Assembly (NCBI RefSeq): GCF_004364645.1
Contig: NZ_SOAW01000001.1
Location: 744,001-808,000, forward strand
Direction of reading: 5' to 3'
DNA: 64,000 nt
From: Naumannella halotolerans
Lineage (GTDB): Bacteria; Actinomycetota; Actinomycetes; Propionibacteriales; Propionibacteriaceae
Made by a program: the position numbers and the translations under genes. Under the pieces are notes generated by a model that did not search any database, was not told the DNA's origin, and saw only the letters and a program-made list of their open reading frames with translations. Below, one piece after another: positions 1 through 64,000 of this stretch. Numbering within the stretch: position 1 is the stretch's first letter; each line of letters opens with the position of its first letter.

Positions 1-1311
1 ATCGGCGACCGCGATCTCCTCGGTGATCGTGGAGCCGTCGGTGAGCTTGATCTCCACCCGGCCGCCGAAGGCCTTCTCGTCGGGATCCTCGGAGTGGTAG
101 CGACGGGTCCACTCCGGGTCCTCGGCGGTGGTGATCTTGTTCCACAGCTCGACGGTGTCAGGACGTGCCGCCCGCTCGGGGGCGTAGGAGTCGACGTGGT
201 GCCAGCCACCGTCCTGCAGGGCGACGGCGAAGATGTAGGGGATCGAGTGGTCCAGGGTCTCCCGCGAGGCCGACGGATCGTACTTCTGCGGATCACCGGA
301 ACCCGAACCGATCACATAGTGCGTGTGGTGACTGGTGTGCAGGACGATCGAATCGATCTTGCTCGGATCCTTCAGCTCCGGGTGCTCGTTGCCCAGCCGT
401 CGGGCCAGATCGATCCAGGCCTGTGCCTGGTACTCCGCGGAGTGCTCCTTGGTGTAGGAGTCGAGGATCGCCCGCTTCGCCTCACCCGGTGCCGGCAGCG
501 GCACCTCGTAGCGGCCCTCGGGTCCGTCGAGCAGCCAGGCGATCACGCCGTCCTCACCCTCGTAGATCGGCGACGGGCTGGTCTGCCCGCGCATGGCCCG
601 GTCGACGGCCTCGACCGCCAGCTTGCCGGCGAAGGCCGGGGCGTGTGCCTTCCAGGTGGAGATCTCGCCCTTGCGGGACTGCCGGGTGGCGGTGGTGGTG
701 TGCAGGGCCTGACCGACGGCCTGGTAGATCACCTCGGTGGGCAGACCCAGCATGGTGCCGATGCCGGCGGCGGCCGACGGGCCGAGGTGGGCGACATGGT
801 CGATCTTGTGCTTGTGCAGGCTGATCGCGCGGACCAGATCCATCTGGATCTCGTACCCGGTGGCGATGCCGCGCAGCAGGGCGGCACCGTCGGAGCCGAC
901 GTGCTGGGCGACGGCGACGATCGGCGGGATGTTGTCACCGGGGTGGGAGTACTCGGCGGCCAGGAAGGTGTCGTGGTAGTCCAGCTCGCGGACCGCCACA
1001 CCGTTGGCCCAGGCAGCCCACTCCGGGCTGGAACGGACATCGAGCTGGCAGCCGAAGGTGGTCGAGCCGTTGCCGTTGCGGGTGACCGGATGGTCGAGGG
1101 CCTGGGAGCGGGCGGAGACGATCGGTCCGCGCAGCAGCGAGGCGGCGGCGACCGAGGCATTGTCGATGATCCGGTTGATCACCATCTCGGTGACCTCGGG
1201 GTCGACCGGCACCGGATCGGTGGCGACCTCGGCGATCTTCCAAGCGAGCTGGTCCTCACGTGCGAGGTTCTCGTCGCTGCGGTACATGCGGACGGGATGG
1301 TTGATTGTCAT
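1..1311 (-). CDS. prpD: MmgE/PrpD family protein, probable 2-methylcitrate dehydratase (3' end outside window)
   Basis: Reads leftward from an ATG at 1311 for 437 codons and leaves the window still open, so the C-terminus is missing. The translation begins [16 protein letters not shown] and contains the PrpD-type stretches [35 protein letters not shown] and [20 protein letters not shown]. PrpD enzymes dehydrate 2-methylcitrate to 2-methyl-cis-aconitate in the cytoplasmic propionate-degrading methylcitrate cycle. Its ATG overlaps the stop of the upstream GntR regulator by four bases (ATGA), so the two are cotranscribed and probably translationally coupled. prpB or prpC might follow outside the window. 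The MmgE/PrpD family also includes iminodisuccinate epimerase and aconitate-type enzymes; the methylcitrate call is by overall resemblance. Confidence 0.85.
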
Positions 1312-1979
1312 CGATGACCTTCCGGGAGTGTGTCGAGGATACTTGTCAGGGCGTTGTGCAGATGGACATGGGTGGCATGGGCCGCCAGGTCGGAGTCACC
1401 GGCGGCGATCGCCGAGGCGATCAACCGGTGCTCGGTGACCGAGGCGGCCAGACGGTCGGGTTTGTCCCGGGCGAGCCGGCGTACCCGCACCAGGTGGGTA
1501 CGGACTCCGCGCAGCGCCGAGGTGAGGAAGTCGTTGCCGACAGCAGCATCGATCGCCGCGTCGAAGCGGGCGATGCAGGAGTAGTAGACGTCGCGCCCAG
1601 CCTTCTCCGCCAGCCGCAGTCGCGCCGGGTCGAACTCCTCGGCCAGGGCTGCGAAGACCTCGGGGTCACCACGCCGAGCCGCCGCGCGGGCCGCAGCCTC
1701 CTCCAGGGCACGACGCAGTTCGAACAGCGAACGGATGTCCTCGGCGCCGATGGCCGAGACCACGGTCACCCGCGGGGACTGCTGGACCACCAGGCCATCG
1801 GCGACCAGGCGACGGATCGCCTCTCGCAGCGGGGTCCGGCTGACACCCAGTCGCGCGGCCTGTTCCACCTCGCCGAGCACGGCTCCGGGTGGGAGCGTCC
1901 CGGCCTGGATGTCGGACAGCAACGTCGCGTAGGCCCGGTCACTGGCCCGCGTCTGCGGTCGCTCGTCCAACGTTGACAT
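1308..1979 (-). CDS. GntR-family (FCD-type) transcriptional regulator of the prp genes
   Basis: 223 residues. The N-terminal winged helix (about residues 12-75) contains [21 protein letters not shown], typical of FadR/VanR-type GntR proteins, followed by an all-helical FCD ligand domain (about 80-215) with spaced Asp/His residues expected for metal-assisted acid binding. It is first in an operon with prpD (4-bp overlap), so it probably controls propionate or methylcitrate use in response to a carboxylic acid. A TACATT hexamer (1990-1985, minus strand) lies five bases before the ATG and inside an operator-like TGTATACA, which suggests a leaderless, self-repressed transcript. The effector is not readable from the sequence. 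Confidence 0.88.
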
Positions 1980-1981
1980 CA

Positions 1982-2046
1982 GTCAATGTATACACTGCCG
2001 CGGAATCGATTGGCAATGCTTCCTTCCACCCCTGGTCAATGTGTAC
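1982..2046. promoter_or_regulatory. Two copies of a GntR-type operator-like site upstream of gntR-prpD
   Basis: The 12-mer GTCAATGTRTAC occurs at 1982-1993 and 2035-2046, 53 bp apart (about five helical turns). The first copy contains the perfect palindrome TGTATACA (1987-1994) and overlaps the -10-like TACATT of the gntR gene. FCD-type GntR regulators commonly bind short palindromes with a GTATAC-like core, so an autoregulatory operator pair is likely. The spacing would allow cooperative binding or a small loop. Confidence 0.6.
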
Positions 2047-2193
2047 CTAAAGTGAAGCGGTGGTGTCGCTCAGCGGTCTCCGGGGTATCGCCTGTGGATG
2101 CCACGGCATCGATCGGCTGTCCGGTCGGCGGCCGGGTCGCCCGACGCGGCAGGTGTCTCGGCGCGGGCTGGGCAAGAGGCGGCGGACGGCCCC

Positions 2194-2199
2194 TAAGCT
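2194..2199 (+). promoter_or_regulatory. -10-like hexamer TAAGCT of a probably leaderless nadK mRNA
   Basis: TAAGCT is followed by seven bases and then the GTG at 2207, so initiation at the usual distance from a -10 would begin at or next to the start codon. No clear -35 is visible. Confidence 0.5.
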
Positions 2200-2206
2200 G
2201 GGAGCC

Positions 2207-3136
2207 GTGACTTCTGCCCAGCCGACATCCCCTCGCCGGGTGGCTCTGTTGACCCATGTCGGCCGACCGGAGGCGATCACCGCCGCACGACAGATCGCCG
2301 GCGACCTCGCCGCTGCCGGATTCGTACCGGTGATCCCCGAGGCCGATCTGCTGCGGATGGACGGTGCGCTGGCCGAGCTCGCGGTCGAGCCCTTGCCCGC
2401 CGATGCGAACTCGCTGGCCGGATGTGAACTGGCGATCGTCCTCGGCGGGGACGGCACCATCCTTCGCGCCGCCGAGTTGACCTTGGCCTCCGACACCCCC
2501 TTGCTGGGCGTGAACCTGGGCCATGTCGGCTTCCTCGCCGAGGCCGAGTCCTCGGAGATCGGCGCCATCTCCGAGGCTGTGATCGCCGGCAGCTGGCGGG
2601 TCGAGGAACGTTTCGTGATCGACGTGCGGGTCAGCGATTGCGAGGGTCTGCAGACCTGGTCCTCCTTCGCCATCAACGAGGTCTCGATCGAGAAGGAGGC
2701 CCGCGAACGGGTCCTGGAGGTGCTCGCCTCGATCGACGAACGGCCGATCTCCCGATGGGCCTGTGACGGTGTCCTGGTCGCCACCCCGACCGGGTCGACC
2801 GCCTACGCCTTCTCCGCCGGGGGGCCGGTGGTGTGGCCGGAGGTGGACGCCTTGTTGATGGTCCCGTTGAGTGCACATGCGTTGTTCTCCCGCCCGTTGG
2901 TGCTCGGTCCTTCCTCCCATGTCCAGATCGAGTTGTTGCCCACCCCGGTGGCCCATCAAGGTGTGGTCTGGTGTGACGGACGTCGTTCGACCACCCTGGC
3001 CGTGGGAAGTCGGGTTCGGGTGCAGAAGAGCGATCGCCGGTTGCGACTTGCCCGGTTGTCCAGTGCACCGTTCACCGACCGTCTGGTGCACAAGTTCGGA
3101 CTGCAGGTCGACGGCTTCCGTGGGGGCCGCGCCTGA
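2207..3136 (+). CDS. nadK: NAD kinase
   Basis: 309 residues from the GTG at 2207, chosen because TAAGCT lies seven bases upstream and because the open frame before it reads like non-coding sequence. The enzyme phosphorylates NAD to NADP with ATP or polyphosphate. Visible signatures are the GGDG loop (residues about 80-83, VLGGDGTILRAAEL), NLGHVGFLAE, the FAINEVSIEK segment and the glycine-rich PTGSTAYAFSAGGPV. Its TGA shares one base with the recN ATG, matching the conserved nadK-recN pair of actinobacteria. The tlyA gene that usually precedes nadK in mycobacteria is absent here; the divergent GntR-prpD unit is the neighbour instead. Confidence 0.95.
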   Translation: MTSAQPTSPRRVALLTHVGRPEAITAARQIAGDLAAAGFVPVIPEADLLRMDGALAELAVEPLPADANSLAGCELAIVLGGDGTILRAAELTLASDTPLLGVNLGHVGFLAEAESSEIGAISEAVIAGSWRVEERFVIDVRVSDCEGLQTWSSFAINEVSIEKEARERVLEVLASIDERPISRWACDGVLVATPTGSTAYAFSAGGPVVWPEVDALLMVPLSAHALFSRPLVLGPSSHVQIELLPTPVAHQGVVWCDGRRSTTLAVGSRVRVQKSDRRLRLARLSSAPFTDRLVHKFGLQVDGFRGGRA

Positions 3137-4830
3137 TGATCACCGAGGTGCGGATCGCCAACCTGGGAGTGATCGCGGAGTCGGTGTTGGAACCCCACCG
3201 GGGACTGACGGTGCTGACCGGCGAGACCGGTGCGGGCAAGACCATGATCGTTTCCAGTCTCGGCATGTTGCTGGGGGAGCGGACCGACTCCGGTCGGGTA
3301 CGTGGGGGTACCGATCGTGCCGTCGTCGAGGGACGTTTCGACCTCTCCGGTCTGTCGTCGGAACTGCTGCAGGCGGTGGCCGATGCAGGTGGTGAACCCG
3401 ACGGCGACGAGTTGTTGATCAGCCGCCAGGTGAGTGCGGCCGGACGTTCGCGCGCCTTCGTGGGGGGATCCCAGACCAATCTGCAGACCCTGCAGCAGAT
3501 CAGTTCCGAGCTGATCACCATCCATGGTCAGTCGGGTCAGATCGAGCTCGGCCGATCATCGCGGCAGCGTGAGATCCTCGACTCCTTCGCCGGCCCGGAG
3601 CTGCTGCAGCTGCGCACTCAATACCATGATCATTTCGTCGCTCATCGGGATGCCCTCGCCGAGCTCGCTCAGTTGCAGGCCGATGCCCAGGCCCGGGCGA
3701 GGGAAGCCGATCTGTTGCGGTTCGGGATCGCCGAGATCGACCAGGTCGCACCCGAACCCGGGGAGGATTCGGCGTTGCGGGCCGAGGCCGCCCGGTTGAC
3801 CGACATCGATGATCTTCGGATCGCCGCCCAGCAGGCGACCCGGGCCCTGGCCGGCGACGACGAGGATCCCGGTGCCGGGGCACTCGCTGCACTGACCGCC
3901 GCCGACACCTCCTTGCGGCAGCTGGCCGGCTCCGATGCCGCCGCGGCCGAACTGGTGGATCGGATCTCCGAACTCCTCGTCGGGGCCCAGGACCTGACCG
4001 GGGAGGTGTCGCGCTATGCCGACTCGTTGTCGGCCGACCCACAACGTCTCGCCGCGGTGATGGACCGTACCGCCGCGCTCACCTCGTTGACGCGCAAGTA
4101 CGGGGTGGACATCGACGCGGTGCTCGCCTGGCGTGCCGACTCGGCGCAGGCGCTGGAAGGACTCGACGGCAGCGAGGACCGGATCGCCGAACTGCAGGAG
4201 GTGATTGCGCAGACCGAACCGGTCGTCGACCGGCTCGCTGCCGATCTGACTGCCGCCCGGAGAGAAGCCGCCGAACGGATCGCCGGGCAGGTCGGTCCGG
4301 AACTGGCAGCGCTGGCCATGCCGCACGCGCAGCTGACCTTCTCCGTGACCCCCGCCGAACGCGGGCCCTGGGGTGCGGATCGGATCGAGTTGCTGCTGGC
4401 CGCGAACCCGGGGCAGGCTCCGCAACCGCTGGCCAAGGCTGCCTCCGGTGGTGAGCTCTCCCGGATCCGGCTGGCACTGGAGGCGGTGCTGACCGATGCC
4501 GGTATCGGAACCGGTGGAACGGTGGTCTTCGACGAGGTGGACGCCGGTGTCGGCGGTGCAGTCGGTCTGGAGATCGGCCGACGGCTGTCGGCGATGGCCG
4601 CGACCAGTCAGGTGATCGTGGTCACCCACCTCGCGCAGGTGGCTGCCTTCGCCGATCGGCACTTCGTGATCGCGAAGTCCTCTGACGGCCAGGTCACCAC
4701 CAGCGGCCTGGTCGAGGTCACCGACGCCGAGCGGGAGGCCGAACTGGCCCGGATGATGGCTGGGCTCTCCGAGACCGGTACGGCTCGTGCGCACGCCCGG
4801 GAGCTGTTGGCAGAGGCCGGCCAGGGCTGA
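3136..4830 (+). CDS. recN: DNA repair protein RecN
   Basis: 564 residues, the usual RecN length. An SMC-like ATPase that acts early in recombinational repair of double-strand breaks. Walker A is GETGAGKT at residues 29-36; the C-terminal half holds the ABC signature SGGELSRIRLALEAVL and Walker B TVVFDEVDAGVGG. The central third (about 155-370) is rich in Ala, Glu, Arg and Leu heptads, as expected for the antiparallel coiled coil. It begins on the last base of the nadK stop codon, so it is translated from the same message. Confidence 0.96.
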   Translation: MITEVRIANLGVIAESVLEPHRGLTVLTGETGAGKTMIVSSLGMLLGERTDSGRVRGGTDRAVVEGRFDLSGLSSELLQAVADAGGEPDGDELLISRQVSAAGRSRAFVGGSQTNLQTLQQISSELITIHGQSGQIELGRSSRQREILDSFAGPELLQLRTQYHDHFVAHRDALAELAQLQADAQARAREADLLRFGIAEIDQVAPEPGEDSALRAEAARLTDIDDLRIAAQQATRALAGDDEDPGAGALAALTAADTSLRQLAGSDAAAAELVDRISELLVGAQDLTGEVSRYADSLSADPQRLAAVMDRTAALTSLTRKYGVDIDAVLAWRADSAQALEGLDGSEDRIAELQEVIAQTEPVVDRLAADLTAARREAAERIAGQVGPELAALAMPHAQLTFSVTPAERGPWGADRIELLLAANPGQAPQPLAKAASGGELSRIRLALEAVLTDAGIGTGGTVVFDEVDAGVGGAVGLEIGRRLSAMAATSQVIVVTHLAQVAAFADRHFVIAKSSDGQVTTSGLVEVTDAEREAELARMMAGLSETGTARAHARELLAEAGQG

Positions 4831-4946
4831 ACCCGGATCGCTGCGGCAGGAAGGTGTCGGTGCCCCCGATTAGGTGTTGCGGGGCGGGCCGAGCGTCCCC
4901 GGTTCCTGCCGATCCCGACTCCGGAGCCCACAGGGGCGGAAGAGAA

Positions 4947-5648
4947 GTGGAACAAGCCGTGAACGATCTACCGCAGCCCGACCTGGTACTGATCCCCGGC
5001 CTCTGGCTGCCTGCAGAGATCTGGCAACCCGTGGTCACCGAACTGGCAGCCGTCGGTGTCGCCGCCCATCCGGTGGAACTGCCGGGACAGGGGGCGTCTC
5101 CGCCGGACGCGTTGCTCGATGATCAGTTGGCGGCTGTGCTGGAGGTCGTCGACGGCCTCGAGCGGCCGATCGTGGTCGGGCACTCCGCGGCATCCGGACT
5201 GGCCTGGCTGGTGGCCGACCGGCGACCGGACGCGATCACGGCCGTGGTGCTGATCGGGGGGTTCCCGCCATCCGACGGTGCCGTCTATGCCGACTTCATC
5301 GAACCGCGCGACGGTGTCGTCGGTTTCCCCGGCTGGGAGCCTTTCGAGGGCCCCGATGCCGACGACCTCGACCAACAGCAGCGTGCGCACATCGAGGAGC
5401 TGGCCGTACCGGTGTCGGCCGGGGTGACCAAGGCACCGGTGAGGCTGGGGGATCGGCGGCGCCATGACGTACCGGTCGTGCTGGTCTGCCCCGAGTTCTC
5501 GCCCGGTGAGGCACAGGCATGGATCGATGCCGGTGACCTGCCCGAACTCGCGGCGGCGAAGAACTTGCAACTCCTCGACCTTCGGTCCGGACACTGGCCG
5601 ATGGTCTCCTGCCCGGCCGACCTGCTGCGCGGGATCGACCGGGCCTGA
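4947..5648 (+). CDS. Alpha/beta-hydrolase fold protein
   Basis: 233 residues from the GTG at 4947, which has GGGGCGGAAGAG just upstream; another GTG at 4959 is possible. Motifs fit a small esterase-like hydrolase: LVLIPGLW near the N-terminus (oxyanion region), nucleophile elbow GHSAASG, and a late SGHWPM supplying the catalytic His. The substrate cannot be inferred. It follows recN by 116 bp and converges on the amidase gene, so it is probably the last gene of the nadK-recN unit or has its own promoter. Confidence 0.8.
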   Translation: MEQAVNDLPQPDLVLIPGLWLPAEIWQPVVTELAAVGVAAHPVELPGQGASPPDALLDDQLAAVLEVVDGLERPIVVGHSAASGLAWLVADRRPDAITAVVLIGGFPPSDGAVYADFIEPRDGVVGFPGWEPFEGPDADDLDQQQRAHIEELAVPVSAGVTKAPVRLGDRRRHDVPVVLVCPEFSPGEAQAWIDAGDLPELAAAKNLQLLDLRSGHWPMVSCPADLLRGIDRA

Positions 5649-5770
5649 ACGCTCCGATCAGGCCCATGTCGCCCGGACGCGCCCCGGGCCGGTCGGGCAG
5701 ATCGACCGGACCCCGCCGTACAAGACCTCGTACCCGACGACATCGGTCGCTGGGGTCGGGTGATGCCTGC

Positions 5771-7174
5771 TCAGGAGTTGTACTTGACCGTCGCCTTGTT
5801 CGTCTTCGAGCTCCAGGTGATGGTGCCGCGCTCGAAGTTCGAGCGGGCGCCACCGCTGATCTTGTACTCGTCGGAGGTGGGGTACCCGAGCTTGGACTTG
5901 GCGCCGCCGAGATTGCGGTAGGCCGTGCGAATGGTCCCCTTGACCGCGTGGATCTTCCCGTTCTTGCCGTAGATGTCGGCCTTCGCGAACTCGGTGTAGG
6001 AGCCGTTGCCGTAGGTCTTCTGCTCCAGCCGGCGCGGTGAGCCGACCCAGCCGGATTCGCCACCGAGGCTCTGCCACTTCTGGTAGTTGCCGGTCTTCCA
6101 ATCACCCATCTTCTTCGCCACCAGGTTCCGGAACTCCGGCATCCGCTTGTCCATGGCCGGGCCGGGGCAGTTGGTGTTCACCACATCACCGTGGGTGAAG
6201 ATCGTGTTCACCCGCTTCCCGGCCAAGGTGACTTTGCCCTTCGGGTCGCGGTAGTTGCCGTCCAACTTCCAGGCGACGATGCTGGCGGCGGCGTCGAATG
6301 CCTTGGTCGTCGGGCCGCTGGTGGTGTGATCACACATCAGGGAGACACCGACGGTGTCGGCATTCCAGTCCCGGGCGTGCGCCCCGTGGACCGGCAGGTC
6401 GGTGCCCCCGGCGCGTCCCTCGTAGATCCGTCCGTAGCGGTCGACCAGGAAGTTGTAGGCGATGTCGCAGTACCCGCGGCTCTCGGTGTGGTAGGCGTAG
6501 ATGCCCCGGACGATGCTTGCCGACTGCGCGGAGGAGTAGTTGTTCACCCCCGCGGTGTGGTGGATGACCGCGCCCCGAATGGTCGTTCCGTAGGGCTTGT
6601 CGCACTCCTCGCCGAGTTTCTCGTCGGCACCCCAGGACTTCCGGGAGATGATGCTCGGGCCCCGTGGAGTGGGGGCGCCGCCGGCGACGGTGCCGGCCGG
6701 CAACGACTTGTCCGCACTGGACGTGCCCGGGTCGATCAGGTCGACCGACAGGCCCTTGGGGGCCGAAGAACCCTTCAATCGCAATTCGATTCCGCTGGCC
6801 TCGGAGGTGAAGACCGGCTCCGAACCAGGTCGCTCCCCGGACTCACCCGTTGCGTGGTCGTCGTCGATCGGCACCTGTTCCCAGCCGGTCCAGGAGCCGT
6901 CGACCTTCACCCGGTAGTCCAGGGTGGGTGTCGGACCGCTGTCCCAGGTGACACCGAAGAGGCTGAACTCCTCGACATCGGGAGCCGACAGTGCCGGCTT
7001 GGCCGACCCTGCGGTGGTCCGGCCCGCGGCCTTGGTCGGTACGGTCAACCGCTCGATCTCCGGGGAGCCCCCGGCCGGTGCGGCCTTCGCCGGGGTGGCC
7101 GAGACCGCCTGCCAGCCGGACACCAGGAGGGCCGCGGTGGCGGTCAGAGCAAGCAGTCTGCTGGGGTTGGGCAT
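5771..7174 (-). CDS. Secreted N-acetylmuramoyl-L-alanine amidase (PGRP/amidase_2 domain) with LGFP repeats
   Basis: 467 residues from the ATG at 7174, preceded by GGGAG at good spacing. A Sec signal peptide (MPNPSRLLALTATAALLVSG, cleavage after about residue 35) is followed by a spacer, a peptidoglycan-recognition amidase domain from about residue 175 (ISRKSWGADE, VIHHTAG, later THGDVVNTNCPGP) and C-terminal LGFP-type repeats (YQKWQSLGG, YRNLGGAKSKLGYPTSDEY). The His in VIHH and the later His and Cys are the expected zinc ligands, so the enzyme should cleave the MurNAc-L-Ala bond outside the cell. LGFP repeats probably anchor it to the wall. It is divergent from pyrG. Confidence 0.92.
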   Translation of the reverse strand: MPNPSRLLALTATAALLVSGWQAVSATPAKAAPAGGSPEIERLTVPTKAAGRTTAGSAKPALSAPDVEEFSLFGVTWDSGPTPTLDYRVKVDGSWTGWEQVPIDDDHATGESGERPGSEPVFTSEASGIELRLKGSSAPKGLSVDLIDPGTSSADKSLPAGTVAGGAPTPRGPSIISRKSWGADEKLGEECDKPYGTTIRGAVIHHTAGVNNYSSAQSASIVRGIYAYHTESRGYCDIAYNFLVDRYGRIYEGRAGGTDLPVHGAHARDWNADTVGVSLMCDHTTSGPTTKAFDAAASIVAWKLDGNYRDPKGKVTLAGKRVNTIFTHGDVVNTNCPGPAMDKRMPEFRNLVAKKMGDWKTGNYQKWQSLGGESGWVGSPRRLEQKTYGNGSYTEFAKADIYGKNGKIHAVKGTIRTAYRNLGGAKSKLGYPTSDEYKISGGARSNFERGTITWSSKTNKATVKYNS

Positions 7175-7269
7175 GATCACTCCCGGGTTCGGCCGAAGTC
7201 GGCAACAACGTCGCGGCGGACTCCAACCAGCGGTGTCGGTTCTGTCAGCCGAACGGGGCCGAAGTCTGA

Positions 7270-9733
<2,464 letters not shown>

Positions 9734-9752
9734 GGCGGCGGCGGGCATCGCC

Positions 9753-10661
9753 ATGACTCCGCCGGTGCTGGTCCGGTCCTTCCTCGACCATGTGATCGTC
9801 GAACGTGGCCTTTCGCCGAACACCGCCGCCGGTTACCGTCGCGACCTCGATCACTACCTGGCCCATCTCGAACGCGCCGGTGTGACCGATGCGGAGGCGA
9901 TCACACCGCAGCACATCACCGCCTTCGCAGCAGATCTGGCCGGTCGGTTCGCCCCGTCCAGCGTCGCGCGCGCCGTCGCCGCGGTACGCAGCCTGCATCG
10001 CTTCGCCGTCACCGAGACGATCACCAGCACCGACCCGGCAGTCGAGGTGAAACCGCCGAAGCTTCCCCAACGATTGCCGAAGGCCCTCCCGGTGGACCAG
10101 GTCCAGCGGCTGTTGGACACCCCGGACACCAGCACGGTCACCGGTCTGCGGGATGCGGCGCTGCTGGAACTGCTCTACGGCACCGGCGCCCGGGTCTCCG
10201 AGATCGTCGACCTCGATGTCGACGACCTGACCGCACCGTTGGAGGGTGCCGGTGGATTGCGGTTGATCGGCAAGGGCAACAAGGAGCGGATCGTGCCGCT
10301 GGGCAGCTACGCCCGAGCCGCCGTGGAGGCGTGGTTGGTCCGCGGACGACCGGTCTGGGCAGCGAAGACGACGGCCGGGCCACCGTCGCTGCTGTTGAAC
10401 AGCCGGGGGAATCCGCTCACCCGCCAGCTCGCCCATGCCGTACTGGCACGGGCAGGGGAGGCGGCCGAACTGCCGGTGACGATCAGCCCACACACCCTGC
10501 GCCACTCCTACGCCACACACCTGCTGGACGGTGGCGCCGATGTCCGGGTGGTGCAGGAGTTGTTGGGCCACGCCTCGGTCACCACCACCCAGCTCTACAC
10601 CCTGGTCACCGTCGACCACCTGCGCGAGGTCTATCTCAGCGCCCACCCCCGGGCACGCTGA
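9753..10661 (+). CDS. xerD: Tyrosine recombinase XerD
   Basis: 302 residues from the ATG at 9753. Resolves chromosome dimers at dif with XerC. The N-terminal SAM-like core-binding domain occupies about residues 1-90. The catalytic domain shows the full set: Arg in GTGARVSEI, Lys in IGKGNKERI, HTLRHSYATH (His and Arg), LGHASVTTTQ, and the nucleophile Tyr in TTQLYTLV. Its position between the ADP-ribose pyrophosphatase and parA/scpAB matches the conserved chromosome-segregation neighbourhood, which favours XerD over a phage integrase. Confidence 0.93.
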   Translation: MTPPVLVRSFLDHVIVERGLSPNTAAGYRRDLDHYLAHLERAGVTDAEAITPQHITAFAADLAGRFAPSSVARAVAAVRSLHRFAVTETITSTDPAVEVKPPKLPQRLPKALPVDQVQRLLDTPDTSTVTGLRDAALLELLYGTGARVSEIVDLDVDDLTAPLEGAGGLRLIGKGNKERIVPLGSYARAAVEAWLVRGRPVWAAKTTAGPPSLLLNSRGNPLTRQLAHAVLARAGEAAELPVTISPHTLRHSYATHLLDGGADVRVVQELLGHASVTTTQLYTLVTVDHLREVYLSAHPRAR

Positions 10662-10884
10662 GCCTGCCTGTCTGCTTCTCGGACGATCCGATTTGCCGAG
10701 CCGCCGCTCGGAGTCAGCCGGCGAAGACAGCGCTGCACAACCTGCCCGGACCCGGCGGACGCCGCCCGCATTCGAGCCTCCGGCTGACGCTCCGTCCCTG
10801 CGTCCCATGGTGGGTTGGACGGCAGACGATAGGGTTGCACCCGAACACAGCACGTCCCGCACCGGCTGCGGGGAAAGGCAGGAC

Positions 10885-11793
10885 ATGGAGACGGTTCCAG
10901 GTGACCCGATCGCGAAGCTGATTGCGAACGGGATCGGCCCGGTCGACGATGACGGCCTCGGCCCGACCGGTCGGCCGTTGCCCCATCTGAAACTGCCGGA
11001 GCCGCCGCCGCAGCCGACCAAGGGCATCGTGATCGCGATGTGCAACCAGAAGGGTGGGGTCGGCAAGACCACCACCACCATCAACCTCGGCGCGGCGCTG
11101 ACCGAACTGGGGCGCAAGGTGCTGCTGGTCGACTTCGACCCGCAGGGCTCGCTGTCGGTGGGACTGGGGATCAACCCGCACACCCTCGGGGAGAGCATCT
11201 ACAACCTGCTGCTCGACGACGAGACCGAGCTGTCGGAGGTGCTGACACAGACCCCGGTCGCCAACATGGACCTGCTGCCCAGCAACATCGACCTGTCGGC
11301 AGCAGAGATCCAGCTCGTCTCCGAGGTCGCCCGCGAGTACACCTTGTCCCGGGTGCTGGAGCCGCTGCGCCACGACTACGACGTGATCCTGGTCGACTGC
11401 GCGCCCTCGCTCGGTCTGCTGACGGTGAACGCGCTGACCGCCGCCGACTATGTGGTGATGCCGCTGGAGTGCGAGTACTTCGCCCTGCGCGGGATCGCCA
11501 TGCTCACCGACACGATCCGCAAGGTGCAGAAGCGGCTGAACCCCGACCTGAAGATCCTCGGGGTGCTCGGCACGATGTTCGACGCCCGTACCCTGCACAG
11601 CCGAGAGGTGCTGGAACGTGTCGTCCAGGCCTTCGGTGAACAGGTCTTCCACACCGTCATCCGGCGGACGGTGAAGTTCCCCGAGACCACGGTCGCCGGG
11701 GAGCCGATCACCACCTATGCCAGCTCCTCGGCCGGCGCCAGTTCGTACCGCACTCTGGCGCTGGAAGTGCTGCAGCGATGCAAGGCCAACTGA
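10885..11793 (+). CDS. ParA/Soj-family ATPase
   Basis: 302 residues from the ATG at 10885, with GGGAAAGGCAGG upstream. A ParA-type P-loop ATPase with deviant Walker A KGGVGKTTTT, Walker A-prime VDFDPQGSLSVGLG and Walker B VILVDCAPSLG. The first about 45 residues are a Pro/Gly-rich extension. No parB follows; the gene is coupled to scpA (16-bp overlap), so this is the second, scpAB-linked ParA paralogue of actinobacteria rather than the origin-proximal ParAB. A -10-like TAGGGT at 10830-10835 suggests its own promoter in the 223-bp gap after xerD, in which I see no other feature. Confidence 0.92.
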   Translation: METVPGDPIAKLIANGIGPVDDDGLGPTGRPLPHLKLPEPPPQPTKGIVIAMCNQKGGVGKTTTTINLGAALTELGRKVLLVDFDPQGSLSVGLGINPHTLGESIYNLLLDDETELSEVLTQTPVANMDLLPSNIDLSAAEIQLVSEVAREYTLSRVLEPLRHDYDVILVDCAPSLGLLTVNALTAADYVVMPLECEYFALRGIAMLTDTIRKVQKRLNPDLKILGVLGTMFDARTLHSREVLERVVQAFGEQVFHTVIRRTVKFPETTVAGEPITTYASSSAGASSYRTLALEVLQRCKAN

Positions 11794-12755
11794 ATCCGGA
11801 ACCCGCCGTGTCGGACCAACAGTCCCCCGAGACCCCGGACCCGGTGCAGTCGGCACCCGCAGGGCCGACGCCGGACGCCGAGCAGCCGGGACCGAACGAC
11901 GGCAACACCTTCGTCGTTCGGCTGACCAATTTCGAGGGTCCGTTCGACCTGTTGTTGCAGCTGATCGCCAAGCACCGGCTCGACGTCACCGAAGTCTCAC
12001 TGTCCAGGGTGACTGATGAGTTCATCGCCCACGTGAAGGCCCTCGGCAGCACCTGGGACCTCGAACTCACCAGCAACTTCCTGCTGGTCGCAGCCACCTT
12101 GTTGGATCTGAAGGCCGCCCGGCTGCTGCCGCAGGGCGAGGTCGAGGACCCGGAGGACCTGGCGCTGCTGGAGGCCCGGGATCTGCTGTTCGCGCGGTTG
12201 CTGCAGTACCGGGCGTTCAAGGAGGTCTCGTTCTGGATCGCCGAGCGGTTCAGCTCCCAGGCCCGCCGGGCCCCGCGCCCCGGGGGACTGGAGGACCAGT
12301 TCGCCCGGTTGTTGCCGGAGGTCCAGCTGCGGGTCACCCCCGAGGACCTGGCCCGGCTCGCCGGGCGGGCGATGGCGCCGAAGGAGGTGGCCGAGGTCTC
12401 CTTGGCCCATCTCCACGGTGCCCAGGTCAGTGTGGTCGAACAGTCCAGGATCGTGGTCCGGCGGCTGCGGCAGCAGCGGCGGCTGACCTTCGCCGACCTG
12501 ATCAGCGACGCCCCGGACAAGCTGACCGCGGTCTGCCGTTTCCTGTCCCTGCTGGAGTTGTACCGGGAGAAGGCGGTCAGCTTCGAACAGCCCGATCCAC
12601 TGGGACGGCTGGAGATCGCCTGGACCGGTACCGATGCCGGTGAGGTACAGGTGACCGATGAGTTCGACGCCCCGCCCGCCGGGGACGGTGAACCGGCCCA
12701 GACGCCGCCCACCGATGCCCAGCAATCGAAGGAAACACCAGGAGGCGATCGATGA
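11778..12755 (+). CDS. scpA: Segregation and condensation protein A (kleisin)
   Basis: 325 residues if the ATG at 11778 is used; a GTG at 11808 would remove ten residues. The kleisin that bridges SMC heads in the bacterial condensin. Typical N-terminal motif FVVRLTNFEGPFDLLLQLIAKH after a 40-residue Pro/Glu-rich leader, then DVTEVSLSRVTDEFI and the helical LLVAATLLDLKAARLLP. The C-terminal winged-helix part (VEQSRIVVRRL to FLSLLELYREKAV) is followed by a disordered acidic tail. Overlaps parA and scpB. Confidence 0.95.
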   Translation: MQGQLNPEPAVSDQQSPETPDPVQSAPAGPTPDAEQPGPNDGNTFVVRLTNFEGPFDLLLQLIAKHRLDVTEVSLSRVTDEFIAHVKALGSTWDLELTSNFLLVAATLLDLKAARLLPQGEVEDPEDLALLEARDLLFARLLQYRAFKEVSFWIAERFSSQARRAPRPGGLEDQFARLLPEVQLRVTPEDLARLAGRAMAPKEVAEVSLAHLHGAQVSVVEQSRIVVRRLRQQRRLTFADLISDAPDKLTAVCRFLSLLELYREKAVSFEQPDPLGRLEIAWTGTDAGEVQVTDEFDAPPAGDGEPAQTPPTDAQQSKETPGGDR

Positions 12756-13732
12756 ACCCGCCCGAAGATCCACGACAGACCGATGCCGCTTCGGCATCCG
12801 GGACCGGCGCGGCGGCACCCGGTGAGACGGCGCCCGGTGAGACGGCGCCTCCCGAGGCGGGTCGCGTGGCCGAGCCTGCGCACGCAGAAGCGGTGGGTGA
12901 AGACCTGACGGACCAGAGCCCGGCGGACGCTGACGCTGCGGGGGACAGCGGTTCGGCCGGTACGGAGGTCAGGGTCGGTGCCATCGAGTCCGAGCAGCAG
13001 GCCGACCTCGGCAACGGGCCCACGGCCGAGGAACTGAGTGGCCCGATCGAGGCGCTGTTGCTGATGGCCGAGGCGCCGCTGCCCAGCGCCGACCTCGCCG
13101 CCTCGCTGCGTGCCCCCGTACCCGTGGTGGAGGAGTGCCTGAAGCAGCTGGCGCGCTTCTACGACGAGACCCGTCGCGGCTTCGCGCTGCGCCATGTGGG
13201 TGGTGGTTGGCGGTTGTGGACCCGGGCCGAACATGCCGAGGTGCTCGGCCAGGCTGTGCTGGAGGGCCAGACCGCCCGGCTGTCGCAGGCGGCCCTGGAG
13301 ACGCTGGCCGTGGTCGCCTACCTGCAGCCGGTGTCCCGTTCCCGGGTGGCGGCGGTACGTGGGGTCAATGTCGACGGTGTGATGCGTACCCTGCTGGCCC
13401 GCAACCTGGTGGCCGAGGTGGCTGCGGCCACCGGAGCCGGGCAGGCAGCACTGTTCGGCACCACCGATTACTTCCTGGAGCGGATGGGCATGGCCGATCT
13501 GTCCGAATTGCCGGCTCTGGCCCCGTACCTGCCCGATGCCAGCGACCTGGAGGCCGAACTCGGGCGCCTGGCCGGCACCGATCCGGGCGCGAGCGCGCCG
13601 ATCGATTCCGACTCGGCCGAGACGGCAGCACAAGTTGATCCCGAGGCGGATAATGGGGGAGTCGATCCCGCGGACCCGGCTCCACCGACAGGTCCGGTGA
13701 CCCCGACCAGTGAGGACGAACAGCATGACTGA
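12752..13732 (+). CDS. scpB: Segregation and condensation protein B
   Basis: 326 residues, starting in an ATGA overlap with scpA. About the first 90 residues are low-complexity Ala/Gly/Glu/Thr sequence, including a duplicated PGETA. The folded core of two winged helices spans about 92-265: LSGPIEALLLMAEAPLPSADL, then RLSQAALETLAVVAYLQPVSR and GTTDYFLERMGM. ScpB dimers bind ScpA in the SMC complex. A long disordered acidic C-tail follows. The N-terminal extension makes the protein longer than the usual roughly 200-residue ScpB. Confidence 0.94.
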   Translation: MNPPEDPRQTDAASASGTGAAAPGETAPGETAPPEAGRVAEPAHAEAVGEDLTDQSPADADAAGDSGSAGTEVRVGAIESEQQADLGNGPTAEELSGPIEALLLMAEAPLPSADLAASLRAPVPVVEECLKQLARFYDETRRGFALRHVGGGWRLWTRAEHAEVLGQAVLEGQTARLSQAALETLAVVAYLQPVSRSRVAAVRGVNVDGVMRTLLARNLVAEVAAATGAGQAALFGTTDYFLERMGMADLSELPALAPYLPDASDLEAELGRLAGTDPGASAPIDSDSAETAAQVDPEADNGGVDPADPAPPTGPVTPTSEDEQHD

Positions 13733-14468
13733 AACAGAACCCAACGCGGCGGGGGTTCGCCTACAGAAGGTGCTGGCAGGCGCCGGTCTCGCCTCCCGCA
13801 GGGCGGCCGAGGAGATGATCGCCGAGGGACGGGTGGAGGTCAACGGTGAGCTGGTGATCGAACAGGGCCGCCGGGTCGACCCCGAGACCGACGTGATCCG
13901 CGTCGACGGTTCACGGATCCCGCCGCCACGTCGTCACCGCTACCTGGTGTTCAACAAGCCCCGTGGCGTGGTCACCACCATGGACGACCCGGAAGGGCGC
14001 CGGGCGATCACCGACTATATCGAGTTCAAGGAACGGATGTTCCACGTCGGTCGACTGGACGCCGAGACCACCGGCTTGTTGATCATGACCAATGACGGTG
14101 AGTTCGCCCACCGGCTGAGCCACCCCTCGCACGAGGTCGCGAAGACCTATGTCGCCGAGGTGGTCGGGATCGTCGACCGCTCGACGATCAAGCGTCTGGG
14201 CAACGGGATCGAACTGGAGGACGGGCCGATCCGTCCCGATCATGTCTCGATCGTCTCCACCGGCGCCGACCGGACGATGGTGAAGGTCGTGTTGCATTCG
14301 GGTCGCAACCGGATCGTCCGCCGGATGTTCGAAGCGGTTGGGCACCCGGTGAAGAAGCTGTCCCGCACCGCGATCGGACCGGTCCGGCTGGGACAGATGC
14401 AACCCGGTGACTTCCGCGAACTCAGTCGCGAAGAGCTCGGCGCGCTACTGGACAAGGTCGGGTTGTGA
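13725..14468 (+). CDS. rluB: 23S rRNA pseudouridine synthase (RluB/RsuA family)
   Basis: 247 residues from the ATG at 13725; an in-frame GTG at 13710 is less likely because it lies deeper in scpB. An S4 RNA-binding domain ([21 protein letters not shown], about residues 8-60) precedes the synthase domain, whose catalytic Asp lies in [20 protein letters not shown]. Modifies uridine in 23S rRNA helix 89 in characterised homologues. Overlaps scpB by eight bases and pafA by four. The scpA-scpB-rluB order is widely conserved; what comes next here is not. Confidence 0.93.
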
Positions 14469-15952
14469 GCACCGAGGCGGTGACCAGGCGCCCGGGGCTC
14501 GATCGGCGGATCTTCGGCATCGAGACCGAGTACGGCGTCGCCTGCACGGTACGCGAGGGTCGCCGCCTGACCGCCGATGAGATCGCGCGGGCGCTCTTCC
14601 GTACCGTGGTCGCCTGGGGGAAGTCCAGCAATGTCTTTCTCCGCAACGGATCCCGCGTCTATCTCGATGTCGGTTCCCATCCCGAGTACGCCACCGCCGA
14701 GTGTGACGATCCGCAGAGCCTGCTGGCGCACGACCGGGCCGGGGAGCGGATCCTGCACGATCTCAGCGTCCAGGCCACCGAGCGGTTGACCGACGAGGGG
14801 ATCGACGCCGACATCTACCTGTTCAAGAACAACACCGACTCCCACGGCAATTCCTACGGCTGTCATGAGAACTACCTGGTCGAACGCAGCAGCGACTTCT
14901 CCGCCTACTCCGATGTGCTGGTGCCGTTCCTCGTCTCCCGGCAGTTGATCTGTGGTGCGGGGAAGGTGCAGCCGGGCGGGGCGTACTCGATCAGCCAACG
15001 CGCCGAGCACATGTGGGACGGGGTCTCCTCGGCGACCACCCGCTGCCGACCGATGATCAACACCCGGGACGAGCCGCATGCCGATCCCGAGCGCTACCGG
15101 CGGCTGCACGTGATCGTCGGCGATGCCAACCTGAGCCAGACCACCACCTTGTTGAAGGTCGTCTCCACCGATCTGGTGCTGCGACTGATCGAGTCCGGGG
15201 TGGCACTGCGTGACCTCGGGCTGGAGAACCCGACCCGGGCGGTCCGCGACATCGCCACCGATCTGAGCGGGCGACGCCCGATCACCCGGGCGAATGGGCA
15301 GACCATCACCGCCCTGGAGTTGCAGCAGCACTTTCTCGAGGCGACCTCGGTGCTGCTGGGTGATCAGGTAGAGGAGACGCCGGCGATCAAGCGCAGCGTC
15401 GACCTGTGGCGCCGCTGCCTGACGGCGATCGAGACCGGTGAACTGGGGGAAGTCTCGACCGAGATCGACTGGGTGATCAAGAAGACCCTGCTCGACCGGT
15501 ACGCCCGACGCAACGATCTGCCGCCGGAACATCCCCGGCTGGCCCAGTTGGATCTCGCCTACCACGACATCGCTCCCGGCCGGGGGCTGTTCCGGATCCT
15601 CGAGGCGCGCGGTGATGCCGCCACGGTGATCGACTCCTCGGCGGTCGACGAGGCGATGCGGATGCCGCCGCAGACCACCCGTGCCCGGCTGCGCGGCGAG
15701 TTCATCGCCGCCGCTCAGGCGGCCAAGGTCGACTACACCGTCGACTGGGTGCATCTGAAGGTCAACGATCCCGCGCCGCGGGCATGGTCCTCGCCCCGAC
15801 CCAGTCCCGCCGGCGGTAGTTGGTCGAACACCACCGTGCTCTGCAAGGACCCGTTCGCCGCGACCGACGAGCGGGTGGACCGGTTGATCGCCTCCATCAC
15901 CGAGGGCGCCGGTTCGGCCGATGCCGGCACCGCGGATCCACCGGCGGTCTGA
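14465..15952 (+). CDS. pafA: Pup--protein ligase
   Basis: 495 residues from a GTG that overlaps the rluB stop (GTGA). PafA joins the deamidated C-terminal glutamate of Pup to substrate lysines, using ATP. Hallmarks: [13 protein letters not shown] (Mg/ATP glutamates), [74 protein letters not shown] and late [11 protein letters not shown] and [14 protein letters not shown]. It lacks the Dop-specific loop and reads as PafA. About 15 extra residues (around 440-455, [15 protein letters not shown]) interrupt the stretch before VLCKDPF. The usual upstream partners dop, pup and prcBA are absent; rluB is there instead. Confidence 0.95.
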
Positions 15953-16214
15953 GCGGGCGCCGAGTACACACGCGCGCTGATCCCCAGCCGGGATGGGTGG
16001 CGTGGCCACAAGGTGGTCGCGGGTTGGATCGGAGAGACAACCGCCGCCGAACTCGCCTTGGTCAGCGCGAGGTGTGCGAATCCCGGCCGTACTGCATGCG
16101 AGGGCGGTGTGAGAACGTCGCATCCCGATCAGAAGCATTGCCCTTCCGGCGGCCGAGGTCAGGGCCTTCGCGTGGCCACGGTTTGTCGATGCGGCCATGT
16201 TCAGGTTCAGCGGG

Positions 16215-16220
16215 TAGCCT
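16215..16220 (+). promoter_or_regulatory. -10-like hexamer TAGCCT upstream of the FKBP gene
   Basis: TAGCCT, then seven bases, then the GTG at 16228: the leaderless arrangement seen at several genes here. It supports the GTG over the ATG at 16240. The rest of the 275-bp gap after pafA shows nothing recognisable. Confidence 0.5.
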
Positions 16221-16227
16221 TCCGCGG

Positions 16228-17271
16228 GTGCGTACGATCATGACATCCTCACCGGTCCGGCCGCTGGCACGGGTGCGCCGCCTCGCCCTCGGCGCGGCCG
16301 CAGTCGCGATCTTCGCGGCGGGTTGCGGAGAGGCCGAACCGGCAGCGAACCCGAACGAACCGGATCCGACGGTCGCCTCCGCCGCACCGACGGCCGAGCC
16401 CTCGGCCGAGGAATCCGCCTCCCCGGAGCCGACGGTCGAGCCCGCGGACAACCTCGACGGCATCGAGGTCAGTGACGGTGAGACTCCGGAGGTGACGATC
16501 TCCGAGACGCCCTGGACGATCGACGAGACCCGTACCGAGGTGCTGGACGAGGGCGACGGGACGACCGTCACGGCCGAGTCCACCGTGGAGATCAACTACG
16601 TCGGCGTGAACGGCCGTACCGGCGAGGTCTTCGACTCCTCCTACGAGGCCGGGCAGTCCGCGACCTTCCCCCTGACCCAGGTGATCACCGGCTTCCAGAA
16701 GGGCCTGACCGATCAGAAAGTCGGCAGCCGGGTGCTGATCGCGATGCCGGGTACCGACGGTTACGACGCCTCGGGCGGATCCGGTGACGGCACCATCCAG
16801 GTCGGCGACACACTGGTCTTCGTGGTCGACATCCTCGATGCCTCGCTGACCGGTCCCGAAGGTGAGGAGCAGTCGGCGCCGGAGGGCATGCCGACGGTGG
16901 ACGAGGCCGATGGCGCGGTGACCGTGGAGATCCCGGACAGCGAACCGCCGACCGAGCTGGAGACCGCCACCCTGATCAAGGGCGAGGGCAAGGAGGTCGG
17001 CGAGTCCGACCAGGTGACGGTCAGCTATGTCGGATATTCCTGGCGGACGAAGGAACAGATCGACTCCGGCCAGAACGAGGCGACGACCTTCGACGCGGTG
17101 ATCCAGGGCTGGGGTGAGGGTCTGGTCGGGCAGACGGTCGGCAGCCGGGTCGAACTGGTGATCCCGCCGGCGCTGGCCTATCCCGACGGCAACCCGACGG
17201 CACCGACCGTCGAGGCCGGGGACACCCTGGTCTACGTCGTGGACATCCTCTACAGCCAGTCGCCGGCCTGA
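16228..17271 (+). CDS. Lipoprotein with two FKBP-type peptidyl-prolyl isomerase domains
   Basis: 347 residues. A signal peptide with lipobox AAGC (LALGAAAVAIFAAGCGEAEP) predicts lipidation and attachment to the outer face of the membrane. A Pro/Glu/Ala linker (about 38-80) leads to a first FKBP domain (VEINYVGVNGRTGEVFDSSY, FPLTQVITGFQKGL) and a second after about residue 250 (VTVSYVGYSWRT, VIQGWGEGLVGQTVGSRVEL). It should assist folding of exported proteins. An FKBP gene next to pafA is common in actinobacteria. A perfect-stem terminator follows. Confidence 0.92.
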   Translation: MRTIMTSSPVRPLARVRRLALGAAAVAIFAAGCGEAEPAANPNEPDPTVASAAPTAEPSAEESASPEPTVEPADNLDGIEVSDGETPEVTISETPWTIDETRTEVLDEGDGTTVTAESTVEINYVGVNGRTGEVFDSSYEAGQSATFPLTQVITGFQKGLTDQKVGSRVLIAMPGTDGYDASGGSGDGTIQVGDTLVFVVDILDASLTGPEGEEQSAPEGMPTVDEADGAVTVEIPDSEPPTELETATLIKGEGKEVGESDQVTVSYVGYSWRTKEQIDSGQNEATTFDAVIQGWGEGLVGQTVGSRVELVIPPALAYPDGNPTAPTVEAGDTLVYVVDILYSQSPA

Positions 17272-17347
17272 GCGAGCCAGTCGCCTGGGCGCCGCGGACC
17301 ACACCCGGGGGTGGAAAGCTCCTGAGCGAGCCGCCCCGACAACTGAG

Positions 17348-17383
17348 ACAGCACCGGTCCCCGTGGCCGGTGCTGTTTCGTTT
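17348..17383 (+). terminator. Intrinsic terminator after the FKBP gene
   Basis: Perfect 10-bp stem ACAGCACCGG / CCGGTGCTGT (17348-17357 with 17367-17376), 9-base loop, then TTTCGTTT. Confidence 0.85.
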
Positions 17384-17389
17384 CCCTCG

Positions 17390-17470
17390 GATCATCACGC
17401 GCCACGGCGAGATCATCACGCGCCACGGCGAGATCATCACGCGCCACGGCGAGATCATCGCGCGCCACCG
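17390..17470. repeat. 21-bp tandem repeat, about 3.8 copies
   Basis: Unit GATCATCACGCGCCACGGCG plus A at 17390-17410, 17411-17431 and 17432-17452, identical in all three, then a degenerate partial copy to about 17470. It lies just after the FKBP terminator in the 786-bp gap between convergent genes (17272-18057), which holds only repeats and no convincing gene. Confidence 0.85.
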
Positions 17471-17494
17471 CGGAGGCAGTGGACCAGGCATGTA

Positions 17495-17593
17495 CAAGAC
17501 AAACGTCACACTCGATTCCGAATCGTCGGCGGAAACCCTTTGATGGTGCGGGCGGCTTCGGGTCTCGGGTGATCGAGTGTGACGTTTGTCTTG
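17495..17593. repeat. Long inverted repeat element, copy 1 (22-bp perfect arms, 55-base centre)
   Basis: Left arm 17495-17516 begins CAAGACAAACGTCACACTCG; right arm 17572-17593 is its exact reverse complement. The 55-base centre contains GTCGGCGGAAACC and GTTTGATGG-like sequence. The centre and about 20 bp of right flank (TGCCGCGGCCCG) are also conserved in copy 2, so the repeated unit is at least about 120 bp. The arms are visibly less GC-rich than their surroundings. No transposase is nearby. Confidence 0.9.
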
Positions 17594-17740
17594 CGGAGCT
17601 TGCCGCGGCCCGTGGGACTAGATGGTTTCGGAGAGCCGTTCGTGCTTGCAGGGATCCGTTCGATACTCATGGTGCGCCCGGTGTCGGCCCGGGCCGAGGG
17701 CTCAGGCCGCGACCAGTTCGCCGCGAGTGGTGTCGGCCGA

Positions 17741-17816
17741 TGCGGTAATACCCGGTGGCCTTCAGGTGATGCAGCCGGTGCGGTGATGCCCGGTGGCCTT
17801 CAGGTGATGCAGCCGG
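17741..17816. repeat. 38-bp tandem repeat, two copies
   Basis: Units 17741-17778 and 17779-17816 share CCCGGTGGCCTTCAGGTGAT and differ at two bases near their start (TAATAC versus TGATGC). They sit between inverted-repeat copies 1 and 2. Confidence 0.85.
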
Positions 17817-17854
17817 CACTCGGCGCCAGGTGGTGCCGGCTCTCGGGGCATGAA

Positions 17855-17953
17855 CAAGACAAACGTCACACTCGATTCCGATCCGTCGGCGGAAACCGTT
17901 TGATGGCGCGGGCGGCATCGGGCCTCGGGTGATCGAGTGTGACGTTCGTCTTG
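17855..17953. repeat. Long inverted repeat element, copy 2
   Basis: Same 22-bp left arm as copy 1 (17855-17876), right arm 17932-17953 with one change (C at 17947), and the same 55-base centre length with six substitutions. It is exactly 360 bp from copy 1. Read in the leftward direction it lies downstream of ecfT. Confidence 0.9.
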
Positions 17954-18057
17954 TGTTGTTGCCGCGGCCCGCGGGTTGGGAGTTCGGGGTCGTCCCGCCG
18001 GAGCCGACACCTCCGCCCGCGCGGGCTGGTTGGCTGCAGTGGCCCCTCGCCCGATTC

Positions 18058-18753
18058 TCAGCCCACCGTCGGCCGGCCGGAGTCCGACCCGGCTCGGTCG
18101 AGTCCACCCCGGGCGATCAGCGCCTCACCCATCGCATCGGCGAGACGGATCGTGTGCACCACGGTGTTCACCGTCAACCCGGGCAGTCCCCGCAGACCGG
18201 CAGCTGCACCGCGGGCAGACCGGGCCTCCCTTGCCCGATGCAGACCGTCGGCGACCAAGGGAATCGCCCGAATCGTCAGGGCGACGGCCAACCCGATCCG
18301 TTCGGCCGGTACGCCGAAGCGCCGCAACGGGGAGAGAACGCCGGTGACCACCTGCAGCAGCTCGCTCACCCGGGTGGTCGCGGTGACGGCCCAGGCAGCC
18401 AGCAGCAGACCGACCAGCCGAGCGGTCATGCCGAGGGCGGCCGGCCAACCGTTCACCCACCACTGGACGGCCGCCAGGGCGACCACCAGCACACCCGCGC
18501 CGACCGCCACCGGACGAAGCATCGCCACCGGGAGCCGGGCCAGCGTCCAGACGAGCGCCCCGGCCAGCAGGACGAAGAGACTCACCCACAGTTGCGCCCC
18601 GAGCCACGGCGGTGCCGGCCGGACCTGGGCCGGCCCCATCGCCGGTGCCAGCCCGGTGAGAATCCCCAGCAGCAGCAACCCCAGCAGTTTCGGTCCCGCA
18701 CCCATTCGGTGCAGTACCGACGAACCCGGGTGATACAAGCCCAGCAGATTCAT
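18058..18753 (-). CDS. ECF transporter T component (energy-coupling membrane protein)
   Basis: 231 residues with about five hydrophobic segments (LGLLLLGILTGLAP, LWVSLFVLLAGALVW, LVVALAAVQWW, LVGLLLAAWAVTA). The cytoplasmic ARG-type motifs that couple EcfT to the ATPases are visible as REARSARG and EALIARGG. It is the last gene of a bioY-ecfA-ecfT operon (ATGA overlap with ecfA), so it is the BioN-type partner for biotin uptake, though it may also serve other S components. Downstream, in its 3' direction, lie the inverted repeats. Confidence 0.88.
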   Translation of the reverse strand: MNLLGLYHPGSSVLHRMGAGPKLLGLLLLGILTGLAPAMGPAQVRPAPPWLGAQLWVSLFVLLAGALVWTLARLPVAMLRPVAVGAGVLVVALAAVQWWVNGWPAALGMTARLVGLLLAAWAVTATTRVSELLQVVTGVLSPLRRFGVPAERIGLAVALTIRAIPLVADGLHRAREARSARGAAAGLRGLPGLTVNTVVHTIRLADAMGEALIARGGLDRAGSDSGRPTVG

Positions 18754-19427
18754 CGCATCAGCGCGTCGTAGTACGCGATGGCCGCGGCCGGGTCGGCATC
18801 GCAGACCACCCGGCCGGCCTCCAGCACCAGCACCCGGTCGAAGTCGGCCAGCAGTTCCGGGGTGTGGGTGACCACCACCTGTTGCTGGTCGAGTGCGGCC
18901 AGGGTCGCAGCCAGCCGTCGCACATTGCGCAGGTCCAACAAGTTGGTCGGTTCATCGGCGATGAGTACGGCCGGCTCGGTGAGCAGGATGGCGGCCAGCG
19001 CCAGAACCTGCTTCTGCCCACCGGAGAGCAGATGGCAGGGATGGTCGGCATGGTCGGTCAGTCCCCAGCGTTGCAGGGACGCCTCGACGGCGGCGTCGAT
19101 CTCGGCCCGGGGTCGTCCCCGCAGGGAGAACGCCAGGTCCTCGGCGACGGTCGGCATGATGATCTGTTGATCTGCATCGGAGAACAGGAAGCCGACGAGT
19201 CGGCGTACCTTCGCAGTTTCCCGGCCGACATCGTGGCCGTGCACCCGTACCGTCCCCGATCGGGGACGGGCCAATCCGTTGATGCAGCGGACCAGGGTCG
19301 ACTTGCCCGAGCTGTTGGCGCCCAGGATGCCGATCCGCCGTTCGCTGAGCTGCAGGGTGAGCTCGTGCAGGACGGTCCGTCCACCGAGGCTGACCTCGAC
19401 CCGGTCGAAGTCGATCGAGGCAGCCAC
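18750..19427 (-). CDS. ECF transporter ATPase (BioM/EcfA type)
   Basis: 225 residues. Walker A GANSSGKST (residues about 36-44), Q-loop region FSDADQQIIMPTVAEDL, signature LSGGQKQVLALAAIL, Walker B AVLIADEPTNLLD and H-loop VVTHT. The DADQQ form of the Q-loop is typical of cobalt and biotin ECF ATPases. Only one ATPase gene is present, so the transporter probably uses a homodimer. One base separates it from bioY. Confidence 0.92.
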   Translation of the reverse strand: MAASIDFDRVEVSLGGRTVLHELTLQLSERRIGILGANSSGKSTLVRCINGLARPRSGTVRVHGHDVGRETAKVRRLVGFLFSDADQQIIMPTVAEDLAFSLRGRPRAEIDAAVEASLQRWGLTDHADHPCHLLSGGQKQVLALAAILLTEPAVLIADEPTNLLDLRNVRRLAATLAALDQQQVVVTHTPELLADFDRVLVLEAGRVVCDADPAAAIAYYDALMR

Positions 19428-19428
19428 C

Positions 19429-20037
19429 TCAGCGGCGGTCGAAGGCCTGTGGGAGGGCCCGGACCACCCCGACGGTGATCAGCGAGGCGAGCACGATCTT
19501 GATCAGATCACCGGGGATGAACAGCGCCATACCGGAGACGACGGCCGTGTCCCAGGGCAATCCGGTGACCACCTTCATCACCGGCAGGCCGACGGCATAG
19601 ACCGGGACGAGGCCACCGATCAGCCCCGCGAGCACGAATTCCGCGACAGCCCGGCCGCGGCCGATCCGGCGATCGACCAGCCGGTCCACGATCCGACGCG
19701 AGAGCAGACCCACCACCAGTGCGCTCAGGACGAAACCGATCAGGAATCCGCCGGTCGGGCCGACGAAGAGCCCGAGACCGCCGCGCATCCCGCTGCCGAC
19801 GGGAAGACCGATGGCGATCAGCAGCAGGTACAGGCCGACGGCCGCGACGCCGAGTTTCGGCCCCAGCAAGTAGCCGGCCAGCAGGACGCCCAGGGTCTGC
19901 AAAGTGATCGGCACCGGTCCGACCGGTACGCCGGGCAGGATCGACAAGGCGGCGATCAGGGCAGCGAAGACCGCCACCCGGACCAACGAGCGGGCTGCCG
20001 AGTCGGAGTGGGTGCTCGGTACGGGTTCAGCGTTCAC
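19429..20037 (-). CDS. bioY: Biotin transporter substrate-binding component BioY
   Basis: 202 residues from a GTG. A six-helix S component; the BioY signature is GPVPITLQTLGVLLAGYLLG followed by LYLLLIAIGLPVG and GPTGGFLIGF. The late VMALFIPGD-like stretch (GMALFIPGDLIKIVLA) is also typical. With the adjacent ATPase and T component it forms a complete biotin ECF importer. No Shine-Dalgarno sequence is evident before the GTG. A 17-bp palindrome overlaps the end of the upstream gluQ gene. Confidence 0.93.
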   Translation of the reverse strand: MNAEPVPSTHSDSAARSLVRVAVFAALIAALSILPGVPVGPVPITLQTLGVLLAGYLLGPKLGVAAVGLYLLLIAIGLPVGSGMRGGLGLFVGPTGGFLIGFVLSALVVGLLSRRIVDRLVDRRIGRGRAVAEFVLAGLIGGLVPVYAVGLPVMKVVTGLPWDTAVVSGMALFIPGDLIKIVLASLITVGVVRALPQAFDRR

Positions 20038-20045
20038 AACGAGTC

Positions 20046-20062
20046 ATTGAACACCATTCAAT
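20046..20062. promoter_or_regulatory. 17-bp palindrome ahead of bioY, candidate operator
   Basis: ATTGAA-CACCA-TTCAAT, perfect 6-bp arms, 9 bases upstream of the bioY GTG and overlapping the gluQ stop codon. Biotin genes in actinobacteria are often controlled by repressors that bind short palindromes of this kind. A gluQ-independent promoter here would have to lie inside the end of gluQ; I could not identify one. Confidence 0.4.
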
Positions 20063-21059
20063 TCCGGTCTGTCAGCAGGCCCGGTTCCACGACCCACGGG
20101 GTACGGGGTAGCGCATCGGGGTCGAACCGTCGCAACAACACCTCGGCGCTGACCCGCTCACCGGGGGCGGCGATCCCCAGCGAACCGCCGAGCAACCCGA
20201 GCATCCGCCCACCGTCGACGCCCAGTTCCCGCATGGTCACCGCACCGTCGCGCTTGGCCAGCCGCCGACCCTCGGCGTTGACCACCAACGGAACATGGGC
20301 ATAGACCGGTTGCTTCCCGCCGAGCTGCCCGGCCAGCCAGGCCTGCCGCGGCGCCGACGACAACAGGTCATCGCCGCGGATCACCTGGTCCACTCCGGAG
20401 GCGAGGTCGTCGACCACCACCGCCAGGTTGTAGGCCCAAGTGCCGTCATTGCGACGGAGGACGAAGTCGTCGACAGGCCCGGAGAACTCACCGTGCAACC
20501 GGTCCTGGACGGTGCAGACGGTGCCGCTCGGCACCCGTACCCGCAGGGCGGCCGGGCGTTCGCGGCGTCGCCGTGCGCGTTCGTCCTCGGACAGGTTCCG
20601 GCAGGTTCCCGGGTACGGGCGGTACCCGTCGTCATGCGGCGCCTGGGAGGCCTCGGCGATGTCGCGCCGCGTGCAGAAACACTCATAGGTCGGCAAGCGG
20701 CCCGCCGCCTGTGCATAGACCGGATTGCGTTCGCTCTGCCACCAGATGTCGCGGTCGTGATCGAGACCGAGGGCGGCCAGATCGGCCAGTTGTCGCAGCG
20801 CCACCTCCGGCGCCGCGGCGACCCGGGCCTGGTCGAGGTCCTCGACTCGCAGCAGGAAGTCCCGGTCGGTGCTGCGGGCGAACAACCAGGCCAGCAGGCC
20901 GGTACGCAGGTTGCCCAGGTGCAGGTCCGAGGTAGGGCTCGGCGCGTACCGCCCGGCGCCGCGGCCGATCGGGGCCTCGGCACGGTACGGTGGCGCCTGG
21001 ACCTGATCGGCGGTCGCCGGATCGCCGTCGGGGTCGTCGTCGGGGTTGAGGGGAGGCAC
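20058..21059 (-). CDS. gluQ: Glutamyl-Q tRNA(Asp) synthetase
   Basis: 333 residues from a GTG at 21059. A truncated GluRS-like enzyme that attaches glutamate to queuosine-34 of tRNA-Asp. Motifs: YAPSPTSDLHLGNLRTGLL (HIGH class), a zinc site YECFCTRR with a later YPGTC, LRVEDLDQAR, and RLAKRDGA (KMSKS class). It lacks the anticodon-binding domain of GltX. The GTG is only nine bases from the divergent pafB ATG. CATGCT lies six bases upstream of the GTG, consistent with a leaderless mRNA. It precedes bioY in the same direction by 20 bases. Confidence 0.88.
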   Translation of the reverse strand: MPPLNPDDDPDGDPATADQVQAPPYRAEAPIGRGAGRYAPSPTSDLHLGNLRTGLLAWLFARSTDRDFLLRVEDLDQARVAAAPEVALRQLADLAALGLDHDRDIWWQSERNPVYAQAAGRLPTYECFCTRRDIAEASQAPHDDGYRPYPGTCRNLSEDERARRRRERPAALRVRVPSGTVCTVQDRLHGEFSGPVDDFVLRRNDGTWAYNLAVVVDDLASGVDQVIRGDDLLSSAPRQAWLAGQLGGKQPVYAHVPLVVNAEGRRLAKRDGAVTMRELGVDGGRMLGLLGGSLGIAAPGERVSAEVLLRRFDPDALPRTPWVVEPGLLTDRN

Positions 21060-21068
21060 GTCGCCAGC

Positions 21069-22034
21069 ATGGCAGTCAGCAAGTCCGAACGCATGCTCAA
21101 CCTGACCATCTGCCTGTTGTCGACGAGGCGCTTCCTCGGGCGTGAGCAGATCCGCCAGGCCGTCGCCGGTTACGCCGACGCGGGTGATGCCGCCTTCGAG
21201 CGCACCTTCGAGCGGGACAAGGACGAGTTGCGGGCGCTCGGCGTACCGATCCAGACCGGTTCCAACGACCGCTACTTCGACGACGAGGTGGGCTACCGGA
21301 TCGACCCCGCGAGCTTCGAGCTGCCGCCGGTGGAACTGTCGGCGGCCGAGGTCTCGGTGGTGGCCCTGGCAGCGCAGGCCTTCGACGCCGCCGGGGTACG
21401 CGAATCCAGCCAGGGCGCACTGGCCAAGCTGCGCGCCGCCGGGGTGGATGTGGACCAGCCCACCGCGTCGGGGGTGGCGCCCTTCGTCTCCGCCCGTGAA
21501 CCGGCCTTCGAACCGTTGTGGGAGGCATTGGTCGAGCGGGTCGCCGTCCGCTTCGACTACCCCGACCGGAACACCAACAAGCGGGCCAGGCGGACCGTCG
21601 AACCGTGGTCGATCACCTCTCGCCGTGGTGGCTGGTACCTGGTCGGCTTCGACCGTGACCGCCAGGACCGGCGGGTCTTCAAACTCTCCCGGATGGGGAC
21701 GGTCAAACCGTTCGGCAAGCCGGGTGCCTTCGTGATCCCCGAGGACGCCGATCTGTTGCGCGTGGTCACCTCCGAGGTGGGGCCGCAACGCACCGCCCGG
21801 CTGGCCCTGCGTCCCGGTCGGGCACCGGCCCTGCGGCGCCGCGGTACCGAGACCGGGGAGCGGGTCGCCGACCGGGAGGTGCTGGAACTGGCCTTCGACA
21901 ATTCCGCGGACCTGGTCGCCGAGGTGGCCGGACACGGCCCGGATGTGCTGCTGCTCGACCCGCCGGATCTGCGGGAACGGGTGATCGCCCGGTTGGAGGA
22001 GAGCGCCGCCAGGCGGAATGGGGTGAGCCGATGA
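21069..22034 (+). CDS. pafB: WYL-domain transcriptional regulator PafB
   Basis: 321 residues from ATG 21069 (GGGAGG 12 bases upstream). N-terminal winged helix (MLNLTICLLSTRRFLGREQI), then a WYL domain (WSITSRRGGWYLVGFDRDRQ) and a C-terminal extension. PafB with PafC forms the activator of the RecA-independent DNA-damage response in mycobacteria; the WYL domain is thought to sense a nucleic-acid signal. The pair is fused by a 4-bp overlap and sits upstream of tatA-tatC, as in other actinobacteria. Confidence 0.92.
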   Translation: MAVSKSERMLNLTICLLSTRRFLGREQIRQAVAGYADAGDAAFERTFERDKDELRALGVPIQTGSNDRYFDDEVGYRIDPASFELPPVELSAAEVSVVALAAQAFDAAGVRESSQGALAKLRAAGVDVDQPTASGVAPFVSAREPAFEPLWEALVERVAVRFDYPDRNTNKRARRTVEPWSITSRRGGWYLVGFDRDRQDRRVFKLSRMGTVKPFGKPGAFVIPEDADLLRVVTSEVGPQRTARLALRPGRAPALRRRGTETGERVADREVLELAFDNSADLVAEVAGHGPDVLLLDPPDLRERVIARLEESAARRNGVSR

Positions 22035-23029
22035 GCGCCCGCGACCAGGTGGGGCGGATGCTGGCGCTGGTGCCGTATCTGCAGGCCCGTCCGAATGCCC
22101 CGCTGGCGGAGGTGGCCGAGCACTTCGGCGTCAGCCCCGAACAGTTGCGCAGCGACCTGAGCGTGTTGTTCATGTGCGGCCTGCCCGGGATGATGCCCGA
22201 CGACCTGATCGAGATCGACATGGATGCCGTCGACGGTCGCGGTGTGATCAACCTGAGCAATGCCGACTACCTGTCCCGGCCGCTGCGGTTCACCCCGGCC
22301 GAGATCACCCCGCTGATCCTCGGCCTCGATCTGATCCGTGAACTCGCCGGCCCCGAGGTCACCACGGTGGTCGACAGTGCGGCGAGGAAACTGCGGCAGG
22401 CAGCCGGCGAGGCTGCCTCGGAGGCGGGACGGCTGACCGTCACCGTGCTCGGTGCCGACGCACCGGTACGCGGACAGCTGAGTGAGGCGATCGAAGCCGG
22501 GGAGCGGCTGCGGTTGACCTACGACTCCGAGTCGCGCGCCGAGCGGACCGTCCGGGAGGTCGATCCGGTCGAGATCAGCACCCGCGACGGTTTCGCCTAC
22601 CTGGAGGCGTTCAGCCTGCAGCCCGAGGGCTGGCGTACCTTCCGGTTGGACCGGATCGTCGATGTCCAGCGCACCGGTGAGCCGGCGCTCGACCATCCCG
22701 ACCGGCCGGCACCGGCCGCGGACTGGGCACAGGCGCTGGCGGCTGCCGATCGGGTACGGCTGCGCCTGGCGCCGTCGGCCAGGTGGCTCGCCGAATACCA
22801 CGTGGTCGAGGACCTGTCCGAAGGGCCGGACGGTTCGCTCGATGCCACCTTCGCCATCGGTGACCCGCACTGGCTCACCCGGTTGTTGTTGCAATGGGGG
22901 GCACAGGTCCGGGTGCTGGAGCCCGCCGACACCGAGCTCGAGGCGGCCGAGGCGGCCGAGGCGGCCGAGGCGGCCCTGGCCGCCTACCGCGCAACGGACC
23001 CGTTGGGCGCCACCGAGGCGACGGGTTAG
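22031..23029 (+). CDS. pafC: WYL-domain transcriptional regulator PafC
   Basis: 332 residues, overlapping pafB by ATGA. Same architecture as PafB: helix-turn-helix (APLAEVAEHFGVSPEQLRSDL), WYL domain (RDGFAYLEAFSLQPEGWRTFRL) and C-terminal WCX domain. Near the C-terminus a 9-bp repeat GAGGCGGCC occurs four times in tandem (22940-22975), coding Glu-Ala-Ala repeats. Expected to act as a heterodimer with PafB in the DNA-damage response. Confidence 0.9.
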   Translation: MSARDQVGRMLALVPYLQARPNAPLAEVAEHFGVSPEQLRSDLSVLFMCGLPGMMPDDLIEIDMDAVDGRGVINLSNADYLSRPLRFTPAEITPLILGLDLIRELAGPEVTTVVDSAARKLRQAAGEAASEAGRLTVTVLGADAPVRGQLSEAIEAGERLRLTYDSESRAERTVREVDPVEISTRDGFAYLEAFSLQPEGWRTFRLDRIVDVQRTGEPALDHPDRPAPAADWAQALAAADRVRLRLAPSARWLAEYHVVEDLSEGPDGSLDATFAIGDPHWLTRLLLQWGAQVRVLEPADTELEAAEAAEAAEAALAAYRATDPLGATEATG

Positions 23030-23041
23030 GCTGACCCCGTC

Positions 23042-23293
23042 ATGTTCTGGATCCTCCTGTTCGCCGCCATCGCCGTGATCGGCATCGTGGTCACCGTGAT
23101 GCTGCTGCTGCGGCTGTACCGCAAGTTCCGGGCGTTGCTCGGATCGGTGGACCGGTTCGGAGCCACCGTGGCCGAGGGGCTGGACGCCCTGGCCCGGATC
23201 GACACCGCAGCTGTCCTCGACCCCGACAACCACCGAGGGTCCGGGTTCGAGGTCGTACACTCAGACACAGTGCGGGCCGACTGGTCCCGCTGA
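23042..23293 (+). CDS. Small single-pass membrane protein of unknown function
   Basis: 83 residues. One N-terminal membrane helix (FWILLFAAIAVIGIVVTVMLLL) and a short polar tail. TAGGCT at 23027-23032 lies nine bases before the ATG and overlaps the pafC stop codon. Small proteins with this profile often sit between pafC and tatA in actinobacteria. Function unknown. Confidence 0.7.
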   Translation: MFWILLFAAIAVIGIVVTVMLLLRLYRKFRALLGSVDRFGATVAEGLDALARIDTAAVLDPDNHRGSGFEVVHSDTVRADWSR

Positions 23294-23312
23294 TCCGAAT
23301 AGAGGTTTGAAG

Positions 23313-23582
23313 ATGGCACCACTGATCGGCACCCCGAGCGTATGGACGTTGCTCATCATCCTGGCGCTGGCCCTGCTGCTGTTCGGCGGAACCCGGCTGG
23401 CCGGTCTCGGCAAGAGCACCGGCAAGGCGATCCGGGAGTTCAAGGAGGAGACCCGCGGCCTGGGCAATGAGGGCTCCGGGCAGACGGTGAGCGCTCCGGT
23501 CGAGCCGGGCCGGACCACCGAGGCCGGGCCGGTCGACGCCGAACTGGTCGACCCGCCGAAGAACCCCAACAACGACCGCTGA
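23313..23582 (+). CDS. tatA: Sec-independent protein translocase TatA
   Basis: 89 residues from the ATG at 23313, chosen because AGAGG lies seven bases upstream; the TTG at 23307 would be too close. One N-terminal helix (WTLLIILALALLLFGGTRLAGLG), then the amphipathic helix KSTGKAIREFKEE and an acidic tail. TatA forms the pore-like oligomer of the twin-arginine pathway. tatC follows 34 bases later. Confidence 0.93.
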   Translation: MAPLIGTPSVWTLLIILALALLLFGGTRLAGLGKSTGKAIREFKEETRGLGNEGSGQTVSAPVEPGRTTEAGPVDAELVDPPKNPNNDR

Positions 23583-23616
23583 GCGGTCGGCGAGCAGCTC
23601 TCCACACCTCTTCCCG

Positions 23617-24465
23617 ATGACCGCCACGAACGGCGGGGTGAAGCGACGGCGGTTGACCCCGTCGTGGCTTCGGCCCCCGACACCGAATACGCCCGACGGC
23701 AGCATGACGCTGGTCGAGCACCTGCGCGAACTGCGCTACCGCGTGGTCGTCGCGGTGGTCGTCATCATCCTCGGCACCATCGGCTGTGCGATGTTCTACG
23801 ACCAGCTGTTCGGTGTGCTGATGGTGCCTTACGAAAGTGCCATCGCCCGCCTCGCCGAACAGCATCCGAACCTGCAGACCTCGGTCGTCACCCAGGGGGC
23901 CACGGCACCGCTGCTGCTGGCGATGAAGATCAGCGCCCTCGGCGGGGTGATCGTCACCTCCCCGCTGTGGTTGTACCAACTGTGGGCCTTCATCGTTCCC
24001 GGGCTGCTGGCCAAGGAGAAGCGCTGGGCGGTGATCTTCCTCGCCCTGGCCGTACCTCTGTTCCTCGGCGGGGTCGCCCTGGGGTACGTGATCATGCCGT
24101 TCGCGATCTCGGTCATGATCGGCTTCACCCCCGAGGGTGCGAACATCACCAACCTGTTCGAACTGCAGGAGTTCCTCGGGTTCATGATGCGCACGATGCT
24201 GGTCTTCGGCGGTGCCTTCCTGGTGCCCCTGGTGCTGGTGCTGCTGAACATCCTCGGGGTGGTCACCGGCGCCCAGTTGGCCAAGGCACGCAACTACATC
24301 ATCTTCGGCAGTTTCGTGATCGCCGCCCTGGTCACCCCCGGTGACCCGTTCTCCATGATCGCCCTGGCGGTCCCGCTGTCGGTGCTCTTCATCGGCGCCG
24401 AGGTCTTCGCCCGGGTCAACGATCGCCGACGGATCCGGCGGGGCGAGCTGGTGGTGCCGGAATGA
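23617..24465 (+). CDS. tatC: Sec-independent protein translocase TatC
   Basis: 282 residues with six membrane helices. The family signatures are MTLVEHLRELRYR near the start (cytosolic signal-peptide site), SPLWLYQLWAFIVPGLLAKEKR and FELQEFLGFMMRTMLVFGGAF. Receptor for twin-arginine signal peptides. No tatB is seen in the cluster, as is usual where TatB is encoded elsewhere. Confidence 0.95.
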   Translation: MTATNGGVKRRRLTPSWLRPPTPNTPDGSMTLVEHLRELRYRVVVAVVVIILGTIGCAMFYDQLFGVLMVPYESAIARLAEQHPNLQTSVVTQGATAPLLLAMKISALGGVIVTSPLWLYQLWAFIVPGLLAKEKRWAVIFLALAVPLFLGGVALGYVIMPFAISVMIGFTPEGANITNLFELQEFLGFMMRTMLVFGGAFLVPLVLVLLNILGVVTGAQLAKARNYIIFGSFVIAALVTPGDPFSMIALAVPLSVLFIGAEVFARVNDRRRIRRGELVVPE

Positions 24466-24493
24466 GACCGCCGTCGACGGCCCGGAGGTCTGC

Positions 24494-25408
24494 ATGAGCA
24501 GACGCCGGATCTCCCTGCTGGCCAATCCGTCGGCGGGGCGTGGTCGAGCCGCGAGCAAGATCAGCCAGGTATGCGATGCGCTGGCCGCTGCCGTACCGGA
24601 CGCCTCGGTGCACCTGCTCGACGCCGGCGACTTCGCCCAGGCCCGCGCAGCCGGCGCCGAGGTGATCGCCGGAGCCCAGCCGGGTGAGGAACTGGTGGTC
24701 ATAGGCGGTGACGGAATGCTCGGGATGGGGATCGATCTGGCAGCCGACAGCGGGGTCCCGGTCGGGCTGATCCCGGCCGGCACCGGCAACGACATCTGCC
24801 GCGGGTTGGGCGTACCCCTGAAGACCGCCGATGCGGTCGCCACCATCGCCCATGGACCGGTTCGGGCGGTGGACCTGATCGAGGTCACCGGTGCACTCGC
24901 CGACGGGCAGCACCGGCATCATGTCGGCAGCATCGTCGCCACCGGATTCGACGCCCGGGTGAACCGTTGGGCGAATCGCAGCAACCTGCCCATCGGGGCG
25001 CTGCGCTACACCGCCGCACTGATCGGCGAGATCGCCACCTTCCATCCGATCAACTACCGGTTGACCATCGACGGCCGGGTCCGCGAACTGCCGGCGATCC
25101 TGGTCGCCGTCGCCAACACCCCCTTCTTCGGCGGTGGTATCGCGATCGCGCCGGGAGCAGACCCCCACGACGGCCTGCTCGATGTCACCGTGATCCACCC
25201 GGTCGGGCGCCTCGACCTGATCCGGTTGATGCCGAAGCTCCCGTCGGGGCGTTTCACCCATCATCCGGCGGTGGAGCGGTTCCGGGTGGAGTCCTTGGAG
25301 GTCGACGGCGAGGAGGTCTTCGCGATGGGCGACGGGGAGGAACTCGGCCCCGGTCCGGTCCGGTTGCGGGCCGCGCCCGGTGCGCTGCGGGTCCATCTGC
25401 CCGCCTGA
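24494..25408 (+). CDS. Diacylglycerol/lipid kinase family protein (DAGK catalytic domain)
   Basis: 304 residues. ANPSAGRGRA (first Gly loop), VVIGGDGMLGMGIDL (the GGDG motif), LIPAGTGNDICRGLG and a C-terminal half with FFGGGIAIAPGADPHDGLLDV identify a lipid kinase of the YegS/DgkB type. It probably phosphorylates diacylglycerol or a related lipid at the inner membrane face. Located between tatC and helY as in many actinobacteria. Confidence 0.88.
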   Translation: MSRRRISLLANPSAGRGRAASKISQVCDALAAAVPDASVHLLDAGDFAQARAAGAEVIAGAQPGEELVVIGGDGMLGMGIDLAADSGVPVGLIPAGTGNDICRGLGVPLKTADAVATIAHGPVRAVDLIEVTGALADGQHRHHVGSIVATGFDARVNRWANRSNLPIGALRYTAALIGEIATFHPINYRLTIDGRVRELPAILVAVANTPFFGGGIAIAPGADPHDGLLDVTVIHPVGRLDLIRLMPKLPSGRFTHHPAVERFRVESLEVDGEEVFAMGDGEELGPGPVRLRAAPGALRVHLPA

Positions 25409-25471
25409 CCGCCCGTTCCGGTGACGCATTTCGGTCGCCGCGTGGCTGCGGGCCGCTACGGTGGAGGCACC

Positions 25472-28378
25472 ATGGCAGATCTCGAGCGGCCCATCGAGCC
25501 CGACGACGACGCGAACCACCAGGACCCGGGCGACCAGGCCGTCCCCGAGTTGGGGGAGGTCGGTCGGGCCTTCGCCGATTCCTTCGACTTCAGCCTCGAC
25601 GACTACCAGTTGCAGTCGATCGCCCACATCGAGGCCGGCTCCGGGGTGCTGGTGGCTGCACCGACCGGTGCGGGAAAGACGGTCGCCGGGGAGTTCGCCG
25701 TCGCACTCGGCCTGCAGCAGGGCCGGAAGGTCTTCTACACCACACCGATCAAGGCCCTGAGCAACCAGAAGTTCCACGACCTGGTCGACCGCTTCGGCGT
25801 CGAGCGGGTGGGCCTGCTGACCGGCGACACCTCGATCAACTCCGAGGCGCAGGTGGTGGTGATGACCACCGAGGTGCTGCGGAACATGATCTATGCCCGT
25901 TCGGCCACCCTGCGCAATCTCGGCTTCGTGGTGATGGACGAGGTGCACTACCTCGCCGACCGGTTCCGCGGGGCGGTCTGGGAGGAGGTGATCATCGGCC
26001 TGGCCGACTCGGTGCAGCTGGTCGCACTGTCGGCCACGGTGAGCAATGCCGAGGAGTTCGGTGAGTGGCTGACCGAGGTACGCGGTGACGTCCGGCTGGT
26101 CGTCTCCGAGCGCCGACCCGTACCGCTCTACCAGCATGTGATGGTCGGGCGTACCCTGCACGACCTGTTCGCCGACGAGGCGCCGACCGCGATGCCCGTA
26201 CCGGGCGGGCACAGTGAGGTCAATCCGGAACTGGTCAGCATCGCCAAACAGGAGTCGCGGGTGGTCCGTGACGACTCCCGGCGCCCGCGCGGACGCAGCG
26301 GACGGGGCAAGGGGGGACGCGGCGGCGGCCGTACCTCGGCCTACGGCGGCGGTGCACATGCCGACCACCGGATGAAGTTGCCGAAGCGTTTCCAGACCCC
26401 GCGCCGCAGCGATGTCGTCGGCGCCCTCAGCCGGGACAACCTGCTGCCGGCGATCGTCTTCATCTTCTCCCGCGCCGGTTGCGATGCCGCGGTCCGGCAG
26501 CTGATGCAGGACGGGATCCGGCTGACCACCAGCCGGGAGCGCACGCGGATCCTGTCGATCATCGACCGGCACATCGTCGGGCTGGCCGATGATGATCTTG
26601 CCGCGCTCGGTTACCAGCAGTTCCGCAGTGCCCTGGCCAGTGGCATCGCCGCGCACCACGCCGGGATGTTGCCGGCCTGGAAGGAGTGCGTCGAGGAGTG
26701 CTTCGTCGAGGGGTTGATCAAGGTCGTCTACGCCACCGAGACCCTGGCGCTGGGGATCAACATGCCTGCCCGCAGTGTGGTGCTGGAGAAGCTGGTCAAG
26801 TTCAACGGCGAGGGCCATGTCGACATCACGCCGGGGGAGTACACCCAGCTGACCGGGCGCGCCGGGCGCCGGGGCATCGACACCGAGGGGCATGCCGTGG
26901 TGCTGTGGCAGCCCGGTTTCGACCCGCGGGCGGTGGCCGGGCTGGCGTCGAGGCGTACCTATCCGTTGCGCTCCAGCTTCGCCCCGACCTACAACATGGC
27001 GGTGAACCTGATCGGCGCGGTCGGTCGTGACCGTACCCGTACCTTGCTGGAGCAGAGTTTCGCCCAGTTCCAGTCCGATCGATCGGTGGTCGGACTGGCC
27101 CGCAAGGTGTCCCGCAATGACGCCGAGATCGCCGAACTGTGGGCCAAGGCCGAGTGTGAACTGGGGGACTTCGGCAGCTACGCCGAACTGCGGGAGGAGA
27201 TCTCGCAGTTGGAGACCGAGGCCGCCCGGAGTCGGCGGGCCGACCGGCGGGCCGAGGCCGAGGTCTCACTGCAACGGTTGCGCCCCGGGGACATCGTCTG
27301 GGTGCCGGCCGGGAAGCACACCGGGTGGGCAGTGGTGATCGATTCCGGGCCCGGTGACCAACGGCGGGGACCGCGCCCGCTGGTGCTGGGTGAGGACCGG
27401 CAGGTCCGGCGGCTGGGAGCCGACGACTTCCCGACCCCGGTCGAAGCGGTGAGCCGGGTACGGGTGCCCAAGCGCTTCTCACCCCGGGACGCACAGTCCC
27501 GGCGCAGCCTGGGGGCGGCGATGTCGGCCCGGCTGGCCGAACTGGACGGTGACGTCGAACGGTTCCGGCCCGGAGCGATGGACGCCGAGGTGGCGCAGCG
27601 GATCAGCGACCTGCGCGAGCAGCTGGCGCACCATCCGTGTCACGCCTGCCCCGAGCGGGAGACCCAGGCCCGGTGGGCCGAGCGCGCCCTGCGGTTGAGC
27701 GCGGAGGACCGTCGGATCAGGCGGAAGATGGAGACCCGGACCAACACCATTGCGGTCCGCTTCGACCGGATCTGCCAGGTGCTGTCGGCCTTCGGCTACC
27801 TCGACGAGCACGACCGGGTGAGCGCCGAGGGGCGGATGCTCGCCCGGATCTACAACGAACTCGACCTGGTCGCGGCCGAGACCCTGCGGACCGGGGTACT
27901 GGACGAGCTCGGCCCGGCCCAGCTCGCGGCGGTGCTGTCGATCCTGGTCTACGAGGCGCGCCGCTCCGACGACCGGCGCCCGGTCTGGCGACTGGAGGAC
28001 CCGGCTGCCGAGGACGCCATCGAGCAGGTTCAACGGTTGCACCGGCAGGTGTCACTGGCCGAACGTGACGCCCGGCTCGAACGCGGGCCCGATGTCGACG
28101 CCGGGTTCGCCGCAGCCACCTTCGCCTGGGCCTCGGGGATCGATCTGGCCGAGGTGCTCGGGATCACCGGGATGACCGCCGGCGACTTCGTTCGTTGCAC
28201 CCGGCAGGTGATCGACCTCACTGAACAGATCGGCAATGCCGCAGGCTCGATCGGCAAGGACGAGGTGCGCAGCACCGCCCGGTCGGCGGTCGGCGCGCTG
28301 CGTCGGGGCGTGGTGGATCTGACCGCAGAGGTCGAACAGGCAGAAGTCGAACAGGCGGATACGGAACGGGCCGAGTGA
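25472..28378 (+). CDS. helY: DEAD/DEVH-box helicase HelY (Ski2-like)
   Basis: 968 residues from ATG 25472 with GGAGG four bases before it. Walker A APTGAGKT at residues 63-70, Walker B VVMDEVHYLADRFRG, motif III LSATVSNAEE, motif V/VI LALGINMPARS and LTGRAGRRGID, then a C-terminal DSHCT-type region. A basic Gly/Arg-rich linker (around residue 275, RGRSGRGKGGRGGGR) lies between the RecA-like domains. Likely RNA or DNA unwinding. TACGGT nine bases upstream of the ATG is a candidate -10. Converges with nagB; the 40-bp gap has only a weak 6-bp hairpin. Confidence 0.93.
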   Translation: MADLERPIEPDDDANHQDPGDQAVPELGEVGRAFADSFDFSLDDYQLQSIAHIEAGSGVLVAAPTGAGKTVAGEFAVALGLQQGRKVFYTTPIKALSNQKFHDLVDRFGVERVGLLTGDTSINSEAQVVVMTTEVLRNMIYARSATLRNLGFVVMDEVHYLADRFRGAVWEEVIIGLADSVQLVALSATVSNAEEFGEWLTEVRGDVRLVVSERRPVPLYQHVMVGRTLHDLFADEAPTAMPVPGGHSEVNPELVSIAKQESRVVRDDSRRPRGRSGRGKGGRGGGRTSAYGGGAHADHRMKLPKRFQTPRRSDVVGALSRDNLLPAIVFIFSRAGCDAAVRQLMQDGIRLTTSRERTRILSIIDRHIVGLADDDLAALGYQQFRSALASGIAAHHAGMLPAWKECVEECFVEGLIKVVYATETLALGINMPARSVVLEKLVKFNGEGHVDITPGEYTQLTGRAGRRGIDTEGHAVVLWQPGFDPRAVAGLASRRTYPLRSSFAPTYNMAVNLIGAVGRDRTRTLLEQSFAQFQSDRSVVGLARKVSRNDAEIAELWAKAECELGDFGSYAELREEISQLETEAARSRRADRRAEAEVSLQRLRPGDIVWVPAGKHTGWAVVIDSGPGDQRRGPRPLVLGEDRQVRRLGADDFPTPVEAVSRVRVPKRFSPRDAQSRRSLGAAMSARLAELDGDVERFRPGAMDAEVAQRISDLREQLAHHPCHACPERETQARWAERALRLSAEDRRIRRKMETRTNTIAVRFDRICQVLSAFGYLDEHDRVSAEGRMLARIYNELDLVAAETLRTGVLDELGPAQLAAVLSILVYEARRSDDRRPVWRLEDPAAEDAIEQVQRLHRQVSLAERDARLERGPDVDAGFAAATFAWASGIDLAEVLGITGMTAGDFVRCTRQVIDLTEQIGNAAGSIGKDEVRSTARSAVGALRRGVVDLTAEVEQAEVEQADTERAE

Positions 28379-28418
28379 GGCCTCGGCGGACGACGAGGCG
28401 GCACCGGCGACCCGCGGC

Positions 28419-29210
28419 TCAGTCGGTTCGCCGCTCGGTCTCCCAGAGCCGCCGTTGGGAGTCGGTGTAGCGGTAGTAGTCGGCCAGCTCGAGTTCGGCG
28501 GCCGCAGCCTCGTCGACCACCACCGTCGCCCGCCGGTGCAGTTGCAGCACCGAGCCGGGCCACAACGCCTGCACCGGACCTTCGACGATCCGGGCGATCG
28601 CCCGCGCCTTGGCCGTACCGGTTGCGACCAGCACGGTGGTGTGGGCGTCGAGGATCGTGGCCAGCCCTTGGGTCAGGCACTGCCGCGGTACCTGGTCGGG
28701 GTCGTCGAAGAACCGTGCATTGTCGGCCCGGGTACGGGCGGTGAGCGTCTTCACCCGGGTGCGGGAGGCCAGTGAGCTGGTCGGTTCGTTGAACCCGATG
28801 TGGCCGTTGGCGCCGATCCCGAGCAGCTGCAGGTCGATCCCGCCGGCGGCGGCGATCCGGTCCTCGTAGTCGGCGCAGGCAGCGTCCAGGTCGAGCGCCA
28901 TGCCGTCGGGTACGTGCACCCGGCTCGGGTCCAGGCCCAAGGGTTCGGTGACGGTCTCGGCGATCACCCGGTGATAGGACTGCGGGTGATCGCCGGGCAA
29001 CCCGACGTACTCGTCGAGGGCGAAGGCGCTGACCCGGCTGACATCCAGCCCGGCGGCCACCTGCTCGCCCAGCACCCGGTAGGTCTGCTGCGGGCTGGAA
29101 CCGGTGGCCACCCCGAGCACGGCGTCCGGATGCTTGTCGATCATGGACGCGATCCGCCCGGCGGCGAAGGCGCCGACCTCTCGCTCATCGGCGAGGATCA
29201 CCACTTCCAT
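28419..29210 (-). CDS. nagB: Glucosamine-6-phosphate deaminase
   Basis: 263 residues from the ATG at 29210, with GGAGGAGGGAC upstream. Converts glucosamine 6-phosphate to fructose 6-phosphate and ammonia. Motifs: VLGVATGSSPQQTY, FALDEYVGLP (catalytic Asp), GIGANGHIGFNEP (catalytic His), and VLVATGTAKARAIARIVEG. It ends the leftward amino-sugar operon that begins with the truncated SIS gene. Confidence 0.96.
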   Translation of the reverse strand: MEVVILADEREVGAFAAGRIASMIDKHPDAVLGVATGSSPQQTYRVLGEQVAAGLDVSRVSAFALDEYVGLPGDHPQSYHRVIAETVTEPLGLDPSRVHVPDGMALDLDAACADYEDRIAAAGGIDLQLLGIGANGHIGFNEPTSSLASRTRVKTLTARTRADNARFFDDPDQVPRQCLTQGLATILDAHTTVLVATGTAKARAIARIVEGPVQALWPGSVLQLHRRATVVVDEAAAAELELADYYRYTDSQRRLWETERRTD

Positions 29211-29268
29211 CAAGTCCCTCCTCCGGTACCGGCCCGTCGGGTCGGTGTCGTTCGTCGTCGTCGGCCGT

Positions 29269-30498
29269 TCAGCCGACGCGTACCCCATCGGCGATCACGG
29301 CGCAGACCTGCAGGTCGGCATCCAGTCCCACCAGGTCGGCGCGCCGGCCCACCCGGACCGCTCCGTGGGTGTCGGCCAGACCGAGCACCCCGGCCGGGAC
29401 GCCGGTGGCTGCCGCGACCGCCAACCGAAGGGGTACACCGGCGGCCACCGCCACCCGGATCGCCTTGTCCTGGGTGAGAGTGGAACCGGCGATGGACCCG
29501 GTGTCGACCAAGCGGGGCAGGCCGTCGGTGACCACCACGCCGAGATCGCCGAGTTTCCAGCGTCCGTCCGGCTGGCCGGTGGCGGCCATGGCATCGGTGA
29601 TCAGGGCGACCCGCCCGGGTGCGGTGTCGAACAGGAAGCGGACCATTCGCGGATGGACATGCTCGCCATCGGCGATCACCTCGACGTTCACCCGTGGATC
29701 GTCCAGTGCGGCAGGCAGGATGCCGGGGGAGCGGTGATCGAGACCGCGCATCCCGTTGAAGGCGTGGGTGATCAACCGTGCGCCGGCGGCGATCGCGCGT
29801 ACCCCTGTCTCGTAGGAGGCATCGGTGTGGCCGAGGGCGACCACCCATCCGTGCTCGGACAGGGTCCGGATCGCGGTCATCGCGCCGTCCAGCTCCGGGG
29901 CCAGGGTGATCATGGTCCGCAGGTCACCGGCAGCATTGCTGAAACCGGTGATCAATTCGGGCTCGGGTGGGCGCAGCAAGGTCGGGTCATGGGCGCCGCG
30001 TTTGTCATGGGACAGACAGGGGCCCTCGAGGTGCACCCCCAGGATCTGCGGATCCGCCGCGGCTGCGGCGCGAATCACGGCGATCCGCCGGATCAGGTCC
30101 GCCGGCCGGGCGGTGACCAGGGACAGCATCGATGCGGTGGTGCCGTGGCGCAGATGATGTGCGCGGGCCGCGATGATCGCTTCCAGCCCGTCGTCATAGG
30201 CGCCGCCGGCAGCACCATGGCAGTGCAGATCGACGAACCCGGGCACCAGGTGCGCGACCTCCATGGTCGCGGTGGCCGGCGGTGCCGATCCGGTGCCGAT
30301 CCGGGTGATCATCCCGTCCGCCACCCCGACCCAACTCGGACCGAGGTCCGTACCGTCGGTGATCAGGTTGCCGCGGATCAGCAGGTCGAGCCGGGACTCG
30401 CTGCCGGTTGCCGGAGCTGCCGCGGGGGCGCCGTCCTCGACCGACCGGCGGGCTGCGCCCTCACCCGACAGCTCCCGGTCGCCCGAATCGGAGTTCAT
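29269..30498 (-). CDS. nagA: N-acetylglucosamine-6-phosphate deacetylase
   Basis: 409 residues; overlaps the DeoR regulator by ATGA. Amidohydrolase fold: LVPGFVDLHCHGAAGG (first metal site), GVHLEGPCLSHDKRGAHD (metal Glu), VALGHTDASYE and THAFNGMRGLDHR, and the catalytic Asp in VALITDAMAATG. An N-terminal extension of about 35 residues is low-complexity. Removes acetate from GlcNAc-6-P before NagB acts. 58 bases separate it from nagB. Confidence 0.95.
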   Translation of the reverse strand: MNSDSGDRELSGEGAARRSVEDGAPAAAPATGSESRLDLLIRGNLITDGTDLGPSWVGVADGMITRIGTGSAPPATATMEVAHLVPGFVDLHCHGAAGGAYDDGLEAIIAARAHHLRHGTTASMLSLVTARPADLIRRIAVIRAAAAADPQILGVHLEGPCLSHDKRGAHDPTLLRPPEPELITGFSNAAGDLRTMITLAPELDGAMTAIRTLSEHGWVVALGHTDASYETGVRAIAAGARLITHAFNGMRGLDHRSPGILPAALDDPRVNVEVIADGEHVHPRMVRFLFDTAPGRVALITDAMAATGQPDGRWKLGDLGVVVTDGLPRLVDTGSIAGSTLTQDKAIRVAVAAGVPLRLAVAAATGVPAGVLGLADTHGAVRVGRRADLVGLDADLQVCAVIADGVRVG

Positions 30499-31454
30499 GC
30501 GATCAGCACGTCCAGACCGAGGGAGTCCAGCAGCGCGCGCTGATCGGTGCTCAGGCCGTCATCGGTGATCACACCCCGGTACCAGCCGAGCTCACCCATC
30601 CGGGCGAAGGCGCGGATGCCGATCTTGGACGAATCGGCCAACAGCCAGGCCTGTTCGGCGCGCAGCGCCATCTGACCGTTCACCCGGGCCTCGGCCTCGT
30701 CATGAACGGCTGGACCATCGGGCCCGATCGCGTTCGTACCGAGGAAGGCGATGTCCAAGGACAACTGCTGCAGCAGTTGATCACTGTAGGGGCCGACCAA
30801 CTCGTACGAACTCGACTGCACCACGCCACCGGTGACGACCACCCGGATGTGCTGGCGGACGGCCAGCTGGGCGGCGATGTTGATCGCATTCGTGACCACG
30901 GTGAGCTTCCGGGAGGCAACCGACAGATCGGTCCGGACCGCCAGCGCGGAGGCCAGGGTGGTGGTGGTCGTACCGCCACTGAGGCCGATCCGGGCACCGG
31001 GGGAGACCAGGTCCAGGGCTGCCGCGGCGATCCGGGACTTCTCCGTCGCGTGCTGTTCGCGTTTGTACCGCAGCGGCAGGTCGTAGGCGACCGACTGGGC
31101 AGTGGCGCCGCCCCGGGTACGGGCCAGGAGGTGACGATCGGCCAGCATCTGCAGGTCGCGGCGGGCGGTCGCCGGGGAGACGTCGAAGGTCTCCACGATC
31201 TCGTTGACCTCGACCGTACCGGCCTCCCCGAGAAGGTCCAGGATCGCCTCCAGCCGGGTCTGCCGATCGAGTCCGGCACGTGCAGCGGTGTCACCCGGCC
31301 GGCCGGACCGGGTTCGATCGGCCTGGGTCTGCTCGGCCTGGCTTTGCTCGGCCTGGCTTTGATCGGCCTGGGTTTGCCCGGACCGAATCGGATCGGAGGC
31401 GGTCTGATCGGAGTCGGGTCGGTCCACCGAATCGGTCATGGACATCGAGGCCAC
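30495..31454 (-). CDS. DeoR/GlpR-family transcriptional regulator of the nag operon
   Basis: 319 residues from a GTG three bases after the kinase stop. A DeoR helix-turn-helix (RLEAILDLLGEAGTVEVNEI, FDVSPATARRDLQMLADR) and a C-terminal sugar-phosphate domain (GLSGGTTTTTLASAL, FLGTNAIGPDG, DSSKIGIRAF). The first about 60 residues are a Gln/Ala/Asp/Ser extension made by a 15-bp tandem repeat (about 31316-31378) coding for variants of QADQS. Expected to repress nag genes until an amino-sugar phosphate binds. Confidence 0.9.
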   Translation of the reverse strand: MASMSMTDSVDRPDSDQTASDPIRSGQTQADQSQAEQSQAEQTQADRTRSGRPGDTAARAGLDRQTRLEAILDLLGEAGTVEVNEIVETFDVSPATARRDLQMLADRHLLARTRGGATAQSVAYDLPLRYKREQHATEKSRIAAAALDLVSPGARIGLSGGTTTTTLASALAVRTDLSVASRKLTVVTNAINIAAQLAVRQHIRVVVTGGVVQSSSYELVGPYSDQLLQQLSLDIAFLGTNAIGPDGPAVHDEAEARVNGQMALRAEQAWLLADSSKIGIRAFARMGELGWYRGVITDDGLSTDQRALLDSLGLDVLIA

Positions 31455-31457
31455 TGA

Positions 31458-32339
31458 TCATCGTCCCTTCGCTGCGTCCCTGGCGAGTTCGGCGGCACCG
31501 ATCATCCCCGCGGTCGCCCCGAACCTCGCCCCCACGATACGCGGGATCCGTTGCATGGTGAGGCGTCGTTCCACCGCGTCACGCAGCGGCGCGAACAAGA
31601 CTTCCCCGGCCAGGGACAGACCGCCGCCGATCACCACCAGTTCGCTCGGCAGCAGCGACTGCAACTGCCCGATCCCGGCGGCCAGGGCCTGCACCGCCCG
31701 GTCCCACACCGCGGCCGCATCGGGGTCGGTGTCGATCCGGGTGCTGATCTCGGCGGCGCTCGCCACCCGGCCGGTACGGGCGGTGTAGGTCCGGCCGATC
31801 GCCGCGGCGCTGGCGATCGCCTCCAGACAACCCCGGCCGCCGCGGACGCAGGATGGTCCCCCCTCCTGCACCACCGAATGACCGATCTCACCGACCCCGG
31901 CACGGTTGATCACCCGGCCGTCCTCGATCAGCGAGGCCGCGATTCCGGTACCGACCACCACCACCGCGGCATGGGCATGGCCACGGGCGGCACCGTGGCG
32001 GTGCTCGGCGTAACCGGCTGCGGTGACGTCATGCCCCAGAGCCGCCGGCAGTCCGGTGTCGGCGGCCAACCACCTGCCGAAGGGCACCTCGGACCAGTGC
32101 AGGTTCTCGCTGTGCACGGCGACACCGGTGGCCGGGTCGACGATCCCGGGGACGACCATCGCGGTGGCACCGATCCGGTGATCGGTACGGGCTGAGGCGA
32201 CGAAGTCGGCCACCAGCCGGCGCAGAGCCGTGACGTCCCCGACCGGGGTCGGCACCGTGGTCGAGGACAGCAGCTCGGCATCCTCGACGACTCCCAACTT
32301 GGTGTCGGTTCCGCCCACGTCGGCAACAGCGGTGATCAC
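31458..32339 (-). CDS. ROK-family sugar kinase
   Basis: 293 residues from a GTG two bases after the SIS pseudogene stop. ROK features: DVGGTDTKLGVVE (ATP loop), LGHDVTAAGYAEH (catalytic Asp), VVVVGTGIAASL and GEIGHSVV with the zinc-ligand His. The family zinc motif CxCGxxGCxE reads CVRGGRGCLE here, so its second Cys is Arg. The context suggests a GlcNAc, ManNAc or glucosamine kinase. With the divergent promoter region deleted upstream, how it is now transcribed is unclear. Confidence 0.85.
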   Translation of the reverse strand: MITAVADVGGTDTKLGVVEDAELLSSTTVPTPVGDVTALRRLVADFVASARTDHRIGATAMVVPGIVDPATGVAVHSENLHWSEVPFGRWLAADTGLPAALGHDVTAAGYAEHRHGAARGHAHAAVVVVGTGIAASLIEDGRVINRAGVGEIGHSVVQEGGPSCVRGGRGCLEAIASAAAIGRTYTARTGRVASAAEISTRIDTDPDAAAVWDRAVQALAAGIGQLQSLLPSELVVIGGGLSLAGEVLFAPLRDAVERRLTMQRIPRIVGARFGATAGMIGAAELARDAAKGR

Positions 32340-32341
32340 GG

Positions 32342-32761
32342 CTACAGGATCACCGATCGGGTGAGGGAACGGGGATGATCGGGGTCGAGTCCGCGGGCGA
32401 GAGCTCGTTCCAGGGCGACCCGCTGGGCGAGGACCAACGACGCGAGCGGGTCGATCGCGGGTTCGACGGCACCGGCGCCGGTCGTCTCGATCTGTTCGGC
32501 CAGGCCTTCGGGGAGCGGACCGAAGGCCCACACGACCCGGTTCGGAGCAGCGATCGCGATCGGCCCGTGCCGGTAGTCCATGGCGGGGTAGGACTCGGTC
32601 CAGGACTGCGAGGCCTCCCGGTTCTTCAGGGCTGCCTCGTGGGCGAGGCCGATCGTCCAGCCGGTGCCCAGGAAGGTGGTCTGCTCCGCGGTCACCGCCT
32701 CCTCCGGCAGCCGCAGCTGCAGGGCCGAGGTCGCATCGGCGATGCTGCGGTCGACGTCCAG
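32342..32761 (-). pseudogene. SIS-domain sugar isomerase/deaminase, C-terminal remnant
   Basis: About 140 codons in frame on the minus strand, from roughly 32761 to a TAG at 32342. The remnant reads FLGTGWTIGLAHEAALKNRE, then WTESYPAMDYRHGPIAIAAP, the second SIS half of AgaS-like isomerases. The first roughly 200 residues, the start codon and the promoter are missing. Similarity stops at an in-frame TAG at 32764-32762, exactly where a plus-strand binding-protein remnant begins. A GTG at 32695 could start a short product, but it would lack half the fold. Confidence 0.8.
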
Positions 32762-33864
32762 CTATTCCGACGCCCCCAGGCGAACTGGCAGACCGTCATC
32801 GATGGCTTCGAGGCGGCGAACGAGGGCACCACGGTCAACCTCGAGGTGGTCTCCTGGGAGGATCTGGACTCGGTGGTGACCACTCGGATCCAGGCGGGGG
32901 AAGCGCCGGACATCCTCAACGGTGGCCCGTTCACCGGGTACGTGGGAGATGACCTGCTCTACCCGATCGCCGACGTGCTGAGCCCGGAGACGCTGAACGA
33001 CTTCACCCCGTCGTTCATCGAGAACGCCTCGGTCGACGGTACGCAGTACGGGGCCCCGATGATCGCCTCGGCACGCGCCCTATTCATGAACACCGACTTG
33101 ATGGAGCAGGCCGGGGTGACCGAGGCGCCGACCACCTGGAGGAACTGAAGGAGGCCTCGCAGAAGGTCTCCGAGACCGGTGTCGCCGGGTACGGCATGCC
33201 GCTCGGCTCGGAGGAGGCACAGGCGGAGGCGGCCACCTGGTTCTACGGAGGCGGTGGCGGATTCGGCAATGCCTCCGAGATCACCGTCGACACCCCCGAG
33301 AACCTCGAGGCCGCCGAGTTCATGCGCAGCATGATCGACGACGGGGACACCCAGCCCGATCCCGGCGCGACCAACCGGAGCCCGCTGATGGACGTGTTCA
33401 TCCAGGGCGAGATCGGCTTCCAGGTCGGTCTGCCGCCGACGGTCGGCCAGATCGAGGAGAGCAACCCCGACCTCAACTACGAGATCGCGCCGATCCCGAC
33501 CAAGGACGGTTCCTCGTTCACCCTCGGGGTCGCCGATCATCTGATGGCCTTCCGCAACGACGACGACAAGACCGAGGCGATCAAGGCGTTCCTCGACTAC
33601 TTCTACAGCGCCGATGTCTACACCACCTGGGTGAGCGCCGAAGGCTTCTTGCCGACCACCCAATCGGGCAACCAGGCCATGAGCTCCGATGCAGCCCTGC
33701 AGCCCTTCTTGGAACTGCTGCCGGATGCGGTGTTCTACCCCAGCGCCAATCCGGCCTGGCAGGCGACGGATGCCGCCTTCAAGGAGAACTTCGGTCTGAT
33801 CGCCACCGAGGATCCGGCAGAGGTGTTGCAGACCATCCAGGCGGCAGCAGACGCGGAGAGCTGA
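32762..33864 (+). pseudogene. ABC sugar transporter substrate-binding protein, 5'-truncated and frameshifted
   Basis: Two frames together give a family-1 solute-binding protein: the first from about 32762 (FRRPQANWQTVIDGFEAANE, DILNGGPFTGYVGDDLLYPI) to a stop at 33148, the second up to 33864 (MPLGSEEAQAEAATWFYGGG, FIQGEIGFQVGLPPTVGQ). The shift is near 33138-33140, where adding one G to CCTGGAGG restores TWEELKEA. The lipoprotein signal and first about 50 residues are missing, so the protein could not be exported. The adjacent permease gene is also abnormal. Confidence 0.82.
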
Positions 33865-33866
33865 CG

Positions 33867-35528
33867 GTGGCCGACTCCGCACCGGCAGAGCTGGGTCGTT
33901 CCGGGCAGGCGACTGCCCGCAACGGCCGAGGTGGCAGCGAACTGCTGCAGGCACTTCTCTGGATCGCCCCGGCAACCACCCTGATCGTGCTGGTGGTCTT
34001 CTTCCCGGCCGGGCTGATGATCTTCAACTCGACACGTGAGATCTCCTTGTCGGGTCTGGATCGCGGCAGCGCGGGGTTCGACAACTTCGCCGAGTTGTTC
34101 GCCTTCCCGGCATTGCCGGCGGTCATCGGCCGGACGATCATCTGGGTCGGGGTGGTCGTCTCGCTGACCGTGTTGATCTCCCTGGCCATGGCACAGCTGC
34201 TGAACAAGGCATTCCCGGGGCGACGGCTGGTCCGGATGATCGTGATCATCCCGTGGGCGTCCAGTGTGGTGATGACGACGATGGTCGTCTACTACGGCCT
34301 GGAGGGCTACATCGGCATCATCAACAAGTTCTTCGTCGGCATCGGGCTGCTCGCCGAGCCCTACGGCTGGACCCGCAACGCGCTCCCCGCGTTCTGCTGG
34401 TCGATCGCGGTGGCCGTCTTCGTGTCCCTGCCGTTCACCACCTACACCTTGCTGGCGGGTCTGCAGACCGTACCCGAGGACGTGCTGGAGGCAGCCCAGG
34501 TCGACGGGGCGGGCCGGTTCTCCACCTACTTCCGGATCGTCCTGCCGCAGCTGCGCAGTGCACTGGCAGTGGCGGTCCTGATCAACATCATCAATGTGTT
34601 CAACTCGCTGCCGATCCTGCGGGTGATGACCGGGTCCATTCCCGGCTACGACGCCGACACCATCATGACCTTGATCTTCAAGTTCCTGCAGCGCGGTGAC
34701 TTCGCCCTGGCCAGCGCTCTCAGTGTGCTCGGATTCGGACTGTTGCTGTCGGTCGTCTTCCTGATTCCGTACGTGATCATGTTCTTCGGCTCGGTGAAGT
34801 CGAAGGCGGAGATCCGCAGTGTCGACCCGACCTACTTCCCTCGGGAGTGGCACTGGGACAACTACCTGACCATGTGGTCCACCCCGGAGACGCCGTTGTG
34901 GCAGAACCTGGTGTCGACCATCGTCATCTCCGTCGGTGCCACCGCTCTGGTGTTGCTGGTGGCCTTGCCCGCGGCCTACTACACCGCCCGCTTCCGGTTC
35001 CCGGGCCGAGTGGTGTTCCTCTCGCTGGTGATCATCACGCAGATGTTGCAACCGGCGGTGCTGACCGCCGGTATCTTCCGCGAGTTCAACCTGATCGGAT
35101 TGGACGACACCTGGTTGGCGATGATCCTGGTCAATGCGGCGTTCAACCTGTCCTTCGGAACCTGGATCATGCACTCCTTCTTCGCCGGTGTGCCGAAGGA
35201 GATCGACGAGGCGGCACAGATCGACGGTGCCGGCACCTGGGCGACCCTGTTGAGGATCAACCTGCCACTGGTCTGGCCGGGCATCGTGACTGCCACCATC
35301 TTCACCTTCGTCGCCTGCTGGAATGAGTTCGCGGCCTCGCTGATCCTGATGCGGACGCCGGGCAACCGCCCGCTGAGCGTGGCCCTGACCTCCTTCGTCG
35401 GGCAGTACGAGACCAGTTGGCAGTACGTCTTCGCCGTCTCCATCCTGTCGATCGTCCCGGTGGTGATCCTGTTCATGGCGATCGAGCGCAGGCTGATCGG
35501 CGGGCTGACAGCCGGTGCGGTGAAGTGA
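33867..35528 (+). CDS. Sugar ABC transporter permease, two permeases (MalF- and MalG-like) fused in one frame
   Basis: 553 residues from a GTG two bases after the binding-protein remnant. Two complete BPD_transp domains each have an EAA loop: EAAQVDGAGRFSTYFRIVLP (about residue 208) and EAAQIDGAGTWATLLRINLP (about 450). Residues about 275-320 run from the last helix of the first unit (ASALSVLGFGLLL) straight into the first helix of the second (SVVFLIPYVIMFFGSVKSKAE), so one hybrid helix appears to replace two. Carbohydrate permeases of this class are normally two proteins. No ATPase is encoded. Probably not functional with its binding protein broken. Confidence 0.8.
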   Translation: MADSAPAELGRSGQATARNGRGGSELLQALLWIAPATTLIVLVVFFPAGLMIFNSTREISLSGLDRGSAGFDNFAELFAFPALPAVIGRTIIWVGVVVSLTVLISLAMAQLLNKAFPGRRLVRMIVIIPWASSVVMTTMVVYYGLEGYIGIINKFFVGIGLLAEPYGWTRNALPAFCWSIAVAVFVSLPFTTYTLLAGLQTVPEDVLEAAQVDGAGRFSTYFRIVLPQLRSALAVAVLINIINVFNSLPILRVMTGSIPGYDADTIMTLIFKFLQRGDFALASALSVLGFGLLLSVVFLIPYVIMFFGSVKSKAEIRSVDPTYFPREWHWDNYLTMWSTPETPLWQNLVSTIVISVGATALVLLVALPAAYYTARFRFPGRVVFLSLVIITQMLQPAVLTAGIFREFNLIGLDDTWLAMILVNAAFNLSFGTWIMHSFFAGVPKEIDEAAQIDGAGTWATLLRINLPLVWPGIVTATIFTFVACWNEFAASLILMRTPGNRPLSVALTSFVGQYETSWQYVFAVSILSIVPVVILFMAIERRLIGGLTAGAVK

Positions 35529-35586
35529 CCGCAGCACTGCCCGGTCGGCGGACCAGCCCCTGCGCCGGCCGGGAGGGGAGAGGACC

Positions 35587-35592
35587 TAGTCT
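35587..35592 (+). promoter_or_regulatory. -10-like hexamer TAGTCT of a probably leaderless hisF mRNA
   Basis: TAGTCT, six bases, then the GTG at 35599. Confidence 0.5.
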
Positions 35593-35598
35593 GGTCCC

Positions 35599-36375
35599 GT
35601 GACTTTGGCCCTGCGAGTGATCGCCTGTCTGGACGTGCATGACGGACGTGTGGTCAAGGGGGTGAACTTCACCGGGCTGGCCGATGCCGGTGATCCGGTG
35701 GAGCTGGCTGCCGCCTACGGTGCCGCCGGGATCGACGAACTCACCTTCCTCGACATCTCGGCCTCCCATGAGGGGCGGTCGACCACCCGGGAGGTGGTCC
35801 GGTCGACAGCCGAACGGGTCTTCATCCCGCTCACGGTGGGCGGGGGAGTGCGGTCGGTGCTCGACGTCGACGAGCTGTTGCGTACCGGCGCGGACAAGGT
35901 CGGCGTGAACACCGCCGCCCTCGCCCGACCGGAGTTGATCACCGAGATCTCCCATCGTTTCGGCAACCAGGTACTGGTGCTGTCGGTGGATGCGCGGCGT
36001 GAACCGGGGCAGCCCTCGGGATTCGGGGTGACCACCCACGGTGGCCGTCGCAGTGCGGGGGTGGATGCCCTCGCCTGGGCGATCGAAGGGGCTGAGCGTG
36101 GGGCTGGGGAGATCCTGCTCAACTCGATGGACGCCGATGGCACCACCGACGGTTTCGACCTGGAGATGATCTCCGCCGTTCGCGACGCCGTCGACATCCC
36201 GGTGATCGCCTCCGGAGGAGCCGGAACCGCGGACCATTTCGTGGAGGCGGCCAGGGCGGGCGCCGATGCGGTGCTCGCGGCCAGTGTGTTCCACTACGGG
36301 GTGGTCACGATCGATCAGGTCAAGTCCGCACTCGCCGAGGCAGGATTCGTCATCAGGACAGGGAGCAGAGCATGA
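35599..36375 (+). CDS. hisF: Imidazole glycerol phosphate synthase subunit HisF
   Basis: 258 residues, normal length. Cyclase half of the histidine pathway, using ammonia from HisH to make IGP and AICAR. Catalytic Asp residues in [19 protein letters not shown] and [16 protein letters not shown], phosphate loops [10 protein letters not shown] and [11 protein letters not shown]. No other his genes are beside it. Its TGA overlaps the ATG of the next gene, so the two are coupled. Confidence 0.96.
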
Positions 36376-37289
36376 GGGCATGGTTGCCGTACGAGTCGAT
36401 CGCCGACGCCGAGGCGGCGATCGGGAAGATTCCCGAGAACGTCGAGGTGGACCTCTTCACCGGTGGCGACGACGGCTGGCCGGACTCGATCGCCGAAGTC
36501 GAGTTCCTCGTGATGCCCTACATGCAGGGGACGGGGCCGCTGGATCGGGTGGCGGAGATGACCTCGCTGCAGGTGGTACAGACGCAGACCGCGGGATACG
36601 AGGGAGTGATCGACCTGCTGCCTGCGGGGGTGAGCCTCTGCAATGCCGCCGGGGTGCATGACACCGCGACAGCGGAGTTGGCCGTCGCCCTGGCATTGGA
36701 CAACGGGCGCAAACTCGATGTGTTCGCGCGGAACCAGCCCGAGGGTCGGTGGAAACCCCAGTGGGGGAACTCGATCGCCGATCAACGGGTGTTGATCATC
36801 GGTTACGGCCACATCGGCAAAGGCATCGAGGCCCGGTTGTCGGGCTTCGAGACCGCCTCCATCACCAAGGTCGCCTCCCGTGCCCGCGACGACATCCGTG
36901 GTGTCGACGAGCTGGATCAGCTGTTGCCGGAGGCCGATGTGGTCTTCGTGATCGCGCCGTACACACCCAGGACCGACAAACTGCTGGATGCCGAGAAGCT
37001 GGCCCTGTTGCCCGACGGCGCCCTGGTGGTGAACGTGGCCCGGGGCAAGTTGATCGACACCGAAGCCCTGATCGCCGAGACCGGAAGCGGGCGCCTGCGT
37101 GCCGCGCTGGATGTCACCGAACCCGAACCACTGCCGGCCGACCATCCGTTGTGGCGTGCCCCGGGAGTGGTGATCAGCCCGCACATCGGCGGGGCCGCCT
37201 CGTCGTTCGAGCCCCGGATCGGTCGCCTGATCGGCGAGCAGTTGCGCCGCTGGGCGGCCGGCGAGGAGTTGCTGAACAAGGTCAACTGA
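36372..37289 (+). CDS. D-isomer-specific 2-hydroxyacid dehydrogenase
   Basis: 305 residues. NAD-binding loop [20 protein letters not shown], then [13 protein letters not shown]-like substrate/cofactor stretch ([14 protein letters not shown]), [13 protein letters not shown] (catalytic Arg region) and the His in SPHIGGAAS. The substrate is unknown; possibilities include phosphoglycerate-like or aromatic 2-hydroxyacids. It is translationally coupled to hisF (ATGA overlap), which is not a standard partner. Confidence 0.88.
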
Positions 37290-37387
37290 CCGTCACCGGA
37301 GCGACGGGACGCACCTGCCGTCCGTCGCTGCCGGGGTACCTGACACCCCTGGCCTGCTCGACGGGGCCGGTGTGGTCGAATGAGGGT

Positions 37388-37801
37388 ATGAGCACCGAAG
37401 CCGACTGCCTGTTCTGCAAGATCATCGCCGGTGAGATCCCCTCCAAGCAGGTCTACTCCGACGACGCCGCGATCGCGTTCCTCGACATCAATCCGTTCCA
37501 TCGAGGGCATACGCTGGTCGTGCCTCGGGAGCACGTCACCGATGTGCTCGAAGGAGATCGGCAACTGACCACGATCGCCCCGGCGGTCGACGCCACGGCC
37601 CGGTTGTTGCGGGACAAGTTGCAGCCCGGGGGGTTGAACATCTTCAACTCCGCAGGTGCGATCGCCGGCCAGGAGATCTTCCACCTGCACGTTCACCTGA
37701 TCCCGCGGTACGAGAGTTCGCCCGGCCTGGCGAATCTGCTCAACCGTGACCCCGACGCAGGCGCCGACCTGGACGCCGTCCACGCCGAACTCACCAGCTG
37801 A
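37388..37801 (+). CDS. HIT-family protein (histidine triad nucleotide hydrolase)
   Basis: 137 residues from ATG 37388. Two HIT hallmarks: the N-terminal CLFCKIIAGEIPSKQVYSDD and the triad HLHVHLIPRY. HINT-type enzymes hydrolyse adenosine phosphoramidates. Followed by a 309-bp stretch of degenerate CACTGCGGT-like repeats and a 77-bp duplication without a gene. Confidence 0.93.
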   Translation: MSTEADCLFCKIIAGEIPSKQVYSDDAAIAFLDINPFHRGHTLVVPREHVTDVLEGDRQLTTIAPAVDATARLLRDKLQPGGLNIFNSAGAIAGQEIFHLHVHLIPRYESSPGLANLLNRDPDAGADLDAVHAELTS

Positions 37802-37987
37802 ACCACTGCGGTTAACCCACTGCGGTGGACCGACTGCGGTGAACCCGCTGCGCCCGAATCGCTGCGCTGAACCCACCGCGCTGAACCCGCCGCGACGGAA
37901 TCGGGGCACCCCGGGACAGCGATGCTGACCCGACCCGGGTGTCGGAGCCGACCTGCTCCGGGCACCGCTTCCGGACCCCAGCGAGCA

Positions 37988-38141
37988 GATCCCGGCTCGC
38001 GGAGCCGGACCGCATCCTTGCTGACGTCGCGCGGTGCCCGTTCCGCCCCCGTCGATGTTCGACCGATCCCGACTCGCGAAGCCGGACCGCATCCTTGCTG
38101 ACGTCGCGCGGTGCCCATTCCGCCCCCGTCGGTGTTCGACG
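37988..38141. repeat. 77-bp tandem duplication covering the 5' end of the next gene
   Basis: 37988-38064 and 38065-38141 match except for about five bases; both contain ACCGCATCCTTGCTGACGTC. The second copy carries the GTG and first ten codons of the membrane-protein gene at 38111, and the first copy carries an equivalent GTG reading into non-coding sequence. A local duplication of the gene's 5' region. Confidence 0.85.
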
Positions 38142-38593
38142 GACACCTGCCGTTCTGGCTGCGGGTGGTTCTGCTCGTGCTGGCTTTCGGCTGGTCGATC
38201 TGGGCTTATCCGAAGGTCGACGTGCCGGTGTTGCGGCTGCTGGGCCGACTCGGTGGCGGGTCCTGGCCGCGGGCGTTGCTGGTCGGGATCGGGTATCCGC
38301 TCCTGCTCGGGGCGGTGTTGCTCGGCGGCACCGTCTGGGTGCTTTCGGAGCCCATCGATCCGCTGCGGGCGACGGTCGTACCGTTGCTGCTGGTGGTGCT
38401 GGTGGGGCCCTTCGTCTGGGCGGTGATCCCGAGCCGGTCCAACGGCCCGCACACAATGGCGCGAGAACTTCGGCGACTGGTCGGGACGGAAGCAGGACCG
38501 GCGTGGACCCTGGCGATCAGCGCCATCATCACCGGTCTGCTCCCCGCGGCGTTGATGCTGGGTGCGTCCGTGGTCGTGCTCGGACTGGGGTGA
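38111..38593 (+). CDS. Small multi-pass membrane protein of unknown function
   Basis: 160 residues from a GTG. About four hydrophobic helices (WLRVVLLVLAFGWSIWAYP, ALLVGIGYPLLLGAVLLGG, ATVVPLLLVVLVGPFVWAV, LAISAIITGLLPAALMLGA) with a short loop GPHTMARELRRLV. I do not recognise the family. A decayed paralogue lies 650 bp downstream (39248-39728), showing the family is duplicated here. Confidence 0.65.
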   Translation: MPIPPPSVFDGHLPFWLRVVLLVLAFGWSIWAYPKVDVPVLRLLGRLGGGSWPRALLVGIGYPLLLGAVLLGGTVWVLSEPIDPLRATVVPLLLVVLVGPFVWAVIPSRSNGPHTMARELRRLVGTEAGPAWTLAISAIITGLLPAALMLGASVVVLGLG

Positions 38594-38708
38594 TCCCGAC
38601 CCCTCGAGCCGACAGCCGTGCAGGTGGAGAGACGAGCAGCGGCCGGGGGACCTTGATGTCCTGCAGTTCACTGGCTCGTCGTGGGAACTTCCAAGGGGTG
38701 GGGCAACC

Positions 38709-38792
38709 AAACAAACATCACACTCGATCGGCTCCGCGCCCAGTTTCACCGGCGTGTTGCCCCACCAGCGGCATCGAGTGTGACGTTTGTCT
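38709..38792. repeat. Long inverted repeat element, copy 3 (arms only)
   Basis: Left arm 38709-38728 and right arm 38773-38792 (ATCGAGTGTGACGTTTGTCT) match the arms of the copies at 17495 and 17855, pairing at 18 of 20 positions. The 44-base centre is unrelated to the other two. It lies between the small membrane protein gene and a 25-bp repeat tract, in a gene-free stretch (38594-39247). Confidence 0.85.
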
Positions 38793-39033
38793 TCCCCATC
38801 CCACCGATTCTCTGATGGCAAGGGCTCACCGGGGCTGCAGATTTGTCGAACCGTGGCCAGCTGCAGTGCACTGCAGCAACCGTCGGCGGTGCTGATGGGG
38901 CGCCCACCAGGAAGATCAACCCCGGTTCGATCACCGACCGGATCGACTGCAGCGTCGGCGGATGGCGGTCGCCGTCACGACCTCGCGCGAGGACTGAGTG
39001 CCCTGAACCGCACCGGTACGGGCGGTCGGAGGC

Positions 39034-39153
39034 TGGGCAGGCGCGGACAGGGTCGGAGGCTGGGCATGCGCGGACAGGGGGAGGTTGGGCAGGCGCGGAC
39101 AGGGGGAGGTTGGGCAGGCGCGGACAGGGGGAGGTTGGGCAGGCGCGGACAGG
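39034..39153. repeat. 25-bp tandem repeat, five copies
   Basis: TGGGCAGGCGCGGACAGG starts at 39034, 39061, 39086, 39111 and 39136 (periods 27, 25, 25, 25), joined by GGGAGGT-like linkers. The adjacent units have no unique spacers, so this is a minisatellite, not CRISPR. Located upstream of the decayed membrane-protein paralogue. Confidence 0.88.
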
Positions 39154-39247
39154 TGGACGTGGACACGTGGACAGGTGAGGGGTCAGTCCATCCGGGCTCA
39201 GCGTCGGTCCGACCCGCTCCGCCCCTGCCCACGGATAGCCTTTCGCG

Positions 39248-39728
39248 GCGCCCGATCTTCTTCTGTTCTTCGACTGGGAGTACCTGCCTGCCTGGAGATG
39301 GTGGGTCCCGGTCGCGCTGGCGGGCGTATGGGCGATCTGGGCCGGGTTCAAGTTGGAGGACCGGATCCTCGGTCAGTTCGCCCGGCTGGGTGGATCGTCC
39401 TGGCCGGGTGCGCTGCTCGTGGGCGTCGGTTACCCGCTGCTGCTGGCGATACCGCTGGGCGTCGGTACCTTCTGGGCGTTCCGCGCCGGGGGACCCGTTT
39501 CGGGTGACGATCGTCGGGTTGGCGGGGGCAGTGGTGCTCGGGCCCTTCGTCTGGCCTGTCGCCATCAGCATGAGCCATGGTCCGCAGCACATGGTCCCCC
39601 GAATGCGTGAGCACACGGAAACCGAAACGGGTCCGGTATGGACCATGGCAATCTGCGCGATGTTCATCGGGCTGGTTCCTTACATGCTGGTGGTGCTGAA
39701 TCGGGTTCTGGTGGTGGTCGCGCGGTGA
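39248..39728 (+). pseudogene. Decayed paralogue of the membrane protein at 38111
   Basis: Two frames together align with the 160-residue protein: first frame ALVGVGYPLLL-like (GALLVGVGYPLLLAIPLGVG), second frame VVLGPFVWPVAISMSHGPQH and TGPVWTMAICAMFIGLVPYM to a TGA at 39728. The shift is at a run of five G (39488-39492); four G would restore the frame. No start codon is found: TAGCCT (39236-39241), six bases, then GCG where a GTG would be expected. That suggests the start codon was also lost, though this is inference. Confidence 0.75.
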
Positions 39729-39869
39729 GGCCGGCACAGGCGTGAGGCGGAGGCCCCACGGCGGACGATCACCCGGTGCTCGGCGTCCGGCCGTACCACT
39801 GTCCCTTGGTCCGTACCGGTGTGCTCGGCGATGCCCGGATCATCGCGACGCCGTGATCGGCGCGAGACG

Positions 39870-39911
39870 ATGCACTGGCGGTTGTCCGGATGTGGTGTCA
39901 TAAGGAGGTGA
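39870..39911 (+). CDS. Possible 13-residue upstream ORF coupled to the IlvD/Edd gene
   Basis: ATG at 39870 reads MHWRLSGCGVIRR and stops at TGA 39909-39911. Its end contains TAAGGAGGTGA, a full-length match to the 16S anti-Shine-Dalgarno, and its stop overlaps the GTG at 39908 in GTGA form. This looks like a coupling arrangement, but there is no ribosome site for the small ORF and no branched-chain codon excess. Confidence 0.3.
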   Translation: MHWRLSGCGVIRR

Positions 39912-41698
39912 GTACGATCGCCCGTGAACCCGATTCCGTGTCGACGTCCGCCGAGGCGTGGAAGCCCGGCCAGGACTGTCAAGCCGTCGCCACCGCACAT
40001 CTACTGGGACAGGATCCGAATGACATCCATGGCCCCACCTGGGGTGTGGTGGGAACCCTCGGCGACTCGATCTGCTACGGCGGCGTACCGGACAAGGTGA
40101 ATGCGATCCATGCCGAACTGGCGCGGCGGATCACCGACTCCCAGCTGCACAAACGGCTGGTCTCACCCAACTACTCCGGTGGTGTCTCCGACGGTCAGCG
40201 CAACGGCACCCCGCAGATGCGCTACTCCCTGATCGGGCGGGAAACCACCCATGACGGGATGTCGCTGCACCTGGAGGGCAGCGACCTCGAAGGCGTGATC
40301 GCCGTCGTCGCCTGCGACAAGCCCCCGGTGGGTACGACCGCGGCACTGCTGGAGCGCAACGTACCGGCCGTGATCCACTCCGACGGGTCCATCCGTCCCG
40401 GCATCGACCCCGAGACCGGGGAGACGATCGACCTGGTCAGCTGCTTCCAGGTCGCCCAGGATCCGGACCCGGTCAAGCGCGAGCGCTGGGCCCGCAATGC
40501 CTGTCCCGGTATCGGCAGTTGCGGCGGCATGTTCACCTACAACACGATGCAGTCCTTCATCGCCACCATCGGGCTGGAGCCGGTGCACATGGTGGCCCCG
40601 GTCTCGGAGGACCCGCGGCGGATGGACCAGTTCCCACGCGAGCTGGTGGATTGCCTGTTGTTGATGACCGAGCAGAACATCCGCCCCCGCGACCTGGTCA
40701 CCCCCGCGGCCCTGCGCAACGGCATGATCGTCGCCATCGCCATGGGCGGGTCCACGAACGTCCTGCTGCACGCACCGGAGATCGCCCGCTCGGCCGGGAT
40801 CGACTTCTGGAACGAGGTGATGAGCCGGGACGAGTTCAACCAGCTCTCCCGCGACGTCCCGGTCCTGATCAACGCCCGTCCGTTCGGGAAGTACTACATG
40901 ACCGACATCGAGGACAAGGGCGGTCTGCAGGTCATCCTGAACGAACTGCTGAAGGCAGGGCTGCTCGACGGCAGCACCCTCACCTGCACCGGCGAGACCT
41001 TGGCCGAGCAGATCGCCCGGCTCGATCCGCCGGCGCCGGACGGTGACGTGATCCACGCCTTCAACACCCCCTACAAGAACACCGGAGGTCTTCGGGTGCT
41101 CTCGGGCAACCTGGCTCCCGACGGCGGGGCGGTGCTGAAGGTCGCCGGTGTCGAAGGCGGTATCGGGGCCGACAACCGGTTCGTCGGCCGCGCCCGCACC
41201 TTCGACAGCGAGCCGGCACTGCTGGACCAGTTGATCAACGCGCCGGAGGTCTTCGCCGACAACGACATGGTCGTCATCCGCTACGAGGGCCCGAAGGGTG
41301 CCCCCGGGATGCCGGAGATGCTCGACCCGACCTCGCGGATCACCACCTTGTGCCGGGAGCGGGGGATCACCATCGCCTTGATGACAGATGCCCGCTTCTC
41401 CGGTGGGTCGGTCGGCCTGGTGATCGGCCACGTCGGACCAGAGGCCGCGGTCGGCGGGCCGATCGCGCTGGTCCAGGACGGTGACACCATCGTGGTGGAC
41501 CTGAACGACGACACCTTGAACTGTGAGGAGCTCGGTGACCTGGCGGTCTTCGAGGATCGGCAGGCGCGGTGGCAGGCCGAGGCCGAGTCGAACGGCGGGC
41601 TCTCCCCGCACGTACGGGCCGTGCAGAGCCGACTGCTCAAGCGGATGCGGCTGCTGGCCAACCCGGCCATCCTCGGCGCAGGCATGGGTGAGGGCTGA
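39890..41698 (+). CDS. IlvD/Edd-family dehydratase, probable dihydroxy-acid dehydratase of an unusual subtype
   Basis: 602 residues from ATG 39890; GTG 39908 or 39938 are alternatives, and TAAGGAGG at 39901-39908 sits awkwardly for all of them. Conserved family blocks: SGGVSDGQRNGTPQMRYSL, IGSCGGMFTYNTMQ, AIAMGGSTNVLLH, and DARFSGGSVGLVIGHVGPEA. Three Cys suit an Fe-S cluster (DSICYGG, ACDKPPVG, GSCGGM), but the usual CDKNMPG-type block reads CDKPPVG. The branched-chain neighbourhood supports dihydroxy-acid dehydratase (to 2-keto acids for Val/Ile); sugar-acid dehydratase activity is an alternative. Confidence 0.75.
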   Translation: MWCHKEVSTIAREPDSVSTSAEAWKPGQDCQAVATAHLLGQDPNDIHGPTWGVVGTLGDSICYGGVPDKVNAIHAELARRITDSQLHKRLVSPNYSGGVSDGQRNGTPQMRYSLIGRETTHDGMSLHLEGSDLEGVIAVVACDKPPVGTTAALLERNVPAVIHSDGSIRPGIDPETGETIDLVSCFQVAQDPDPVKRERWARNACPGIGSCGGMFTYNTMQSFIATIGLEPVHMVAPVSEDPRRMDQFPRELVDCLLLMTEQNIRPRDLVTPAALRNGMIVAIAMGGSTNVLLHAPEIARSAGIDFWNEVMSRDEFNQLSRDVPVLINARPFGKYYMTDIEDKGGLQVILNELLKAGLLDGSTLTCTGETLAEQIARLDPPAPDGDVIHAFNTPYKNTGGLRVLSGNLAPDGGAVLKVAGVEGGIGADNRFVGRARTFDSEPALLDQLINAPEVFADNDMVVIRYEGPKGAPGMPEMLDPTSRITTLCRERGITIALMTDARFSGGSVGLVIGHVGPEAAVGGPIALVQDGDTIVVDLNDDTLNCEELGDLAVFEDRQARWQAEAESNGGLSPHVRAVQSRLLKRMRLLANPAILGAGMGEG

Positions 41699-41821
41699 GA
41701 CTGCGGCGCCGGTCGGCGGTGCAGCCCTCATGCGGTGAGGCCTGGCCGCAGGATTGCGTTCGGTCAGCCGGAGCCGGACGGTGGCCGAGATCCGGCCTTC
41801 CGCGGGTGCATCCTGTACGTC

Positions 41822-42749
41822 ATGGAGATCACCCGCATCCGGGTCGGGGCTTGCGATGAGTGGCGTTTCACCGGGGGGGACGCAGCCTTCTCGTCGAGGT
41901 GCCCGGGGGGACCGGTGGCGGGGCGGAGCAGCATCCGGCCTCCATACCGACGGCGCTGCTGCTCGGTTGGGTCACCGACGACATCCGCCACGATCTGGCC
42001 GACCCGATCTGACCGATCCGCTGGTGCTGGCCGCCGTCGACCACCTGCGCGACCGTGGGGTGGCCGAAGTCTCCTGGCTCCCGCACGACGACCCCGCGGT
42101 GCCCCTGCGCATGCGCGAGGACCTGCCGTACTCCGTCGTGCTCGACTATCCGATGGCCGGCCACCTGCTGGTGCAGAACAGTCCGGCCGACCGGGTACCC
42201 AGTCACGGGACGGAGCTCTTCGCCGGTGCGCGGGCGATCGACCTGGTGCCGGTCGACGCGCGGGGGAGGTCGGCTCCGTTCGGACCGCTGTCGGTCGTCC
42301 GCAGCGAGGACCCGGCGCGTTTTCCCGGCTTCGGCCGGCCGGTCCATGCCGTTGTCGACGGTATCGTCGTGGCCGCCCGCGATGACCTGCCCGACCATCG
42401 TGCCCAGCGGGGGTTGCCCTCGGTCACCTATGCACTGACCCAAGGGCGACGGGCGGCGCAGGGCTGGCAGGCGATGGCCGGCAATCATCTGTTGATCCAG
42501 CAGCGACCGGGGGTGGTGGTCGCCGTGTGCCATCTGCAGCAGGGGAGTCTGCGGGTGGGCGTCGGGCAGCGGGTGCGCGCGGGGCAACGGATCGGGTCCT
42601 GCGGGAACTCCGGCAACAGCACCGAACCACATGTACATCTGCAGGCGATGGATGGCCGCGACCCGATGACTGCGAACGCGCTGCCGATCACCTTCCCCGG
42701 CGGATTGCCGTGCAACGGCACGGTGGTCGACGGCCGACCTGCGGGCTGA
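41822..42749 (+). pseudogene. M23-family peptidase-like gene with two frameshifts
   Basis: Three frames read in order give one protein: MEITRIRVGACDEWRFTGG, then SLLVEVPGGTGGGAEQHPAS and ALLLGWVTDDIRHDLADP, then DLTDPLVLAAVDHLRDRGVA to the stop at 42749. Shifts are in a run of seven G (41873-41879) and near 42006; each needs one added base. The last frame has an M23-like core with NHLLIQQRPGVVVAVCHLQQ and the metal HxH in STEPHVHLQ. No signal peptide is seen. It could be a real pseudogene, or an intact gene with base-call errors. Confidence 0.7.
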
Positions 42750-42772
42750 CCGCGGCGGGTTCCGGCATTTTC

Positions 42773-42826
42773 GGTCGTTATCCGGCCACTGCTGCCACAT
42801 ACGGCAGCAGTGGCCGGATAACGACC
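42773..42826. repeat. Perfect palindrome with 24-bp arms and 6-base loop
   Basis: Left arm 42773-42796 (GGTCGTTATCCGGCCACTGC...), loop ACATAC, right arm 42803-42826, exact reverse complement. It lies between the M23 pseudogene and the ilvB leader promoter. Only CTTT follows, so it is a poor intrinsic terminator despite the very strong stem. Single copy in the window. Confidence 0.9.
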
Positions 42827-42904
42827 CTTTCTGCCAGTGAATCCCGTCGGGCGAGCAGATGATCCGACCTGGTGACCAGAAAGTGAGACGGGGCGTCCCG
42901 ACAG

Positions 42905-42933
42905 TTGACACAGCCAGGCCGGTGAGGGAATGT
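42905..42933 (+). promoter_or_regulatory. Promoter of the ilvB leader
   Basis: TTGACA (42905-42910), 17-base spacer, GAATGT (42928-42933). The predicted start is about 42940, the first base of the leader-peptide GTG. Confidence 0.65.
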
Positions 42934-42939
42934 GGTGGC

Positions 42940-42981
42940 GTGCAGAGCATCCTCCTCGTAATCATCAGGCGTGTCGGCTGA
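42940..42981 (+). CDS. ilvB attenuation leader peptide
   Basis: 13 residues, MQSILLVIIRRVG, from GTG 42940 to TGA 42981. Seven of the 13 residues are Ile, Leu or Val, in a run ILLVII. This composition, with the downstream hairpin over the stop codon and a T-tailed terminator, is what ribosome-mediated attenuation by branched-chain aminoacyl-tRNA supply requires. The promoter spacing predicts that the peptide is translated from a leaderless start. Confidence 0.82.
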   Translation: MQSILLVIIRRVG

Positions 42982-43035
42982 CGCCATCAGTCACCGACAC
43001 GCTGCCCCGTTTGCCCACCGGCAACCGGGGTTTTT
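42971..43035 (+). terminator. ilvB attenuator: pause hairpin and intrinsic terminator
   Basis: Hairpin 1 pairs GTGTCGG (42971-42977) with CCGACAC (42994-43000), with CTGA/TCAG inside, and covers the leader stop codon. Hairpin 2 pairs CCCCGTTTGCC (43005-43015) with GGCAACCGGGG (43020-43030), 10 of 11, loop CACC, followed by TTTTT. When leader codons are translated freely the terminator should form; stalling would favour read-through. I could not assign the antiterminator pairing with confidence. Confidence 0.8.
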
Positions 43036-43197
43036 CGTTGGACACATCCCGTTCGGCAAGAATTCCTGATGATTGCGAGGGGAGACGCCCTGTGCACCGG
43101 TCCCGCCTGGGAGCGAGGCCGGCGGACAAAGACTGATCCGCACAGGCAGTCGTAGACCAACGAGGTGCCATGGAGGCACCGCAGAGAAAGGCCACCG

Positions 43198-46732
<3,535 letters not shown>

Positions 46733-46780
46733 TCGGCTCGGGGGAACCGGCTACCGGAGAACGTATCGGTTGATCCCGCC

Positions 46781-46814
46781 AAGGGGCGTCACGCGCAGGT
46801 GCGTGACGCCCCTT
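46781..46814 (+). terminator. Strong hairpin after ilvC
   Basis: Perfect 14-bp stem AAGGGGCGTCACGC / GCGTGACGCCCCTT with a 6-base loop, 48 bases after the ilvC stop. The tail is CGTCGT rather than a T run, so it may end transcription inefficiently or stabilise the mRNA. Confidence 0.65.
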
Positions 46815-46931
46815 CGTCGTACCGTGCGACCAGCCGGCCGGCCTCCGGCTGGGGTTTCGCCGGGTCATGATCGACTGCCTCGAGAAGTCGGCGCGGCGGA
46901 CCGACGGGGTGGTGGCGCCGGCGTGGGTAGG

Positions 46932-47024
46932 GGCTCGACTCCTCCCGCCGTATCCGTTCCGCAGGACATGCACCCAAGTGGCCTGTTGAGCTGCAGGTCC
47001 TGCGGAACAGTTCGGAGTCGAGCC
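46932..47024. repeat. Nested inverted repeat upstream of the SDR gene
   Basis: Outer arms GGCTCGACTCC (46932-46942) and GGAGTCGAGCC (47014-47024); inner arms GTTCCGCAGGAC (46956-46967) and GTCCTGCGGAAC (46997-47008); 29-base apical loop. Both are perfect. If transcribed this is a two-segment stem of 93 bases ending 24 bases before the SDR start. Confidence 0.75.
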
Positions 47025-47048
47025 GTCCGAGTGGGGAGAATGGAACCC

Positions 47049-47978
47049 GTGAGCATCGACCACTTCTCCCGCACCCTTCCCGATCGTCCGGAGGCCAGGT
47101 TCCTGATCACCGGCGCCACCGGTGGCCTCGGCTACTTCACCGCCGAGGCACTGGCCGTCACCGGGGCACAGGTACTCCTGGGAGCCCGGGACGCCGCACG
47201 GGGGCGACGGGCCGCCGAAGCGATCCGGCGCCGGGTCGGCCGGGCCAAGGTCGAGATCGTCGACCTCGACCTGACCGACCGTGACTCGATCGAGGGGGCG
47301 GCGGTATCGGTCGGTGCCGACCGGCTCGACGGTCTGGTCCTCAACGCCGGTACGACCACCCCGCCGCGGACCCGACGGACGACGGCCGAGGGCAATGAGT
47401 TCACCTTGGCCACCAATGTGATCGGTCACGCGGTCCTCACCGCGAAACTGCTGCCCGCGCTGGCTGCCACGCCCACCGCATCGACGGTGCCGCCACCGCG
47501 GGTGGTCGGGTTGGGCAGTCTCTCCACCGTGATCGTCGGGCTGGCAGCCGACGATCTGCAGAGTCAGCGCGAGTACCGGCCGTTCCGGGCCTACGGTCTG
47601 TCCAAGCATGCGATGCACGGACTGATCTTCGAACTCGACCGGCGCCTGCGCAGGGAAGGCTCCGGGGTCCAGGCATTGCTCGCCCATCCCGGTTATGCCG
47701 TCGACGCGCTCAGCCCCCAGCGGCCCGGCATCGTCGTTCCCCGACCCCACGAGCGGTTGCCGATCGCGCAGGGGAAGGCGGCCGGGGCGCTGCCGACGCT
47801 GCAGGCACTGCTCGACCCGAGCCTGTCGGGTGGGGCGTTCCTCGGGCCGCGGTGGCTCACCCGCGGGCCGGCCGTGCCGGTGAGCGCGGTGGCCTCCAGC
47901 CGTTCGGAGTCCTTCGGCAGCCAGTTGTTCGCGCAGCTGCACACGTGGTCCGGTGGCGCCGTCGGCCTCAGACCGTGA
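47049..47978 (+). CDS. Short-chain dehydrogenase/reductase family protein
   Basis: 309 residues from GTG 47049 (GGGGAG ten bases upstream); ATG 47040 is possible but too close to that site. Rossmann loop FLITGATGGLGYFTAEALA, NAG motif LVLNAGTTTPP, and active-site YGLSKHAMHG (Tyr-x3-Lys). GLGSLSTV supplies the Ser. The substrate is unknown; similarity is to oxidoreductases acting on large hydrophobic alcohols. Its end overlaps the convergent next gene by 11 bases. Confidence 0.85.
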   Translation: MSIDHFSRTLPDRPEARFLITGATGGLGYFTAEALAVTGAQVLLGARDAARGRRAAEAIRRRVGRAKVEIVDLDLTDRDSIEGAAVSVGADRLDGLVLNAGTTTPPRTRRTTAEGNEFTLATNVIGHAVLTAKLLPALAATPTASTVPPPRVVGLGSLSTVIVGLAADDLQSQREYRPFRAYGLSKHAMHGLIFELDRRLRREGSGVQALLAHPGYAVDALSPQRPGIVVPRPHERLPIAQGKAAGALPTLQALLDPSLSGGAFLGPRWLTRGPAVPVSAVASSRSESFGSQLFAQLHTWSGGAVGLRP

Positions 47979-48627
47979 AGACTTCCACGTCGACGATCAT
48001 CGAACCGTCGGCCACGACGGCCCGTACCACCTCGTGGAAGCTCTCCACCCGCTCACCCTCGTCGTCGAACATCCCGCTGCTGCGGTCACGGCAGATCTCG
48101 GTGTAGTCACCGGCCGGAATGTCCTGCAGTGCGGTGTCGGGATCGAGTTCCTCGCACTCACCGAAGCGCTCGTCCAGCATCGCGGTGGTCTGCTCGACCT
48201 CGGCTGCGGGCACCCGCAGCAGGGCCCGTACCCGCCAGTCCTGGCCGTTCTCGAAGCTCGACTCGAGCAGCTCCACGTCCTCGGGGAAATCGGTCTCGGC
48301 ATGCAGGTTCAGTTCGGCGACGGTGATCGGATCGCAGTCATGACCGATGAACCCGTTGGTGCATCGGGACCCGTACTCATTGGTGTAGGAGAAACCCGGT
48401 ACGCCGAGCCGGCTGGCCAGGTGCAGGGCGCCCAGCACGGCCGCGACCGCCAGTGCCGCGATCACGGCCAGGGTGATCAGGTTGCGGCGGCGGCGTTGTC
48501 GCTGCTCGAGCTTGCGGGCGGCCAGATGGCCCTGTTCGGTGACGTGCTGCCAGCCTGTGTCGGGGCTCTGCGGCGTCCCGGTCCGGGGACTGCGGAGATC
48601 GGCGCGCCCATCGCTCATGGCGCTCAT
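47968..48627 (-). CDS. Membrane-anchored protein of unknown function
   Basis: 219 residues. A basic cytoplasmic N-tail (KLEQRQRRRR) precedes one membrane helix (NLITLAVIAALAVAAVLGAL, about residues 49-68) and an extracellular domain with four Cys (RCTNGFIGHDCDP, GECEEL, EICRDR) that could form two disulfides. No family recognised. Converges on the SDR gene. Confidence 0.65.
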   Translation of the reverse strand: MSAMSDGRADLRSPRTGTPQSPDTGWQHVTEQGHLAARKLEQRQRRRRNLITLAVIAALAVAAVLGALHLASRLGVPGFSYTNEYGSRCTNGFIGHDCDPITVAELNLHAETDFPEDVELLESSFENGQDWRVRALLRVPAAEVEQTTAMLDERFGECEELDPDTALQDIPAGDYTEICRDRSSGMFDDEGERVESFHEVVRAVVADGSMIVDVEVFTV

Positions 48628-48757
48628 TCTGCCAAACCGGCAGGGCAGCTCCGTACCGGCCGATGGGGCGAGCGGGGTGCCGCGGCGACCGGGTCGCGGG
48701 ACGCGCCCATCATCCGGACCGGATGACGCCGTCGGGCGTCGGTGGTTGACTCGCTCC

Positions 48758-49357
48758 GTGAGCTATGACCCGGAGGTTCCCGATCTGGTCCGTCGTGCCC
48801 TGCGGTCGTCCCTGCAGCACGGGTACGTCCACGCGACCCGGACCGAGACCGGGCGGCTGCTGGCGGCCCTGGCCGCGACCCGGACCGGGACCATCGCCGA
48901 GTGCGGCACCGGGTGCGGTGTGGGCTCGGCCTGGTTGCGCAGCGGGGCACCCCGCCGGACCCGTGTGATCACCGCCGAACTCGATGCCACCTTGGCCGCC
49001 GGCGCGGCCGAGACCTTTGCCACCGACGACATCGACGTCCTGCAGGCCGATTGGACCGATCTGAGCGAGCATGCGCCCTTCTCGCTGCTCTTCGTCGATG
49101 CCGCCTCGGCCAAACAGGCCGATCGCGACCTGTTGATCGAACTGGTCGAACCCGGTGGCCTGATCGTGCTCGACGACCTGCAGCCGGCCCCCGGCTGGCC
49201 GCCGATGGTCGACGGCCGGGTGGACGTGGCCCGGCAGGAATGGCTGGCAGATCCGCGACTGGCGGCGGTCGACGTGCTGGTCGCCGATGACACCTCGGTG
49301 GTGATCGCCACCCGGCGGGATCTCGCTGAGGCGAGGGAGTCGGAGGAATCCGACTGA
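48758..49357 (+). CDS. O-methyltransferase-like SAM-dependent methyltransferase
   Basis: 199 residues from GTG 48758. Class I motifs in order: TIAECGTGCGVGSAWLRSG (SAM loop; AECGTG in place of the usual EIGTG), VITAELDATLA, LQADWTDL, FSLLFVDAASAK and LIVLDDLQP. This resembles small O-methyltransferases and putative class I MTases; the acceptor is unknown. Sits 66 bases before leuB. Confidence 0.75.
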   Translation: MSYDPEVPDLVRRALRSSLQHGYVHATRTETGRLLAALAATRTGTIAECGTGCGVGSAWLRSGAPRRTRVITAELDATLAAGAAETFATDDIDVLQADWTDLSEHAPFSLLFVDAASAKQADRDLLIELVEPGGLIVLDDLQPAPGWPPMVDGRVDVARQEWLADPRLAAVDVLVADDTSVVIATRRDLAEARESEESD

Positions 49358-49410
49358 CGCTCGCCGTCTCAGGGAGCAGGACGAAGGTCTCATATGCCGG
49401 GATTTGTGGC

Positions 49411-49416
49411 TACAGT
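49411..49416 (+). promoter_or_regulatory. -10-like hexamer TACAGT of a probably leaderless leuB mRNA
   Basis: TACAGT, seven bases, then the ATG at 49424. No clear -35. Confidence 0.5.
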
Positions 49417-49423
49417 CAGGCCC

Positions 49424-50467
49424 ATGGCTGAGGCAACCCTGGCAGTGATCGGCGGCGACGGCATCGGACCGGAGGTGACCGCCGAAGCGGTCAAGGTGAT
49501 CGAGGCCGTGACCGGACCCGGAGTCTTCGATCGGGTCGACTACGACCTCGGCGCGACCCGCTGGCAACGGACCGGTGAGGTGCTGCCGGACTCGGTGATG
49601 GCCGAACTGGACACCGCCGACGCGATCCTGCTGGGCGCCGTGGGGGCCGCGCCGGGGGCCACCGACGTACCCAGTGGGTTGCTCGAACGCGGGCTGCTGC
49701 TGAAGCTGCGCTTCGCCTTCGACCACTACGTCAACCTGCGCCCGTCCAAGCTCTACCCCGGCAGTGTCAGTCCGCTCGCCGATCCCGGTGAGATCGACTT
49801 CGTCGTCGTCCGCGAAGGCACCGAGGGTCTCTACTGCGGCAACGGCGGTGTGGTCCGCGCCGGTACGCCGAACGAGATCGCCACCGAAGTCAGTGTGAAC
49901 ACCGCACTCGGTGTCGAGCGTGTGGTACGCGACGCATTCGCCCGGGCCGTCGCCCGTCGCGGCAAGCTCACCTTGGTGCACAAGCACAATGTGCTGGTGA
50001 ACGCCGGTGGCTTGTGGCGCCGGATCTTCGAGCAGGTCGCCGCCGAGTTCCCCGGTGTCCAGACCGACTACCTGCATGTCGACGCGGCCACCATCTTCCT
50101 GGCCACCGACCCGTCCCGGTTCGACGTGATCGTCACCGACAACCTCTTCGGCGACATCATCACCGACCTGGCCGCGGCGGTCACCGGTGGCATCGGCCTG
50201 GCCTGCAGCGGCAACGTCAATCCCGAGGGCACCCATCCCTCGATGTTCGAACCGGTGCACGGTTCGGCCCCCGACATCGCGGGGCGGCAGATCGCCGACC
50301 CGACCGCGGCGATCCTCTCCGGGGCGCTGCTGCTGGAGCACCTCGGGCGCAGCGCCGAGGCCGAGGAGATCAACAAGGCCGTGATCGCCGATCTGGCCGA
50401 TCGTCGCCCCGGTACCACCCGCCGTACCGCCGAGGTGGGCGACGCGATCGCTGCCGCCGTCGGTTGA
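49424..50467 (+). CDS. leuB: 3-isopropylmalate dehydrogenase
   Basis: 347 residues. [20 protein letters not shown], the substrate region [35 protein letters not shown], and metal-binding [14 protein letters not shown] then [12 protein letters not shown] identify the IPMDH family. It oxidises and decarboxylates 3-isopropylmalate in leucine synthesis; the same enzyme may act on beta-methylmalate in the citramalate route beside cimA. leuA, leuC and leuD are not in the window. Confidence 0.93.
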
Positions 50468-50536
50468 TCGCCGACCCCCTCCGGCGGGCCCGACCGCACG
50501 TCGGCCACCGCCTCACCACACGGAATTACTGCACGA

Positions 50537-50542
50537 TAGGTT
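50537..50542 (+). promoter_or_regulatory. -10-like hexamer TAGGTT of a probably leaderless ilvE mRNA
   Basis: TAGGTT, six bases, then the ATG at 50549. Confidence 0.5.
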
Positions 50543-50548
50543 GCATCC

Positions 50549-51634
50549 ATGAGCTTGGTTTTCGATGTCTCGGCCAACCCGCAGGCGGCTTCGGCCGCCG
50601 ATCGGGAACAGATCTTGGCCAATCCCGGTTTCGGCACGAACTTCACCGATCACATGGCGAAGACCGTGTGGACCTCCGACGGAGGCTGGGGTGATGCGGC
50701 GATTGTGCCCTACGGCCCGATTCAGCTCGATCCGGCAGCCGCGGTACTGCACTACGCCCAGGAGATCTTCGAGGGCTTGAAGGCCTACCGGCACGCCGAC
50801 GGTTCGATCTGGCTCTTCCGGCCCGATCAGAACGCCCAGCGGCTGCAGCGTTCGGCGGCGCGGCTGGCCCTGCCGGCGCTGTCGGTGGAGGACTTCATCG
50901 GCAGCATCACCGCTCTGGTCGAGGTCGACCAGGACTGGGTCCCCTCCGGTGGCGAGACCTCGCTCTACCTGCGCCCCTTCATGTTCGCCTCCGAGGCCTT
51001 CCTCGGCGTGCGCCCGTCGAAGGAGGTCACCTACCTGCTGATCGCCAGCCCGGCCGGTGCCTACTTCTCCGGCGGGGTGAAGCCGGTCAGCATCTGGATC
51101 ACCGACACCTACAGCCGGGCCGGCCGCGGCGGCACCGGCGCCGCCAAATGTGGTGGCAACTATGCCTCCAGCCTGTTGGCGCAGACCGAGGCTGCCTCAC
51201 GCGGTTGTGATCAGGTGCTGTTCGCCGATTCCGTCGAGGGCAAGTGGCTGGAGGAACTGGGTGGGATGAACGTCTACCTGGTCACCAATGCCGGTGAGTT
51301 GATCACCCCCGAACTGAACGGCAACATCCTCGAAGGCGTCACCCGGGACTCGATCCTGCAGCTGGCCGCCGATGCCGGCCTCACCCCGGTCGAGCGGAAG
51401 GTCTCGATCGAGGAGCTGCTGCGTGGAGTGGGTGACGGCGCGATCCGTGAGGTCTTCGCCTGCGGCACTGCTGCGGTGGTCACCCCGATCGGGTCGTTCA
51501 AGGATCTGGCAGGGGAGTACACCGTCGGCGCCGGTGAGGTCGGCGAGGTGACCGCGGCGATCCGGCAGCAGTTGCTCGACATTCAGTACGGCCGGGCCGA
51601 GGACCGGTACGACTGGATGCAGCGCATCGTCTGA
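50549..51634 (+). CDS. ilvE: Branched-chain amino acid aminotransferase
   Basis: 361 residues, class IV PLP enzyme. HYAQEIFEGLKAYRHADGSI, LYLRPFMFASEAFLG, catalytic Lys in GAAKCGGNYASSLLAQ, LEELGGMNVYLV and CGTAAVVTPIGS are conserved. Transfers the amino group from glutamate to the keto acids of Val, Leu and Ile, the last step shared by the pathways around it. Confidence 0.95.
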   Translation: MSLVFDVSANPQAASAADREQILANPGFGTNFTDHMAKTVWTSDGGWGDAAIVPYGPIQLDPAAAVLHYAQEIFEGLKAYRHADGSIWLFRPDQNAQRLQRSAARLALPALSVEDFIGSITALVEVDQDWVPSGGETSLYLRPFMFASEAFLGVRPSKEVTYLLIASPAGAYFSGGVKPVSIWITDTYSRAGRGGTGAAKCGGNYASSLLAQTEAASRGCDQVLFADSVEGKWLEELGGMNVYLVTNAGELITPELNGNILEGVTRDSILQLAADAGLTPVERKVSIEELLRGVGDGAIREVFACGTAAVVTPIGSFKDLAGEYTVGAGEVGEVTAAIRQQLLDIQYGRAEDRYDWMQRIV

Positions 51635-51780
51635 ACCGGTGTCGATCGCCGGCAGGTCAGGACGGGTCCGGTGACCAGCCACGCCGCGTCCGGCCCGTCC
51701 CGGACCCCGATGTGCCCTCGTCTGCCCGTTCGCATCGCGTCGGTACTCGCACCGTGCCCCGATCCGGGTGAGAATTCGGC

Positions 51781-52770
51781 ATGACCCTGACCGCGACGCT
51801 GCTGTTGCAGCTGCTCGCCTTCGCCGCGATCGGGCTCGTGGTGCTCCTCCTGCGCCGCCGGTCGATCGGCGGTGATCGGCTCGACGACGCCTTCATCGCC
51901 GGCTTCGCCCACCGGCTCGGGCTGCCGGTACCGGAGAGCTTCCGCCAGGGCATCACCGATCAGGTGGAGCTGCGCCGCAACCGGGTCTGGCGGTTCGGCC
52001 TGGCCGGCCTGCTGCTCGGACTGCTGGCCGGTGTCGTGGTGCTGCTGCTGGGTCACCATGTGATCGCCGACGTACTGCCGCTCTGGGGTGTGGTGCTGGG
52101 GGCAGCGATCGGCAGCTGGTCGGCCGTCCATTCCTATCGGGCCCGGTTGTCACCGCAAGCGCCACCACTGGAGCATGAGCGACCGGTGACGGTTGCGGCC
52201 TACACCACGGTGGGGGAGACGATCTCCCACTTCTGCGTACCGGTGATGATCGCAGTTGCCTGTGCGGCGATGTGGCTGATCGGTTCGGCGGCGCCGGATG
52301 CCGGGCCCGGGACCGCCGAGTTGTTGATCATCGCCAGTTGCTCGGCCGTGGTCTGCATCGGCGTCTGGCTGTGGTTCTGGCGCTCGGAGAGGCCACTGGT
52401 CCGGCTGCCGCACTTCGCCGAGGACCAGATCGACCTGGCCTGGTCCGATGCCATGCGCGCGGTCGCCCTGCGTGACCTACGGGAGGCCGGGCAGTTGCTC
52501 GGGCTGCTCGGATCGACCAGCTGCATGCTCGCCGCCGGGGCGCTGCTCTACCAGGTGTCCCCGCAGGTCCGCTCCGATCCGGAGCTGACCGCCACCTTGG
52601 GCACCGCGCTGCTCTACGTCCTCGGGGCCTGCTGGGCAGTGCTGATGATCCCGTCGTCGATCGGTTCGATGGTGCGCAATCCGACGCTGAAACTGCCCCC
52701 GCCCGAGGGCTTGGTCTACGACGTGCAGGCCGGGACCGAGGAGCCGGGGGAGCCGGGTACGCGTCGCTGA
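51781..52770 (+). CDS. Multi-pass membrane protein of unknown function
   Basis: 329 residues with about seven hydrophobic helices, for example LLLQLLAFAAIGLVVLLL, FGLAGLLLGLLAGVVVLLLG, VPVMIAVACAAMWLIG and LLYVLGACWAVLMIPSS. The polar segments are short except for an RSERPLVRLPHFAEDQIDLA loop. I do not recognise the family. Confidence 0.7.
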   Translation: MTLTATLLLQLLAFAAIGLVVLLLRRRSIGGDRLDDAFIAGFAHRLGLPVPESFRQGITDQVELRRNRVWRFGLAGLLLGLLAGVVVLLLGHHVIADVLPLWGVVLGAAIGSWSAVHSYRARLSPQAPPLEHERPVTVAAYTTVGETISHFCVPVMIAVACAAMWLIGSAAPDAGPGTAELLIIASCSAVVCIGVWLWFWRSERPLVRLPHFAEDQIDLAWSDAMRAVALRDLREAGQLLGLLGSTSCMLAAGALLYQVSPQVRSDPELTATLGTALLYVLGACWAVLMIPSSIGSMVRNPTLKLPPPEGLVYDVQAGTEEPGEPGTRR

Positions 52771-52869
52771 GGCCGCCGACCGGTACGTCGAACGCCCCCA
52801 CAGTGTCCTCGGCCGGGGATCGAGGGACCGCTCGACGAGACGCCTCGTACTGTATGTTGAGACGGGAAC

Positions 52870-52899
52870 TTGGCATCCGATGGGCGGCTGACAGAGACT
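52870..52899 (+). promoter_or_regulatory. Promoter of the cimA leader
   Basis: TTGGCA (52870-52875), 18-base spacer, GAGACT (52894-52899), then six bases to the leader GTG at 52906. The arrangement matches the ilvB leader promoter. Confidence 0.5.
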
Positions 52900-52905
52900 G
52901 AAGCC

Positions 52906-52941
52906 GTGCTCCGCATCGACATCATTGTGTGGCGCGTCTGA
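52906..52941 (+). CDS. cimA attenuation leader peptide
   Basis: 11 residues, MLRIDIIVWRV, from GTG 52906 to TGA 52941. Six of the 11 are Ile, Leu or Val, with three Ile codons, which suits control of an isoleucine-directed enzyme. It is followed directly by a hairpin over its stop and a six-T terminator, as in the ilvB leader. Confidence 0.78.
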   Translation: MLRIDIIVWRV

Positions 52942-52991
52942 CGGCCGAATCGTCGGACGCGCAGACCTCTCGTACCCACGAGAGGTTTTTT
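52932..52991 (+). terminator. cimA attenuator: pause hairpin and intrinsic terminator
   Basis: Hairpin 1 pairs GCGCGTC (52932-52938) with GACGCGC (52956-52962), continuing with GACG/CGTC after one mismatch, and covers the leader stop. Hairpin 2 is the perfect 8-bp CCTCTCGT / ACGAGAGG (52966-52973 with 52978-52985), loop ACCC, then TTTTTT. The cimA ATG is 32 bases after the T run. Confidence 0.82.
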
Positions 52992-53022
52992 GTTGCCCGG
53001 CGAGGACAAGGGAACTGGATCA

Positions 53023-54642
53023 ATGACGAACATCGTGGACCACAGCACCGTGGGCCTGCACGGCCGGGCGACCACCGCCCAGCCGGGTACCTTCCACGTC
53101 TACGACACCACGCTGCGCGACGGCGCCCAACAGGAGTCGATGCGACTGACGGTCGCCGACAAACTGCGGATCGCCGGCTATCTCGACGAACTCGGCGTCG
53201 GCTGGATCGAGGGCGGCTGGCCGGGTGCCAACCCCAATGACACCGCGTTCTTCGCCGCTGCCGCCGACGAACTCAACCTGAAGAACGCGACCCTGGTCGC
53301 CTTCGGGGCGACCCGCCGCGCCGGGGTCCGGGCAGCCGAGGACCCGCAGGTGCAGGCCCTGGTCGACTCCCTGGCCTCGACGGTCTGCCTGGTCGCCAAG
53401 AGCCACCGCGGGCATGTGGAACGGGCGCTGCGCACCACCGGCGAGGAGAACCTGGCCATGATCAGCGACACGGTCAGCTTCCTGGTCGACCAGGGGCGCC
53501 GGGTCTTCCTCGACTGCGAACACTTCTTCGACGGCTACCGGCTGGATCCCGACTACGCGCTGGAGGTCGTCCGGACGGCCAGCCGGGCCGGGGCCGAGGT
53601 GGTGGTCCTGTGTGACACCAATGGCGGGATGCTGCCGTCGTGGGTGCACGAGATCGTCTCCGAGGTGGCGAAGCTCGAGGTGCCGCTCGGGGTGCACTGC
53701 CACAACGACACCGGGTGCGCGGTGGCGAACACCCTGGCCGCGGTCGACGCCGGGGCGATCCACGTCCAGGGCACCATCAACGGCTACGGGGAACGGACCG
53801 GTAATGCCGACCTGATTCCGGTGATCGCCAACCTGGAACTCAAGTACGGCTGGGAACTGCTGCCCGAGGGTCGACTGGCCGAGGCCACCCGGATCTCCAA
53901 TGCCATCGCCGCGGTGACCAATGTGGTCGGCTCACCGCGACAGCCCTACGTCGGTGCCTCCGCCTTCGCCCACAAGGCCGGCCTGCACGCCAGTGCGATC
54001 AGGATCGACCCGAACCTCTACCAGCACATCGATCCGGCGGTGGTCGGCAACGGGATGCGCACCCTGGTCTCCGACATGGCCGGCCGGGCGAACATCCAGT
54101 TGAAGGGCTCCGAGCTGGGTTTCGACCTGTCCGACCGCGAGCTCGCGGCCACGGTCACCGATGTGGTGAAGGAACGCGAGGCCCGCGGCTACTCCTACGA
54201 GGCCGCCGACGCCAGCTTCGAGCTGTTGTTGACCGAGTACGTCGGTGAACGGCCCGCCGAGGCCTTCACCGTCGATCACTGGCGGATCCATTCCGGCGCC
54301 GACCACACCGGTCGGACGGTGAACGAGGCGACGGTGAAACTGACCGCCAACGACGAGACCCATCTGGTGGTGGGGGAGGGCAACGGCCCGGTGAATGCCC
54401 TGGACCAGGCGCTGCGCCGCGGTCTCAGCATGGCCTACCCGCGGATCGCCGACTTCGAACTGGTCGACTACAAGGTACGGATCCTCGATTCCACCCACGG
54501 CACCGATGCCATCACCCGGGTGATGATCGACACCAGCGACGGTGAACGGACCTGGACCACCGTGGGCGTCGGGTCCAACATCATCGACGCGTCCTGGGAG
54601 GCCCTGGTCGACTCCTTCCGGTACGGTCTGCTGCGCGCCTGA
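53023..54642 (+). CDS. cimA: Citramalate synthase
   Basis: 539 residues from ATG 53023. DRE-TIM family: YDTTLRDGAQQESMRL (metal Asp and catalytic Arg), EGGWPGANPND, GVHCHNDTGCAVAN (HxH metal site), GTINGYGERTGNADL, then a LeuA-type regulatory C-terminal domain (from about residue 415). EGGWPG and the length fit the CimA group rather than LeuA or homocitrate synthase. Condenses pyruvate with acetyl-CoA to citramalate, giving a threonine-independent route to 2-ketobutyrate and isoleucine. Confidence 0.93.
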   Translation: MTNIVDHSTVGLHGRATTAQPGTFHVYDTTLRDGAQQESMRLTVADKLRIAGYLDELGVGWIEGGWPGANPNDTAFFAAAADELNLKNATLVAFGATRRAGVRAAEDPQVQALVDSLASTVCLVAKSHRGHVERALRTTGEENLAMISDTVSFLVDQGRRVFLDCEHFFDGYRLDPDYALEVVRTASRAGAEVVVLCDTNGGMLPSWVHEIVSEVAKLEVPLGVHCHNDTGCAVANTLAAVDAGAIHVQGTINGYGERTGNADLIPVIANLELKYGWELLPEGRLAEATRISNAIAAVTNVVGSPRQPYVGASAFAHKAGLHASAIRIDPNLYQHIDPAVVGNGMRTLVSDMAGRANIQLKGSELGFDLSDRELAATVTDVVKEREARGYSYEAADASFELLLTEYVGERPAEAFTVDHWRIHSGADHTGRTVNEATVKLTANDETHLVVGEGNGPVNALDQALRRGLSMAYPRIADFELVDYKVRILDSTHGTDAITRVMIDTSDGERTWTTVGVGSNIIDASWEALVDSFRYGLLRA

Positions 54643-54693
54643 GATCCCCGACCGGCTCCACCGTGGGTGGTCGCTCCCGTGGGTCGCTCGGCC

Positions 54694-54699
54694 TAAGCT
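54694..54699 (+). promoter_or_regulatory. -10-like hexamer TAAGCT of the DUF1707 gene
   Basis: TAAGCT, seven bases, then the ATG at 54707; leaderless arrangement. Confidence 0.5.
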
Positions 54700-54706
54700 G
54701 TCGGCC

Positions 54707-55381
54707 ATGGCTGGCGGAGAGATGCGGATCGGGCACGCCGAGCGTGACGCGGTCGTCGACGACCTGCGGAACGCTGCGGCGGAGGGGCGGCTGACGCTGG
54801 AGGAACTCGACCAGCGTCTGGAGGCCGCACTGGAGGCGCGCACGCTGTCCGATCTGGACCCGCTGGTCGCCGATCTGCCGGTGAGCCCGCCCTCGCGACG
54901 CTTCGATCCCCGCAGTGCACAGCCGGTGGCCGCTCGTCCGTCCCTGCCGCGACCGGCCGGGTTGGACCCGCGAGACCGGCTGCGACTCGACGGCGGTATG
55001 TCGACGGTCCGGCGGACCGGGTACTGGGAGATCCCGCCGTTCCTCCGGATCGAATCCGGGATGGGATCGGTGATTCTCGACTGCCTGCAGGCCCGCCCGC
55101 TGGCCCCGGTGATCGACATCGAGATGATTCCCGGGGCGGGCACGGTGAAGATCATCGTGCCCGACGGCTGGGCGGCCAACACCGATCGGCTGTCCTCGGC
55201 ATGGGGTACGGCGGCGAGCGCGGTGTCCACGACGCCGGCACCCCACTCACCGATCCTGGTCCTCCACGGTGGTGTGGGGATGGGGACGCTGAAGATCCGC
55301 AATGCCACCGGCCGGGAACGCCGCCGGCTCGAGCGCACGCGGCTGCCGGGCGAACCGGGTCGCCGGGAACTGCCGGGCTGA
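54707..55381 (+). CDS. DUF1707 (SHOCT-like) domain protein
   Basis: 224 residues. The N-terminal MRIGHAERDAVVDDLRNAAA and GRLTLEELDQRLEAALEART is the DUF1707 pattern common in actinobacteria. The rest has a beta-rich, possibly LiaF-like domain (IESGMGSVILDCLQARPLAP, GAGTVKIIVPDGW, GGVGMGTLKIRNA). No membrane segment is apparent. Function unknown; related proteins are linked to envelope-stress regulation. Confidence 0.8.
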   Translation: MAGGEMRIGHAERDAVVDDLRNAAAEGRLTLEELDQRLEAALEARTLSDLDPLVADLPVSPPSRRFDPRSAQPVAARPSLPRPAGLDPRDRLRLDGGMSTVRRTGYWEIPPFLRIESGMGSVILDCLQARPLAPVIDIEMIPGAGTVKIIVPDGWAANTDRLSSAWGTAASAVSTTPAPHSPILVLHGGVGMGTLKIRNATGRERRRLERTRLPGEPGRRELPG

Positions 55382-55483
55382 TCCGGGGCTCACGGGCCAG
55401 GGGCGTCGGGCAAGGGGGCGGGCCCGGAACCGGCGGCCGCGGACCGGTCACAACCGGTCGAGCCTTGCCACGACGGGTGCGGG

Positions 55484-56914
55484 TCAGGGGATCATGTGCG
55501 GCGGGATCTCCGACGGATCGTCCGGCCCCGGTCCGATGCCCTTCGAGCGCCGGTACAGATACATCGGGATCGACAGCAACACACCCAACAGCAGCAACCC
55601 GCCGGCCACCAGGTACTGCTGCGGATCGCGTCCGGAGACGGGTGTGACCAGGAATGCGCAGGCGAGAGCGCCGACCAGTGCTGCACCGGTCCAGGTGGTG
55701 AAGTGGCTGTGTTCGACCTTGTCCTTGCGCAGCACCAGGACCGCCACGTTCACCACCGCGAAGACGGCGAGCAACAGCAAGGAGGTCGTACCGCCGAGGA
55801 TGGAGACCGCGTTGCTGCTGGCGCTGGAGACGTAGATGATCAGGCCGAAGGAGACCACGGTGGTGAAGATGATCGAGACGTAGGGGGTCTTGCGGCCCGG
55901 CAGCACCTTCGCCAGCACCGGCGGCAACACCCCCTGGCGGGCCAGTCCGTAGAGCAACCGGCTGGCCATCATCATGTTGATCAGTGCCGAGTTGGCCACC
56001 GCGAACATGGAGATGAACGGCAGGATCGCATCGGCCGGGATCTGCGGCGCGCCGGCGGCGACCACCTGCACCAGCGGCGGATCGAGATCGGGGTTGGAGA
56101 GGTCACCGACCGGGACCAGCGCGACCGCGGCGATCGACACCAGGACATAGATGATCGCGGTGATGGAAAGCCCGGTGAGCATGATCTTGGGGAAGATCCG
56201 GGACGGTTCCTTGCACTCCTCGGCCATGTTCACCGAGTCCTCGAAGCCGACCATCGCGAAGAAGGCCAGGGAGGTCGCACCGGTCACGGCGAGGAAGGTC
56301 GACTTGTCCTCGGCGGTGTCGAAGGCGATCACCTGTGACCAGTCGGCATTGCCGCCGACGATGGCGTAGAAGCCGATCAGGATCACCATCAACAGACCGG
56401 ACAGCTCGATCAGCGTCAGCACCACGTTGGCGCCCACGCTCTCGGCGACGCCGCGCATGTTGATCGCCGCCACCAGCAGCATGAAGCCCAGCGCCACCCC
56501 GATGATCATGCCCGAGGACGGTTCGTCGATGTTCAGGCCGGAGGCGAGGTTGGAGGCGAATGCCCGCGAGGCGGTGGAGGCCGAGGTGATACCCGAACAC
56601 ATCACGGTGAAGGCCACCATGAAGGTCAGGAAATGGATCCCGAAGGCCTTGTGCACGTACAACGCCGCCCCGGCCGCCTGGGGATACTTGGTGACCAATT
56701 CCAGGTAGGAGAAGGCGGTGACGAAGGCCACGGCGAAGGCGATCAGGAACGGCACCCAGGCGGCGCCGCCGACCTCGGCTGCGACATCACCGACCAAGGC
56801 GTAGATGCCGGTGCCGAGGATGTCGCCGACGATGAAGAGCAGGAGGAGTTTCGGCCCCAGTACCCGCTTGAGCGGGGTGTCGGACTCCTCGGTGCTCGCC
56901 GTCTCTGCTGTCAT
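55484..56914 (-). CDS. APC-superfamily amino acid permease
   Basis: 476 residues from ATG 56914 with GAGGGAG upstream. Twelve or so helices; the first carries the APC glycine motif LLLFIVGDILGTGIYALVG, and FFAMVGFEDSVNMAEECKEP is the conserved helix 6 region. RLLYGLARQGVLPPVLAKVLP is typical of the family. Probable proton-coupled importer; the substrate is not readable. It follows deoA in the same direction. The 7-bp hairpin CCGAACG-GGGG-CGTTCGG (56944-56961) lies just upstream. Confidence 0.88.
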   Translation of the reverse strand: MTAETASTEESDTPLKRVLGPKLLLLFIVGDILGTGIYALVGDVAAEVGGAAWVPFLIAFAVAFVTAFSYLELVTKYPQAAGAALYVHKAFGIHFLTFMVAFTVMCSGITSASTASRAFASNLASGLNIDEPSSGMIIGVALGFMLLVAAINMRGVAESVGANVVLTLIELSGLLMVILIGFYAIVGGNADWSQVIAFDTAEDKSTFLAVTGATSLAFFAMVGFEDSVNMAEECKEPSRIFPKIMLTGLSITAIIYVLVSIAAVALVPVGDLSNPDLDPPLVQVVAAGAPQIPADAILPFISMFAVANSALINMMMASRLLYGLARQGVLPPVLAKVLPGRKTPYVSIIFTTVVSFGLIIYVSSASSNAVSILGGTTSLLLLAVFAVVNVAVLVLRKDKVEHSHFTTWTGAALVGALACAFLVTPVSGRDPQQYLVAGGLLLLGVLLSIPMYLYRRSKGIGPGPDDPSEIPPHMIP

Positions 56915-57065
56915 CACTGCTCCCTCGAAAGCGTCACAACCAGCCGAACGGGGGCGTTCGGGTGCCGACAGCCTGTTCCGGATCGGCGGTGAGCGCAAGC
57001 GATTGGGGCCAAATCGTGATCTTGTCTCGTTCGATCGGCCGCTGCCTCGGCTCAGCAGCTTCGGT

Positions 57066-58355
57066 TCAGGAGATGCGTTCCAGGACGACCGGCCGTTCCT
57101 TCGGTGCGGTCTCGCCGATGGCGATCCCGCCGTCGAGATCGGCCAGTGCGGCCGCGAAACGGTCCGGGGTGTCGGTGTGCAGGGTCAGCAGCGGATCGCC
57201 CACCCGTACCCGATCCCCGGGACGGGCATGGATCTCCACCCCGGCGCCGGCCTGCACCGGATCCTCCTTGCGTGCCCGCCCGGCCCCCAGACGCCAGGCA
57301 GCCAGTCCGACGGCCAGGGCATCGAGCTCGGTGACCACCCCGTCGGTCTCGGCCCGTAGCTGTTCGGTGTGGGCGGCCTTCGGCAGGGGCGCGGTCGGAT
57401 CGCCTCCCTGGGCGCGGATCATCGCCTGCCAGACGTCCATCGCCCGGCCGGAGGCCAGTGCCTCGGCCGGATCGGCCTCGATTCCGGCGCCGGCGAGCAT
57501 CTCCCGGGCCAGGGCAACGGTCAGCTCCACCACATCGGCCGGACCGCCGCCGGCGAGCACCTCCACCGACTCGGCCACTTCGAGGGCATTGCCGACGGTG
57601 CGTCCCAGGGGGACATCCATCCGGGTCATCAAGGCGACGGTGTGCACCCCGGCCCGCTTGCCGATGTCGACCAGGGTCTTCGCCAGTTCCCGGGCATCGT
57701 GTTCGGTCTTCATGAACGCCCCGCTGCCGACCTTCACGTCCAGCACCAGCGCGCCCGTACCCTCGGCGATCTTCTTGGACATGATCGAGGACGCGATCAG
57801 CGGGATCGACTCCACGGTTGCGGTGACATCACGCAGGGCGTACAGCTTCTTGTCCGCCGGTGCCAGCCCGCTGCCGGCCGCGCAGACCACGGCCCCGACC
57901 TCGGTCAGCTGGGCCATCACCTCCTCGTTGGACAGTGAGGCACGCCACCCGGGGATCGACTCGAGTTTGTCCAAGGTGCCACCGGTGTGGCCCAGACCGC
58001 GTCCGGACAACTGAGGTACCGCAGCCCCACAGGCCGCCACCAGCGGTGCCAACGGCAGGGTGATCTTGTCCCCGACACCGCCAGTGGAGTGCTTGTCGGT
58101 GGTCGGGCGGGGCAGCGAGGAGAAGTCCAACCGGATACCGGTCTCGATCATCGCAGTGGTCCAGGTGTGCAGTTCGGCCGGATCCAGTCCGTTGAAGAAG
58201 ATCGCCATCGCCATCGCCGACATCTGCTCCTCGGCAACCGTGCCGTCGGTGTAGGCGTTGATCAGCCAGGTGATCTGGTCGGCGCTCAGGGTATGACCGT
58301 CCCGCTTGGCGCGGATCAGGTCGACGACGGCATGCTCGGCAGACGAGGAACTCAT
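57066..58355 (-). CDS. deoA: Thymidine phosphorylase
   Basis: 429 residues from ATG 58355. Signature SGRGLGHTGGTLDKLESIPG, the substrate stretch KHSTGGVGDKITLPLAPLVA, and KKLYALRDVTATVESIPLIA. Splits thymidine (or in some members all pyrimidine nucleosides) with phosphate. CATACT lies six bases before the ATG on the minus strand, a leaderless arrangement, within the short gap to the divergent FAH gene. Confidence 0.95.
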   Translation of the reverse strand: MSSSSAEHAVVDLIRAKRDGHTLSADQITWLINAYTDGTVAEEQMSAMAMAIFFNGLDPAELHTWTTAMIETGIRLDFSSLPRPTTDKHSTGGVGDKITLPLAPLVAACGAAVPQLSGRGLGHTGGTLDKLESIPGWRASLSNEEVMAQLTEVGAVVCAAGSGLAPADKKLYALRDVTATVESIPLIASSIMSKKIAEGTGALVLDVKVGSGAFMKTEHDARELAKTLVDIGKRAGVHTVALMTRMDVPLGRTVGNALEVAESVEVLAGGGPADVVELTVALAREMLAGAGIEADPAEALASGRAMDVWQAMIRAQGGDPTAPLPKAAHTEQLRAETDGVVTELDALAVGLAAWRLGAGRARKEDPVQAGAGVEIHARPGDRVRVGDPLLTLHTDTPDRFAAALADLDGGIAIGETAPKERPVVLERIS

Positions 58356-58408
58356 CGTCGCAGTATGCCGCAGCCGGTCCGGGTTCGCCGTGGTGGTGAC
58401 CGCGTCGA

Positions 58409-58414
58409 TAGGCT
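58409..58414 (+). promoter_or_regulatory. -10-like hexamer TAGGCT of the FAH-gltX operon
   Basis: TAGGCT, six bases, then the ATG at 58421; leaderless arrangement. Confidence 0.5.
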
Positions 58415-58420
58415 GGCGCA

Positions 58421-59278
58421 ATGCGCGTTGCACGATTCTCCACCGGTGATGCCCCTCGTTACGGGCTGGTCGAACTGGCCCGCGACAACGGGGAACATCC
58501 CGACACCATCGCGGTCCTGACCGGCGACCCGATCGCGATGCCGGTCCAGCTCACCGGTGAACGGGTCGGCCTCGACGCCGCCCGGCTGCTGGCGCCGGTG
58601 ATTCCCCGGTCGAAGGTGATCGCGGTCGGCCGGAACTATGCCGATCACGCCAAGGAACTCGGCAACGAGGTGCCGAAGACCCCGCTGACGTTCTTCAAGC
58701 CGAACACAGCGGTGATCGGCCCGGGTGACCAGATCATCGCCCCGGCGGCATCGAAGGAACTGCACTTCGAGGGCGAGCTCGCCGTGGTGATCGGCAGGAT
58801 CGCCTCCCAGGTGCCGGCCGAACGCGCCCAGGAGGTGATCTTCGGCTACACCGTCGGCAATGACGCCACCTTGCGCGATCTGCAGAAGTCCGACGGTCAG
58901 TGGGCCCGGGCGAAGGGTTTCGACACCTCCTGCCCGCTGGGGCCGTGGATCGTCACCCACTTCACGATCGAGGAGGCCGGGGAGCTCGCGCTCAGCAGCT
59001 CGGTCGACGGCCGGCAGCGGCAGTCCGGGAACACCTCCGACATGATCTTCCCGATCGCCCAGCTGGTGGAGTACATCAGCTCCTACACCACCTTGCTGCC
59101 CGGTGACGTGATCCTCACCGGTACACCCGCCGGGGTCGGTGAGCTCAGACCGGGTCAGCAGGTGAGTGTGCACATCGAGGGGATCGGAACCCTGACCAAT
59201 CCGGTCGGTGAACCGGGTACACCGGTGGTCTCGGCGAGCGCCGACGAGGCGCCGCGGGCGGAAGGAGAGCAGGCATGA
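58421..59278 (+). CDS. Fumarylacetoacetate hydrolase (FAH) family protein
   Basis: 285 residues. SKVIAVGRNYADHAKELG, FFKPNTAVIGPGDQI, and metal ligands in HFEGELAVVIG and VGNDATLRDLQ identify the FAH fold, nearest to acylpyruvases. PGDVILTGTPAGVG near the end is typical. It sits upstream of gltX with an ATGA overlap, a common pairing in actinobacteria. Substrate not known; oxaloacetate or acylpyruvates are plausible. Confidence 0.88.
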   Translation: MRVARFSTGDAPRYGLVELARDNGEHPDTIAVLTGDPIAMPVQLTGERVGLDAARLLAPVIPRSKVIAVGRNYADHAKELGNEVPKTPLTFFKPNTAVIGPGDQIIAPAASKELHFEGELAVVIGRIASQVPAERAQEVIFGYTVGNDATLRDLQKSDGQWARAKGFDTSCPLGPWIVTHFTIEEAGELALSSSVDGRQRQSGNTSDMIFPIAQLVEYISSYTTLLPGDVILTGTPAGVGELRPGQQVSVHIEGIGTLTNPVGEPGTPVVSASADEAPRAEGEQA

Positions 59279-60774
59279 GCGATGAGGTACTCGGTGATCT
59301 TGCACCGACCGAGGTGCGGGTACGGTTCTGCCCCTCGCCGACCGGCAACCTGCACGTCGGCGGGGTACGTACCGCGCTGTTCAACTGGGCCTTCGCCCGT
59401 CACTACGGCGGGACACTGGTGCTGCGGGTGGAGGACACCGACGCCGAACGTTCGACCCGGGAGTCCGAGCAGTACCTGATCGACTCGTTGAAGTGGCTCG
59501 GTCTGGACTGGGACGAGGGTCCCGAGGTCGGTGGCCCCGACGGGCCGTACCGGCAGTCGGAGCGGTTCGACATCTACCGCGAGGTGGCAACCAAGTTGCT
59601 CGACGGCGGGTACGCCTATGAGTGCTACTGCACCACCGCCGAGGTCGAGGAACGGGCGAAGCTGCGGCCGAAGGGCGCTCCGTCGGGTTACGACGGGTTC
59701 TGCCGTGACCTGAGCGAGGACCAGCGTGCGGCCTTCCTCGCCGAAGGGCGCAAACCCGTGCTGCGGATGCGGATCCCCGACGGCGAGATCGCCTTCGACG
59801 ACCTGGTTCGCGGGCCGGTCTCGTTCTCCTCGGAGTATGTTCCCGATTACGTGATCGTCCGCGCCAACGGGCACCCGCTCTACACCTTGGTGAACCCGGT
59901 CGACGACGCCTTGATGCGGATCACCCATGTCCTGCGCGGTGAGGATCTGCTGTCCTCGACCCCGCGTCAGTTGATCATGTACACCGCGCTCGGAGCAGTC
60001 GGGGTGACCGACGGCACCGTACCCCGCTTCGGGCACCTGCCGTTCGTCATGGGGGAGGGCAACAAGAAGCTCTCCAAGCGTGATACCGGTGGCGGTCTGG
60101 ACGAGTACCGCAAGGCGGGTTATCTGCCGGAGGGCCTGTTGAACTATCTGGCGCTGCTCGGCTGGGCGATCGCCGACGACCGGGATGTCTTCAGCAAGGA
60201 GGAGATGGCGCAGGCCTTCGACATCCGGCGGGTCAACTCCAGTGCTTCCCGGTTCGACCCGAAGAAGGCCCTGGCGATCAACGCCTCGCACATCCGGATG
60301 CTGGGTCACGACGAACTGGCCGCCGCGCTGGTGCCCTACCTGGCCGAGGCCGGACTGATCTCCGATCCGCCCACCGATGCCGAACAGCAGCTGCTGAGCG
60401 CGACCGTGCCGTTGATCAACGAGCGGATCAACACCCTCGCCGAGGCGGTGTCGATGGCCGGCTTCCTGTTCGTGGCCGATGATCGGATCGAGTACTCCGA
60501 GGGTGCGTTCAAGCCGGCTGATGCAGAGACCCTGGCGGCGGCGCAGGCGGCCCTGTCGGAGGTCGAGTTCGATCATGCCTCGATCGAGATGGCCTTGCGG
60601 ACCGCGTTGGTCGACGGTCTCGGCCTGAAGCCCCGGAACGCCTTCGGCCCGGTACGTACCGCGGTCACCGGTTCGAAGATCTCGCCGCCGCTGTTCGAGT
60701 CCCTCGAACTGCTCGGCCGCGAGTCCGCACTGGCTCGGATCGACCGGGCGATCGCTGTCGTACCGGCTGAGTGA
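59275..60774 (+). CDS. gltX: Glutamyl-tRNA synthetase
   Basis: 499 residues, class I synthetase. HIGH motif in CPSPTGNLHVGGVRTALFNW, KMSKS motif in GNKKLSKRDTGGGL, WDEGPEVGGPDGPY, and a C-terminal anticodon-binding helical domain. Charges tRNA-Glu, and in bacteria without GlnRS also tRNA-Gln for later amidation. tRNA-Gln and tRNA-Glu genes lie 2 kb downstream. Coupled to the FAH gene and the CPBP gene by 4-bp overlaps. Confidence 0.97.
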   Translation: MSDEVLGDLAPTEVRVRFCPSPTGNLHVGGVRTALFNWAFARHYGGTLVLRVEDTDAERSTRESEQYLIDSLKWLGLDWDEGPEVGGPDGPYRQSERFDIYREVATKLLDGGYAYECYCTTAEVEERAKLRPKGAPSGYDGFCRDLSEDQRAAFLAEGRKPVLRMRIPDGEIAFDDLVRGPVSFSSEYVPDYVIVRANGHPLYTLVNPVDDALMRITHVLRGEDLLSSTPRQLIMYTALGAVGVTDGTVPRFGHLPFVMGEGNKKLSKRDTGGGLDEYRKAGYLPEGLLNYLALLGWAIADDRDVFSKEEMAQAFDIRRVNSSASRFDPKKALAINASHIRMLGHDELAAALVPYLAEAGLISDPPTDAEQQLLSATVPLINERINTLAEAVSMAGFLFVADDRIEYSEGAFKPADAETLAAAQAALSEVEFDHASIEMALRTALVDGLGLKPRNAFGPVRTAVTGSKISPPLFESLELLGRESALARIDRAIAVVPAE

Positions 60775-61658
60775 GCCGGACCGCCCCGGTGCAGGAGCGG
60801 CCGGACCCGGGTCTGCGTTACACCGCCATGGTGCACCGCACCCGGCCGGGTGCCCTGCTGGCCGTGGCCCTGCTCGCCGTGGCCGGCTTCGTGATCATCA
60901 GTTCCCTGTTCTCCCAGGGACTGTTGACCGTGGGCTGGTTCGTCACCGGGCGTCCGGGTGAGTTGGCGGACTACCTCGCCGCCGGGCGGGCCTTCGAGAC
61001 CCCGCTGGGGATGGTCGCGACCAACCTGGCACTGGGGTCCACCATCGCCGTCGCAGTCGGGTGCCTGCGGCTGCTGGGTCTCGGCCCGCGCTGGCTGATC
61101 TCGGTCGCCGGTACGGTCCGCCTGCGCTGGGCCGTCGTCTGCCTGCTGCCCGCCGTGATCATCTTCGGGGTGCTCGGGGCTCTCGGTATGGGTGCCGGAG
61201 AGGCACCGTCGCCGTACCTGTGGGCCTTCGTGGTGGTGATCGTGCTGACCGTACCCACCCAGGCGATCGCCGAGGAGTTGATCTTCCGCGGGGTGCTCGC
61301 CCAGGCGCTCGGCGGGATCGGCGGAGCGGTACTCGGCATCGTCGGTCCGGCTCTGGTGTTCGCGCTGCTGCACGGGTCGCAGGACCTGTGGTTGTTCCTC
61401 AATCGGTTCGGGTTCGGCATCGTTGCCGGGGTGATCGTGTGGTGCACCGGTGGACTGGAGGCAGTGATGGTCGCCCATGTGGTGAACAACCTGATCGCCT
61501 TCGGCATCGCCGCCTTCGGCCCCGGTGTCGCAGCCGCCCGCACCATGGCCACCATGAGCCCCACCGATGCCTTGCTCGGATTGGCCGGTTACCTGGTGTT
61601 CGGGTTGGTGGTGGTGGCGATCCAACGGATCCGCGGGCCGGTCGCCGTCACCGGTTGA
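60771..61658 (+). CDS. CPBP-family intramembrane metalloprotease
   Basis: 295 residues from GTG 60771 with GTGA overlap to gltX. About eight membrane helices. The family motifs are AIAEELIFRGVLAQAL (EExxFR), VFALLHGSQDLWLFL (His) and VAHVVNNLIAFGIA (HxxxN). A homologue of type II CAAX prenyl endopeptidases; bacterial members act in peptide maturation or immunity, but the target here is unknown. Confidence 0.85.
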   Translation: MSRTAPVQERPDPGLRYTAMVHRTRPGALLAVALLAVAGFVIISSLFSQGLLTVGWFVTGRPGELADYLAAGRAFETPLGMVATNLALGSTIAVAVGCLRLLGLGPRWLISVAGTVRLRWAVVCLLPAVIIFGVLGALGMGAGEAPSPYLWAFVVVIVLTVPTQAIAEELIFRGVLAQALGGIGGAVLGIVGPALVFALLHGSQDLWLFLNRFGFGIVAGVIVWCTGGLEAVMVAHVVNNLIAFGIAAFGPGVAAARTMATMSPTDALLGLAGYLVFGLVVVAIQRIRGPVAVTG

Positions 61659-61789
61659 TCCGGTCGCTGCGGCGCCGGTCGCTCCGATCGGTGCGGCACT
61701 GCCTCGGCATCGGGTGGGCACTGTCTCGGCACCGGGTGGACGCCGCGCCGGGTTAGGCTCGAAGTGCCCGCTGAGCGAGGAGCTGCCCG

Positions 61790-62662
61790 ATGAGCGAAGC
61801 ACTGACCACCGTCCGGTCGACGCTGCACCGCCTGCGTGAGGACGGCACCGCCCGAATTGAGCTGGTGACCACCTTCTCAGCCGGTCCGTGGCCCCGCCGT
61901 CCGGGCCTCGACGACCCGGCAGCTGAGCAACCGCAGACGCCTGCCGATACCTCCACTGAGCGATCTGAGTCCGGTTCCGCGGCTTCCGCCGAGCAATCGG
62001 GGGTCGGGCCCGAGGCGTCCGCGAGCACCGGCACGGAGCCCGAACCACCCCTGGACGAGCTGTCGCGATTGGCCCGGACCGCCGTGGGCCTGGCCGGGCG
62101 TTCGGCGCTCGACCTGGGCAGGCGTGCCGGCCGGATCGCCTTCGCCCCGGCCCGTTCGCGGTGGGGACGGGTGAGCAGCCGCGGGGTGATCGACCTCGCC
62201 GCCTCCCGGGTCGGCCTGGGCGGGTCCTATGCCGAGGTGCACGAAGGTCGTCGGCGCTGGGGTGGTCGCCCCGGGAAGCCGCGAGGCGGTGACGGGCGGA
62301 GTTGGCCGATCGGGATCGAGTCGCCCCTGTGGCTGATCGGCGCGCTGGCCGGGGTGCAGACGGCCGATCCCGCCGTCGACGCCGATGGTGCGGCTCGCTA
62401 CGCGGTGTCGGTCGATCTCGCGGCTGCCTCGGCTGCCTACGCCGAGGGCCTGCCCAGCCCGCAGGTGGATCGCTACGAGCAGCTCCTGGCGCTGCCGTTC
62501 CGGCTCTGGACCGACGATGGCGGGCGCCTGCAGCGGGTGCGCTATGTCGACACTTGGGCCATCTACGACCTGTACCTCAGCGATTGGGGGATCGATCTGT
62601 CCGGGTACGACTGGAGCGTGCTGCCCGAAGGCGGTGGCGTGCCCTTCGTCTCCCGCGGCTGA
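61790..62662 (+). CDS. Protein of unknown function
   Basis: 290 residues from ATG 61790 with GAGGAGC upstream; TAGGCT at 61754-61759 is a candidate -10. Residues about 35-80 are a disordered Ser/Glu/Ala/Pro segment; the rest has Arg-rich stretches (RSRWGRVSSRG) and a Trp/Tyr-rich C-terminus (YVDTWAIYDLYLSDWGIDLS). No membrane helix or known motif. Codon use matches the neighbours, so it appears to be a resident gene. Confidence 0.65.
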   Translation: MSEALTTVRSTLHRLREDGTARIELVTTFSAGPWPRRPGLDDPAAEQPQTPADTSTERSESGSAASAEQSGVGPEASASTGTEPEPPLDELSRLARTAVGLAGRSALDLGRRAGRIAFAPARSRWGRVSSRGVIDLAASRVGLGGSYAEVHEGRRRWGGRPGKPRGGDGRSWPIGIESPLWLIGALAGVQTADPAVDADGAARYAVSVDLAAASAAYAEGLPSPQVDRYEQLLALPFRLWTDDGGRLQRVRYVDTWAIYDLYLSDWGIDLSGYDWSVLPEGGGVPFVSRG

Positions 62663-62770
62663 ACCGCGTAGCGACGGGATGATCCGATTTGTTCCCCGGC
62701 GCCGGATCGAGTAACGTTTCTCGACGTTGCCGAGGCACTTGTGCGAAGGCAGCGAGCCTGTTCAGGCAGG

Positions 62771-62842
62771 TGGGGTATGGGGTAATTGGCAGCCCGACTG
62801 GTTCTGGTCCAGTTAGTCTAGGTTCGAGTCCTAGTACCCCAG
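62771..62842 (+). tRNA. tRNA-Gln (anticodon CTG)
   Basis: 72 bases. Acceptor TGGGGTA pairs with TACCCCA; anticodon stem ACTGG/CCAGT encloses loop TTCTGGT with anticodon CTG; the T arm contains GGTTCGAGTCC. The CCA end is not encoded. Confidence 0.95.
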
Positions 62843-62922
62843 CGAAGCCCAGTGCGAAGTTGATCCGATTCGGATTCTTCCACTAGGCTCTGCTGGTCAC
62901 TCCGCAAGGAGTGGATGCGCTT

Positions 62923-62995
62923 GGCCCCGTTGTGTAGCGGCCTAGCACGCCGCCCTCTCAAGGCGGTAGCGCGGGTTCGAATCCCGTCGGGGCTA
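62923..62995 (+). tRNA. tRNA-Glu (anticodon CTC)
   Basis: 73 bases. Acceptor GGCCCCG pairs with CGGGGCT (one G-T); anticodon stem CCGCC/GGCGG with loop CTCTCAA gives anticodon CTC; T arm GGTTCGAATCC. CCA not encoded. Confidence 0.95.
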
Positions 62996-63000
62996 CAAAC

Positions 63001-63038
63001 CCGAAACCCCCTGGTCAGCCAGGGGGTTTCGGCGTTTC
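63001..63038 (+). terminator. Intrinsic terminator after tRNA-Glu
   Basis: Perfect 14-bp stem CCGAAACCCCCTGG / CCAGGGGGTTTCGG, loop TCAG, then CGTTT, five bases after the tRNA. Confidence 0.85.
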
Positions 63039-63284
63039 CGGGGGCAGAGCTCGCAGGCTCCGAAATCGGCTGGGGCAACACTGGGGCAACATTTGACGCC
63101 GAAGTCGCCCGGATGGGCGGTAGTTCGGACCCCTGATGCGGGAGGGTGCAACAGCGAACGCGCGGCGGGAAGGGCTGCACGCGTCATGGCGCTGTCTGCC
63201 GTAGGAGTGTCGGTGTCCTTGGCTACAGTCGTCTCGTCGCTCGGCCCCGACCTAGGGCCTGATCTCGCCAAGAGGAGGACTGTC
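63039..63284. other. Gap between the tRNA terminator and hsdM
   Basis: No convincing gene. CTGGGGCAACA is repeated in tandem at 63070-63091. TACAGT at 63224-63229 is a candidate -10 for hsdM with a leader of about 50 bases. Confidence 0.5.
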
Positions 63285-64000
63285 TTGCCGCAAAGCTCCA
63301 TCAACCACGCCCGCATCGTCGCGCTCATCTGGAACATCGCCGACGACGTGCTCCGTGACTTGTATGTCCGCGGCAAGTACCGCGACGTGATCCTGCCGTT
63401 CACGGTCCTGCGCCGACTCGACAGCGTCCTCGCACCGACGCGCGACGCCGTCAGGTCTATGAAGAAGATTCTGGACGACGCAGGGATCGCCGACCAGGAC
63501 GCCCCGCTCCGCGACGCGGCCAAGCAGGACTTCTACAACACCTCGGGCTTCTCGCTGCAGGATCTGCGCCACACGTCCAACGCGACCCGGCTGCGGCAGA
63601 ACTTCGAGGCGTACCTGGACGGCTTCTCGCCGAACGTGCAGGAGATCATCGACAACTTCGAGCTGCGCAACCAGCTTCCCCGCCTGACCAAGGCGGACGC
63701 GCTCGGCTCGCTGATCGAGAAGTTCCTCGCACCCGACCTCGACCTCTCGCCTGCGGGCATCGACAACCATGGGATGGGCACGGTCTTCGAGGAGCTCGTG
63801 CGCCGGTTCAACGAGGAGAACAACGAAGAGGCCGGCGAGCACTGGACGCCGCGCGACGCCGTCCGACTCATGACCCGGCTCATGTTCGAGCCGATCGCCG
63901 AAGCGATCCCCTCGGGCACCTACCGCCTGTACGACGGCGCGATGGGCACCGGAGGCATGCTGACCGTCGCTGAGGAGACGCTCCACCACCTGACGGAGCC
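63285..64000 (+). CDS. hsdM: Type I restriction-modification system DNA methylase subunit HsdM (3' end outside window)
   Basis: 238 codons visible, from a TTG at 63285 with AGAGGAGGA about six bases upstream. The N-terminal helical domain (INHARIVALIWNIADDVLRD, YRDVILPFTVLRRLDSVLAP) precedes the N6-adenine methylase part with FNEENNEEAGEHWTPRDAVR and SAM motif I YDGAMGTGGMLTVAEE (the usual DxACGTGGML with Met for Cys). Methylates host DNA in a complex with HsdS and HsdR, which should follow. Position just after a tRNA suggests an accessory island. Confidence 0.9.
   Translation, partial: MPQSSINHARIVALIWNIADDVLRDLYVRGKYRDVILPFTVLRRLDSVLAPTRDAVRSMKKILDDAGIADQDAPLRDAAKQDFYNTSGFSLQDLRHTSNATRLRQNFEAYLDGFSPNVQEIIDNFELRNQLPRLTKADALGSLIEKFLAPDLDLSPAGIDNHGMGTVFEELVRRFNEENNEEAGEHWTPRDAVRLMTRLMFEPIAEAIPSGTYRLYDGAMGTGGMLTVAEETLHHLTE

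Follow-up and report, generated by a model that had tools for sequence, protein, structure and literature searches.

We present here a leader upstream of cimA, the gene for citramalate synthase, in Naumannella halotolerans that, judged from sequence comparison, is likely to act as a ribosome-mediated, isoleucine-responsive transcription attenuator. The leader lies in a 64,000-nucleotide stretch of DNA, the whole of which is referred to here as the window. The proposed cimA attenuator is known in kind and unusual in extent and clarity; it belongs to a codon-swapped leader family that is widespread and in which classical alternative hairpins do not explain how switching occurs.

The cimA leader and its companions in the source genome

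The first-pass annotation had described upstream of cimA the arrangement TTGGCA-N18-GAGACT, six bases, a GTG opening MLRIDIIVWRV, a hairpin over the stop and a terminator with six T, and all of these parts were recovered in place (Table 1). The leader stop is a TGA (52939-52941) inside the first hairpin, P1, and the Ile codons comprise two adjacent and one apart, with no triple run. The ATG of cimA at 53023, which is favoured over an in-frame upstream TTG at 52990, lies 31 nt beyond the last T of the terminator. The leader RNA has a fold z-score of -4.06, none of 200 dinucleotide shuffles being equally stable. As for the promoter that had been read from the two hexamers, these are present, but they are weak alone and a sigma-70 scan of them returned 0 matches; in 25 of 32 compact cimA leaders, however, A stands at -11 and T at -7, and shifting this letter pair to 31 other offsets gives a mean of 0.5 and at most 6. 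A same-genus genome (L083/L123) carries the leader MHRLSIIIAQRV* (the asterisk marking the stop) at the corresponding place before cimA. Rfam scans of the window and 18 loci gave no T-box or riboswitch match, and in these scans the T-box covariance model found no match for the cimA leader.

Table 1. Features of the cimA and ilvB leaders, in window positions
Feature	Position	Strand	Remarks
ilvB leader MQSILLVIIRRVG*	42940..42981	+	tandem layout as in the cimA leader
ilvB P1 and P2 with T5	42968..43035	+	same family as the cimA element
Operator candidate TGAGACGGG	52858..52866	+	immediately 5' of the -35 hexamer; putative function
-35-like hexamer TTGGCA	52870..52875	+	weak by sequence
-10-like hexamer GAGACT	52894..52899	+	18 nt after TTGGCA; contains A(-11) and T(-7), counted from the leader start
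Leader ORF MLRIDIIVWRV*	52906..52941	+	leaderless, 11 codons; GTG start 6 nt after GAGACT
Ile control codons ATC ATT	52921..52926	+	at -11 and -8 relative to P1
Hairpin P1	52932..52962	+	13 pairs, 52932-52944 with 52950-52962; 5' arm covers last codons and stop
Hairpin P2 with T6, intrinsic terminator	52963..52991	+	11 pairs, loop 4, zero gap to P1; T at 52986-52991
cimA, citramalate synthase	53023..54642	+	TIGR00977, 616 bits against a cut-off of 450

To look beyond this locus we used R1, a covariance model made from cimA leaders only. In an unfiltered scan of the window R1 picked up the ilvB leader (25.2 bits, E 7.7e-6), which is absent from the genome-wide R1 listings; the window scan also gave a match at 35028-35078 (17.7 bits) that we took as chance, as it falls within a 553-aa reading frame. 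Genome-wide, R1 found the cimA leader and one more place (C1:1681536-1681588), which lies just 5' of a leuS frame (TIGR00396 at 736 bits, cut-off 548), where TACAAT and six bases precede MARALLLLGPR*. A leuA (L002) leader candidate, MVLLLIRRSGAR*, stands 278 nt before the aligned part of its gene and gave no R1 match. The pathway of the source genome thus carries at least three leaders of one design, before cimA, ilvB and leuS. The first-pass annotation had seen two independent attenuators of the same design, forming a small regulon: sameness of design stands, as the ilvB leader shares the tandem layout, whereas independence does not, since both belong to one family and R1 finds the ilvB leader; the regulon proved larger than proposed, with the third leader upstream of leuS.

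Several further features were noted in the window. Upstream of the ilvB leader, positions 42773-42826 form a perfect inverted repeat of 24 bases around a 6-base loop. The dehydratase frame at 39890-41698 is IlvD-like and scores below the NCBIfam cut-off of each of the 8 listed families, so it is perhaps not a canonical IlvD. Exact copies of TGAGACGGG occur in the window only at 42884-42892 and 52858-52866 on the + strand, just 5' of the ilvB and cimA leader promoters; a one-mismatch copy (49363-49371, - strand) lies 22 bases before the leuB frame at 49394, and TGAGAC also precedes cimA in several relatives that lack the attenuator. TGAGACGGG may possibly be an operator common to the two leaders, its copy number being not above chance, and a literature search on the LtbR motif yielded only unrelated papers.

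Conservation of the cimA leader and its tandem hairpins

CimA loci were read upstream in named genomes, taking the best 80 of 586. A strong P2-type terminator was present upstream of cimA in 72 of these best 80 loci, and at all 72 at least one of the two preceding short ORFs listed, in a listing ranked by I, L and V content, has an Ile codon. The terminator was not found at the other 8 of the 80, namely seven Propionibacteriaceae-type records and one unplaced MAG. Leader endings are mostly IIIR*, IIIT* or IIIS* in Nocardioides and VIID*, IIIG* or LIIG* in Intrasporangiaceae-type loci, and the Streptomyces leaders are mostly MLSFAMIIGSRRAGPQ* or near variants. Within the family, CimA is carried by 121 of 147 genomes, and an R1 match adjoins cimA in 28 of these 121, a figure that is a lower bound because strict filters were applied and that is not independent because many R1 seeds come from the same family; the other 93 have no R1 match adjoining cimA at E 0.1. 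At the order level R1 matched 89 of 117 genomes. From an extra batch of 35 order matches, all 20 strong ones, picked along the list and possibly overlapping in species with the seeds, precede cimA and have an Ile codon in the block; the 15 weaker ones include 8 before leuS with Leu runs, 5 before ilvB with Leu and Val, and 2 with no recognisable gene behind them.

Both hairpins are supported by compensatory changes. Alignment A1 holds 30 compact cimA leaders, L017 and L018 having been dropped from the 32 for a long P1. RNAalifold recovered P1 and P2 from it with double changes in 8 of 18 pairs and 97.2% of cells paired; the covariation score was reached by none of 500 shuffles and the number of double-changed pairs by one of 500. 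Alignment A2, in which 78 elements were aligned to the model and which is hence structure-biased by construction, gave 97.5% of cells paired and double changes in 16 of 18 pairs, with none of 500 shuffles as high; when partners were shifted by 1-3 columns pairing fell to 48-54%. The 78 elements come from sources hand-chosen by the analyst. Left out, with an unclear or other downstream gene, were L155, L174, L183, L185, L186, L187, L190 and L197, and further omissions were L180, L188, L189, L196, some cimA family loci and near duplicates such as L148; L154 is included with a wrongly chosen frame, kept as computed. The gap between the last pair of P1 and the P2 core is 1-2 nt in 61 of the 78 elements. 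The stop codon is UAG in 71, and in 62 the G of the stop opens the pairing of P1. The GCGC at the base of P1 and the CCTC of a P2 arm are conserved as sequence, beyond need since pairing alone does not demand it, and the loops vary. The comparison shows the leader with its Ile codons and the hairpins P1 and P2, as well as how these parts are arranged and conserved.

Downstream genes and control codons across Actinomycetota

Scanning with the cimA-only model gave matches before cimA, ilvB, leuS, leuA and leuB-aminotransferase-cimA gene rows in many Actinomycetota families, 72 of 296 genomes of the phylum having an R1 match at E <=0.01. Inspection covered the best 52 phylum matches (E up to 4.8e-5), behind which the same-strand gene is ilvB in 32, cimA in 6, leuA in 4, leuS in 4, leuB in 3 and other or unclear in 3. 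The leuA loci (L160, L168, L202, L203) and leuS loci (L176, L199, L201, L208) exceed the NCBIfam cut-offs. At some ilvB loci 0.3-0.7 kb separate the element from the matched gene portion, so that another reading frame may lie between them. All three leuB leaders head rows of LeuB, an IlvE-like protein (27-28% identity) and CimA (51-52%). The window element belongs to the branched-chain amino acid (BCAA) tandem-hairpin class as drawn from ilvB, leuS and cimA, having a leaderless start, a block 8-14 nt before P1 and P2 within a few nt.

The three of these 52 matches with other or unclear genes stand before genes of other pathways, a point against the attenuator reading. L155 has a prephenate dehydratase downstream and a divergent IlvD-like gene; L190 (E 3e-7), from another class of the phylum, has a leader ending VAIA* before isocitrate lyase; and an aminotransferase lies behind L197. 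The weak matches L183 and L187, with leaders ending GELIS* and GEVIS*, precede a ketopantoate-reductase-like gene (ApbA/PanE family), possibly a further target tied to the valine branch.

A leader frame was readable in all 78 chosen elements. The mean share of I, L and V among the last codons was 0.70; composition shuffles, with frames chosen by the same rule and a missing leader scored as zero, gave 0.06. Block residues differ with the gene downstream: I64 V15 L3 for cimA, I7 V4 for leuB, V66 L54 I31 for ilvB, L13 for leuA and L20 V1 for leuS. With shared ancestry uncorrected, none of 20000 permutations reached the Ile share of cimA and leuB against the rest, and none of 20000 the Leu share of leuA and leuS against the rest. 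Choosing the frame in this way raises I, L and V jointly and none of them over the others, so the association of block with gene holds.

Rare synonyms are commoner in the blocks than in the genes, ATT making up 38/102 against 117/1799, GTA 35/86 against 60/3335 and CTT 30/90 against 89/3028. Among 53 Streptomyces-type leaders, collected without a codon condition and, as close relatives, not independent, ATT accounts for 87 of 94 Ile codons at block positions compared with 4 of 965 in cimA; a Streptomyces promoter profile was seen in 47 of 51 leaders of a set whose search pattern required ATT. The use of rare codons as control codons has been called an oversimplified rule (PMC1183508). In compact leaders the codon register is near constant at -14, -11 and -8 from the first base of P1, a few rows being misaligned by at least one base, and codons sit at -14 and -11 in 48 of the 53 Streptomyces-type leaders, though their stops sit elsewhere. 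Taken together, the recurrent Ile codons, the compensatory changes in both hairpins, the leaderless promoter position, the rare control codons and the gene-following block uphold the earlier proposal of an isoleucine-tuned attenuator before cimA.

Known leaders, the switching step and rival explanations

In the E. coli ilvGMEDA and trp attenuators the control codons are cognate to the pathway product and a terminator precedes the first gene. The cimA leader would work like these, with product-cognate control codons and an intrinsic terminator before the gene, but no alternative 1:2/2:3/3:4 set was found, and a mutually exclusive antiterminator helix was not conserved among the 78 folded elements. 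Closer to home, the ilvB leaders of C. glutamicum, Corynebacterium (ilvB-II uORF), M. tuberculosis (ilvB1) and Streptomyces (ilvL) likewise combine a BCAA-rich uORF, hairpins and an intrinsic terminator (PMC11857589, PMC10272879, PMC13236596, PMC8079986), the uORF in C. glutamicum and Streptomyces being leaderless or a single base away from the start site, and an ilvB uORF motif has been described in Corynebacterium (PMC11109978). Here, by contrast, cimA lies downstream and the block is mostly isoleucine; an antiterminator is proposed in the Corynebacterium and M. tuberculosis papers, whereas none that is conserved was found in the present family. The Streptomyces leuS leader (leuL2, MRAVRLLLSEPR*) is likewise leaderless, with a hairpin and a U run (PMC8079986), but it carries a Leu block and has been called a classical attenuator with an antiterminator (PMC1262725). 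The LEU element of leuA, in the same phylum, also encodes a leader peptide with a run of BCAA codons; it differs in having no terminator, unlike the region before cimA, and a pseudoknot involving the Shine-Dalgarno region (PMC1262725). The accessible part of that paper covers ilvB, leuA, leuS, trp, trpS and cys leaders, some without attenuator parts, and does not name cimA; nor is cimA among the eight Streptomyces lividans leaders of Table 4 in PMC8079986. The word citramal- is absent from the main text of PMC11109978, PMC11857589, PMC10272879, PMC4833913 and PMC13236596, and within the open-access literature, to which the search extended, we found no cimA attenuator, one paper that it turned up being on archaeal valine production.

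We infer a transcription start site, ribosome stalling and premature termination at the cimA leader. Transcription would begin at or next to the GTG of the leaderless leader, and translation would be immediate. With ample charged isoleucine tRNA the leader would be read through and RNA polymerase would halt at P2. When isoleucine is scarce, the ribosome would stall on ATC/ATT a few bases 5' of P1 and alter the RNA between ribosome and polymerase, allowing readthrough into cimA, which would raise citramalate and with it the supply of isoleucine.

How a stall would act on the terminator was explored by folding with a masked ribosome, whose edge was set at the toeprint distance of 15 nt, counted from the P-site codon's first base. 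With the -14 codon in the A site P1 was whole in 77 of 78 folds; the -11 codon left about two thirds of the P1 core pairs and the -8 codon about a fifth, and at the -2 codon, which is the stop in 62 of 78, no P1 core pairs remained. P2 was kept in 77 or 78 of the 78 folds at every ribosome codon tested, and in 32 of 32 compact cimA leaders; since P2 persists in every ribosome state, thermodynamic folding gives no switch. Our guess is that intact P1, usually 1-2 bases from the P2 core, would make it harder for the base of the terminator to close, and that P1 would be opened by a ribosome at the stop, although the sign may be opposite, P1 assisting P2 through stacking. We lean towards intact P1 opposing the terminator because P1 survives an early stall in the block and is lost once the ribosome gets to the stop; the published account of M. 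tuberculosis ilvB1 (PMC13236596) follows the same reasoning, and that of C. glutamicum ilvBNC (PMC11857589) comes close to it. A simple steric version is disfavoured, because loss of the leader start codon in C. glutamicum lowered expression by 80% (PMC11857589) whereas a steric P1 predicts translation-free readthrough.

The persistence of P2 in all simulated ribosome states would also suit a constitutive terminator, serving as an upstream end or a fixed brake with the short ORF incidental, and an upstream ORF does end at 52770. We regard this as very improbable, since the gene-tracking block, the rare-codon enrichment and the near-fixed register between codons and P1 would then lack a reason. 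Hardly more probable, in our view, is binding of a protein or small molecule to the RNA, or translational control, with the peptide merely marking the pathway. A protein ligand has been proposed for the terminator-less LEU element of leuA, and altered candidate control codons of S. coelicolor ilvB were reportedly without effect (both PMC1262725). That result is the most forceful argument in print against simple codon sensing, while in M. tuberculosis ilvB1 the response was lost when LVVI was changed to AAAA (PMC13236596). The conserved GCGC and CCTC would also fit such binding. Against it, the loops vary, the block follows the gene, and the Rfam scans described above gave no T-box or riboswitch match.

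A more serious rival, though still an unlikely one, is classical attenuation of the E. coli type with an antiterminator that the folds missed, either as a pseudoknot or through partial overlap as in C. glutamicum ilvBNC, where antiterminator and terminator have just three boundary bases in common (PMC11857589). An antiterminator is reported for the Streptomyces leuS leaders (PMC1262725), a class that R1 also detects, P1 and P2 abut, and in 18 of 78 elements the local 2:3 fold drops below -4 kcal/mol. However, a search of the 78 elements and the 32 compact cimA leaders for a conserved mutually exclusive antiterminator found none, P1 and P2 coexisting in the folds, and a conserved 2:3 helix was rejected for want of a consistent rival pairing, the median 2:3 energy being -2.5 kcal/mol. 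General sharing of bases at the P1/P2 boundary was likewise rejected: the first flanking pair extends P1 in 30 of 78 elements (shuffled mean 23.5, maximum 30) and the first two in only 10 of 78.

Returning to ribosome-mediated attenuation, a bolder reading, which we hold to be somewhat less likely than not, is that Actinomycetota share one BCAA attenuator chassis, retargeted via the codons of the block, in which the ribosome sets the state of an abutting hairpin without mutually exclusive structures. This chassis would consist of a leaderless start, a three-codon block, usually a UAG whose G opens P1, and a flush terminator.

To conclude, leader-peptide control would here reach citramalate synthase, the enzyme that opens the threonine-independent route to isoleucine. 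The 2005 question of how actinobacterial BCAA leaders that seemingly miss attenuator parts are switched is reopened, now with a testable geometry. A single compact RNA design appears to be tuned by its codons to each gene throughout a phylum that includes major producers of antibiotics and amino acids, and one simple switch thus seems to tune a whole nutrient pathway.
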